A stretch of DNA of 37,988 bases, taken from NCBI GenBank assembly GCA_022511225.1, contig JAFLRZ010000008.1, positions 1 to 37,988 of the forward strand, given 5' to 3'. The stretch's first letter is position 1; each line of letters opens with the position of its first letter. The notes beneath the pieces were generated by a model, which saw only the letters and a list, made by a program, of their open reading frames with translations, was not told the DNA's origin and did no database searches. A program made the position numbers and the translations under genes. Below are positions 1 to 37,988 of this stretch, one piece after another. Source of the DNA: Eubacterium sp. GTDB taxonomy: Bacteria > Bacillota > Clostridia > Oscillospirales > Acutalibacteraceae.

Positions 1-314
1 GCTCTGAGCAGGGCGGCACAAGACCTGTTCTTATCATTTCAAACGATATTGGCAATAGGTACAGCCCGACGGTGATCGTGGCAGCGATTACGAGCCGAGT
101 ACACACAAAGGCAAAGCTTCCAACGCATACAGTGGTGAGAGATTTTGAGGGACTTGATAAAGAGTCGATCATTTTGGCAGAGCAAATCCGCACGATAGAT
201 AAGCAGCGGTTACACAAATATATTGGTATGCTCCCCGCACCTATAATGGCAAGAGCCGACAACGCCCTTGCCATTAGTATTTCTTTGAGGGGAGGACGAA
301 ATGAAAGAGGTTAA
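1..314 (+). CDS. MazF/PemK-type endoribonuclease toxin, 5' end outside window
   Basis: The reading frame is open from base 3 to a stop at 312-314, so the gene starts before the window; about 103 residues are visible. The translation begins SEQGGTRPVLIISND and continues with IVAAITSR, TVVRDFEGLDKESI and AEQIRTIDKQRL. These are the recognisable beta-barrel motifs of the PemK/MazF family, whose members cleave mRNA at short specific sequences in the cytoplasm. An internal GTG/ATG start near base 72 is rejected because it would delete the RPV(L/V)IIS segment. No antitoxin is visible; if there is one it lies upstream of base 1. The gene overlaps the next small gene by 14 bases and sits just before a serine recombinase, so it is probably element cargo. 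MazF-like genes of this kind without a paired antitoxin are common on clostridial conjugative elements, so toxicity is inferred. Confidence 0.85.
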   Translation, partial: SEQGGTRPVLIISNDIGNRYSPTVIVAAITSRVHTKAKLPTHTVVRDFEGLDKESIILAEQIRTIDKQRLHKYIGMLPAPIMARADNALAISISLRGGRNERG

Positions 315-438
315 GATTGATAAATATATCGCTGCGCTGAAACTCATAGAGATACTTCTTGAAAAAGGAAAGATAAATCAAGCCACATATACAAATATAA
401 TGAAACACTCTAATTCGCACATTTCACAAGCGGCTTGA
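301..438 (+). CDS. 45-residue SHOCT-like small protein
   Basis: ATG at 301 is preceded by GGGGAGG at 289-295 and the frame stops with TGA at 436-438. The start overlaps the last 14 bases of the MazF-like gene, which suggests translational coupling. The protein starts MKEVKIDKYIAALKLIEILL and contains the pattern LLEKGKINQATYTNIMK. This resembles the SHOCT motif (short C-terminal helix-turn-helix segment, L..G.I....Y..IM), a small protein-interaction or oligomerisation module. No membrane segment or cysteine is present. It lies 39 bases before the recombinase start, so it is probably co-transcribed with it. The function is unknown; a role as accessory protein of the toxin or the recombinase is a guess. 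Confidence 0.6.
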   Translation: MKEVKIDKYIAALKLIEILLEKGKINQATYTNIMKHSNSHISQAA

Positions 439-477
439 TAAGCGATACAATATTCTCAAACCAAAGGAGGTATGCTT

Positions 478-2304
478 ATGAATACAGCAGCTAACGAATA
501 CAATTACAGATTTAAGCTCACAGATTACGCTCTGTTTGATAGAAACCGAGCAAGGAAAGTAGCAATTTATGGTCGAGTTTCTACGGAACATGAGGCTCAA
601 TTATCTGCATTGGAAAATCAATTACAATGGTATGACGATCAAGTGAGGTATCACCCGAATTGGTCAGTTTGTGACCGCTATATTGACGAGGGCATTACTG
701 GAACACAGGCGAAAAAACGCCCTGCCTTTTTGAGAATGATTGATGATGCCAAGCACGGTAAGTTTGATTTGATTGTTACCAGAGAGGTTTGTCGGTTTGC
801 TCGAAATGTTGTAGATACGCTTGTGGTGACAAGAGAGTTAAAGGGCATAGGGGTCGAGGTTTACTTTATAGATGATAACATTTGGACAATGGATGGCGAT
901 GGTGAACTGCGTTTATCCCTTATGGCAACATTGGCACAGGAGGAAAGCCGAAAAACCTCTGAGCGTGTTAAGGCAGGACAGAAAATCAGCCGTGATAATG
1001 GTGTCCTCTATGGAAATGGGAATATTTTAGGATATGACCGTGTTGGGGATACCTATATTATCAATGAAGAACAAGCGGAAACGGTCAGAATGATCTATGA
1101 TCTGTATCTGCAAGGCTATGGCTCAATGAAAATCGTAAAGATACTCACCGAGCGAAAAAGGAAAACAGCCTCTGGCATTGTGAAATGGAGCGTTTCTAAT
1201 ATTATGCGAACTATCAGAAATGCCACATACACGGGAACAAAGTGTTACAATAAATCACGGAGCAATAATTTTCTGGAGCAGAAGCGTATCAACAATCTGG
1301 ATATGTCCACCTATGAATATGTTGAGGGGGATTTCCCCGCTATTGTTTCCCAAGAGGTATGGGACAAGGCTCAGAAGATAAGAGAAAGCAGAATGAAACC
1401 GTCTTTGGTATCATCTGCAAAAACAACCCACAGCAAACGGGACTCTAAAGATATATGGGTAAATAAGTTGCGCTGCTCTTGCGGATCTTCATACCGTAAA
1501 AACAAATGGCACACTAAGAAAGACGGAGGTATTTCTTATGGATACCAGTGCTATAATCAACTCAATAATGGTAACAAGAAAAAGAGAGAGGAACTCGGTT
1601 TAGACACGGATGGTTATTGTGACAGCAGAATGATAACCGACTGGAAACTCGATTTTATGGCAAAAGCGTTATTAGAGCATTTATGGACGGAAAGAAAAGA
1701 GTCTGTTCTTATTGCAATCGACCTCATAAAGAGGTATTATAGAGATGAAAGAACAACCGAGGGCAAATCAGATGTTGTTGCTTTACAAGCAAAACTGGAA
1801 AAAGCGAATAGCCGCCTGCAAAATCTTATCGCTATGAGAGCTGACGGTGAGATTACAAAAGATGAGTATCAGACGATGCGTTCCTCTATTGACACAGAGA
1901 TACAGGAATTGCAAAAGTCTTTAGAGGAAACACCGATAGAAGAAACTGCAACGAGAGGTTTGGATTTAGACGGTATTATATCGACATTGAATACACTTGT
2001 TGACTTTAGTGGCAGCAAAATAAGTCACGAGGTTATAAATCAATTTGTGTATCTGGTAACACCGACCTCTGATACAACTTTTAACTGGTATATCAATTTG
2101 AATGGCACGGGCGATGTTCGAGCAACCTTTACAGCAGAGGGCAGAAAGAAGAACTGCGTAATTAAATTAGAGGAAATCGAAAGGATTTCCTCGTTACATA
2201 GGAAAGAGAATGAGGATAACGCTCATTTCATAAAAAACCCCCTCATATTTACCTTTCTGCACAGGCTGCAATTGCTGACAAGAAGTAAGAGTATAAAACA
2301 ATAA
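478..2304 (+). CDS. Large serine recombinase (TndX/TnpX-like site-specific integrase)
   Basis: This 608-residue protein catalyses integration or excision of a mobile element by serine recombination. The N-terminal resolvase domain (about 25-170) carries YGRVSTE with the nucleophile at about Ser35, and the RFARN segment supplying catalytic arginine. It is followed by a recombinase domain (about 185-310, GYDR ... NIMRTIRNATYTGTK), a zinc-ribbon with C-x-C at LRCSCGSSYRK and later cysteines, and a leucine-rich coiled coil (about 430-480) containing EITKDEYQTMRSSI, as in other large serine integrases. AAAGGAGG at 463-470 lies only one base before the ATG at 472 but seven before the ATG at 478, so 478 is chosen. 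The gene is intact in length. It reads towards the presumed element end, and a terminator follows immediately. Its attachment sites cannot be placed because only one end of the element is in the window. Confidence 0.93.
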   Translation: MNTAANEYNYRFKLTDYALFDRNRARKVAIYGRVSTEHEAQLSALENQLQWYDDQVRYHPNWSVCDRYIDEGITGTQAKKRPAFLRMIDDAKHGKFDLIVTREVCRFARNVVDTLVVTRELKGIGVEVYFIDDNIWTMDGDGELRLSLMATLAQEESRKTSERVKAGQKISRDNGVLYGNGNILGYDRVGDTYIINEEQAETVRMIYDLYLQGYGSMKIVKILTERKRKTASGIVKWSVSNIMRTIRNATYTGTKCYNKSRSNNFLEQKRINNLDMSTYEYVEGDFPAIVSQEVWDKAQKIRESRMKPSLVSSAKTTHSKRDSKDIWVNKLRCSCGSSYRKNKWHTKKDGGISYGYQCYNQLNNGNKKKREELGLDTDGYCDSRMITDWKLDFMAKALLEHLWTERKESVLIAIDLIKRYYRDERTTEGKSDVVALQAKLEKANSRLQNLIAMRADGEITKDEYQTMRSSIDTEIQELQKSLEETPIEETATRGLDLDGIISTLNTLVDFSGSKISHEVINQFVYLVTPTSDTTFNWYINLNGTGDVRATFTAEGRKKNCVIKLEEIERISSLHRKENEDNAHFIKNPLIFTFLHRLQLLTRSKSIKQ

Positions 2305-2305
2305 T

Positions 2306-2349
2306 AAAAACCCCTGTACGAGCAGTAAATAGCTTGTACAGGGGTTTTT
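2306..2349 (+). terminator. Intrinsic terminator of the recombinase gene
   Basis: The arms AAAAACCCCTGTAC (2306-2319) and GTACAGGGGTTTTT (2336-2349) are perfect complements around a 16-base loop, ending in a T run. It starts two bases after the recombinase stop codon. Confidence 0.9.
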
Positions 2350-2370
2350 AATTTGGTATATAAAAAGATT

Positions 2371-2407
2371 AAGGCGAGAAATGAAATCGTTTCACTTCTC
2401 GCCTTTT
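2371..2407. terminator. Bidirectional hairpin terminator
   Basis: AAGGCGAGAA (2371-2380) pairs with TTCTCGCCTT (2396-2405). After one mismatch the stem continues with TGAAA/TTTCA. T-rich DNA follows on the plus strand and AATCTTTTT on the minus strand. It probably ends the minus-strand transglutaminase transcript, about 90 bases past its stop. The rest of the gap 2408-2495 shows no other feature. Confidence 0.75.
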
Positions 2408-2495
2408 ACTCATTTTCGGTCAGACTTTTCAAGGTTTATCCTTTCCCAACCATTAACTCGTTTTGCATCTGCTTTATCTACTTATTTGAATATAC

Positions 2496-4115
2496 TTATT
2501 TAGTTGTAACGTCTTTAACTGTGCTCCAGCTTCCGTAAACGTATGTGCCGTTAACTTTCTTGAAAGCTCTTACTCTTACGTAGTACTTCTTCTTTGCAGC
2601 TTTGTTTGTAATCTTCTTGCTTGTTGCGTCTGCGGTTGCATTAACTGTGGTTGCATCCTTGAAGTTGCTGTTTGCTGCATACTGAATCTGATAACCGGTT
2701 GCACCTGTTACCTTGTTCCACTCAACTGTAAATGCCTTTGAAGCTGCGATGAGTGCCTTAATAGTAACCTTCTTTGGCATTGCAGGAGTAGTAACGTTCT
2801 TTGCTGTGCTCCAATCACCGTAAGTGATAACGCCGTTAACCTTCTTGTAAGCTCTTACTCTTACGTAGTATTTATTGTCATAACCTCTGCCTGTAACAGT
2901 CTTGGTAACTGTGTCTGCAGAAGCGATTGTTACTGTAGCAGCATTTGCGAAATTGCTCTGTGTTGCATACTGAAGCTGATAGCCTGTTGCGCCTGTTACC
3001 TTAACCCACTTTGCTGTGAAGCCGTCTGCGATAGCTGTTAATGTAGGTGCCTTTGCTGTTGCAACTGTAACCTTAGCCTCTACGTTTGAGCAAGGTGTGC
3101 TTGTAGCCTTTGTTTTTGCTACAGATGCGTGGCACTTATCGGTCATAACATACTTGTTGTTGAAAGCAGCTGTTTTGAATTTAGCTTCTCTTACGTGATT
3201 TGTGAAATGAGCAGGGCAAACAAGGAAGTAGAAATAATTGTAGCCCTCGTCATAATAATCGTCATCCCATGTTACGTCAACATTGTAATATTTGCCGTCG
3301 ATTTCAACGATATTCCAAGAATGATCTGTGCTTGTAACTATTTTATTGTCAATGCCTACTTCTTCGAGCATTCTGTAAAGCAGAGTTGAATAACCCTGGC
3401 AAACAGCCTCGTTTTTGATGATAGCAGCGTATGCTGTGAACTTAGTTTTGTCAGCTGAAGTTGAATGATCATAGTCGCAAACTTTGCAGATATAGTCATA
3501 AATCTTCTTGATTTTTGCATAATCGCTGAGATTGTCAAGATTCATAGCATCGAGTGCCTTGTCTACAGCCTCTGTAACCTTCTTCTCCTGATCTGCGGTT
3601 GTGTAATAGTCAACCTTAAAGTTGAAGGTGTAATCAATCTTGCCGTCGTCATCATATTCTGCAGAACCTGTGTAGCTGTATCCTTCGTACTGCCAAGCAA
3701 GGTAATCGCCGGCTGTAGGTGTATCAGCAAGATCCTTGCTGATTGCAAGATCAAATATTTCGTCAACGAGATCTGCGTAATCATCTCTTGCGCTCTTGAT
3801 ATCGATTGTGAACTTTGTCTTGCGGTTAATCATATTATTTCTGACTTTAATAGCAGCATCTTTCTTTGCCTGTGCTTCTGCGTTAGTTGCATATCTTACA
3901 CCGTTTGTAAAAGAACCGCTGATTTGAGTCGAATTTGTTTTTGTGTTTGCTGTTTCGTCATAAAGTGGATTTGTGCAGTTTTCATTAAAGTAGATAGGGT
4001 CCTGCTCTGTGTTTTCAAATGCAAAAGCAATTGTTTCTGTGGAGCAGAGTGCCATAACGAGAACTAAAATCATAGCGAAGATTTTTTTAGAAAAATCAAA
4101 TAATGTTGTCTTCAA
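2496..4115 (-). CDS. Secreted transglutaminase-like protein with two Fn3-type repeats
   Basis: Start: on the minus strand AGGAG (4125-4129) overlaps a GTG at 4124 but lies 8-9 bases before TTG at 4115-4113, so TTG is preferred (539 residues). The N-terminus MKTTLFDFSKKIFAMILVLV is a clear signal peptide, ending near AFA. Residues about 195-305 form a transglutaminase/protease-like fold with Cys in NEAVCQGYS (about 239), His in TDHSWNIV (about 265) and Asp in YNVDVTWDD (about 280), so the catalytic triad is present. Two roughly 90-residue repeats follow (about 355-443 and 447-537), each with GATGYQ.QYA and KYYVRVRA.KKVNG, typical of fibronectin type III modules in clostridial exported proteins. 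No LPXTG or S-layer domain is seen at the C-terminus. Expression is likely controlled by the tandem c-di-GMP riboswitches in its leader. A peptide- or surface-protein cross-linking or cleaving role is inferred; no substrate can be named. Confidence 0.9.
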   Translation of the reverse strand: MKTTLFDFSKKIFAMILVLVMALCSTETIAFAFENTEQDPIYFNENCTNPLYDETANTKTNSTQISGSFTNGVRYATNAEAQAKKDAAIKVRNNMINRKTKFTIDIKSARDDYADLVDEIFDLAISKDLADTPTAGDYLAWQYEGYSYTGSAEYDDDGKIDYTFNFKVDYYTTADQEKKVTEAVDKALDAMNLDNLSDYAKIKKIYDYICKVCDYDHSTSADKTKFTAYAAIIKNEAVCQGYSTLLYRMLEEVGIDNKIVTSTDHSWNIVEIDGKYYNVDVTWDDDYYDEGYNYFYFLVCPAHFTNHVREAKFKTAAFNNKYVMTDKCHASVAKTKATSTPCSNVEAKVTVATAKAPTLTAIADGFTAKWVKVTGATGYQLQYATQSNFANAATVTIASADTVTKTVTGRGYDNKYYVRVRAYKKVNGVITYGDWSTAKNVTTPAMPKKVTIKALIAASKAFTVEWNKVTGATGYQIQYAANSNFKDATTVNATADATSKKITNKAAKKKYYVRVRAFKKVNGTYVYGSWSTVKDVTTK

Positions 4116-4200
4116 TAGAATCACTCCTGTTTGATTATTTTACAAGAACGCCAATCTATTGTTTAACAGTTTTTAGCTTTTCAGACTTACGGACATCTTA

Positions 4201-4282
4201 AACGGCAACTGGCTGTCATATCCTTTCGGACTTAGACCCTTTAGCTTTGCGTCACCGACTTTCATCGGTTTTGCTATTGGTG
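4201..4282 (-). promoter_or_regulatory. Cyclic-di-GMP-I riboswitch (GEMM-I), gene-proximal copy
   Basis: The minus strand reads AATAGCAAAACCGATGAAAG, then GACGCAAAGCTAAAGGGTCT, then ATGACAGCCAGTTGCC. This matches the GEMM-I aptamer: the GACGCAAAGC element, the GGNCTAA core and the ATGACAGCC(A/G)GNTTGCC 3' side. P2 is formed by CCGAT/GTCGG. It ends about 85 bases before the TTG start of the transglutaminase-like gene. No terminator lies between it and the start codon, so it may act on translation, but I could not identify an anti-ribosome-site strand. Confidence 0.92.
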
Positions 4283-4339
4283 TTCTCTCAAGTTAATTGG
4301 TTATTTTTTAATGTTTTTTTATTATTTTAAGATTTTAGA

Positions 4340-4396
4340 GAAAATAAAAAACAGTCTATCCCCCTTTCACTCTAAATTCAAAGGGTCTAAACTGTT
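4340..4396 (-). terminator. Terminator between tandem riboswitches (expression platform of the first)
   Basis: On the minus strand the left arm (4396 to 4380, AACAGTTTAGACCCTTT) pairs with the right arm (4367 to 4350, AAAGGGGGATAGACTGTT), followed by TTTTTATTTT. The left arm contains TTAGACCCTTT, the exact complement of AAAGGGTCTAA in the aptamer core just upstream (4479 to 4469). Alternative pairing of the aptamer core with this arm would destroy the terminator. Folding of the aptamer on ligand would free the arm and let the terminator form, predicting an OFF switch. Confidence 0.75.
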
Positions 4397-4438
4397 GCCT
4401 AACGCCGTATCTACGGCACTGATATCGAAAAATATATA

Positions 4439-4522
4439 ATGGCAACTGGCTGTCATATCCTTTTGGACTTAGACCCTTTAGCTTTGCGCCGCCGATTTTC
4501 ATCGGGTTTGCTATTAACAAAT
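4439..4522 (-). promoter_or_regulatory. Cyclic-di-GMP-I riboswitch (GEMM-I), promoter-proximal copy
   Basis: The minus strand reads AATAGCAAACCCGATGAAAA, then GGCGCAAAGCTAAAGGGTCT, then ATGACAGCCAGTTGCC, nearly identical in the core to the downstream copy 160 bases away. It begins about ten bases after the predicted transcription start. The minus-strand terminator at 4396-4340 follows it directly. Confidence 0.92.
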
Positions 4523-4538
4523 ATTTTCTTTCATCTGC

Positions 4539-4567
4539 ATTGTAGCACATAAAGTAAATCAATGCAA
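4539..4567 (-). promoter_or_regulatory. Sigma-A promoter for the riboswitch-transglutaminase transcript
   Basis: On the minus strand TTGCAT (4567-4562) and TACAAT (4544-4539) are 17 bases apart. Initiation near 4532 would place the first aptamer at the very 5' end of the RNA. Confidence 0.8.
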
Positions 4568-4629
4568 GAGTTTTTTTGAAAAAATTTCAAATTTTTTATT
4601 GCACTATATTACAGTATATTCGCATTAAT

Positions 4630-4657
4630 CATTTTTGCTATCACATTTTTGCTATCA
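4630..4657. repeat. Perfect 14-bp tandem direct repeat
   Basis: CATTTTTGCTATCA occurs twice without a gap (4630-4643 and 4644-4657), upstream of the response-regulator promoter. It could be a protein-binding site or a small duplication. Confidence 0.6.
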
Positions 4658-4670
4658 TATATTCCGTGTA

Positions 4671-4684
4671 TTACAATTTTGTAA
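4671..4684. promoter_or_regulatory. Candidate response-regulator box upstream of the regulator gene
   Basis: TTACA-ATTT-TGTAA is an inverted repeat with a four-base centre. It matches the T-N-ACA-N4-TGTAA pattern that I recall for BceR-like regulators. A TATAAT at 4698-4703 follows with 13 bases between, so the box would overlap the -35 region. Similar boxes lie at 6426-6439 and 9274-9287. Confidence 0.5.
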
Positions 4685-4730
4685 TGGAAAGGATACTTAT
4701 AATGTGATAAAATACAATCGGGGTGGTATA

Positions 4731-5411
4731 ATGAACATTTTTCTGTTAGAAGACGATGAAGCAATCGGCATCGGTCTTACGTATTCCCTTGAAAATGAGG
4801 GGTATAACGTTACCCTTGCTAAAAACGTTTCTGAAGCAGTTGATATAATTAACAATAACAGTTTTTCTCTTTATATTCTTGATCTTACTTTGCCTGACGG
4901 AAGCGGGTATGACGCCTGCAAATTAATTAAGTCAAAGGGCGATCTGCCTGTAATATTTCTTACGGCATATGATGACGAGGTCAACGTTGTTATGGGCTTT
5001 GAGCTTGGAGCGGATGATTATATCACAAAGCCTTTCAGAGTCAAGGAGCTTATGGTAAGAATAAAAAGTGTGATGCGCAGATACAGTAAAGAGCTTTCCG
5101 ACGGAATAATCAAAATCAAAAATCTTACTGTAAATACCAATGAAGCAAAGGTCTATAAGAACAATAACGAAATTGTTTTGACTGCTATGGAGTATAAGCT
5201 GCTTCTTATTATGCTCAATAATCGCGGCAAGGTGCTCTCTCGCAACCAGCTTCTTGAAAACATATGGGATATTGACGGCGACTTTGTTGAGGATAATACC
5301 TTGACCGTTTATATAAAAAGACTTAGAGATAAAATTGAGGAGGACCCCGCACAGCCTGTTTACATCAAAACAGTACGTGGACTTGGGTATGTGATTGAAA
5401 ATGATAAATAA
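4731..5411 (+). CDS. OmpR/PhoB-family response regulator
   Basis: The protein has 226 residues. Its receiver domain (about 1-115) has the acidic pocket LLEDDE, the phosphoacceptor Asp51 in YILDLTLPDGSG, a Thr in FLTAYDD and the invariant Lys in DYITKPF. A winged-helix DNA-binding domain follows (about 128-224, with LTAMEYKLLLIMLNN, RDKIEEDP and KTVRGLGYVIE). ATG at 4731 follows GGGGTGG (4718-4724). An in-frame upstream extension from 4635 is rejected because it precedes the standard MNIFLLEDDE start. The 3' end overlaps the kinase gene by 11 bases. With the kinase and the ABC genes downstream it resembles BceRS/VncRS-type antimicrobial-peptide sensing modules. Target boxes are proposed at 4671, 6426 and 9274. 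Confidence 0.93.
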   Translation: MNIFLLEDDEAIGIGLTYSLENEGYNVTLAKNVSEAVDIINNNSFSLYILDLTLPDGSGYDACKLIKSKGDLPVIFLTAYDDEVNVVMGFELGADDYITKPFRVKELMVRIKSVMRRYSKELSDGIIKIKNLTVNTNEAKVYKNNNEIVLTAMEYKLLLIMLNNRGKVLSRNQLLENIWDIDGDFVEDNTLTVYIKRLRDKIEEDPAQPVYIKTVRGLGYVIENDK

Positions 5412-6393
5412 GGATAATAAAGGTATAATTGCTTTCGGTGTTATTATATCTGCTTTGCTATCGGCACTCTGTATGTTTATTGAGCCGATATGTGCAGCCG
5501 TTTGCTTGGTACTCGGTCTGACTGTCACGGGTGTTTTTGTTTATTTTACCAAAAAAAGATACGATAAGCTGAATGAGCTTAACAATTATCTCTCTCTTGT
5601 GTGCGCAGGCAATTTTGACCTCGATATTGCCGACAATACCGAGGGTGAGCTTTCAATACTGAAAAATAATCTTTACAAGGTAATAGTGCTTTTACGTTCG
5701 CAAAATGAGCTTTTGGAAAAGGACAAAATCTACCTTGCGGATTCTCTTGCGGACATCTCGCATCAGCTTAAAACTCCATTAACTTCAATGATGGTGATGA
5801 CGGAACTGCTTAGCAAAGAGGAGAACGACGAGAAAAAATCGGAATTTATATCTATTATTGAAAATCAGCTTGATAAAATGAAATGGCTGATTACAAATCT
5901 GCTTAAGCTTTCAAAGCTTGATGCAGGTACTGTTGATTTTAAGTATGAGGATTTTTCTATCAAAAATACTTTGGAGCAGAGCATTAAGCCGTTTCTTGTA
6001 ACTCTTGACTTAAAAGAAATTTCGTTTGACAATAACGCAGAGGACTTTACCGTAAACGGTGACAGTAAGTGGACAACGGAAGCATTTGAGAATATCATCA
6101 AAAACTGCATTGAGCATACAAACAAGGGTGGAGAACTGACAATTTCAACTGAAATTACAAATTTATATAATTCAGTAATTATCAGAGATAACGGATGCGG
6201 TATAGCGAAGGAGGATTTACCGCACATTTTTGAACGCTTCTATCACGGCAAGAATTCGTCAAGCGACAGTGTGGGTATCGGTCTTGCACTTGCAAAGACA
6301 GTATTTGAAAAAGAAAACGGAAAAATCACTGTTACAAGTGAAATCGCAAAAGGCTCTGAATTTGAAATAAGATTTTATAAAACAATCGTTTAG
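5401..6393 (+). CDS. Sensor histidine kinase partner of the response regulator
   Basis: The protein has 330 residues from ATG 5401; a TTG at 5395 is the alternative. Two hydrophobic segments (about 8-25 and 28-50) with almost no extracellular loop form an intramembrane-sensing type N-terminus. This is followed by a short linker, a dimerisation domain with DISHQLKTPLTS (His at about 121), and an ATPase domain with the N box ENIIKNCIEHTNKGG, G1 DNGCGIAKEDLPHIFERFY and G2 VGIGLALAK. The lack of a sensor domain is typical of kinases that receive their signal from a neighbouring FtsX-type ABC transporter, which fits the genes downstream. It is translationally coupled to the regulator by overlap. 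Confidence 0.92.
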   Translation: MINKDNKGIIAFGVIISALLSALCMFIEPICAAVCLVLGLTVTGVFVYFTKKRYDKLNELNNYLSLVCAGNFDLDIADNTEGELSILKNNLYKVIVLLRSQNELLEKDKIYLADSLADISHQLKTPLTSMMVMTELLSKEENDEKKSEFISIIENQLDKMKWLITNLLKLSKLDAGTVDFKYEDFSIKNTLEQSIKPFLVTLDLKEISFDNNAEDFTVNGDSKWTTEAFENIIKNCIEHTNKGGELTISTEITNLYNSVIIRDNGCGIAKEDLPHIFERFYHGKNSSSDSVGIGLALAKTVFEKENGKITVTSEIAKGSEFEIRFYKTIV

Positions 6394-6425
6394 TATTTAT
6401 CCTTGACTGTCTTGTTTCTTCAATG

Positions 6426-6439
6426 TGACAAAATTGTCA
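6426..6439. promoter_or_regulatory. Candidate response-regulator box upstream of the first permease
   Basis: TGACA-AAAT-TGTCA is a perfect inverted repeat in its arms. The surrounding AATGTGACAAAA and the following AGTCAC recur in the same order upstream of the ATPase gene (9271-9299). It lies 32 bases before the promoter -35. Confidence 0.5.
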
Positions 6440-6471
6440 TTTTTAAGTCACCTGAATGTAAGATTGACAAA

Positions 6472-6500
6472 TTACAATAATATTGTACCTTAGGTATAAT
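6472..6500 (+). promoter_or_regulatory. Promoter of the first permease gene
   Basis: TTACAA (6472-6477) and TATAAT (6495-6500) are 17 bases apart, with start expected near 6507 and ATG at 6537. Confidence 0.65.
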
Positions 6501-6536
6501 ATAATCAATTTTGTTGAATTTTAAGGAGGCAGGAAT

Positions 6537-9257
6537 ATGAATATTATTAAGAGCTTGACAATTCGTCACCTGAAAGTAAACAGGAGCAGAACGGTTATTA
6601 CTGCTCTGGGCATTTTCATTTCTGTCTTTATGATAACTGCCGTGTTCGTTGGTGTGGCATCATATCTTAGCTTTTCTGCTGACGTTGCAATACATAACGG
6701 TGGTCAATGGCATGTAATATTCGGAGGTATAAAAGGCATATCTGAAGAACAGATTAAAATGCTGAAAGCTGATGACAGAATTGAAAGAGTAGGCTGTCTG
6801 GTTAATTATGATAATAAAACAGACAGCTTTAAGATTAACGGCGCAAAAAGCGACAGACTCGGCACAGGCACGTTCTTTGCAGGTGATGAAAACTGTATCA
6901 GACAGATGATTACAGGCAATCTTGAGGGCAGTATTCCTAAAAATGACAAAGAAATCATTGTTAACAGAGAGATTATTGAGAAAAATGATTTAGACTGGAA
7001 AATAGGTGATACGGTTACTCTTTCTGTAGGTGCAAGAGCGCCGAAATTAGTTGACGGTTACGTTGTATTTATTATTTATTATCACAATGAGTATCATACA
7101 GACGAGGTTTTTATACCTGCAGGTGAAAAAGAATTCAAAATTGTCGGCATACTTGACAAAAATCCGCCGACTTATACTAGTGGCTCAATAATAAGAGGAA
7201 TGGGTGAAAATGACAAAATAAGCACTGCATATATTGAGCTTAAAAATGTCACCCCTGCCGCATACCATACAATTAATGATATTGCAAAATCAATCGGCAT
7301 TAAAGAGGATAAGCTTTATGAATACGTTGGCGTAAACGAAGAATTTTTAGCTTCTCACTTTGCTTTTTCAGGTGATGACGACCTATCAAAAATTTTCTCT
7401 GCCGCTGTAATTGTCCTTATAATCATAATGGCAGCATCGGTTGTGCTGATATATAATGCGTTCGGTATGTCCCTTGCCGAACGGACACGCTATCTCGGTA
7501 TGCTCTCATCAGTAGGTGCAACGAGAAAGCAAAAGAAAGCATCAGTATATTTTGAGGGTATTATACTCGGTATGATCACTGTTCCGGCAGGCATCGGTGC
7601 AGGTATACTCGGAGTCTTTATTATTCTTAAAGCCCTCGGCGAAAAAATAGTCAAGACAAATATGATAGTTAATGCGGGCGACCTTAAAATGCAAACGGTT
7701 GTACCGATTTGGTCAATAATCTGCATAGTCGTTATCAGTGCTGTAACTATTTTTATTTCTTCCGTAATACCTGCCAAAAGGGCATCTGCAATCACACCTA
7801 TTGACGCACTCAGGCAAAACAGTGAATTAAAGCTCAAATCAAAAAGACTTAAATCTTCATTCTTAGTTAGAAAAATATTCGGCTTTGAGGGTGAGCTTGC
7901 AAATAAAAATCTGAAACGAAATGCAAGAAAGGCAAGTATTATTACTGTGTCAATAGCCCTTTCAGCTACTCTCTTTTTAAGTGTAAACTATTTTTGTGAA
8001 ATATTTGTGCGTTCAAATGATTATTCTGCTGAGACTCCATATCAGATAGAGTTCGATTTTACTTCAAACAGCTACAAAACATATGAAAAAATGAAAAATT
8101 CCTTAAAGGAAATACCGGGTGTTGATAAAGTTTATTGCTCAGCAAATGAAATATATTTGTATAGTGAAACGGCCGCTAATCCAAAAAAGGGAAATGATTA
8201 TACAGGAATAAATCAGGATTTGAGAAAGCCTGAAAATCTAACAAGCACATATAAAAATCTTTGGGATGAAGTATTGCTTACTGTCCATTTTGTTGAAGAT
8301 GATGATTTTAATGCACTTTGCGAAAAAAACGGTATCGACTATACAAAGTATTATGATGAAAATGCCACATTTGAATCTGATATTAAATGTGTTGTTATGA
8401 ATAATATCAGTCACAGGAATCAGGGTAGTAAGGTGTTTACTGATAACTTCATCGGTGAAAAAATCTATAGTGAGTATTATTTTCTTTATCCTGAATGTGA
8501 CGAAGACGATAATATAATCGGATGGAATGATTCCAGGAATGATCCTGATGATACCGATGGCTTTGAACCTACTAAAACGATTATAACTGATTTTGTTGAG
8601 TACGACGACGATAATTATTTATGCCATCTTGATGGCGCAAATACAATAAGCGCTTACGTACCGGTAAGTATGCATAAGACGAATTTTTTATATACTATTG
8701 ACGATGATGGTGGGCTTATTGAGCTTGGTATTGAAACAAGCGACCACGAATATGTTGCAGACCAAATCGGTAGTATGATTGATGAGAACGGTTATGAAGG
8801 TGCAGCAGTTTATGATATACAAAAATATCATGAACACGCTCAAACAACAGTTTTTGTTTTACAGGTATTTGTTTACGGCTTTATAATACTTATAACCCTC
8901 ATAACACTTGCTAATATAGTAAACACCATTTCAACAGGCATTGATTCAAGACGCAGAGAATTTGCTATGTTTAAATCAGTCGGCATAACGCAAAACGGCT
9001 TTAGAAAAATGATGTGCCTTGAAAGCCTTTTCTACGGCTTGCGGGCGCTTATATTTGCAATACCGCTGAGTATTGTTATAAATTATATCCTAAATAAAAA
9101 AGTCGGCTCAAATAAAATCCCATTTGAAATTAATTATATTATGTATCTTGCAGTGATTGCCGCCGTGTTTGCGGTAGTAGGCTTTGCAATGCTTTATTCC
9201 GTGTCAAAGCTGAAAAAAGCGTCTGTAATTGAAACTCTAAAAGAAGATATAAGCTGA
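6537..9257 (+). CDS. ABC transporter permease, duplicated FtsX domains (first of a paralogous pair)
   Basis: This 906-residue inner-membrane protein starts MNIIKSLTIRHLKVNRSRTV after AAGGAGG (6523-6529). The order is: TM1 (about 18-40), an extracellular domain (about 41-280), a first FtsX domain with three TMs (about 285-430, SLAERTRYLGMLSSVGATRKQ), a fifth TM (about 455-475), a large acidic extracellular domain (about 490-775, rich in DDDN and ECDEDD), and a second FtsX domain with three TMs (about 775-895, RRREFAMFKSVGITQNGF). It ends ETLKEDIS, as does the second permease at 10030, showing that they are duplicates. The two probably form a heterodimer driven by the ATPase at 9350. A role in exporting or detecting peptides at the membrane is inferred from the family and the adjacent two-component system. 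It differs from BceB in having two full FtsX units. Confidence 0.85.
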   Translation: MNIIKSLTIRHLKVNRSRTVITALGIFISVFMITAVFVGVASYLSFSADVAIHNGGQWHVIFGGIKGISEEQIKMLKADDRIERVGCLVNYDNKTDSFKINGAKSDRLGTGTFFAGDENCIRQMITGNLEGSIPKNDKEIIVNREIIEKNDLDWKIGDTVTLSVGARAPKLVDGYVVFIIYYHNEYHTDEVFIPAGEKEFKIVGILDKNPPTYTSGSIIRGMGENDKISTAYIELKNVTPAAYHTINDIAKSIGIKEDKLYEYVGVNEEFLASHFAFSGDDDLSKIFSAAVIVLIIIMAASVVLIYNAFGMSLAERTRYLGMLSSVGATRKQKKASVYFEGIILGMITVPAGIGAGILGVFIILKALGEKIVKTNMIVNAGDLKMQTVVPIWSIICIVVISAVTIFISSVIPAKRASAITPIDALRQNSELKLKSKRLKSSFLVRKIFGFEGELANKNLKRNARKASIITVSIALSATLFLSVNYFCEIFVRSNDYSAETPYQIEFDFTSNSYKTYEKMKNSLKEIPGVDKVYCSANEIYLYSETAANPKKGNDYTGINQDLRKPENLTSTYKNLWDEVLLTVHFVEDDDFNALCEKNGIDYTKYYDENATFESDIKCVVMNNISHRNQGSKVFTDNFIGEKIYSEYYFLYPECDEDDNIIGWNDSRNDPDDTDGFEPTKTIITDFVEYDDDNYLCHLDGANTISAYVPVSMHKTNFLYTIDDDGGLIELGIETSDHEYVADQIGSMIDENGYEGAAVYDIQKYHEHAQTTVFVLQVFVYGFIILITLITLANIVNTISTGIDSRRREFAMFKSVGITQNGFRKMMCLESLFYGLRALIFAIPLSIVINYILNKKVGSNKIPFEINYIMYLAVIAAVFAVVGFAMLYSVSKLKKASVIETLKEDIS

Positions 9258-9273
9258 TAAATATACTCAAATG

Positions 9274-9287
9274 TGACAAAAGTGTAA
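9274..9287. promoter_or_regulatory. Candidate response-regulator box upstream of the ATPase gene
   Basis: TGACA-AAAG-TGTAA fits T-N-ACA-N4-TGTAA exactly. It sits in a longer block AATGTGACAAAA followed by AGTCAC, shared with 6424-6450. A TATTAT at 9321-9326 is a possible -10 with no good -35, as expected for an activated promoter. Confidence 0.5.
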
Positions 9288-9349
9288 TTTAATAGTCACG
9301 AAGCAGTAAGTTTGAGTTGGTATTATTCTCAATCGAAAGGAGACAAATT

Positions 9350-10033
9350 ATGAAAATCTTAGAAGTAACCAATTTATCAAAAACATACGGCAAGGGGGAC
9401 ACCCTTGTAAAAGCTCTTGACAACGTATCATTCAGCGTTGAGCAGGGCGAATTTGTTGCCATTATCGGTCCGAGCGGCTCGGGCAAATCAACTCTTCTTC
9501 ATATTCTCGGAGGTGTTGATACAGCAACAAGCGGTAAGGTAATCATCAACGGCACGGATATTTCCACACTTGATGAAACGAAGCTTGCTATTTTCAGAAG
9601 ACGGCAGATAGGTCTTATCTATCAGTTCTATAATCTTATACCTATTCTTACCGTTGAGGAAAACCTCACTCTGCCACTGCTTCTTGACGGCAGAAAGCCT
9701 GACCCGAGGCAGATTGATTATCTCGTTAAGACGCTCGGACTCGGTGAAAGGCTTAAGCATCTGCCGAATCAGCTTTCAGGCGGGCAGCAGCAGAGAGTAT
9801 CAATCGGCAGAGCACTCGCTAATAATCCTGCACTTATGCTTGCGGACGAGCCTACAGGCAACCTCGACAGTGAAAACAGCCGTGAAATCGTAGCACTTCT
9901 CAGAAAATTCAATAAGGAGAATAATCAGACCGTAATAATTATTACTCATGACGAGAAGATTGCATTGTCTGCTGACAGAGTAATTTCTATCGAGGACGGA
10001 AAAATCACAAGAGATGAGGCGAGAATGATTTGA
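9350..10033 (+). CDS. ABC transporter ATP-binding protein (MacB/LolD/BceA type)
   Basis: The protein has 227 residues from ATG 9350 (GAAAGGAG at 9335-9342). An in-frame start at 9317 would add residues upstream of the conserved MKILEVTNLSKTYG. Walker A is GPSGSGKST (40-48), with a Q-loop in YQFYNLIP (about 91), signature LSGGQQQR (142-149), Walker B LMLADEPTGNLD (162-173) and H-loop IIITHDEK. It is cytoplasmic and drives the two flanking permeases. Its stop codon overlaps the TTG start of the second permease, which implies coupled translation. It has its own upstream box, so the ATPase and second permease may be transcribed separately from the first permease. Confidence 0.93.
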   Translation: MKILEVTNLSKTYGKGDTLVKALDNVSFSVEQGEFVAIIGPSGSGKSTLLHILGGVDTATSGKVIINGTDISTLDETKLAIFRRRQIGLIYQFYNLIPILTVEENLTLPLLLDGRKPDPRQIDYLVKTLGLGERLKHLPNQLSGGQQQRVSIGRALANNPALMLADEPTGNLDSENSREIVALLRKFNKENNQTVIIITHDEKIALSADRVISIEDGKITRDEARMI

Positions 10034-12591
10034 ATATAGTAAACAAATTAACACTTCGCCACATCAAAGAAAACAAGGGCAGAACTGTCGTAACCACAAT
10101 GGGAATAATCGTTTCCGTCGCAATGATTACGGCAGTATTTGTGGCTCTTGCATCGTTTCTGAATCTCTTTGCAGATATTGAGCAGGTTGCAAGCGGATAT
10201 AACGTTGCGACCCTTACAATTACTTCGCAGGAGCAGTATGACAAGCTTAAGGCTGACGACAGAATATCGGATGTAGGTGTAATATCATACGTTGAAGGCT
10301 CATATCAGCTTGAAAAAAGAAAGTCTGACTATCTCGGAACAGGCGAAATGAGGTCGGGTGACGAAGCGTACCTTAAGCAGATATTCACAGGTGATTATGA
10401 AGGCGAAATCCCGAAAAATGCTAATGAAATTGCCGTAGAGCAAAAGCTTATAGATAAAAACAATCTTGACTGGAAAATAGGCGACACAGTAAATATCCCT
10501 CTCGGAAACCGTATTATTTTGGTAGACGGCGAGGAGATTACCACAGGCGGCTCGTACACAAACGGTGAAAAATTTGATCTGAGTGAAATAGGGGAGTTCA
10601 AAATCACTGCAATTCTCCACGATAATCCGGCTACCGTTTCGTCAACAGACATTGTCCGCGGCTATAAATTTAACAAAGACAGTGTCAGCGAGAGCAATCG
10701 GACGGACGTTACGATTGCTTTGAAAACAATAAATCATAATTCCTTAGATGAGCTTAACGATATAGTCAAGACTTATAGCATTGAAGAATATGAAATAAAA
10801 TACTCTTATCTTGAGATGTTTTTTGCATATGATGACGGCAACGAAATGATGACACCCCTTATTTCAATGACTGCTTTCATAATTGCAATTATTATAATTG
10901 CATCTGTCGTGCTGATTTACAATGCCTTTGCAATGTCAATAAGCGAGAGAGTACGCTATCTCGGTATGCTTGCAAGCGTCGGCGCTACAAAGAAGCAGAA
11001 AAGAATGTCTGTCTACTTTGAAAGCCTGATACTCGCAGCGATTGGTATTCCTGTCGGCTTTGCAGCAGGTGTTGCCGGTATAGGGATAACGCTTAAGGCA
11101 CTCGGTAGTAAGATTATATCAACAGGTATGATAATGGGAATCAGTGACAGTAATGTAGAAATGAAAATCGTTGTACCGCCGTATGCCGCTATCGGAATAC
11201 TTGCCGTAAGTGTATTTACCATTTTCATTTCATCATTCATTCCGTCACGCAAAGCTTCTCGCGTCACACCTATTGATGCGATCAGACAAAGACAGGAAAT
11301 CAAAGTTAAAGCAAGAAAACTCCGTTCCTCAAAGCTTGTAAGAGCGATTTTCGGCTACGAGGGTGAGCTTGCTAACAAAAACCTTAAGAGAAACGGCAGA
11401 AAGGCGAGGGTAATCACAGTTTCAATCGCAATGTCGGTAATACTGTTCTTAAGCTGTAACTACTTCTGCGATATGTTTACACGCTCTGTAGATGTTGAGG
11501 GAATGATGCCGTATCAGATTGCAGTCTTTGCCGATTATGATAAACGTGAAAAGGTTCTTGAAGTCCTCTCGAAAACAGACGATATTGATAAATACTATTG
11601 CGTAAGTAATTTTTATCACTATTTTGCGGATGGCGGCGAAGCAAAAATTGAACAGCCTGAGTATTATACAGACACTTATAAGAATTTTGCTGATAAAGGA
11701 TGCTATGTTTATCTAAATGCCATTGATGACGAAGATTTTGATGAATTCTGCAAGGCAAATAATCTTGATTATACGCAGTATTACACCGATGAAAATAAGG
11801 CCGTTGTTCTGAACAACGTCAGCCATAAGGAAAACAGCTCAAAGGTGTTCAGCAATAAGATGTTAGGCACTGCTTTTGATGATTTGTATTATCCTATGCA
11901 GGCAGGCGGTTTTGCCGAATACGACAGTGATAACTATATCTGTAATCTTAATCCGCAAAACACAATCTCTATGTATATTCCATTTTCGAAATATGTAGAT
12001 TTGAAGCTTGCGGAGGCTGAGAATAATCCGGATGTTGATGAAGCAGATGTTCTTTATCAGGTCGGAATCGAAACCGATAAGCATAAGGAGTTAACCGAAA
12101 GACTTAATGAACTCAGTGCTCAGGGTGATTTGAACGGAACAGTAATCGACTATGAAGAAGAGTTTCAGGTTATGAACACAATAGCTTTTATAATTCAGGT
12201 GCTTGTATACGGCTTTATTGCACTCATTTCACTTATAACTGTATTCAATATTATCAACACGATTTCAACGGGTATTGCACTGCGTAAAAAGGAATTTGCA
12301 ATGCTCAAATCAGTCGGCACAACTCCGAAGGGCTTTAACAAGATGATTATGCTTGAAAGCGCCTTCTACGGTATAAAGGCAATGGTCTTTGCGCTTCCGA
12401 TTAGTGCTCTTTTAGCATTTCTTATGAACAAAGCGATGGGTATGGCAACGGTACCGTTTGAGCTGAACGTGCCACTGTACCTTGCAGTAACGGCAGTTGT
12501 ATTCGTGATAATCGGATTTACAATGCTCTATTCAGTCAATAAGCTGAGAGATGACAGTATAGTAGAAACCCTTAAGGAAGATATAAGTTAA
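10030..12591 (+). CDS. ABC transporter permease, duplicated FtsX domains (second of the pair)
   Basis: The protein has 853 residues. The start is TTG at 10030-10032, overlapping the ATPase stop. It is supported by alignment of MNIVNKLTLRHIKENKGRTV with the first permease, and GATGAGG lies upstream. The architecture is the same: TM1, extracellular domain, FtsX (SISERVRYLGMLASVGATKKQ at about 300), TM5, second extracellular domain (about 490-720), second FtsX (LRKKEFAMLKSVGTTPKGF), and the end ETLKEDIS. The second extracellular domain is shorter than in its partner, which accounts for most of the 53-residue size difference; ligand contact or partner specificity may differ there. A strong terminator follows. 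Confidence 0.85.
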   Translation: MNIVNKLTLRHIKENKGRTVVTTMGIIVSVAMITAVFVALASFLNLFADIEQVASGYNVATLTITSQEQYDKLKADDRISDVGVISYVEGSYQLEKRKSDYLGTGEMRSGDEAYLKQIFTGDYEGEIPKNANEIAVEQKLIDKNNLDWKIGDTVNIPLGNRIILVDGEEITTGGSYTNGEKFDLSEIGEFKITAILHDNPATVSSTDIVRGYKFNKDSVSESNRTDVTIALKTINHNSLDELNDIVKTYSIEEYEIKYSYLEMFFAYDDGNEMMTPLISMTAFIIAIIIIASVVLIYNAFAMSISERVRYLGMLASVGATKKQKRMSVYFESLILAAIGIPVGFAAGVAGIGITLKALGSKIISTGMIMGISDSNVEMKIVVPPYAAIGILAVSVFTIFISSFIPSRKASRVTPIDAIRQRQEIKVKARKLRSSKLVRAIFGYEGELANKNLKRNGRKARVITVSIAMSVILFLSCNYFCDMFTRSVDVEGMMPYQIAVFADYDKREKVLEVLSKTDDIDKYYCVSNFYHYFADGGEAKIEQPEYYTDTYKNFADKGCYVYLNAIDDEDFDEFCKANNLDYTQYYTDENKAVVLNNVSHKENSSKVFSNKMLGTAFDDLYYPMQAGGFAEYDSDNYICNLNPQNTISMYIPFSKYVDLKLAEAENNPDVDEADVLYQVGIETDKHKELTERLNELSAQGDLNGTVIDYEEEFQVMNTIAFIIQVLVYGFIALISLITVFNIINTISTGIALRKKEFAMLKSVGTTPKGFNKMIMLESAFYGIKAMVFALPISALLAFLMNKAMGMATVPFELNVPLYLAVTAVVFVIIGFTMLYSVNKLRDDSIVETLKEDIS

Positions 12592-12599
12592 TAAAAAAC

Positions 12600-12636
12600 A
12601 AATGCGGTTAAGGTCATATGCCTTAACCGCATTTTT
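12600..12636. terminator. Bidirectional terminator between convergent operons
   Basis: AAATGCGGTTAAGG (12600-12613) and CCTTAACCGCATTT (12621-12634) are perfect complements with a 7-base loop. T runs lie on both strands. It ends the ABC transcript on the plus strand and the metal ATPase transcript on the minus strand. Confidence 0.92.
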
Positions 12637-14712
12637 CTAATTCTTATTTTTTACTAAAAGCGTTCTCATTGAATTTGCTATAGCGATGAGGCAAACACCT
12701 ACGTCACCGAACACTGCAAGCCACATTGCATTTTCATCGAGTATGCCTATTGCACAGCCTATAATGATAAGAAGCTTGACTGTGAGTGAGAAAATAATAT
12801 TTTCCCAAGCAATTGTCATAGTCTTTTTGGCTATTCTTCTGCCGAGTGAGATTTTTGAAAGAGAATCACCCATAATGACCATATCTGATGCTTCAATTGC
12901 AATGTCACTGCCTACTCCGCCCATTGCAATTCCAAGGTCTGCCTGAGCAAGAACGGGAGCATCGTTTATGCCGTCACCCGTATATACTACTGATTTACCC
13001 TGTTCCTGAAGCTCCTTTACCTTTGCAACCTTTTCGTCAGGCAGAAGCTTTGAATAAACCTGATCAATACCTGCATTTTCAGCAATATTTTTTGCGATAT
13101 GCTCCTTGTCGCCTGTAAGCATAATGGTATGCGTAATGCCCTGTTTTTTGAGGGTTGCAATAGCATCCTTGCTATCCTGCTTTATAATATCTGCAAATAC
13201 GATATCTCCCTTAAACTGAGTATCTGTACAGCAGTACACGGCAGTGCCGATACATTCTGTTTCCTTAAATTCAACACCGATTTCGTTCATCAGCTTTTCG
13301 TTGCCGACGTAGTAGCGTGTGCCGTCAATTACTGCAGATACACCCATACCCGCATAATTTTTTGCATCCGTTATTTCAAACTTATCGGCATAGTGACCGA
13401 ATGCAAGAGTGATTGATTTTGCAAGAGGGTGGGTAGAATATTTTTCGCACCCTGCAATTACGGCGAGAAGCTCTCTGTGGTCTGCAGTTGAGCAGTGACA
13501 GTCGTGACATTCACACTGCACGTACTCAAATTTACCACTTGTAATAGTGCCTGTCTTGTCAAATACTGCCGTATCAACCTTTGAAAGTGCTTCGAGATAG
13601 TTACCGCCCTTAACGAGAATACCCTCCTTTGAGCACGCTCCGATACCGCCGAAAAAGCACAACGGAATAGAAATTACAAGCGCACACGGGCAGCTTACAA
13701 CCAATGCCGAAAGTCCGCGGTAAATCCAGTCCTTCCATTCACCGCCGAAGAAGAGCGGCGGAATAAGAATAATTAAAAGTGAAATAAGGCATACAACAGG
13801 AGTATATATTCTTGCAAATCTTCTTATAAACTGCTCGGCACTGCTCTTCTTTTCCTCGGCATCCTCGAGCATATTAAGAATTTTTGAAACGGCAGAATCC
13901 TTGTACTGCTTAGTTGCCTTTACCTTGATAGCACCGTCAAGATTTACACTTCCTGCCAGAATTTCACTGTCGACTGACTTTGATACGGGAATTGATTCGC
14001 CTGTAAGCGCTTTCATATCAATCTCAGCATTACCCTCAACTATAACGCCGTCAATATCAAGCTTTTCGCCCGGTTTGATAATCATTATATCACCGATTTC
14101 AACCTCCTCAGGCTGAATGATGACTGTATCAGAGCCCCTCAGAACGGTTACCTCCTGAGGCTTAAGCTCAAGCATATTTTTGATTGATTTGCGGCTTTTC
14201 TGCACTGCAAAGCTCTGGAGAAATTCGCCGATAGTGAAAAGAAACATTACGGCACAGCCTTCAACGTATTCGCCCACAGCAAACGCACCGAGAGAGGCAA
14301 TGCTCATAAGCACATTCTCGTTGAAAATGTCTTTGTGAATTATTCCTTCAACTGCCTCTTTGATTATGCCAAAGCCGACGATAAGATATGAAATACCGAA
14401 GCATAAAAGATATACAAAGCTCGGTACGTTAATTGTTCCTTTTTCAGTAAGCTCGCTTAATATGTAGCCTGCGATAAGAAGTATGCCTGCAGAAGAAATC
14501 TTAAAAGCAAAGTCCTTTTTGTTTATTTCCTCGTGCTCGCAACCGCAGCCACATCCACAGCCGTCACTGTGCTTATGCTCGTGCTCGCAGCAACAGCATT
14601 CTTCTTCTTCGTGATTATGCTCGTGCTCGCAGCAACAGCATTCTTCTTCGTGATTATGCTCGTGCTCACAGCAACAGCATTCTTCTTCATAATCGTGATT
14701 GTGTTTTTCCAT
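12637..14712 (-). CDS. P1B-type heavy-metal efflux ATPase (Zn/Cd/Pb type) with Cys/His-rich N-terminus
   Basis: This 691-residue inner-membrane metal exporter has GGAGG eight bases before the ATG. Instead of an HMA domain, residues 1-62 contain three copies of a CCCCEHEH unit separated by NHEEE-type linkers, then a GCGCGCGC run and EHEE. This is a repeated metal-binding extension. The core has TGES (237-240), the transmembrane metal site SCPCALVIS (CPC at 341-343), the phosphorylated Asp385 in DKTGTIT, the HP pair at 428-429 in YSTHPLAKS, and GDGINDAP at 579-586. A second small Cys/His patch, QCECHDCHCSTADH, sits at about 399-412 in the nucleotide-binding part. The CPC motif and the linked SmtB-type sensor suggest Zn2+/Cd2+ rather than Cu+. 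It lies three bases after the arsR-family gene in the same operon. Confidence 0.93.
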   Translation of the reverse strand: MEKHNHDYEEECCCCEHEHNHEEECCCCEHEHNHEEEECCCCEHEHKHSDGCGCGCGCEHEEINKKDFAFKISSAGILLIAGYILSELTEKGTINVPSFVYLLCFGISYLIVGFGIIKEAVEGIIHKDIFNENVLMSIASLGAFAVGEYVEGCAVMFLFTIGEFLQSFAVQKSRKSIKNMLELKPQEVTVLRGSDTVIIQPEEVEIGDIMIIKPGEKLDIDGVIVEGNAEIDMKALTGESIPVSKSVDSEILAGSVNLDGAIKVKATKQYKDSAVSKILNMLEDAEEKKSSAEQFIRRFARIYTPVVCLISLLIILIPPLFFGGEWKDWIYRGLSALVVSCPCALVISIPLCFFGGIGACSKEGILVKGGNYLEALSKVDTAVFDKTGTITSGKFEYVQCECHDCHCSTADHRELLAVIAGCEKYSTHPLAKSITLAFGHYADKFEITDAKNYAGMGVSAVIDGTRYYVGNEKLMNEIGVEFKETECIGTAVYCCTDTQFKGDIVFADIIKQDSKDAIATLKKQGITHTIMLTGDKEHIAKNIAENAGIDQVYSKLLPDEKVAKVKELQEQGKSVVYTGDGINDAPVLAQADLGIAMGGVGSDIAIEASDMVIMGDSLSKISLGRRIAKKTMTIAWENIIFSLTVKLLIIIGCAIGILDENAMWLAVFGDVGVCLIAIANSMRTLLVKNKN
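14572..14688 (-). repeat. In-frame tandem repeat (39-42 bp units) coding Cys4-His repeats
   Basis: Three nearly identical units each encode (E)EECCCCEHEH followed by NH or KH. Units differ by one glutamate codon, and the DNA is conserved even at third positions, which suggests recent expansion by slippage or unequal crossover. Confidence 0.85.
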
Positions 14713-14715
14713 GCT

Positions 14716-15012
14716 CTATTCCTCCACGTGCTCTGTTGCACAGTCAATTATAGTTTTTACGTGTTCGTCGGCAAGAGAGTATATCATACTTTTTCCGTTT
14801 CGTCTATACTTAATAAGATGATTTTGCTTAAGTATTCTGAGCTGATGTGATATTGCCGTCTGGCTTATTTCAAGCCTTTGGGCAATATCGCCTACACACA
14901 GCTCACCCTCAAAAAGTGCCACGAGAATACGGATTCTTGTAGAGTCTGAGAAAACCTTGAACAAATCCGCAAGGTCGTATATTATTTCTTCATCAAGCAA
15001 TTCTTCGCTCAT
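14716..15012 (-). CDS. ArsR/SmtB-family metal-sensing repressor (alpha-5 zinc site type)
   Basis: The protein has 98 residues: a winged helix with FKVFSDSTRIRILVALFEGELCVGDIA, the recognition helix EISQTAISHQLRILKQ, and the wing KYRRNGKSMIYSL. The C-terminal helix contains D-E-H, ten residues, then H-V-E-E. This is exactly the D-x-H-x10-H-x2-E ligand set of the alpha-5 zinc site known from SmtB and CzrA. The alpha-3 segment ELCVGD has only one Cys, so a CadC-type cadmium site is incomplete and zinc is the likely signal. Metal binding would release the repressor from the palindrome at 15160-15181 and induce the efflux ATPase, whose gene follows three bases later. Confidence 0.93.
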   Translation of the reverse strand: MSEELLDEEIIYDLADLFKVFSDSTRIRILVALFEGELCVGDIAQRLEISQTAISHQLRILKQNHLIKYRRNGKSMIYSLADEHVKTIIDCATEHVEE

Positions 15013-15046
15013 TTCTGATGCTCCTTATGTAATGTTACGATTATAA

Positions 15047-15124
15047 CGGGAGAAAGATTACCTCCCCTACGATAAAAACGTAAGTGTTATCGCTTGTTTG
15101 TAGGGGAGGATATTATCCTCCTGC
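15047..15124. repeat. Dispersed double-hairpin palindromic repeat, copy 1
   Basis: A left arm CGGGAG...CCTCCCCTA and a right arm TAGGGGAGG...CCTCC flank a central segment. The same TAGGGGAGG-ATATTAT-CCTCC sequence occurs at 32455-32476, and a variant occurs at 23930-23951. This copy lies in the transcribed leader of the arsR-ATPase operon. Confidence 0.8.
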
Positions 15125-15159
15125 ATATAAGGGGTTCGTTATATGCTTTTTGTCAGCCA

Positions 15160-15181
15160 CATATGAACAACTGTTCATATG
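15160..15181. promoter_or_regulatory. ArsR/SmtB operator (22-bp palindrome)
   Basis: The half-sites CATATGAACA and TGTTCATATG are perfect complements separated by AC. They match the ATATGAACA-type operator of SmtB/CzrA regulators. The site begins three bases downstream of the -10 on the minus strand, so bound repressor would cover the transcription start. Confidence 0.9.
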
Positions 15182-15184
15182 AGC

Positions 15185-15213
15185 ATTATATGCTATTTGC
15201 TGAAAATTGTCAA
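15185..15213 (-). promoter_or_regulatory. Consensus sigma-A promoter of the metal-efflux operon
   Basis: On the minus strand TTGACA (15213-15208) and TATAAT (15190-15185) are both perfect consensus hexamers, 17 bases apart. The promoter lies over the last codons of the upstream yetF-like gene. Confidence 0.92.
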
Positions 15214-15864
15214 CTGTTTTTTTAGATTAATTGTTGCAAGAAAAATATTTTCGACCTTCTGACCGCGGTTTGCAAGCATTTTGTCAAGCTCTTTTTTTGT
15301 TATTCCTGCGTATTTGAGATTATCCTCCATAATATGACCGTCAAGAATAACGTTAACACAAAGTCCTTCTCTTTCAGGAGTAAAGTTGAAATCCTGAGGA
15401 TTTAGCTGCCTTTTGGCAGGGATTGGCATAAAGCTGATTTTTCCTGTCGTCTCCATTACTGCATAATCGATTTCCGATAAATCGAAATAGCCGTTCGTTC
15501 TTGCAATCGTAAGCAAATCGTTAATATCAATTTTTGCTTTTTTGAGTGCATCGCGATTGATTGTTGAGTTTTCCATTAATATTATCGGTGTGCCTGTTAT
15601 TATTTTTCTTGCCTTTGCGCTCTTCTGCGTCAGCTTGTCTAATATAATTGATATAAGCGTATAAATTATCATAGCAGTCATACCCTTATACCACTTGATG
15701 TCGATATTCGTAGCCATTTCTGCTGCTACCGAACCGATTGTAATTCCTACAACGTAGTCAAAAAAGCTAAGCTCGCTTATCTGGCGGTATCCGATAATTT
15801 TTGCAAGAATGAATAGTGTCAGCGCCGATACGATTGAAAGAATTATTACATAAACAAGTTCCAT
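15193..15864 (-). CDS. YetF-like (DUF421) membrane protein
   Basis: The protein has 223 residues. Three hydrophobic segments (about 3-20, 38-55 and 62-80) contain the family signature GYRQISELSFFDYVVGITIGSVAAE. A cytoplasmic domain follows with LLTIARTNGYFDLSEIDYAVMETTGKISFMP and VILDGHIMEDNLKYAGI, which is the standard DUF421/YetF C-terminal fold. Members are widespread in Firmicutes and some affect spores or stress, but the biochemical role is not established. ATG at 15864 follows GGGTG. No terminator separates it from the arsR operon, so some read-through into arsR is possible. Confidence 0.88.
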   Translation of the reverse strand: MELVYVIILSIVSALTLFILAKIIGYRQISELSFFDYVVGITIGSVAAEMATNIDIKWYKGMTAMIIYTLISIILDKLTQKSAKARKIITGTPIILMENSTINRDALKKAKIDINDLLTIARTNGYFDLSEIDYAVMETTGKISFMPIPAKRQLNPQDFNFTPEREGLCVNVILDGHIMEDNLKYAGITKKELDKMLANRGQKVENIFLATINLKKQLTIFSK

Positions 15865-15966
15865 AAAATCACCCGTTATATTTTGTGCAACTTTTCTGTT
15901 TATATTTATATTTGTTTATGTTATACTTATTTATATATGTTATTGATTATGAAATGGGAGAAAAAT

Positions 15967-17226
15967 ATGAAAGAGAAAAAAATCAAACGAACGAATAAGC
16001 AGAGATTTATGATATTTTTAAGAATCCTGCTTATTTTTATACTTCTTATAGCTATTATTTCTTGTATCGGCGCAATTGCAACGATGGCATCTGTTAAGAT
16101 GAATTCAAACTTTATCAGCACCATAAAAAGTGTTGAATACGAAAATCAGCTTGTGCCCGAGAAGGATGAAAAGGGCTACACAACGTTTGTGACAGATGAT
16201 GACTTCAAAATATTGCAGCTTACAGACGTACATATCGGCGGTGGCTGGATGAGTAAAAGCAAGGACACTAAAGCCATTAACGCCGTAGCAGCTATGGTTA
16301 CGGCTGAAAAGCCTGATCTTGTTATCGCAACGGGTGATGTTGCGTATCCTGTTCCGTTTCAGGCAGGCACATTCAATAACAAAAACGGTGCAAAGCTCTT
16401 TGCTCAGCTTATGGAGCAGCTTGGAGTTTACTGGTGTGTAGCCTTCGGAAATCACGATACTGAGGCTTATTCTTACTTCAGCAGAAGCTACATTTCCGAA
16501 TTTTATGAGAATGAGGACTTCAAGTACTGCCTGTTTGAAGCAGGAGATGAAAGTATTGACGGCTACGGCAACTATGCAATTAACGTTAAAAATACGAAGG
16601 GCGAGATAACTCAGAGCCTTTTTGTTCTTGATACAGGTTCGTACGTTGATAACGACTATTTCGGAATTATGTGGAAGTATGACACCATTCACGAAAATCA
16701 GGTTCAGTGGTACGAGAACACGCTTAACGAATTTAAGGATATGAATAACGGCAAAATGCCTAAGTCGCTTGCATTCTTCCATATTCCTGTATGGCAGTAC
16801 CGTGACGCATTTTACGAATACGTTGATAATTCAATGAGTGATACCGAAAACGTACAATACAATTACGGCAAGGCAGGGGAGAGCGGAAGCGTAGTTTATA
16901 CAAGTGTTTATGATCACGGCTTCTTTGATAAAGCTGAGGAGCTCGGCTCAACAACTGCAATGTTTTGCGGTCACGACCATTACAACCATTTTTCGCTTAA
17001 CTATAAGGGCATTGACCTTAACTACAGCTATTCGATTGATTATCTTGCATATCCGGGTATATCTAAGGAAGGTACACAGCGCGGATGCACTGTTATTACT
17101 GTTAAACCTGACGGCACTCATAACAATAAGCTTGAAAGTTACTATCAGGAAAAGTATGAGTCTGTTAATCCGAAAGAGGACGTAACTATGCAGACACTTG
17201 ATACGACGTCATACGAAGCAGATTAA
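15967..17226 (+). CDS. Membrane-anchored calcineurin-like metallophosphoesterase
   Basis: The protein has 419 residues from ATG 15967, with GGGAG at 15956-15960; an upstream in-frame extension from 15883 has no ribosome site. One N-terminal membrane anchor (about 15-38) places the catalytic domain outside the cell. The metal ligands of the family are present: TDVHIG (Asp87, His89), TGDVAYP (Asp124), FGNHDTE (Asn162, His163), FHIPVW (His272) and CGHDHYNH (His336, His338). The spacing resembles Dcr2/purple-acid-phosphatase-like proteins. The substrate is unknown; an extracytoplasmic phosphoester is likely. The divergent neighbour is the yetF-like gene. Only 43 bases separate it from rnfC and no terminator is seen, so read-through into the Rnf operon is possible. 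Confidence 0.88.
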   Translation: MKEKKIKRTNKQRFMIFLRILLIFILLIAIISCIGAIATMASVKMNSNFISTIKSVEYENQLVPEKDEKGYTTFVTDDDFKILQLTDVHIGGGWMSKSKDTKAINAVAAMVTAEKPDLVIATGDVAYPVPFQAGTFNNKNGAKLFAQLMEQLGVYWCVAFGNHDTEAYSYFSRSYISEFYENEDFKYCLFEAGDESIDGYGNYAINVKNTKGEITQSLFVLDTGSYVDNDYFGIMWKYDTIHENQVQWYENTLNEFKDMNNGKMPKSLAFFHIPVWQYRDAFYEYVDNSMSDTENVQYNYGKAGESGSVVYTSVYDHGFFDKAEELGSTTAMFCGHDHYNHFSLNYKGIDLNYSYSIDYLAYPGISKEGTQRGCTVITVKPDGTHNNKLESYYQEKYESVNPKEDVTMQTLDTTSYEAD

Positions 17227-17269
17227 CAATAGGTATTACATATAAATCTGATGAAAGGAACATATATAA

Positions 17270-18592
17270 ATGAAGCAAAGAAAAGCGTTCAAAAAGGGCG
17301 TACATCCGTTTGAAGGCAAGGAGTTTTCAATGGATTGCCCTATTAAAGCTGTTAAGGCTTCTTCTTTAATGGTTTATCCGTTATCCCAGCACATCGGTGC
17401 TCCTGCAAAGGCTCTGGTTTGCGTAGGCGATCGAGTTCTTAAGGGGCAGATGATTGCCGAGGCAGGAGGCTTTGTGTCTTCCCCGATTTACAGCTCCGTT
17501 TCAGGTAATGTTAAGGCAATTGAACCACGACAGGTTGTAAACGGTGCTAAGGTTGAGTCAATCATAATAGAAAACGATATGCTCGATGAAGCAATAGAGG
17601 GCTTCGGCGAGGGCAGAGATGCAAACAGTCTGTCTGACGAGGAAATACTTGATATTATAAAGAAGTCTGGTATTGTCGGACTCGGCGGTGCAGGCTTCCC
17701 CACAGCCGTCAAGCTAACACCAAAAAATGCAGACGAGATTGATTACCTTATTGTCAATGGCTCGGAATGTGAGCCTTATCTTACGTCTGACTACAGGCTT
17801 ATGCTTGAAAGGGGAATAGAAATCGTTGAGGGTATTAAGTGCGTTCTCAGGCTCTTCCCTAAAGCAAAGGCTGTTATAGGAATTGAGGATAACAAGCCTG
17901 AAGCAATCAAGGTGATGAATGAGCTTACGGCAAGCTATGAAAAAATCGGCGTAATGCCGCTCAAAACAAAATATCCTCAGGGTGGCGAGCGTCAGCTTAT
18001 ATATGCAGTGACAGGAAGAAAGGTAAATTCCAAAATGCTTCCTGCTGACGTTAAGTGCATAGTGATGAACACGGCAAGTTGTTATGCCGTTTACGAAGCA
18101 GTATGCAAGAATATGCCTCTTATACATAAGGTAATGACCCTGACAGGTGACGGAATTAATACTCCTTGCAACGTTGACGTACCTCTCGGAATCAGTCATC
18201 AGGAGGTGCTTGATGAATGCGGCGGCGCAAGCGAGGAGGTTTGCAAGTTCATTTCAGGCGGTCCTATGATGGGTATGGCTATGAGCACGCTTGACGTTCC
18301 TGTAGTCAAGACATCATCATCAATTCTTGCATTTACAAAGGATGACGTTGCTCAGATTCATCAGTCAAACTGTATTCACTGCGGCAGATGTGTAAAGGCG
18401 TGCCCGCAGCTTCTCGTTCCTCAGCAGTTAGGGAAGGCAGTCAAGGCGGAGAGCAATGAACGCTTTGAAAAGCTCAGCGGTATGGAATGTATTGAATGTG
18501 GTTGCTGTACGTTCGTATGCCCCGCAAAAATTCCGCTTACTCAGATGTTTAAGCTTGGCAAAGCAAGACTTCGTGAGCAGGCTAAAAAGTAA
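17270..18592 (+). CDS. rnfC: Rnf complex subunit C (NADH/FMN and Fe-S subunit)
   Basis: This 440-residue peripheral subunit of the ferredoxin:NAD+ oxidoreductase starts with KGVHPFEGKEFS, the usual RnfC entry motif. It has the glycine-rich flavin/nucleotide segment GLGGAGFPTAVK (137-148), the NGSECEPYLTSDYRLM motif (163-178) and a SLBB-like region. Two [4Fe-4S] binding motifs follow: C368-x2-C371-x2-C374-x3-C378 and C407-x2-C410-x2-C413-x3-C417. It is the site of NAD+ reduction in the complex. It is first in the operon, 15 bases before rnfD. The N-terminus is short, as in clostridial rather than proteobacterial RnfC, and the long C-terminal Ala-rich repeats of the latter are absent. Confidence 0.96.
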   Translation: MKQRKAFKKGVHPFEGKEFSMDCPIKAVKASSLMVYPLSQHIGAPAKALVCVGDRVLKGQMIAEAGGFVSSPIYSSVSGNVKAIEPRQVVNGAKVESIIIENDMLDEAIEGFGEGRDANSLSDEEILDIIKKSGIVGLGGAGFPTAVKLTPKNADEIDYLIVNGSECEPYLTSDYRLMLERGIEIVEGIKCVLRLFPKAKAVIGIEDNKPEAIKVMNELTASYEKIGVMPLKTKYPQGGERQLIYAVTGRKVNSKMLPADVKCIVMNTASCYAVYEAVCKNMPLIHKVMTLTGDGINTPCNVDVPLGISHQEVLDECGGASEEVCKFISGGPMMGMAMSTLDVPVVKTSSSILAFTKDDVAQIHQSNCIHCGRCVKACPQLLVPQQLGKAVKAESNERFEKLSGMECIECGCCTFVCPAKIPLTQMFKLGKARLREQAKK

Positions 18593-18607
18593 GGAGGAGA
18601 GTGTTTT

Positions 18608-19618
18608 ATGTATAATGTATCAATTTCTCCGCACGTGAGAGATAACAGCACAACGAAATCAATAATGCGTGACGTTGCAATAGCACTTATCCCCGTTCTT
18701 GCTTTTGGCGTGTACCGTTTTGGCTTTGATGCACTGAAGCTCATTATTGTAAGCATTGTTTCCTGCGTGCTGAGTGAATTGCTTTTTGAATTAATAGCAA
18801 AGAAGCCGATTACGGTATTTGATTACAGTGCAGTTGTAACAGGTATGATTTTAGCAGTGAATCTTCCTGCTTCAGCTCCTTGGTGGATTGCCGTGCTCGG
18901 CAGTGCGTTTGCTATTATAGCAGTTAAAATGCTGTTTGGCGGTATCGGCCAGAACTTTATGAATCCTGCGCTTGCTGGCCGTTGCTTCCTTCTTATTTCA
19001 TTCACCTCAATTATGAATGATTTTTCAAACAGAGGAACACTTTTGGAGCAGTTTGCGGCTATAAAGGCAAACGGATTAAGCGCACTCGTTAACGCTCCTG
19101 ACGTTGTTTCGGGTGCAACACCTCTTGCAGCACTTAAGGCAGGGGAAACGCCTGACGTGCTTACTCTGTTTTTAGGACTTCATAACGGCTGTATCGGTGA
19201 GGTGTCGGCACTTGCAATCGTTATCGGCGGATTATATCTCGTAGCAAGAAAGGTAATTACACTGAGAATTCCTTTAAGCTATATTATTTCGACTATAGCA
19301 TTCGTTGCAGTTATCAATTTAGTAAAGGGTGACGAGCTGACAGTCACTTACCTTGCAGGACAGCTCTTCTCAGGTGGACTTATGGTAGGTGCGTTCTTTA
19401 TGGCTACAGACTATGCAACGAGTCCGATCACTGCGAAAGGGCAGATTGTTTACGGCATTATACTTGGCTTTATGACTGCGTTGTTCCGTGTTCTCGGCTC
19501 ATCGGCTGAGGGCGTTTCATATGCAATCATTATCGGCAATCTTCTCGTTCCGGCTATCGAAAAGCTTACAATTCCAAGGCCTTTCGGCTGTGAAAAAGCG
19601 AAAGGAGATGCAAAATAA
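18608..19618 (+). CDS. rnfD: Rnf complex subunit D (flavinylated membrane subunit)
   Basis: The protein has 336 residues, with AAGGAGGAG upstream. The N-terminus MYNVSISPHVRD is typical. Hydrophobic segments run through the protein, with NPALAGRCFLL at about 119-129 and the covalent FMN motif SGAT (168-171, FMN expected on Thr171 after transfer by ApbE). RnfD carries electrons and contributes to ion movement across the membrane. Its stop TAA shares one base with the ATG of rnfG. No apbE gene for the flavin transferase lies in the window. Confidence 0.95.
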   Translation: MYNVSISPHVRDNSTTKSIMRDVAIALIPVLAFGVYRFGFDALKLIIVSIVSCVLSELLFELIAKKPITVFDYSAVVTGMILAVNLPASAPWWIAVLGSAFAIIAVKMLFGGIGQNFMNPALAGRCFLLISFTSIMNDFSNRGTLLEQFAAIKANGLSALVNAPDVVSGATPLAALKAGETPDVLTLFLGLHNGCIGEVSALAIVIGGLYLVARKVITLRIPLSYIISTIAFVAVINLVKGDELTVTYLAGQLFSGGLMVGAFFMATDYATSPITAKGQIVYGIILGFMTALFRVLGSSAEGVSYAIIIGNLLVPAIEKLTIPRPFGCEKAKGDAK

Positions 19619-20304
19619 TGGCAAAAAACAAATCAGGTATTATCAAAAATACGTTAGTTTTAGTTATTGTTACTTTCGTTGCGATTTTAGCTCTTGCAGT
19701 AGTAAATCAGGTTACAATGGAGCCAATCGCACAGGCAGAAATCGATGCAAGAAACGAGGTTTACAAAGCAGTATATGCAGACGCAAACAGCTTTACCGAG
19801 GTAGAAAATACTCAGAAGCTTCTTGAAGAATCGCCTGCACTACTTGCAGAAAAGGGATTTGACGGATGTTCTATCAATGACGTGCTTGCAGTAACAGATG
19901 CTACGGGAACGGTTGAGGGATACGTAATTGCTGCAACCTCTCCAAGCGGTTACGGCGGTGACGTTCAGATTGCTATCGGAATTAAAGACGGTGTAATCAC
20001 AGGATTTGACGTTGTGTCTAATAGCGAAACGGCAGGTCTCGGCTCAAGATGTACTGATGATGAATTTACGTCTCAGTTTGACGGAAAGCCTGTCACTCAG
20101 CTTGAATATACAAAGACGGGTGCAACAGAGCCTAATCAGATTGACGCTATCAGCGGTGCTACAATTACCACGAACGCTGTTACACAGGCTGTAAATTCCG
20201 CAATCGTGTTTTATCAGGAAAACTTCGGTGCGACTACTGACACACTTGTTGGAGTTGTGGAAGAGGTATCAGTAATCATACCGTCAGTGCAGGAAGGAGA
20301 GTGA
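19618..20304 (+). CDS. rnfG: Rnf complex subunit G (flavinylated extracytoplasmic subunit)
   Basis: The protein has 228 residues. A single N-terminal TM (about 9-30) is followed by an FMN-binding domain with GYGGDVQIAIGI, SNSETAGLGSR and the covalent flavin motif SGATITTNAV (Ser179 to Thr182; FMN expected on Thr182). It relays electrons on the outer face between RnfD and the A/E pair. The start overlaps the rnfD stop, and the stop lies over the rnfE ribosome region. A second, degenerate copy of this domain is encoded later in the operon (22371-22958). Confidence 0.95.
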   Translation: MAKNKSGIIKNTLVLVIVTFVAILALAVVNQVTMEPIAQAEIDARNEVYKAVYADANSFTEVENTQKLLEESPALLAEKGFDGCSINDVLAVTDATGTVEGYVIAATSPSGYGGDVQIAIGIKDGVITGFDVVSNSETAGLGSRCTDDEFTSQFDGKPVTQLEYTKTGATEPNQIDAISGATITTNAVTQAVNSAIVFYQENFGATTDTLVGVVEEVSVIIPSVQEGE

Positions 20305-20309
20305 TACGT

Positions 20310-20978
20310 ATGAAAGGCATATTTGAAAGACTTTATAACGGTATAATAAAAGAAAACCCGACCTTCGTGCTTATGCTTGGTATGTGTCCAACCCTTGCTG
20401 TAACAACGAGTGCCAAGAACGGACTTGGTATGGGAGTTGCCACAATGGCAGTTCTCATAATGTCAAACTTTCTTATATCACTTCTTCGCAAGGTTATACC
20501 ACAGGGTGTAAGAGTTCCTGTCTACATAATAATTATCGCTTCGTTCGTTACTATTGTAGAAATGCTTATGCATGCATACGTAACGGCTCTTTACAGCTCA
20601 CTCGGTATTTTCATTCCGCTTATAGTTGTTAACTGTATTATCTTAGGCAGAGCAGAAACGTACGCATCAAAGAACAATCCTATTCTTTCGATATTTGACG
20701 GAGTAGGTATCGGACTCGGATTTACTATCGGACTTACTTTAATCGGTGTTGTCAGAGAGCTTTTAGGAAACGGAACAATTTTTGATTTTCGCATTATGCC
20801 TGAGAGCTATCAGCCGATTTCAATATTTATTCTCGCTCCCGGTGCTTTCTTTGTTCTTGCAATGCTTTGCGCAGTACAGAACAAGCTTAAGCTTAAAGGC
20901 GCAAACAGACATACAAAAGGAAACGGCGGATGCAGCGGCGATTGCGAGCACTGTCAGTTGAAGGAGGGTGAAGAATAA
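20310..20978 (+). CDS. rnfE: Rnf complex subunit E, with unusual Cys-rich tail
   Basis: The protein has 222 residues from ATG 20310. AAGGAG at 20294-20299 is ten bases upstream, and a GTG at 20301 is too close to it. It is a six-helix membrane protein that pairs with RnfA. The conserved membrane cysteines that hold the shared Fe-S cluster are present: LMLGMCPTLAV (Cys26) and LIVVNCIILGRAE (Cys109). Oddly, the cytoplasmic tail ends in HTKGNGGCSGDCEHCQLKEG, giving C208-x3-C212-x2-C215 with a nearby His. This tail is not a general feature of RnfE as I know it. Its stop shares one base with the rnfA start. Confidence 0.94.
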   Translation: MKGIFERLYNGIIKENPTFVLMLGMCPTLAVTTSAKNGLGMGVATMAVLIMSNFLISLLRKVIPQGVRVPVYIIIIASFVTIVEMLMHAYVTALYSSLGIFIPLIVVNCIILGRAETYASKNNPILSIFDGVGIGLGFTIGLTLIGVVRELLGNGTIFDFRIMPESYQPISIFILAPGAFFVLAMLCAVQNKLKLKGANRHTKGNGGCSGDCEHCQLKEGEE

Positions 20979-21556
20979 TGATTAAAACTTTATTTTTGGT
21001 ACTTCTTACAACTGCCCTCATAAATAACGTTGTACTCAGTCAGTTTCTCGGTATCTGCCCGTTCCTCGGTGTATCGAGAAATACAAAGACAGCAGCAGGT
21101 ATGGGCGGAGCGGTAATATTCGTTATCACTCTTTCCTCAGCAGTATCAAGTCTGCTTTATAACTACGTTTTAGTAAGATTTAATTTAACGTATCTTAAAA
21201 CTATCGTATTTATTATAGTTATTGCGTTTCTTGTTCAGCTTGTAGAGGCGTTTCTTAAAAAGTCAGTTCCTTCACTTTATAAGAGCCTTGGTGTATATCT
21301 TCCGCTTATTACAACGAACTGTGCGGTTTTAGGCACTGCGCTTACAAACGTTCAGGACTCAAACGACTTCATCACAAGCGTTGTAACAGGCTTTGGAACT
21401 GCCGTAGGCTTTTGCATTGCTATAGTTATTATGGCGGGTGTTCGTGAAAAAACAGAAAACAATGATTTCCCTGAAAGCTTCAAGGGTACTCCTGCAGTGC
21501 TTCTCACAGCCTGCCTAATGTCAATAGCTTTCTACGGCTTCAACGTTTTTGCATAG
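20978..21556 (+). CDS. rnfA: Rnf complex subunit A
   Basis: This 192-residue membrane subunit is homologous to RnfE with inverted topology. FLGICPFLGVS (Cys27) and LITTNCAVLGT (Cys115) supply the other two ligands of the intramembrane cluster. About six hydrophobic helices fill the length. GAAGGAGGGTGAAG upstream gives a strong ribosome site. It ends 11 bases before rnfB. Confidence 0.96.
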   Translation: MIKTLFLVLLTTALINNVVLSQFLGICPFLGVSRNTKTAAGMGGAVIFVITLSSAVSSLLYNYVLVRFNLTYLKTIVFIIVIAFLVQLVEAFLKKSVPSLYKSLGVYLPLITTNCAVLGTALTNVQDSNDFITSVVTGFGTAVGFCIAIVIMAGVREKTENNDFPESFKGTPAVLLTACLMSIAFYGFNVFA

Positions 21557-21567
21557 GGGAGAAAAGT

Positions 21568-22368
21568 ATGAGCATTATGGAAATTGTTACTGCAGTAGTA
21601 GTGGTTTGTATTATCAGCCTTGTTATCGGTGTCGTACTCGGAATTGCCGAAAAGGTGTTCCACGTTGACGTTGATGAAAAAGAGGTTGCCGTAAGAGAAG
21701 AACTCCCCGGAAGCAACTGCGGCGGCTGCGGATATGCAGGATGCGACGCTCTTGCCAAGGCAATTGCAAAGGGAGAAGCACCTGTTACAGCCTGTCCTGT
21801 AGGCGGTAAGCCTGTTGCAGAAAAAATCGCTGCGATTATGGGGCAAGAGGTCGGCGAAATGCAGAGAATGGTTGCATACGTTAAATGCGACGGCACAAAC
21901 GAGCATATGGAGAATGATTATAACTACTTCGGTATTGAAAGCTGTATCTACGCTTCAAAAATGCCGGGGTCAAGTCCGTATGCCTGCAAGTTCGGATGTC
22001 TTGGTTTAGGCTCTTGTGCAAAGGTTTGTCCTCAGCGTGCTATTCGTATAATTGATTCAAAGGCGGTTATTGACGAGGATCTTTGTATCGCCTGCGGAAA
22101 ATGCCTCAGAAGATGCCCTCACGATTTGATAGCACTTGTTCCTGCTGACGCAAAATACAGAGTTCAGTGTTCATCTCTTGCAAAGGGTAAGGACGTGCGC
22201 AATGCATGTACTGCAGGATGTATAAGCTGTAAAATCTGCGAAAAGAATTGCCCGAGCGGTGCCCTTGTTGTTACGGATAATATAGCAGAAATCGATTATG
22301 ACAAGTGCACAAAATGCGGTATATGCGTAGAAAAGTGCCCGAGAAAGATAATCAGAATTTACGGATAA
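21568..22368 (+). CDS. rnfB: Rnf complex subunit B (polyferredoxin, entry of electrons)
   Basis: The protein has 266 residues. An N-terminal TM (about 5-27) is followed by a cluster domain with C51-x2-C54-x4-C59 and C76 (NCGGCGYAGC). Two double-ferredoxin units follow, with ligand sets around C140-C154, C173/C176/C179/C183, C214-C228 and C247/C250/C253/C257. This gives at least five [4Fe-4S] clusters. RnfB takes electrons from reduced ferredoxin. The C-terminal ferredoxin extension is the clostridial/Acetobacterium form. It is the last canonical subunit, completing the C-D-G-E-A-B order. Confidence 0.96.
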   Translation: MSIMEIVTAVVVVCIISLVIGVVLGIAEKVFHVDVDEKEVAVREELPGSNCGGCGYAGCDALAKAIAKGEAPVTACPVGGKPVAEKIAAIMGQEVGEMQRMVAYVKCDGTNEHMENDYNYFGIESCIYASKMPGSSPYACKFGCLGLGSCAKVCPQRAIRIIDSKAVIDEDLCIACGKCLRRCPHDLIALVPADAKYRVQCSSLAKGKDVRNACTAGCISCKICEKNCPSGALVVTDNIAEIDYDKCTKCGICVEKCPRKIIRIYG

Positions 22369-22370
22369 TT

Positions 22371-22958
22371 ATGAAAGCTGACGCACATATTAACAAGTCA
22401 ATGCGCCTGATTATTTCGCTTGCCGTGATAATTATACTTAGCGTGGCGGTGATTATCGGCACAGATGCGTATAACAATTCAGAAGTAAATAAATATACCG
22501 AGCCTGCAAAAATCAGCTTTGAAATAGTATCGACAAGAGAGCTTGATATTTCCGATATGAACGCTCAGGAATATAACGTTTCAAAGGTTCTTGAAGCGTA
22601 TGATGCTCAAAGCAGGCTCGTTGCCTACGTTGTTGAGAACTCGGAGACAGGCTATAATCAGGCAAGTCCGATTAAAATATCTTCGGTTATTTCAGCAGAC
22701 GGTGCGATTATTTGCAGTGTAAATATTCTTTCTCAGCAGGAAACGGAATACCTCGGAGTCAGAATTGCAGAGGATGAATTTTTGAATCAGTTTGAAGGAA
22801 GATATTTCCCTATTGTGTCATCAGACAGTGATGATAAAGGCTCGAAGATTGATACGATCTCAAATTCAACTATTTCTTCACAAGCAGTTATCGATGGCGT
22901 AAACAAAGCGCAGTCATTTGTTAAGGCGAATTTTTTATCAGCGCAGATAGTTGAGTGA
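22371..22958 (+). CDS. RnfG-like FMN-domain protein with degenerate flavinylation motif
   Basis: The protein has 195 residues from ATG 22371, two bases after the rnfB stop. No good ribosome site is visible, so coupling to rnfB is likely. One N-terminal TM (about 13-31) is followed by a domain that parallels RnfG: SRLVAYVVENSETGYNQ, TEYLGVRIAEDEFLNQFEG, then DTISNSTISSQAVIDGVNKA. The last segment aligns with DAISGATITTNAVTQAVNSA of RnfG, but SGAT is replaced by SNST (164-167), keeping the acceptor-position Thr167. Covalent FMN is therefore uncertain. It may be a structural or accessory subunit of the Rnf complex or of the downstream proteins. It is not a pseudogene by frame or length. Confidence 0.8.
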   Translation: MKADAHINKSMRLIISLAVIIILSVAVIIGTDAYNNSEVNKYTEPAKISFEIVSTRELDISDMNAQEYNVSKVLEAYDAQSRLVAYVVENSETGYNQASPIKISSVISADGAIICSVNILSQQETEYLGVRIAEDEFLNQFEGRYFPIVSSDSDDKGSKIDTISNSTISSQAVIDGVNKAQSFVKANFLSAQIVE

Positions 22959-22959
22959 T

Positions 22960-23328
22960 ATGAAAAAATATGATTTTATTGTAATAGCAGTAGTTGTTGT
23001 CGTTGTGGGTGTAATCGCGGTTGTGCTTTACGGACTTAATAATGAATCGGGCAAATTTGTTCAGGTCGAGATTGACGGAGTCGTTGCTGATACAATTCCT
23101 CTTTCTGAGGATTTTGAGAAAGAGTATACCTCTGCTGACGGAGGCAAAAATACACTTACGATTAACGACGGCGAGGCGAAGATGACGTTTGCGGACTGCC
23201 CTGACGGCATTTGCTTCAGGCACAGTGCGATAACTCGGACGGGTGAGAGCATAATCTGCCTTCCGCATAAACTTGTAGTGAGGGTGATTGATACAGCTGA
23301 CGATTCTCAGATTGATGCAGCAACTTAG
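22960..23328 (+). CDS. NusG domain II-containing membrane-anchored protein
   Basis: The protein has 122 residues. One N-terminal TM (about 6-25) is followed by an extracytoplasmic beta-rich domain with the family hallmark DCPDGICFRHSAITR and ESIICLPHKLVVRV. This is the NusG-domain-II-like family (Lin0431 type), which is unrelated in function to the NusG transcription factor. Two conserved cysteine-containing loops (CPDGIC and CLPH) could bind a metal or form a disulfide. It starts one base after the previous stop and is commonly found in clostridial clusters with FMN-binding and Gx-transporter genes, which suggests a redox-envelope role; the exact function is not known. Confidence 0.85.
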   Translation: MKKYDFIVIAVVVVVVGVIAVVLYGLNNESGKFVQVEIDGVVADTIPLSEDFEKEYTSADGGKNTLTINDGEAKMTFADCPDGICFRHSAITRTGESIICLPHKLVVRVIDTADDSQIDAAT

Positions 23329-23335
23329 GTGATTT

Positions 23336-23848
23336 ATGAGAAATGATAAGGTAAAAAGAATCGCTTTATTCGGCTTGATGGTTGCTCTCGCATTTACCTT
23401 CAGCTATCTCGAAAGCCTGATTCCGTTCAATTTCGGTATACCGGGAGTTAAGCTTGGACTTGCAAATCTTGTCGTTACGGTTGCGCTTTATACCATGAAG
23501 CCGTACGAAGCCTTTTCAATTGCGATAATAAGAATATTTCTTGCCGGTCTTACCTTTGGTAATGCGTACAGCATAGCGTACAGCCTTTGCGGAGGAATAC
23601 TGAGCTTCGTTATAATGCTTGCCTTCAAAAAATCAAAGCTGTCAATAATCGGCGTAAGTATGCTCGGCGGTGTTTTTCATAACGTTGGGCAGATACTTGT
23701 TGCTATGGTGCTGATGAGCACGATTAGCATCGCGTATTATCTGATTGCTTTGCTTGTCACAGGTCTTGTCACAGGACTTCTTATAGGGATAATATCAAAA
23801 TTGATTGTAAACAGAATAGAGAAAATAGATAAAAAAAGGAGCAGTTAG
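23336..23848 (+). CDS. Gx transporter family protein (heptaprenyl diphosphate synthase component I-like)
   Basis: The protein has 170 residues with five or six hydrophobic helices. It carries GLMVALAFTFSYLESLIPFNFGIPGVKLGLANLV near the start and GGVFHNVGQILVAM in the middle, both characteristic of the Hpre_diP_synt_I / Gx family. Despite the Pfam name these proteins look like small membrane transporters (ECF S-component-like) rather than prenyltransferases. It is the last gene of the operon, seven bases after the NusG-II gene, and its end lies inside the terminator stem. Confidence 0.83.
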   Translation: MRNDKVKRIALFGLMVALAFTFSYLESLIPFNFGIPGVKLGLANLVVTVALYTMKPYEAFSIAIIRIFLAGLTFGNAYSIAYSLCGGILSFVIMLAFKKSKLSIIGVSMLGGVFHNVGQILVAMVLMSTISIAYYLIALLVTGLVTGLLIGIISKLIVNRIEKIDKKRSS

Positions 23849-23863
23849 TAAACTGCTCCTTTT
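23834..23863 (+). terminator. Terminator of the Rnf operon
   Basis: AAAAGGAGCAGTT (23834-23846) and AACTGCTCCTTTT (23851-23863) are perfect complements with a four-base loop. The left arm includes the last codons and stop of the Gx transporter gene. Confidence 0.88.
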
Positions 23864-23876
23864 AGTCTGTCTGAAA

Positions 23877-23951
23877 CGGGAGGATATTATTTTACCCTGC
23901 GAACAAACAATGACATTCATGTAAGATTGTAGGGGAGGCAATCTGCCTCCC
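23877..23951. repeat. Dispersed double-hairpin palindromic repeat, copy 2
   Basis: The copy runs from CGGGAGGATATTAT to TGTAGGGGAGG-CAATCTG-CCTCCC. It shares GTAAGATTGTAGGGGAGG with the copy at 32414-32477. The left hairpin has decayed; the right one is intact. It lies between the converging Rnf operon and the minus-strand gene at 23986. Confidence 0.8.
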
Positions 23952-23985
23952 ACTCTAATTGTCAAAGTTTTGGAATATTGTACAC

Positions 23986-24441
23986 TTATAAATTCGCCGC
24001 TTCTCTTATCTCCTGTGCTATTTTTTCAACACAGTTTTTAGTCGTCATTCCAATGTCGATTGTAACAACTCTTTCGTCCTTAAGAGTAAGGATGATTTTC
24101 GAGCTTCTGTCAACGAAATTCTTTACGAAGCTCGGCTTCGTGTCCTTTTCGGTTTCTACCGATGCTATATCTGCATAATTGAAAATATTATCGTTATCAA
24201 TTGCAGTGAATTCAAGCTCGTCATCATAGAATTTTACGCCCTGTGAAAGCTCCTCCTTAGTGACGAGTGCCGCAATTACGATAGCAACGACCTCAGCCGC
24301 TAAAAAGAAAATAGCCTTGGTGCTCGCCGCTTGACTTATTTTTACAACTGCGAAAATACCGTAGCCTACTACAGCTATATCGAGTATTGCGATAACTGCC
24401 AGAGCAATGGGTGACAGTATTCTTATAAATTTTTCTTTCAT
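23986..24441 (-). CDS. Two-TM membrane protein of unknown function with possible PH-like domain
   Basis: The protein has 151 residues from ATG 24441; AAAGGAG lies seven bases upstream, and a longer in-frame start at 24480 lacks one. Two hydrophobic helices (about 10-32 and 38-57) are followed by a cytoplasmic, beta-rich domain with VKFYDDELEFT, IFNYADIASVETEK and SKIILTLKDERVVTIDIG. This pattern resembles bacterial PH-like domains of small membrane proteins. I do not recognise a named family. It starts one base after the pseudouridine synthase stop and is the last gene of that operon. Confidence 0.7.
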   Translation of the reverse strand: MKEKFIRILSPIALAVIAILDIAVVGYGIFAVVKISQAASTKAIFFLAAEVVAIVIAALVTKEELSQGVKFYDDELEFTAIDNDNIFNYADIASVETEKDTKPSFVKNFVDRSSKIILTLKDERVVTIDIGMTTKNCVEKIAQEIREAANL

Positions 24442-24442
24442 A

Positions 24443-25393
24443 TTAATCTCCTTTAAATTTTCTTTCCTTATAATCATCAAGCAGTTTTATATTGCCTGCC
24501 TGAAATGTTTTACCGTTTAAGTATGATAATTCGTTTTGCTCAGTAAAGCTGAATTTAAGCTTGTAGCTATATAGTGCCTGCCTGTATCTGCCCTTATCCT
24601 TACCGTATTTGCCATCACCGAAAAGGGGATGACCGATATGAGCAAGGTGCGCTCTTATCTGGTGCGTTCTTCCTGTTAAAAGCTTCACCTCAAGCAGTGA
24701 TGCATCATCATAGTAGTCAAGAACGGTGTATTTTGTAACAATCTGCTTTGAGCCGTCAAGCTGTTCGTCACTTATACTCACCATATTTTTCTTTTCATCT
24801 TTTTTATGGTATGCCGTGAGCGTTTCACTTTTTTTCAGCATTTTGCCGTGAACGACTGCGAGGTAATATTTTTCAATTTCTCTTGATTTTATTTTATCAT
24901 TCAGAATTTTCAGTGTTCTTGAATTTTTAGCACCGATAACAATTCCGCCGGTGTTGCGGTCAATTCTGTTTGCGAGTGACGGCGTAAATGACGAGGCTTC
25001 AGGCTCCCATTCTCCTTTTTCATAAAGGTATCTTTTAAGCCTTGCAACGAGATTGTCAATATAATCCTTGCCGTCAGGATGACAGAGAATACCTACCTTC
25101 TTGTTGAGCAGTATAATATTTTCGTCCTCATAGATTATGTCGAGCTCGGTCGAGGCCTTGAGAAAATCGTAATGCTTTTCCTTAATATGAAGCACGTCAT
25201 CATTCAGGTAAAGCTCAAGCAAATCCCCTGTATTCAGAATCTGCTCAGGGGTACAGCGTTTTTTGTTGACCTTGATATTCTTTTTTCTTATTTCCTTGAA
25301 CATCAGGGATTTAGGCAGTCTATCAAAGGTTTTCGTAATAAATCTGTCTACTCTGATTCCTGTATCATTGTCAGTGATTACAAAGCTTTTCAT
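24443..25393 (-). CDS. RluA-family pseudouridine synthase (RluC/RluD-like)
   Basis: The protein has 316 residues. An N-terminal S4 RNA-binding domain (about 13-62, VDRFITKTFDRLPKSLMFKE...KVNKKRC...GDLLELYL) precedes the catalytic domain (about 85-300). The catalytic Asp145 lies in ANRIDRNTGGIVI, and the family motif GRTHQIRAHLAHIGHPLFGD follows. These enzymes convert specific uridines of 23S rRNA to pseudouridine. Asn instead of His precedes the RID motif, as in many Firmicute members. The ATG directly follows the stop of the upstream gene, so translation is coupled. Confidence 0.93.
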   Translation of the reverse strand: MKSFVITDNDTGIRVDRFITKTFDRLPKSLMFKEIRKKNIKVNKKRCTPEQILNTGDLLELYLNDDVLHIKEKHYDFLKASTELDIIYEDENIILLNKKVGILCHPDGKDYIDNLVARLKRYLYEKGEWEPEASSFTPSLANRIDRNTGGIVIGAKNSRTLKILNDKIKSREIEKYYLAVVHGKMLKKSETLTAYHKKDEKKNMVSISDEQLDGSKQIVTKYTVLDYYDDASLLEVKLLTGRTHQIRAHLAHIGHPLFGDGKYGKDKGRYRQALYSYKLKFSFTEQNELSYLNGKTFQAGNIKLLDDYKERKFKGD

Positions 25394-25903
25394 TTATATC
25401 GTGCCGTTCTTCTTTTTCTTTTCTTCTTCAAGCTCCTGCTCTTCCCTGTAGAACATATTGAACTTTACGTACACCTGTATCATATCGCGTATATGCTCTG
25501 CAAGCTCACCTTTTTTGTAAGGATTAAGAAGTATTCTTTCATCATCGTCTATGACAAGAGGACCTTTTTCATAATCATTGTAAGTTGCCATAATAGAATA
25601 ATTCTGCGCAGTCTTAACGATTGAAATAAGTGTAAGCTCTTTAGTAGCATTAACAAAGCCATTGATTTTAGTGTATTTTTCGATAGTAGAGAGCGGAGAA
25701 GCGTCATTGTGCTTTTTCGTATAGCAGTAGGATATAACCTCCTCAACGAAGCTTTCAATCTGCTTGTCAGAGTACGGTGCTTTAAGAAGTACAACCTTGT
25801 CGATGTCGGCTATTCCGTATTCATCACTTTCACCGCAGGGAATACCTATCATATTTTCATCCTTATCAATATATACGGATATTGTGTAAAACTCTTTTTC
25901 CAT
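25394..25903 (-). CDS. Conserved-looking cytoplasmic protein of unknown function
   Basis: The protein has 169 residues from ATG 25903, with GGTGAGG upstream. No signal peptide or membrane segment is present. The first half (KEFYTISVYIDKDENMIGIPCGESD) looks like a mixed alpha/beta fold, and the C-terminus is a charged helix ending EEEKKKKNGTI. I do not recognise a family. It is first in a three-gene operon with the pseudouridine synthase and the PH-like membrane protein, and has a good promoter at 25933-25961. Confidence 0.65.
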   Translation of the reverse strand: MEKEFYTISVYIDKDENMIGIPCGESDEYGIADIDKVVLLKAPYSDKQIESFVEEVISYCYTKKHNDASPLSTIEKYTKINGFVNATKELTLISIVKTAQNYSIMATYNDYEKGPLVIDDDERILLNPYKKGELAEHIRDMIQVYVKFNMFYREEQELEEEKKKKNGTI

Positions 25904-25932
25904 ATGGCAACCTCACCTTTATCTTTATACTA

Positions 25933-25961
25933 ATTATAACCTATTAGATTGAAAAATACAA
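25933..25961 (-). promoter_or_regulatory. Promoter of the minus-strand three-gene operon
   Basis: On the minus strand TTGTAT (25961-25956) and TATAAT (25938-25933) are 17 bases apart. It overlaps the divergent promoter at 25949-25977. Confidence 0.8.
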
Positions 25962-25977
25962 TAACAGATGTTATAAT
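25949..25977 (+). promoter_or_regulatory. Promoter of the SDR gene
   Basis: TTGAAA (25949-25954) and TATAAT (25972-25977) are 17 bases apart. Initiation near 25984 leaves a leader of only about nine bases before ATG 25993, with GGTGAT as the only ribosome site. Confidence 0.8.
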
Positions 25978-25992
25978 CAATTCGGTGATATT

Positions 25993-26661
25993 ATGAAAAA
26001 AGTATTAATTACAGGCGGCGCCACCGGAATAGGCAAGGCAACTGCACTGTTATTTAAGGAAAAAGGCTATGACGTCTTTATTACATACAATAAAACAATG
26101 CCTGATTTTGACGGGGTGGAACGTATCAAGTGCGATTTGTCGGATGTCAGCGAAATCAGGTCGATGTTTGACAAAATAGGCAGTGTTGACGTGCTTGTAA
26201 ACAATGCCGGCGTCAGCCTCATTAAAATGATTAACGATACGAGCGAGGAAGAGTATGACTATGTTACTGCGGTAAACGAGAGAGCGTACTTCTTTTGCTC
26301 AAAGTATGCTGCACTTGAAATGATAAAGAGGCACAGCGGTGCTATCGTCAACGTTTCGTCAATGTGGGGGCAGGTAGGTGCCTCCTGCGAGGTAGCGTAT
26401 TCTATGACGAAGTCGGCAGTAATAGGGCTCACAAAGGCTCTTGCACAGGAGCTTGCTCCAAGCGGTGTTACTGTGAACTGCGTCTGTCCGGGAATAATCG
26501 ACACAAGAATGAACGAATGCTTTGATAAGAGCGAGCTTGAGGCTGAAGTGCCGCTCGGTAGGCTCGGAACTGCTGAGGAAGTTGCGAACGCAATTTACTT
26601 TCTTGCCGAGAATTCTTATGTAACTGGGCAAATTCTCGGTGTGAATGGTGGTATTGTCTAA
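25993..26661 (+). CDS. SDR-family oxidoreductase (FabG-like; possibly EF-P aminopentanone reductase)
   Basis: This 222-residue cytoplasmic NAD(P)H-dependent reductase has a cofactor motif TGGATGIG (7-14), NNAG (70-73), and a catalytic Ser123 in VNVSSMWGQ, Tyr136 and Lys140 (YSMTK). It also has CPGIIDTRMN and a C-terminal GQILGVNGGIV. The SSMWGQVGASCEVAYS segment resembles the YmfI-type enzymes that reduce 5-aminopentanone on elongation factor P, so that role is plausible. A fatty-acid 3-oxoacyl-ACP reductase is the alternative; no other fatty-acid genes are nearby. It is shorter than typical FabG (about 245 residues) in the first half. Confidence 0.88.
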   Translation: MKKVLITGGATGIGKATALLFKEKGYDVFITYNKTMPDFDGVERIKCDLSDVSEIRSMFDKIGSVDVLVNNAGVSLIKMINDTSEEEYDYVTAVNERAYFFCSKYAALEMIKRHSGAIVNVSSMWGQVGASCEVAYSMTKSAVIGLTKALAQELAPSGVTVNCVCPGIIDTRMNECFDKSELEAEVPLGRLGTAEEVANAIYFLAENSYVTGQILGVNGGIV

Positions 26662-26772
26662 TTTTTTTAGATATTTTGCATAAAATCTAAGGCGAGTAAC
26701 AGACTATAAATAGACACAAGGCTAATAAAAGCGCAAATTTTGTCAAGAGATTGTAAAGAATTTTGTTTAATA

Positions 26773-26798
26773 GTTACAAATATTACAAAAAGGTTACA
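26773..26798. promoter_or_regulatory. WalR-like direct-repeat box
   Basis: The minus strand reads TGTAAC-CTTTT-TGTAAT (26798 to 26782), an exact match to the WalR (YycF) consensus TGTWAH-N5-TGTWAH. A third TGTAAC lies at 26778-26773. It is about 80 bases before the CHAP-protein ATG. Its orientation is opposite to that gene. Confidence 0.45.
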
Positions 26799-26878
26799 AA
26801 ACCCTTGTGGAAATTTGCCATAGATTAAAAAGCCTCCTTTATGATAAAATGTCAACTGTTGTGGAAAAGGAGGTACTT

Positions 26879-27520
26879 ATGAAAAATATCGTAAAAAACA
26901 GCATTATTACCGTTTTATTTACAGTTATCATATTAGCAGTTTTCCCTACAACAGTATTTGCACAAGAATTTGAACCAAGATATACAGCGCCAAACGGTGA
27001 GCCGTATTATACACGTGAGCTTAACAGATATGCGCAGACAGGATACGGAATGCCGAACTGCGTAGCATATGCTTACGGCAGAATTTATGAGCTCAATGGA
27101 GAAGCACCTAAAATCAGCCGAGGCAATGCAGGCGAGTGGTGGTATATCAACAAAAACAATGATTATTATGATTACGGACAGGAGCCAAAGCTCGGTGCTA
27201 TTGTATGCTGGTCTAATCACGTTGCAGTAGTCGAGGATATCAGCGACGACGGCAGTGTTACGGTTTCCGAATCTCACTGGGGCGGAACGTATTTTAACAC
27301 AAAGACTTATAGTAACGTATCAAGCCATTACGGACAGGCTTTTTATGGCTATATATATGCATATGAAGAACCTGAAGAGGTCGAAGAGGAAACGGCTGTT
27401 TTGTTTACAGCTCAGGACAAGTATTTTGAGGCTCAGGAAAAAAATTGCTTTACAGCTCTTCAGTTTGCATCAAGCAGGAATAAGATAATGACTCCTGAAA
27501 AAAATCTTTTTATGAAGTAA
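26879..27520 (+). CDS. Secreted CHAP-domain cell-wall hydrolase
   Basis: The protein has 213 residues from ATG 26879, with AAAAGGAGG at 26865-26873. The signal peptide MKNIVKNSIITVLFTVIILA ends near VFA (28). A CHAP domain covers about 45-170, with the catalytic Cys61 in NCVAYAYGR, His114 in WSNHVAVVED and Glu119. This domain cleaves peptidoglycan peptide or amide bonds in amidases and endopeptidases. A roughly 40-residue acidic tail follows (EEPEEVEEETAV). No wall-binding repeats are present, so anchoring is unclear. It is monocistronic with its own terminator. The WalR-like box upstream fits a cell-wall-homeostasis gene. Confidence 0.9.
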   Translation: MKNIVKNSIITVLFTVIILAVFPTTVFAQEFEPRYTAPNGEPYYTRELNRYAQTGYGMPNCVAYAYGRIYELNGEAPKISRGNAGEWWYINKNNDYYDYGQEPKLGAIVCWSNHVAVVEDISDDGSVTVSESHWGGTYFNTKTYSNVSSHYGQAFYGYIYAYEEPEEVEEETAVLFTAQDKYFEAQEKNCFTALQFASSRNKIMTPEKNLFMK

Positions 27521-27531
27521 ATAGCTTATTT

Positions 27532-27562
27532 ATCGGGCGACACTTGGTCGCCCGATTTTTTT
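27532..27562 (+). terminator. Terminator of the CHAP-protein gene
   Basis: ATCGGGCGA (27532-27540) and TCGCCCGAT (27548-27556) pair around a 7-base loop and are followed by TTTTTT. Confidence 0.92.
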
Positions 27563-27620
27563 GTATAAAAAACGTGTTTTTGTTAATTTATGAATTTTTT
27601 GGAATTATTTGAAAAAACTA

Positions 27621-27649
27621 TTGACAAATCAGCATTTCGGATATAATAT
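27621..27649 (+). promoter_or_regulatory. Sigma-A promoter of the hrcA operon
   Basis: TTGACA (27621-27626) is followed, 17 bases on, by TAATAT (27644-27649), with an overlapping TATAAT at 27642-27647. CIRCE begins 11-13 bases downstream. Confidence 0.85.
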
Positions 27650-27659
27650 TAGTAAGTAG

Positions 27660-27686
27660 TTAGCACTCGCGGTTATAGAGTGCTAA
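27660..27686. promoter_or_regulatory. CIRCE operator (HrcA binding site)
   Basis: TTAGCACTC (27660-27668), nine bases, then GAGTGCTAA (27678-27686). This is the exact consensus. It lies over the transcription start or 5' leader of the operon, so HrcA represses its own operon. Confidence 0.98.
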
Positions 27687-27710
27687 CAAAGAGAAAGAGG
27701 TGTGGAAAGG

Positions 27711-28737
27711 ATGATAAGCGAAAGACGGCTTGCGATACTCAATCTTATTATTGAGCATTATCTTCGCACAGGCGAGCCTATGGGCTCAAAAAATCTCTGT
27801 CGGCTTCTTCCTTATTCCGTATCGAGTGCTACCATAAGAAATGAGATGGCATATCTTTCTGAATTAGGCTTTCTTGAGCAAAGGCATACAAGCGGCGGAC
27901 GAGTGCCGAGCAAGGCAAGCTATAGATATTATATAGATAATTTGATGGAAGAGTCTGAGGTATCACCTTATGACGCCCGTAATATAGATGAACAGCTTGC
28001 TGTAAACGCCGGAGATCCCGAAAGACTTCTTTCCGATGCATCAAAGCTTATAAGCAGATATACTCAGTGTGCATCTTTTAGCAGTATACTTGAGGATGAC
28101 CTTGACTGCATTGAGGGTGTCGACCTTATTCCTGCCGGAAACTCGAAGGGTATGCTTGTATTACTCACTGTCGGCAGTAAGATTAAATCTTCTCTTATTA
28201 ACCTTACTTGCAGGCTTGATGATGATTTCAGATTTCTGTTTTACGAGGTAATGCAAAGACTGTTTATCGGCACACCGCTTACAGACGTCAATATGGCACT
28301 GATTCAAAGCTCGGTGCTTATTGCAGACAAAAGAGTATTTGATTTGCTTCCCGTACTGATTTCACTTTGCTCACTTTGCAATGAAGCGTCACATACAACT
28401 CTCAATATTGAGGGCGAAACGAAGCTCCTTTCGCACGAGGAGCTGGGAACAGACGTTTATAAGCTTCTATCGTTTCTTGCAGATAAGGAGCAGATGATAA
28501 AGCTTATCAAAGAGTTTTCAAGGCTGGGCACTAAATCTGCAATGTTTATCGGGGATGAAAATCCTCTGTATGAAATGAAAAACACGTCAACGATTATTTC
28601 TCAGTTTACCTATGGAAACAATCAAAAAGCGTGCCTTGGTATGATAGGCTCGGTAAGAATTGACTACAAAAGGGTTATTCCCATTGTTAAGCATATATTT
28701 AACACAGTAGACAGATTACTCTCAAAGGAGGTAAAAA

Positions 28738-28745
<8 letters not shown>
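27711..28745 (+). CDS. hrcA: Heat-shock repressor HrcA
   Basis: The protein has 344 residues from ATG 27711, after GAGGTG; a GTG at 27702 is a less likely start. The N-terminal winged helix has ERRLAILNLIIEHYLRTGEPMGSKNL, SSATIRNEMAYLSELGFLEQ and HTSGGRVPSKASYRYYID. A GAF-like and dimerisation part follows and ends SVRIDYKRVIPIVKHIFNTVDRLL. HrcA binds CIRCE and needs GroEL for activity. Its last eight bases overlap grpE. Confidence 0.96.
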
Positions 28746-31130
<2,385 letters not shown>

Positions 31131-31158
31131 TCTCTGACAAAATATTAGAATAATGCTG

Positions 31159-31195
31159 AGCCTATCTCTTTAAGTGTTTCTTTAAGAGATAGGCT
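31159..31195 (+). other. Conserved-looking hairpin between dnaK and dnaJ
   Basis: AGCCTATCTCTT and AAGAGATAGGCT are perfect complements, with the stem extendable by TAA/TTT. The following sequence ATTAGCAA has no T run, so it is not a good intrinsic terminator. It may stabilise the 3' end of the dnaK message or mark a processing site, lowering dnaJ output. Confidence 0.55.
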
Positions 31196-31218
31196 ATTAG
31201 CAAGATAGGGGGCGAATT

Positions 31219-32385
31219 ATGCCTGAAAACAAAAGAGACTGTTATGAAATCCTCGGTGTGCCAAAGGGCGCAAGCGATGACGAAATAAAAAAGGCATACA
31301 GAAAAACGGCAAAAAAGTATCATCCCGATTTGAATCCCGATAATCCTGAGGCTGAAGCTAAGTTCAAGGAATGTAACGAGGCTTACGAGATTTTGTCCGA
31401 CTCGCAGAAGAGAGCAAGATACGACCAGTTCGGCTATGCCGGAGTTGACCCAAGCTACAATGCAGGTGCAGGCGGCTACGGTGGCGGCTTTGGCGGCGGA
31501 GGCTTCGGCTTTGACGGAGATATTGATTTAGGCGATATTTTCTCGTTCTTCGGCGGAGGCTTTGGCGGCGGCTTCGGTGGTGCATCAAATCCTAATGCAC
31601 CTAAGCGAGGACGGGATTTGCAGACAGATGTTGTACTTACTTTTGAGGAGGCGGCAAAGGGCTGTAAAAAAGACGTTGAGGTTATGAGAGTGGTTGACTG
31701 CAGCGAATGTCACGGTACAGGAGCGGCTAAGGGCACTTCTCCTTCAACCTGCAGCGAATGTCACGGCTCCGGATATATTACAACCCAGAGAAAAACTCCG
31801 CTTGGCGTTATGAGCTCGCAGAGACCTTGTTCGCGGTGTGGCGGCTCCGGTAAGATTATATCTACACCTTGTAAGAAATGTAACGGCAAGGGCAAGGTGA
31901 GAGTAAAGAAAACTTCAAGCATTGATATACCTGCAGGTATTGATAACGAGCAGGTGCTCAATGTAAGGGGACAGGGCAACACCGGACTTAACGGAGGTCC
32001 TTCAGGAGATCTCAAGGTAGTTGTTCGCATAAAGCCACATAAGTATTTCAAGAGAAACGGCTTTGACGTTTGGTTTGAAAAGCACATTTCGTTTGTTGAG
32101 GCAACGCTTGGTGTAGAGGCGAAGATACCTACTCTTGACGGCGAAATTAATCTTTTAATTCCTGCCGGCACACAGCCGAATGAGGTTATTACGCTTAAAG
32201 GCAACAAGGGTATTCAGCGACTTAACGGCTACGGCAGAGGTGAGCAGTACGTCAGAGTTATAGTTGATATACCAAAGAGCGTCAGCGGTGAGCAGGCAGA
32301 AATACTTAAGCAGTTTGACAAATCGTATGTCCAGCCAAAAAACAATGGCAAGGAAGGCTTTTTTGACAAGTTTAAGAAAAAATAA
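31219..32385 (+). CDS. dnaJ: Co-chaperone DnaJ (Hsp40)
   Basis: The protein has 388 residues. The J domain (6-72) has HPD at 35-37. A Gly/Phe-rich linker (about 74-125) is followed by four zinc motifs CSECHGTG (161), CSECHGSG (178), CSRCGGSG (204) and CKKCNGKG (218), then the C-terminal substrate-binding domain with [20 protein letters not shown]. It stimulates DnaK ATP hydrolysis. It is the last gene of the CIRCE operon. Confidence 0.97.
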
Positions 32386-32413
32386 GATTTATATTAATTT
32401 ATAGAAATCAGAG

Positions 32414-32477
32414 CGGGAGGCAGTTGCCTCCCCTATGAATAAACTGTAAGATTGTAGGGGAGGATATTATCCTCCCG
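32414..32477. repeat. Dispersed double-hairpin palindromic repeat, copy 3 (most intact)
   Basis: CGGGAGG-CAGTTG-CCTCCC and GGGGAGG-ATATTAT-CCTCCCG form two hairpins. The left CCTCCCCTA also pairs with the right TAGGGGAGG, so the whole unit is palindromic. It follows dnaJ by 28 bases and is followed by a T-rich run, so it may also terminate the heat-shock transcript. Confidence 0.85.
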
Positions 32478-32555
32478 TATTTTTATTTTTGTTGCATTGA
32501 CTGTTAAAATGTGTTAATATGTAATAGTAATATTACTGATACAGGAGAAAATACT

Positions 32556-33815
32556 ATGAAAATTGCCAATGAATATGCTCAAAGTATAGATATTCAGAAA
32601 AACACTGAATACGCTGTCAAGGGCATAACAAAAATCTGCAAGAAGATAGGTCCCCGTAAACCCGGTTCACCTGAGGAGCATCGCGCTCAGCAGTGGATGG
32701 AAAGGGATATGAAAAACTATTGCGGTAAAACAGAGATTGAGGAATTTACACTTCACAGACAGGGATTTATGGGCTTTATTCCGTTTACTGTTGTGTGCGG
32801 TGTTGCATCGGTATTTGTAAACTGGTTTGCATCTCCTATTGCTGCCGTTGTACTTTGCGTACTTGCATTTATTCCTCTTATTTTCGAATTTTTAATGTAT
32901 AAGCAGTTTGACGATTTCCTTTTCCCGAAGCAGACATCACACAATATGGTCGCTACAAGAAGTCCTAAGGGCGAGGTTAAAAAAAGATTCGTTATGATAG
33001 GTCACTCTGACAGCCAGTTTGAATGGACACTTAACTATCTTATCGGAGGTCTTACGGCTAAGCTTTGTGTTGAAATTCCTGCCGTTGTCGGTCTTATCAT
33101 TCAGACTGTTTATGCAGTTGTATGTCTTATTGTAGGCAAGGGCTCAGCTGCTATGAGCATTGACAAAATCAAGTGGTTTTTCATTCTCTTCTTCGTAGTT
33201 TCCTGCATTTTCATTCCGTTTGAGCTTGCGTTCCTTTTCTTCCAGAGCTGGACTAAGTCCGTACCAGGCGCATCTGACAACCTTTCAGGCTGCTATACAG
33301 GTTTGGCGACAATCAAGGCTCTTGACGAGGCAGGAATTGAGTTTGAAAACACTGAAGTAGTTATGATTTGCTCCGGCTCCGAGGAAGCGGGACTTCGCGG
33401 CGCAAAGGCTTATGCTAAGGCTCACGAGCAGGAATTAAAGGATATCCCGACTGCCGTTATTGCACTTGATACCTTCCGTGATTTAGAGGATATGGCAATT
33501 TACGACCGTGACCTTTCAGGCACCGTTCAGCACGACTGGGGCGTAAAACATCTTCTTAAGAATGCTGCCGCAAACTGTGGATTTGACCTTAAGTTTGAGT
33601 CGGTTTATATTGGTGGTTCTGATGCTGCTGCTTTTACTCAGCGCAAAATCCCTGCATCTACACTTGCTGCTATGAATCCGGATCCTCCACGCTATTACCA
33701 CACTCGTCTTGATACTCCTGAACTCCTTCGTCCTGAATGTATTTCTGCAGGTATTGAAATTATGTGTGAAGCAATTTGTATGTACGATAAAGAAGGCTTA
33801 CCTACAAAAAATTAA
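32556..33815 (+). CDS. M28-family metallopeptidase with interleaved membrane helices
   Basis: The protein has 419 residues from ATG 32556 (CAGGAGA at 32542-32548). The peptidase parts carry the M28 ligand pattern: IGHSDSQ (His150), GASDNLSG (bridging Asp241), SGSEEAGLRGAKAY (catalytic Glu276 and ligand Glu277), IALDTF (Asp305) and RYYHTRLDT (His382). Unusually, two hydrophobic helices (about 72-112) precede the first ligand and two more (about 170-195 and 206-230) lie between His150 and Asp241. This puts a membrane section inside the catalytic domain. There is no signal peptide. It may be an aminopeptidase acting at the membrane face; the substrate is unknown. Confidence 0.82.
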   Translation: MKIANEYAQSIDIQKNTEYAVKGITKICKKIGPRKPGSPEEHRAQQWMERDMKNYCGKTEIEEFTLHRQGFMGFIPFTVVCGVASVFVNWFASPIAAVVLCVLAFIPLIFEFLMYKQFDDFLFPKQTSHNMVATRSPKGEVKKRFVMIGHSDSQFEWTLNYLIGGLTAKLCVEIPAVVGLIIQTVYAVVCLIVGKGSAAMSIDKIKWFFILFFVVSCIFIPFELAFLFFQSWTKSVPGASDNLSGCYTGLATIKALDEAGIEFENTEVVMICSGSEEAGLRGAKAYAKAHEQELKDIPTAVIALDTFRDLEDMAIYDRDLSGTVQHDWGVKHLLKNAAANCGFDLKFESVYIGGSDAAAFTQRKIPASTLAAMNPDPPRYYHTRLDTPELLRPECISAGIEIMCEAICMYDKEGLPTKN

Positions 33816-33827
33816 GTATCAGACTTC

Positions 33828-33920
33828 CGAAAAAGTGCATAACCGTGCCGAAATTGCATTGAATAGAATTTCTGTAGGAGCGATTATCGCATCGTTCCGT
33901 ATGGAAGTATTCTTATAAAT
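33828..33920 (+). repeat. 93-bp intergenic direct repeat, copy A
   Basis: The unit runs from CGAAAAAGTGCATAAC through GCCGAAATTGCATTGAA and AGAATTTCTGTAGGAGCGAT to ATAAAT. It is roughly 80% identical to 34058-34152. An internal palindrome AGAATTTCT and the GGAGCGAT/ATCGCATCG segment give hairpin potential. Confidence 0.85.
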
Positions 33921-33926
33921 GACAAG

Positions 33927-33961
33927 AAAAATAGCAGGAACATCGAGTTCCTGCTATTTTT
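33927..33961 (+). terminator. Terminator downstream of the M28 peptidase gene
   Basis: AAAAATAGCAGGAAC (33927-33941) and GTTCCTGCTATTTTT (33947-33961) are perfect complements with a five-base loop and a T run. Confidence 0.9.
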
Positions 33962-34057
33962 GGCGCTTTTCGTCTTTGGCAATCAGGCAGTATCTATATA
34001 CAGCTCTTATTGCCAAAAACGAAATTCTGCATCTTTTTCAAAAGTCTGACAGAGTGT

Positions 34058-34152
34058 CGAAAAAGCGCATAACTGCGCCGAAATTGCATTGAACAGAATT
34101 TCTGTAGGAGCGATGACCGCATCGCTCTGTGCTTGAAGTATCTTACATAAAT
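34058..34152 (+). repeat. Intergenic direct repeat, copy B
   Basis: This is the second copy of the unit at 33828-33920, beginning CGAAAAAGCGCATAAC and sharing CCGAAATTGCATTGAA and AGAATTTCTGTAGGAGCGAT. The 34153-34193 remainder of the gap shows nothing else. Confidence 0.85.
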
Positions 34153-34193
34153 CTATAACTTAATTGTTTTACCCACTGAAATGTATGAATAAT

Positions 34194-34232
34194 TCACCTG
34201 TTATTGTAAAAAATGATAGCAGGTGATTTTTT
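34194..34232 (+). promoter_or_regulatory. Hairpin plus U6 covering the spoVAE ribosome site
   Basis: TCACCTGTTAT (34194-34204) pairs with ATAGCAGGTGA (34216-34226) with one G-T pair. The right arm contains the ribosome site AGGTGA. Six Ts follow and then the ATG at 34233. The shape is that of an intrinsic terminator placed on the start site, so it could stop transcription or mask translation of spoVAE. Confidence 0.65.
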
Positions 34233-34589
34233 ATGATGTTTTTAAAAGCGTTTATTGTCGGCGGATTAATATGTGTTATCGGCCAGCTTCTTATAGACTT
34301 AACAAAGCTTACACCGGCAAGGATCCTCGTTTTGTTTGTGTGTGTAGGTGTACTTTTAGGCGGACTCGGAGTTTATCAGTATCTTATAGATTTTGCAGGT
34401 GCAGGAGCAACGGTACCGCTTACAGGATTTGGTGCCAATCTTGCTAAAGGAATAAAAGAAGCAGTTGCAAAGGACGGATTCCTCGGTGTAATTACGGGAG
34501 GACTTCAGGCGTCGGCGGCAGGCATAACTGTTGCTATGATTAGCGGAATCGTCGTGGCTCTCATATGCAAACCAAAGGATAAGGGCTGA
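34233..34589 (+). CDS. spoVAE: Stage V sporulation protein AE (SpoVAE/SpoVAEb)
   Basis: This 118-residue membrane protein has about four hydrophobic segments. It matches SpoVAEb throughout: FLKAFIVGGLICVIGQLLID, TKLTPARILVLFVCVGVLL, FAGAGATVPLTGFGANLAKG and GGLQASAAGITVAMI. SpoVA proteins form the inner-membrane channel that moves dipicolinic acid into the forespore and out during germination. Normally it is encoded next to spoVAC and spoVAD; neither is adjacent here. ATG 34233 is eight bases after AGGTGA; a second ATG follows directly. No clear sigma-G or sigma-F promoter was recognised. Confidence 0.9.
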   Translation: MMFLKAFIVGGLICVIGQLLIDLTKLTPARILVLFVCVGVLLGGLGVYQYLIDFAGAGATVPLTGFGANLAKGIKEAVAKDGFLGVITGGLQASAAGITVAMISGIVVALICKPKDKG

Positions 34590-34645
34590 GTGAATTTGCA
34601 TTGCTTTGCCTGAATAAAACAGCGAATTTTGGCGCAACAAACTAC

Positions 34646-34674
34646 TTGATATGTTTTTTGCTTTATGGTATACT
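34646..34674 (+). promoter_or_regulatory. Promoter of the SCP2-domain gene
   Basis: TTGATA (34646-34651) and TATACT (34669-34674) are 17 bases apart. Confidence 0.8.
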
Positions 34675-34721
34675 AATCCTGTTGTGAAAATATATATAAT
34701 ATGTAGTTGGAGGCTTATATT

Positions 34722-35048
34722 ATGGCAATGACATACGAATCGGTTGTTTCAGCAGCCAGAAAAAAGTTCTTGAATTGTGACGTTTCATCAGTACAGGGAA
34801 CACTTGCTTTTCAGATAAACCTTATTGGCAAGGTAGAAGGTATTTTTTACATTGAGATTAAGGACGGTCAGGTTCACGTTGAGCCTTACGAATATTATGA
34901 CCGCAATGCTATCCTTACTATGAATGCTACAAATTTCACTAAGCTTATCAATGGCAAGCTTGATCCTGTTATCGCATTTACAACCGGTAAGCTCAAGGTT
35001 GACGGCGATATTAACGCAGCCCTTGAGATGATTAAGTTTATAAAATAA
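34722..35048 (+). CDS. SCP2 sterol-binding-domain protein
   Basis: The protein has 108 residues from ATG 34722; TTGGAGG at 34707-34713 lies eight bases before it. It is a single small SCP2-like domain: GTLAFQINLIGKVEGIFYIEIKDGQVHVEP, AILTMNATNFTKLINGKLDPVIAFTTGKLKVDGD, then AALEMIKFI. This fold binds hydrophobic ligands such as lipids. Stand-alone bacterial members have no settled function. It is monocistronic, with a promoter and a probable terminator. Confidence 0.9.
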   Translation: MAMTYESVVSAARKKFLNCDVSSVQGTLAFQINLIGKVEGIFYIEIKDGQVHVEPYEYYDRNAILTMNATNFTKLINGKLDPVIAFTTGKLKVDGDINAALEMIKFIK

Positions 35049-35063
35049 TATATTAGTAAACTA

Positions 35064-35096
35064 AAGAGCAGCATAGGACGTCCCTGTGCTGTCTTT
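35064..35096 (+). terminator. Probable terminator of the SCP2-domain gene
   Basis: AGAGCAGCATAGGAC and GTCCCTGTGCTGTCTTT form an imperfect hairpin ending in a short T run. Confidence 0.6.
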
Positions 35097-35116
35097 AATA
35101 TTTGGAGTGATTACAT

Positions 35117-35626
35117 ATGTTTAAGGAAATTAAGCTTACTGACGTTAAAGAAAACGTAGTCGATCTTCTTAAAAACCGTTGGGGATTGGTGACTGCAGGT
35201 AATGAGAACGGTTATAATACAATGACTGTTTCTTGGGGCGCAATCGGCGAGCTTTGGGGTGTTGATATGGCTACAGTTTATATCCGCCCTCAGCGATACA
35301 CGGAGGAATTTTTAGATAAAGAGGATTATTTTACTCTCAGCTTTTACCCTGATGAGATGAAGAAGCAGATTCACGGCGTATGCGGCTCAAAGAGCGGCAG
35401 GGATGTTGATAAGGCAAAGGAATGCTGTATAACACCCTGCTTTGACGAAAATGCACCCTTCTTTGAGGAGGCAGAGCTTGTTCTTGTTTGCAAAAAGGCT
35501 GCAAAGGGCAAATTTGAGCCGTCTCAGTTTATTGACTGCAGCATAGAAGATAAATGGTACGAAATAAAGGATTTTCACTACATTTATTATGGCGCTGTTG
35601 AAAAGGTCTTGATTTCTGTTAAATAG
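35117..35626 (+). CDS. Flavin reductase-like FMN-binding split-barrel protein
   Basis: The protein has 169 residues, with TTGGAG upstream. The pattern WGLVTAGNENGYNTMTVSWGAIGELWG, VYIRPQRYTEEFLDKEDYFTLSFYP and HGVCGSKSGRDVDK is that of small anaerobe flavin reductase/flavoredoxin-like proteins with an FMN split barrel. Cysteines at CGSKSG and ECCITPC may be structural. It could reduce flavins or carry electrons; the partner is unknown. Confidence 0.87.
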   Translation: MFKEIKLTDVKENVVDLLKNRWGLVTAGNENGYNTMTVSWGAIGELWGVDMATVYIRPQRYTEEFLDKEDYFTLSFYPDEMKKQIHGVCGSKSGRDVDKAKECCITPCFDENAPFFEEAELVLVCKKAAKGKFEPSQFIDCSIEDKWYEIKDFHYIYYGAVEKVLISVK

Positions 35627-35637
35627 TATAGTATAAT
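35609..35637 (+). promoter_or_regulatory. Promoter of the SRP RNA
   Basis: TTGATT (35609-35614) and TATAAT (35632-35637) are 17 bases apart. The -35 lies in the last codons of the flavin-reductase-like gene. Start is expected near 35644, so the RNA is probably processed at its 5' end. Confidence 0.75.
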
Positions 35638-35674
35638 ACTGTAACAGAAAATTTTTAATCAGTTTGTGAGTAAA

Positions 35675-35836
35675 AGGTAGGGGTTAACCTTATTTCATAA
35701 TGTAGCGTATGGGCCCTGTGCGACAGGATGCTACGAACCTTGTCAGGCGGGGAACCGAGCAGCAATAAGTGGATTTTTCTGTGCGCCGCAGACAAGTCTG
35801 TGCGTTACATTATGAAATAAGAGCTTCTGCCTTTTG
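35675..35836 (+). ncRNA. ffs: Signal recognition particle RNA (SRP RNA, ffs/scr)
   Basis: The core (about 35730-35770) reads ACGAACCTTGTCAGGCGGGG and then AACCGAGCAGCAATAAG. This is the bacterial SRP RNA helix 8 with the GGAA tetraloop and the AGCAGC/CAGG asymmetric loop that bind Ffh. An outer stem CTTATTTCATAATGTA (35689-35704) pairs perfectly with TACATTATGAAATAAG (35806-35821), and AAGGTAG/CTGCCTT may extend it. At about 160 nt it is intermediate between the small (E. coli) and large (Bacillus) forms, and I see no full Alu domain. The ends are estimates. The position directly before dnaX is the same as in Bacillus. Confidence 0.9.
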
Positions 35837-35862
35837 TTTATATATTTATTAGGAGGTAGCAT

Positions 35863-37539
35863 ATGTATCAGGCTTTATACAGAAAATATAGACCGAAAAA
35901 CTTTTCTGACGTCTATGGACAAGACCATGTTACATCTACCCTGAAAAATGAAATCTGTGAAAACAAGGTTTCACATGCATATATTTTTACAGGCTCCCGA
36001 GGTACGGGCAAAACCACGTGCGCAAAGATTCTCGCAAAGGCAGTCAACTGCGAGCACAGCAATAACGGAGAGCCTTGTAACGAGTGCGAGGTGTGCCGCG
36101 GACTTGACAGCGGTGCAATCTATGACGTTGTCGAAATCGATGCTGCATCAAACAACGGCGTTGACAATATCCGTGATTTAAGGGAGGAAGCTAATTATAC
36201 TCCGTCAAGGGGCAAATACAGAGTTTATATTATTGACGAGGTGCATATGCTTTCGCAGGGAGCGTTCAATGCTCTGCTCAAAACTCTCGAAGAGCCTCCT
36301 GCTCACGTTATTTTTATTCTTGCAACAACTGAAATTCACAAGATACCGGCAACGATTCTTTCACGCTGTCAGCGCTTTGATTTTAAACGTATTCAGCCTG
36401 AAACGATGTCTGTAAGACTTAAGCAGGTTGCTCAGGCAGAGGGAATGACGCTTGACGATGATGCGGCTATTCTGATTGCTCGTATTGCAGACGGCGCACT
36501 GCGTGACGGACTATCAATTCTCGATCAGTGTACCAGCAGAAGCAAGCAGATTGATTCAAAGCTTGTGTCCGAGGTTGCAGGTCTTGCAGGTCGTGAAATC
36601 CTTCATAAGCTTACCGACTGTATACTTAAAAAGAACAGCTCCGGAGCTATGGAGCTTTTGTCTCAGCTTTACTCAAACAGCTATGATATGGAGCGGCTTT
36701 GCAATGAAATGATTAACCATATGCGAAACGTGCTTATGGTAAAAACCGTTAAAATGAGCCGAGAGCTGATTATCTGCACTGATGACGAGTATTCAGGATT
36801 TCAGAAAACAGCCGAGAGCTTTACGCTTGAAAATATAATTTATGCACTTGATTTGTTCCAGACCTCATACACAAAAATTAAGTCTGGGGCAAATTCAAGA
36901 ATAGAAATGGAAATGGCTTTCATTATGCTTTGTCAACCGAAGCTTGATGAATCGCACAAGTCGATACTTGAAAGGCTCTCACAGCTTGAGCTTGCGGTAA
37001 AAAGAGGCATAAATACTGCACCTGCACCGAAGTCTCAGAGTGTAGAAACGCAAAAGACAGAGGTAAAAGAAGAGGCCGTAGCCGAGGAAACACCCGAGCC
37101 TGAAAAGTCTGAAGCAGTGTCGGATACCGAGAAAGATATACCGCCTGCACCAATTCAGGAAAGTGTACCCATTACGAGCACACCGCCTGCTTCTTCTGCA
37201 CCTGAGCAAGCACCGCCTCAGGATGCTGAATTTGAGCAGTGGGCAGAATTTCTTGAAGCAATCCACAAAAACGACATTGCGCTTTTTGGCATATTAAACG
37301 ATTCAAGAGCCTTTGTTCGTGGTGATTTTTTCCTTATCGACAGTCCTAATCCTACGGTAAAGGATTTTATTAAAATTCCGACTCATATGAAAGCAATCAA
37401 AAAATCTCTCTTCGAGGTAACAGGAATTAATTATAAGCTTGGAATTTTTAATCGAAAGAACGAAAACAAAGAAAAGCGTGATCTGCTTGAGGACTTAGTA
37501 AGCCGTGCTCAAGGATCCGTAAAAATAAATTTTGAATAA
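35863..37539 (+). CDS. dnaX: DNA polymerase III subunit gamma/tau
   Basis: This 558-residue clamp-loader ATPase has AGGAGG before ATG 35863. It has Walker A GSRGTGKT (44-51), zinc cysteines C63, C72, C75 and C78, Walker B IIDEVHML (123-130) and sensor motif ILSRCQ with the arginine finger (about 165-170). The AAA+ part is followed by a clamp-loader collar and a Pro/Glu/Ala-rich linker (about 385-450), then a C-terminal tau-like domain (about 455-555, FEQWAEFLEAIHKNDIALFG). No slippery sequence followed by an early stop is visible, so a frameshifted gamma form is not predicted. Confidence 0.97.
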   Translation: MYQALYRKYRPKNFSDVYGQDHVTSTLKNEICENKVSHAYIFTGSRGTGKTTCAKILAKAVNCEHSNNGEPCNECEVCRGLDSGAIYDVVEIDAASNNGVDNIRDLREEANYTPSRGKYRVYIIDEVHMLSQGAFNALLKTLEEPPAHVIFILATTEIHKIPATILSRCQRFDFKRIQPETMSVRLKQVAQAEGMTLDDDAAILIARIADGALRDGLSILDQCTSRSKQIDSKLVSEVAGLAGREILHKLTDCILKKNSSGAMELLSQLYSNSYDMERLCNEMINHMRNVLMVKTVKMSRELIICTDDEYSGFQKTAESFTLENIIYALDLFQTSYTKIKSGANSRIEMEMAFIMLCQPKLDESHKSILERLSQLELAVKRGINTAPAPKSQSVETQKTEVKEEAVAEETPEPEKSEAVSDTEKDIPPAPIQESVPITSTPPASSAPEQAPPQDAEFEQWAEFLEAIHKNDIALFGILNDSRAFVRGDFFLIDSPNPTVKDFIKIPTHMKAIKKSLFEVTGINYKLGIFNRKNENKEKRDLLEDLVSRAQGSVKINFE

Positions 37540-37555
37540 AATAGGAGAATAAATT

Positions 37556-37900
37556 ATGAAAGCAAGAATCCCAAAGGGAATGGGCGGAGGCCCGCAGAAT
37601 ATGCAGAGTATGCTTCGTCAGGCTCAGAAAATGCAGGAAAATCTTGAAGCAAAAAAGGCTGAGCTTGAGCAGAAGGAATATGTCGTAACATCAGGCGGCG
37701 GAATGGTTGAGATTACTGTTACCGGCAATCACGAGGTTAAATCTATCGGCATAAACCCTGAGGTTGTTGATCCTGAAGACGTTGAGATGCTCGAGGATAT
37801 GCTCGTTGCAGCGTTTAACGAGGCAATGCGTCAGATTGATGAGGAATCAGAGCGTGAAATGGAAAAGGTAACCGGTGGACTTAACATTCCGGGTCTCTAA
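37556..37900 (+). CDS. ybaB: YbaB/EbfC-family nucleoid-associated protein
   Basis: The protein has 114 residues, with AGGAGA before ATG 37556. The family pattern is complete: QNMQSMLRQAQKMQENLEAKKAEL (helix), VVTSGGGMVEITVTGNHEVKSIGINPEVV (sheet) and EDMLVAAFNEAMRQIDEESEREM. Such dimers bind DNA. Its gene follows dnaX by 16 bases, as in most bacteria, and recR would be expected next, beyond the window. Confidence 0.96.
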   Translation: MKARIPKGMGGGPQNMQSMLRQAQKMQENLEAKKAELEQKEYVVTSGGGMVEITVTGNHEVKSIGINPEVVDPEDVEMLEDMLVAAFNEAMRQIDEESEREMEKVTGGLNIPGL

Positions 37901-37931
37901 ATCGCGTCTTTTTCCGTTATGCTGCGTTACT

Positions 37932-37988
37932 GGCAAAATTTCACTCGGTCACATACCTGATGTATGCTCCCGTCGATGAAATTTAGCC
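37932..37988. repeat. Imperfect long palindrome downstream of ybaB, reaching the window edge
   Basis: GGC-AAAATTTCA (37932-37943) pairs with TGAAATTT-AGCC (37977-37988). Inside are partially complementary CTCGGTCACATAC and GTATGCTCCCGTCGA segments around CTGAT. The lack of a T run argues against a simple terminator, and it could be an interspersed palindromic repeat. Confidence 0.6.

What the first reader, a model, noticed from the sequence alone, without database searches (positions are those of the whole stretch)
4201..4567. Tandem c-di-GMP-I riboswitches with an alternative-pairing terminator control a secreted transglutaminase-like protein
Two near-identical GEMM-I aptamers lie in one leader on the minus strand, behind a clear promoter. 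Between them is an intrinsic terminator whose left arm contains TTAGACCCTTT, the exact complement of AAAGGGTCTAA in the aptamer core. This gives a complete model: free aptamer core pairs with the arm (antitermination), and ligand-bound aptamer releases it (termination, gene OFF at high c-di-GMP). The second aptamer has no terminator and could act on translation, making a two-step switch that responds more sharply. The regulated gene, a signal-peptide transglutaminase-like/Fn3 protein, would be a c-di-GMP-dependent surface factor in a gut-type anaerobe.
Basis: partly seen in the sequence, partly recalled or inferred. Interest (0 to 1): 0.75.

Follow-up and report, generated by a model that had tools for sequence, protein, structure and literature searches.

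The report
Two-step c-di-GMP switch, surface protein gene
One RNA leader carries two sensors for the same bacterial signal: the first appears to stop transcription and the second appears to control translation of a secreted enzyme-like protein, perhaps in the opposite direction, so the gene might be made only at middle signal levels.

Summary
Two c-di-GMP-I aptamers (Rfam RF01051, 71.4 and 74.8 bits) share one minus-strand leader with a terminator between them. The 11-base complementarity is real (6 of 2000 shuffles reach it); a second, GTTGCC/GGCAAC, extends it. Forcing the aptamer core raises the modelled terminator in 8 of 8 related leaders and lowers it in 7 of 7 ON-layout controls: module 1 is probably transcription-OFF.

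A helix, P0, encloses it and excludes a hairpin that hides the ribosome site and start codon. P0 covaries: 5 of 11 pairs change on both sides in 6 distinct sequences. Six leaders in four genomes of two genera carry this composite. Folding predicts that a formed aptamer 2 frees the ribosome site in 3 of 5 leaders (two of them near-copies) and does nothing in 2. That is ON, opposite to module 1, not the proposed sharper OFF switch. Nothing was measured.

Tandem c-di-GMP-I riboswitches before transglutaminase-like genes are already in print; this two-level version, perhaps with opposed signs, is a new variant.

The parts
4539..4567 (-). promoter-like site: TTGCAT, 17 nt, TACAAT (TG one base before the -10 box)
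   Evidence: sequence and coordinates; not in the list
4438..4522 (-). aptamer 1, c-di-GMP-I (GEMM-I)
   Evidence: RF01051 71.4 bits
4469..4479 (-). antiterminator segment A (AAAGGGTCTAA), 5' strand of the second aptamer stem
4441..4446 (-). antiterminator segment B (GTTGCC), 3' strand of the aptamer
4380..4399 (-). partner strand of the antiterminator (GGCAAC and TTAGACCCTTT), overlapping the left arm of the terminator
4341..4394 (-). intrinsic terminator hairpin 4394-4352 (modelled -16.3 kcal/mol) with U-rich tail 4351-4341
4201..4285 (-). aptamer 2, c-di-GMP-I (GEMM-I)
   Evidence: RF01051 74.8 bits
4276..4287 (-). P0 helix, 5' strand GAGAACACCAAT
   Evidence: covarying helix
4144..4155 (-). 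P0 helix, 3' strand ATTGGCGTTCTT; carries the anti-Shine-Dalgarno UUCUU
4183..4199 (-). small hairpin with a CGUAA-containing loop just 3' of aptamer 2, paired in all 6 distinct sequences
   Evidence: helix 7
4113..4161 (-). alternative hairpin S: CAATAGA/TCTATTG plus GTTCTTG/CAGGAGT; hides the ribosome site and start codon, excludes P0
   Evidence: -11.9 kcal/mol, z -3.12, ends chosen by me after seeing the fold
4124..4128 (-). Shine-Dalgarno AGGAG
2496..4115 (-). regulated gene: 539 aa, TTG start, signal-peptide-like N-terminus (by eye), transglutaminase-like core with Cys/His/Asp motifs (VCQGYS, HSWN, YNVDVTWDD), two Fn3-like repeats
   Evidence: Transglut_core 4.5e-08; 53% identical to the L035 protein, which has fn3 matches and whose ATG lines up with this TTG; in this protein itself the only Fn3 match is below its cut-off
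2371..2405 (-). terminator-like hairpin after the gene; suggests a single-gene transcript

Best explanation
The leader is a two-mechanism tandem c-di-GMP riboswitch. Module 1: with no ligand, two strands of aptamer 1 pair with the left arm of the terminator and transcription goes on; c-di-GMP holds the aptamer closed, the terminator forms, and transcription stops (OFF). Module 2: in transcripts that pass, the anti-Shine-Dalgarno strand behind aptamer 2 pairs either with the ribosome site and start codon (hairpin S, translation off) or with the sequence just 5' of aptamer 2 (helix P0, ribosome site free). P0 sits where the aptamer's P1 stem should be, so bound c-di-GMP most likely favours P0 and turns translation ON. 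With opposed signs the protein would be made mainly at intermediate c-di-GMP, or as a pulse when c-di-GMP rises after the mRNA has been made. Shown by sequence: the aptamers, the terminator, both pairs of mutually exclusive helices, and their conservation. Inferred: ligand binding, both signs, and the combined response; the sign of module 2 is the weakest step.
For: Aptamers. Module 1: forcing the aptamer core raises P(terminator) in 8 of 8 leaders (window .81 to .92, L035 .12 to .98, L032-1 .01 to .64, L032-2 .95 to .98, L034 .26 to .96, L037 .70 to .89, G405 .00 to .85, G827 .01 to .87), while 7 of 7 leaders of ON layout fall (from .82-.99 to .43-.67). In each of the 8, the better of the two strands pairs with the arm as few shuffles do (1 to 25 of 500); in the window both strands do (1 and 4 of 500). 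Module 2: P0 has 98.5% of cells paired and 5 of 11 pairs with a change on both sides in 6 distinct sequences. Hairpin S: window z -3.12, L035 -1.82, L034a -1.84, G827-3 -3.19; weak where I see no gene (G405 -0.12) or a 3-codon frame (G827-2 -0.82). Sign: in the whole leader, forcing core 2 drops ribosome-site sequestration in the window .76 to .25, L034a .91 to .06, L034b .50 to .04; with both cores forced it falls in 4 of 5 (window .41, L035 .36, L034a .06, L034b .04, G827 .96). In the isolated module P0 rises in 4 of 7 and is flat in 3. A c-di-GMP enzyme is present: one protein with receiver, HD-GYP-like and GGDEF domains.
Against: No ligand, transcript or protein was measured. Forcing the core removes the antiterminator strands by construction, so searches test layout, not ligand response. 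For the window the module 1 shift is small (.81 to .92). In 7 of 8 leaders the second of the two antiterminator strands is no better than chance (51 to 500 of 500 shuffles as good), and the swap test of cognate against non-cognate strands is weak for segment A (823 of 20000 permutations as good) and empty for B (5197 of 20000). For module 2, L035 (.94 to .95) and G827 (.99 to .97) do not respond to forcing the last aptamer; in L035 forcing aptamer 1 does it instead (.94 to .16); two of the three responders, L034a and L034b, are near-copies; in G405, which has no gene, forcing both cores lowers the unpaired ribosome site from .56 to .28. In the isolated window module P0 is already preferred without forcing (.91). 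The P0 counts come from an alignment fitted to P0, with only 6 distinct sequences. The hairpins were cut by me after seeing the folds.
Confidence: 0.5

Rival explanations
1. Coherent double OFF: aptamer 1 terminates transcription and bound aptamer 2 blocks translation, giving a steeper shut-off. Aptamer 2 would have to disfavour P0 when bound, for example by a local P1 stem that takes the CAAU of the 5' P0 strand.
For: Tandem c-di-GMP-I systems are described as more 'digital' (PMC9481103, passages), and the tested one, Bc3-5, has three units of the same sign (PMC4759541, passages). The L032 leader carries two units in a row that both fold as OFF.
Against: I see no local P1 conserved as Watson-Crick pairs among these aptamers (by eye). 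Forcing the core of the last aptamer did not raise sequestration by more than .01 in any of 5 leaders followed by an open frame.
Confidence: 0.25
2. Aptamer 2 binds c-di-GMP but does not switch: P0 or S is fixed, and the second copy is a duplicated remnant or a stabiliser of the mRNA.
For: Sequestration does not respond in L035 and G827. Duplication is common here: two near-identical copies of the whole composite lie side by side in L034.
Against: P0 covaries, and hairpin S is kept with different letters in the window, in L035 and in the L034/G827-3 pair, which a remnant would not need.
Confidence: 0.17
3. Cross-talk: after read-through, the released terminator arm TTAGACCCTTT pairs with the identical core of aptamer 2 and disables it, so aptamer 1 sets the state of aptamer 2 in the same molecule.
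For: The arm is an exact complement of both cores. In L035 forcing aptamer 1 changes the ribosome site.
Against: In L034, L037, G405 and G827 the match of the arm to segment A is not beyond chance (51 to 500 of 500 shuffles as good). This state was not folded on its own here.
Confidence: 0.08

Closest known systems
c-di-GMP-I (GEMM-I) riboswitch, Rfam RF01051
   Same: both aptamers match over the full model (1-87 of 87) far above the gathering score
   Different: the family describes the aptamer only; the P0/S platform is not part of it
Tandem c-di-GMP-I riboswitches (347 doublets, 12 triplets, PMC9481103, passages read; Bc3-5 of B. thuringiensis, PMC4759541, passages read)
   Same: several c-di-GMP-I units in one leader
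   Different: Bc3-5 is transcription-ON with three like units; the review reads the tandems as more 'digital' and gives no platforms for single cases in the passages I saw. Here a transcription-OFF unit is followed by a unit with a translational platform
Two-mechanism ('bi-mechanism') tandems SAM-II/SAM-V (PMC9481103, passages read)
   Same: first unit terminator, second unit controls the ribosome site, same ligand
   Different: there two aptamer classes; the direction of the second unit is not stated in the passages I saw (recalled as OFF). Here one class, and the predicted directions are opposed
Bc1 c-di-GMP-I riboswitch (PMC11218506, abstract and passages read)
   Same: 'incoherent' transcription-translation control by c-di-GMP-I
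   Different: one aptamer with two terminators, and no response of expression to c-di-GMP was found there; here two aptamers, one for each level
Tandem c-di-GMP-I before transglutaminase-like genes, COG1305, in Bacillota (PMC12452182, Table 2 and passages read, P 1.08E-34)
   Same: same arrangement and same kind of target gene
   Different: the parts that I read (passages and part 1 of 4 of section 22) report the association and give no platform for these leaders

Membership tests
c-di-GMP-I riboswitch (RF01051) | covariance-model score above gathering over the whole aptamer | tested here: met
   74.8 and 71.4 bits against 35; model positions 1-87
c-di-GMP-I riboswitch (RF01051) | G (not A) at the ligand-contact position before CAAA, favouring c-di-GMP over c-AMP-GMP | tested here: met
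   AGCAAA in both aptamers; that this is the position (G20) is recalled, the G/A rule is in PMC9481103
c-di-GMP-I riboswitch (RF01051) | binding of c-di-GMP | not testable with these tools
   needs in-line probing or calorimetry
Two-mechanism tandem riboswitch | two complete units for one ligand in one leader, no gene between | tested here: met
Two-mechanism tandem riboswitch | first unit controls an intrinsic terminator | tested here: met
   sequence and folding in 8 of 8 leaders; no transcription assay
Two-mechanism tandem riboswitch | second unit controls the ribosome site | tested here: inconclusive
   mutually exclusive P0 and S; a response to the formed aptamer in 3 of 5 leaders, two of them near-copies
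Same-direction (pseudo-cooperative) tandem | both units turn expression the same way | tested here: inconclusive
   folding suggests opposed signs in 3 of 5, no change in 2
Transglutaminase-like superfamily (PF01841 / COG1305) | Transglut_core match with Cys, His and Asp motifs | tested here: met
   33.8 bits, cut-off 23; motifs; conserved in L035. COG1305 itself was not searched, and enzyme activity was not tested

The most novel reading that the evidence does not exclude
A natural band-pass riboswitch: two near-identical aptamers for one ligand in one leader, the first stopping transcription at high c-di-GMP and the second allowing translation only when c-di-GMP is bound, so that a secreted protein is made only in a middle range or as a pulse. 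In this 2.2 Mb genome the visible circuit would be close to minimal: one c-di-GMP enzyme carrying both GGDEF and HD-GYP-like domains, no EAL match, and one c-di-GMP-I leader (HD-GYP proteins without GGDEF, other c-di-GMP receptors and class II riboswitches elsewhere in the genome were not searched).
Probability: 0.35. Interest if true: 0.8.

Novelty: new variant of a known kind. Interest (0 to 1): 0.52.

Why it matters
Tandem c-di-GMP-I riboswitches outnumber the tandems of every other class in the survey PMC9481103 (passages) and are explained there as steeper switches. A leader whose two units work at different levels, and perhaps in opposite directions, would show that RNA alone can read a middle concentration of a second messenger. 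The small c-di-GMP inventory found in this genome would make the question easy to frame, and one reporter could answer it. The covarying P0/S pair also gives a concrete, mutable platform for a translational c-di-GMP-I switch.

Tried and rejected
Tried: a search for the missing second half of the G008 leader, which breaks at a contig end; only the two known first-type aptamers came back, so G008 is not counted. Tried: pairing of the 5' leader end with the stretch behind the U tract. It looks good in 4 of 8 leaders (shuffles as good: 4, 19, 32 and 40 of 500) but not in the other 4 (177, 491, 493, 498 of 500), and the letters are A/T-rich, so it is not part of the model. Tried: swapping antiterminator strands between leaders; the strands are too alike to give power.

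Rejected: ON-type control by a terminator using the 3' aptamer strand, as in the other leaders of this genus that I folded; module 1 folds the other way. Rejected as the first guess: a ligand other than c-di-GMP, because the contact base is G. Rejected: the leader as a fixed feature of this protein family; the seven next homologues at E up to 1e-40, in six genomes (32-39% identical), have no aptamer motif by pattern in the fetched DNA, and their genomes have no Rfam match.

Limits: RNA folding has no ligand term; 'forcing the core' only fixes secondary structure. In the controls the second stem was taken from a fold of that stretch and not from the Rfam pairs used; for L039-1 it is not a canonical aptamer stem. 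In the order and family searches I read sequence for only some of the lower-scoring model hits (seven genomes printed, two; in genus g47 G827, G837, G833 and G849); two fetched loci (L159, L164) printed nothing with my pattern and L167 was not read. Composites of other sequence may have been missed. Genome searches over 40 genomes use stricter filters.

Full report
What is there. A minus-strand leader begins behind a promoter-like site (TTGCAT 4567-4562, 17 nt, TACAAT 4544-4539) and ends at a TTG start at 4115. It holds two c-di-GMP-I aptamers, 4438-4522 (71.4 bits) and 4201-4285 (74.8 bits), both over the whole model and 92% identical over 78 nt. They are the only RF01051 matches in the genome. 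The gene codes for 539 aa with a signal-peptide-like start (by eye), a Transglut_core domain (4.5e-08) with VCQGYS, HSWN and YNVDVTWDD motifs, and two repeats that align with fn3 domains of its homologue (in the protein itself the only Fn3 match is below its cut-off). A terminator-like hairpin follows the gene at 2405-2371. In L035, the homologue in genome G025 (53% identical; 58% over the N-terminal half) has the same leader, and its ATG lines up with this TTG, which supports the start codon.

Module 1. The left arm of the terminator between the aptamers (4394-4352) is complementary to two strands of aptamer 1: AAAGGGTCTAA (11 bases; 6 of 2000 shuffles reach 11) and GTTGCC. Both lie in or at the second stem of the aptamer, so the closed aptamer and the antiterminator exclude each other. 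I compared eight leaders of this type: the window, L035, two in L032, one in L034, L037, G405 (L156) and G827 (L176). L034 holds a second, closely similar copy that was not run in this test. Forcing the aptamer core raised the terminator in 8 of 8. As a control, seven leaders from six genomes of the same genus whose terminator overlaps the 3' aptamer strand (ON layout, my classification) fell in 7 of 7. Both results follow partly by construction, since forcing the core takes strands away. In each of the eight, the better of the two strands pairs with the arm as few shuffles do (at most 25 of 500 as good): the window, L035 and L032-1 by segment A; L032-2, L034, L037, G405 and G827 by segment B; only the window passes with both (1 and 4 of 500), and the second strand is no better than chance in the other seven (51 to 500 of 500). 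In G405 the core reads CTACAGGGA and the arm reads TCCCTG, a matching change, though segment A alone is not beyond chance there (51 of 500). The test of cognate against swapped strands is weak (A 823 of 20000; B 5197 of 20000). In the window alone the shift is small.81 to .92. I take OFF at the level of transcription as well supported for the group and likely for the window.

Module 2. Aptamer 2 has no terminator. Its flanks form a long helix, here called P0: GAGAACACCAAT (4287-4276) with ATTGGCGTTCTT (4155-4144), enclosing the aptamer and a small hairpin with a CGUAA-containing loop. A covariance model built from the window and L035 found full-length relatives twice in L034, in G405 and twice in G827. 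In the 7 matches (6 distinct), P0 has 98.5% of cells paired and 5 of its 11 pairs have changes on both sides; the whole structure has 14 such pairs of 35, against 0 to 2 when slid by one to three columns. The alignment was fitted to this structure, which favours it. The strongest single case is the middle unit of G827, where the helix is rebuilt as AAGAA-CCAAA with UUUGG-UUCUU.

The 3' strand of P0 holds an anti-Shine-Dalgarno. When P0 is absent it pairs with the ribosome site and, by a second short helix, around the start codon: window CAATAGA/TCTATTG plus GTTCTTG/CAGGAGT; L035 AAGATT/AATCTT plus TTCTTG/CAAGGA; L034 GGTTG/CAATC plus TTCTTT/AAAGGA; G827-3 GGTTG/CAACC plus TTCTTT/AAAGGA (letters read). 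L034 and G827-3 are nearly the same; the window and L035 differ from them and from each other. Stability against shuffles is z -3.12, -1.82, -1.84 (copy a) and -3.19 in these four. It is not special in G405 (-0.12), where I see no start codon after the ribosome site, nor in the middle unit of G827 (-0.82), which stands before a frame of three codons. The stretches were cut by me after seeing the folds, so these z-scores are on the favourable side.

Direction of module 2. P0 begins one base 5' of the ligand-contact G, where the P1 stem of these aptamers lies (recalled knowledge of the family; PMC4759541 passages describe a P1 strand beginning two bases after the contact C). Hence ligand should favour P0 and free the ribosome site. 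Folding agrees in part. In the isolated module P0 rises in window (.91 to .99), L034a (.75 to .86), G405 (.07 to .86) and G827-3 (.17 to .56) and is flat in L035 (.00), L034b (.90 to .89) and G827-2 (.89 to .90). In the whole leader, forcing the last core lowers sequestration in window (.76 to .25), L034a (.91 to .06) and L034b (.50 to .04) and leaves L035 (.94 to .95) and G827 (.99 to .97) unchanged; L034a and L034b are near-copies, and the frame behind L034a is only 75 codons. Forcing aptamer 1 alone gives window .81, L035 .16, L034a .89, L034b .26, G827 .99; forcing every core gives .41.36.06.04.96. In G405, which has no gene, sequestration by this strand is near zero throughout, and forcing both cores lowers the unpaired ribosome site from .56 to .28. 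I give ON about 55%.

Combined reading. If module 1 is OFF and module 2 is ON, the protein is made at intermediate c-di-GMP, or as a pulse: mRNA made at low c-di-GMP is translated when c-di-GMP rises, while new transcription stops. If module 2 is OFF, the leader is a two-level version of the known steep switch. If module 2 does not respond, only the terminator matters. A fourth possibility is cross-talk, because the terminator arm is complementary to aptamer 2 as well (4242-4232).

Distribution. Of 80 genomes of the genus, 13 have RF01051 matches. By sequence only G000, G025 and G008 of these have the type seen here; G008 breaks at a contig end and is not counted as a full composite. The full composite is seen in the window, three times in G025 (L034 twice, L035), and in another genus in G405 and G827 (the latter with three aptamers; 39 genomes of that genus searched): six leaders, four genomes. 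In the order sample (394 genomes) and the family sample (398 genomes) no hit of this model outside G000, G025, G008 and G405 scores above 71 bits; many lower hits were not read. Other targets of the composite or of module 1 alone look like secreted or surface proteins: LRR_5 proteins (L034 copy b, L176), a signal peptidase I that is SipW-like but under the SipW cut-off (L032), and a CAP-domain protein (L038). The closest homologue of the window gene keeps the leader; the seven next ones in six genomes do not have it.

Context in the genome. One protein with GGDEF was found. It also has a receiver and an HD_5 domain with a HHERYDGKGYPDGL motif, read by me as REC-HD-GYP-GGDEF. No EAL match. HD-GYP proteins without GGDEF and other c-di-GMP receptors were not searched.

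Comparison with what is in print. Tandem c-di-GMP-I leaders are common (347 doublets, 12 triplets; PMC9481103, passages) and are read there as more 'digital' switches; its Table 1 lists bi-mechanism tandems only for SAM riboswitches. PMC12452182 (Table 2 and passages) already reports tandem c-di-GMP-I before COG1305 transglutaminase-like genes in Bacillota as enriched. PMC11218506 (abstract and passages) reports an incoherent transcription-translation effect for the single-aptamer Bc1. Searches listed no paper that I recognised, from listings alone, as a two-mechanism or opposed-sign tandem of c-di-GMP-I; one search listed 25 of 94 papers, and the library holds open-licence papers only. Hence: new variant of a known kind.

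Noticed in passing
G000 C17 (L048), about 28498-28941 (-): The only GGDEF protein found in the genome also has receiver and HD-GYP-like domains, so one protein may both make and break c-di-GMP.
   Followed up: partly
L176 (G827 C57), minus strand, 3379-3525 and 3111-3267: A triple leader: one terminator-type aptamer and two P0-type aptamers; the middle one stands before a ribosome site and a three-codon frame (ATG AAG AGG TAA).
   Followed up: partly
L156 (G405 C4), 1403-1900 (+): A full tandem leader with no start codon seen behind its ribosome site; P0 is kept but the hiding hairpin is no longer special, as if the gene had been lost.
   Followed up: no
L032 (G025 C22), 1230-3099 (-): Two terminator-type units in a row before a SipW-like signal peptidase, followed by a small exported-looking protein with a GTFARYT stretch (TasA-like by eye, no Pfam or NCBIfam hit).
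   Followed up: partly
L036, L040, L042 (G006, G031, G037): A c-di-GMP-I aptamer stands directly before a GGDEF gene in 3 of 3 loci scanned, with a second leader behind it that folds as ON-type: a possible positive feedback on c-di-GMP. The first leaders were not folded.
   Followed up: partly
L041 (G036 C58), 3-932 (-): Two c-di-GMP-I aptamers, each with its own terminator over its 3' strand (only the first was folded, as ON-type), before a VTC-domain gene.
   Followed up: partly
L083, L088, L090 (records titled Bacillota bacterium, Clostridia bacterium and Vallitalea sp.): Two or three c-di-GMP-I-like aptamer motifs about 110 nt apart, the last one directly followed by a purine-rich ribosome site (by pattern); possibly another tandem with a translational last unit.
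   Followed up: no
window 472-2304 (+): A large serine recombinase (Resolvase plus Recombinase domains) lies beside the regulated gene, near the start of the contig.
   Followed up: no
window 4635-9257 (+): A response regulator, a histidine kinase and an FtsX-type permease gene run divergently from the leader; any link with the switch is unknown.
   Followed up: no
window 4522-4529 and 4339-4346 (-): The 5' end of the leader (AGAAAATA) is complementary to the stretch behind the U tract; similar matches in 3 other leaders but not in the remaining 4.
   Followed up: partly
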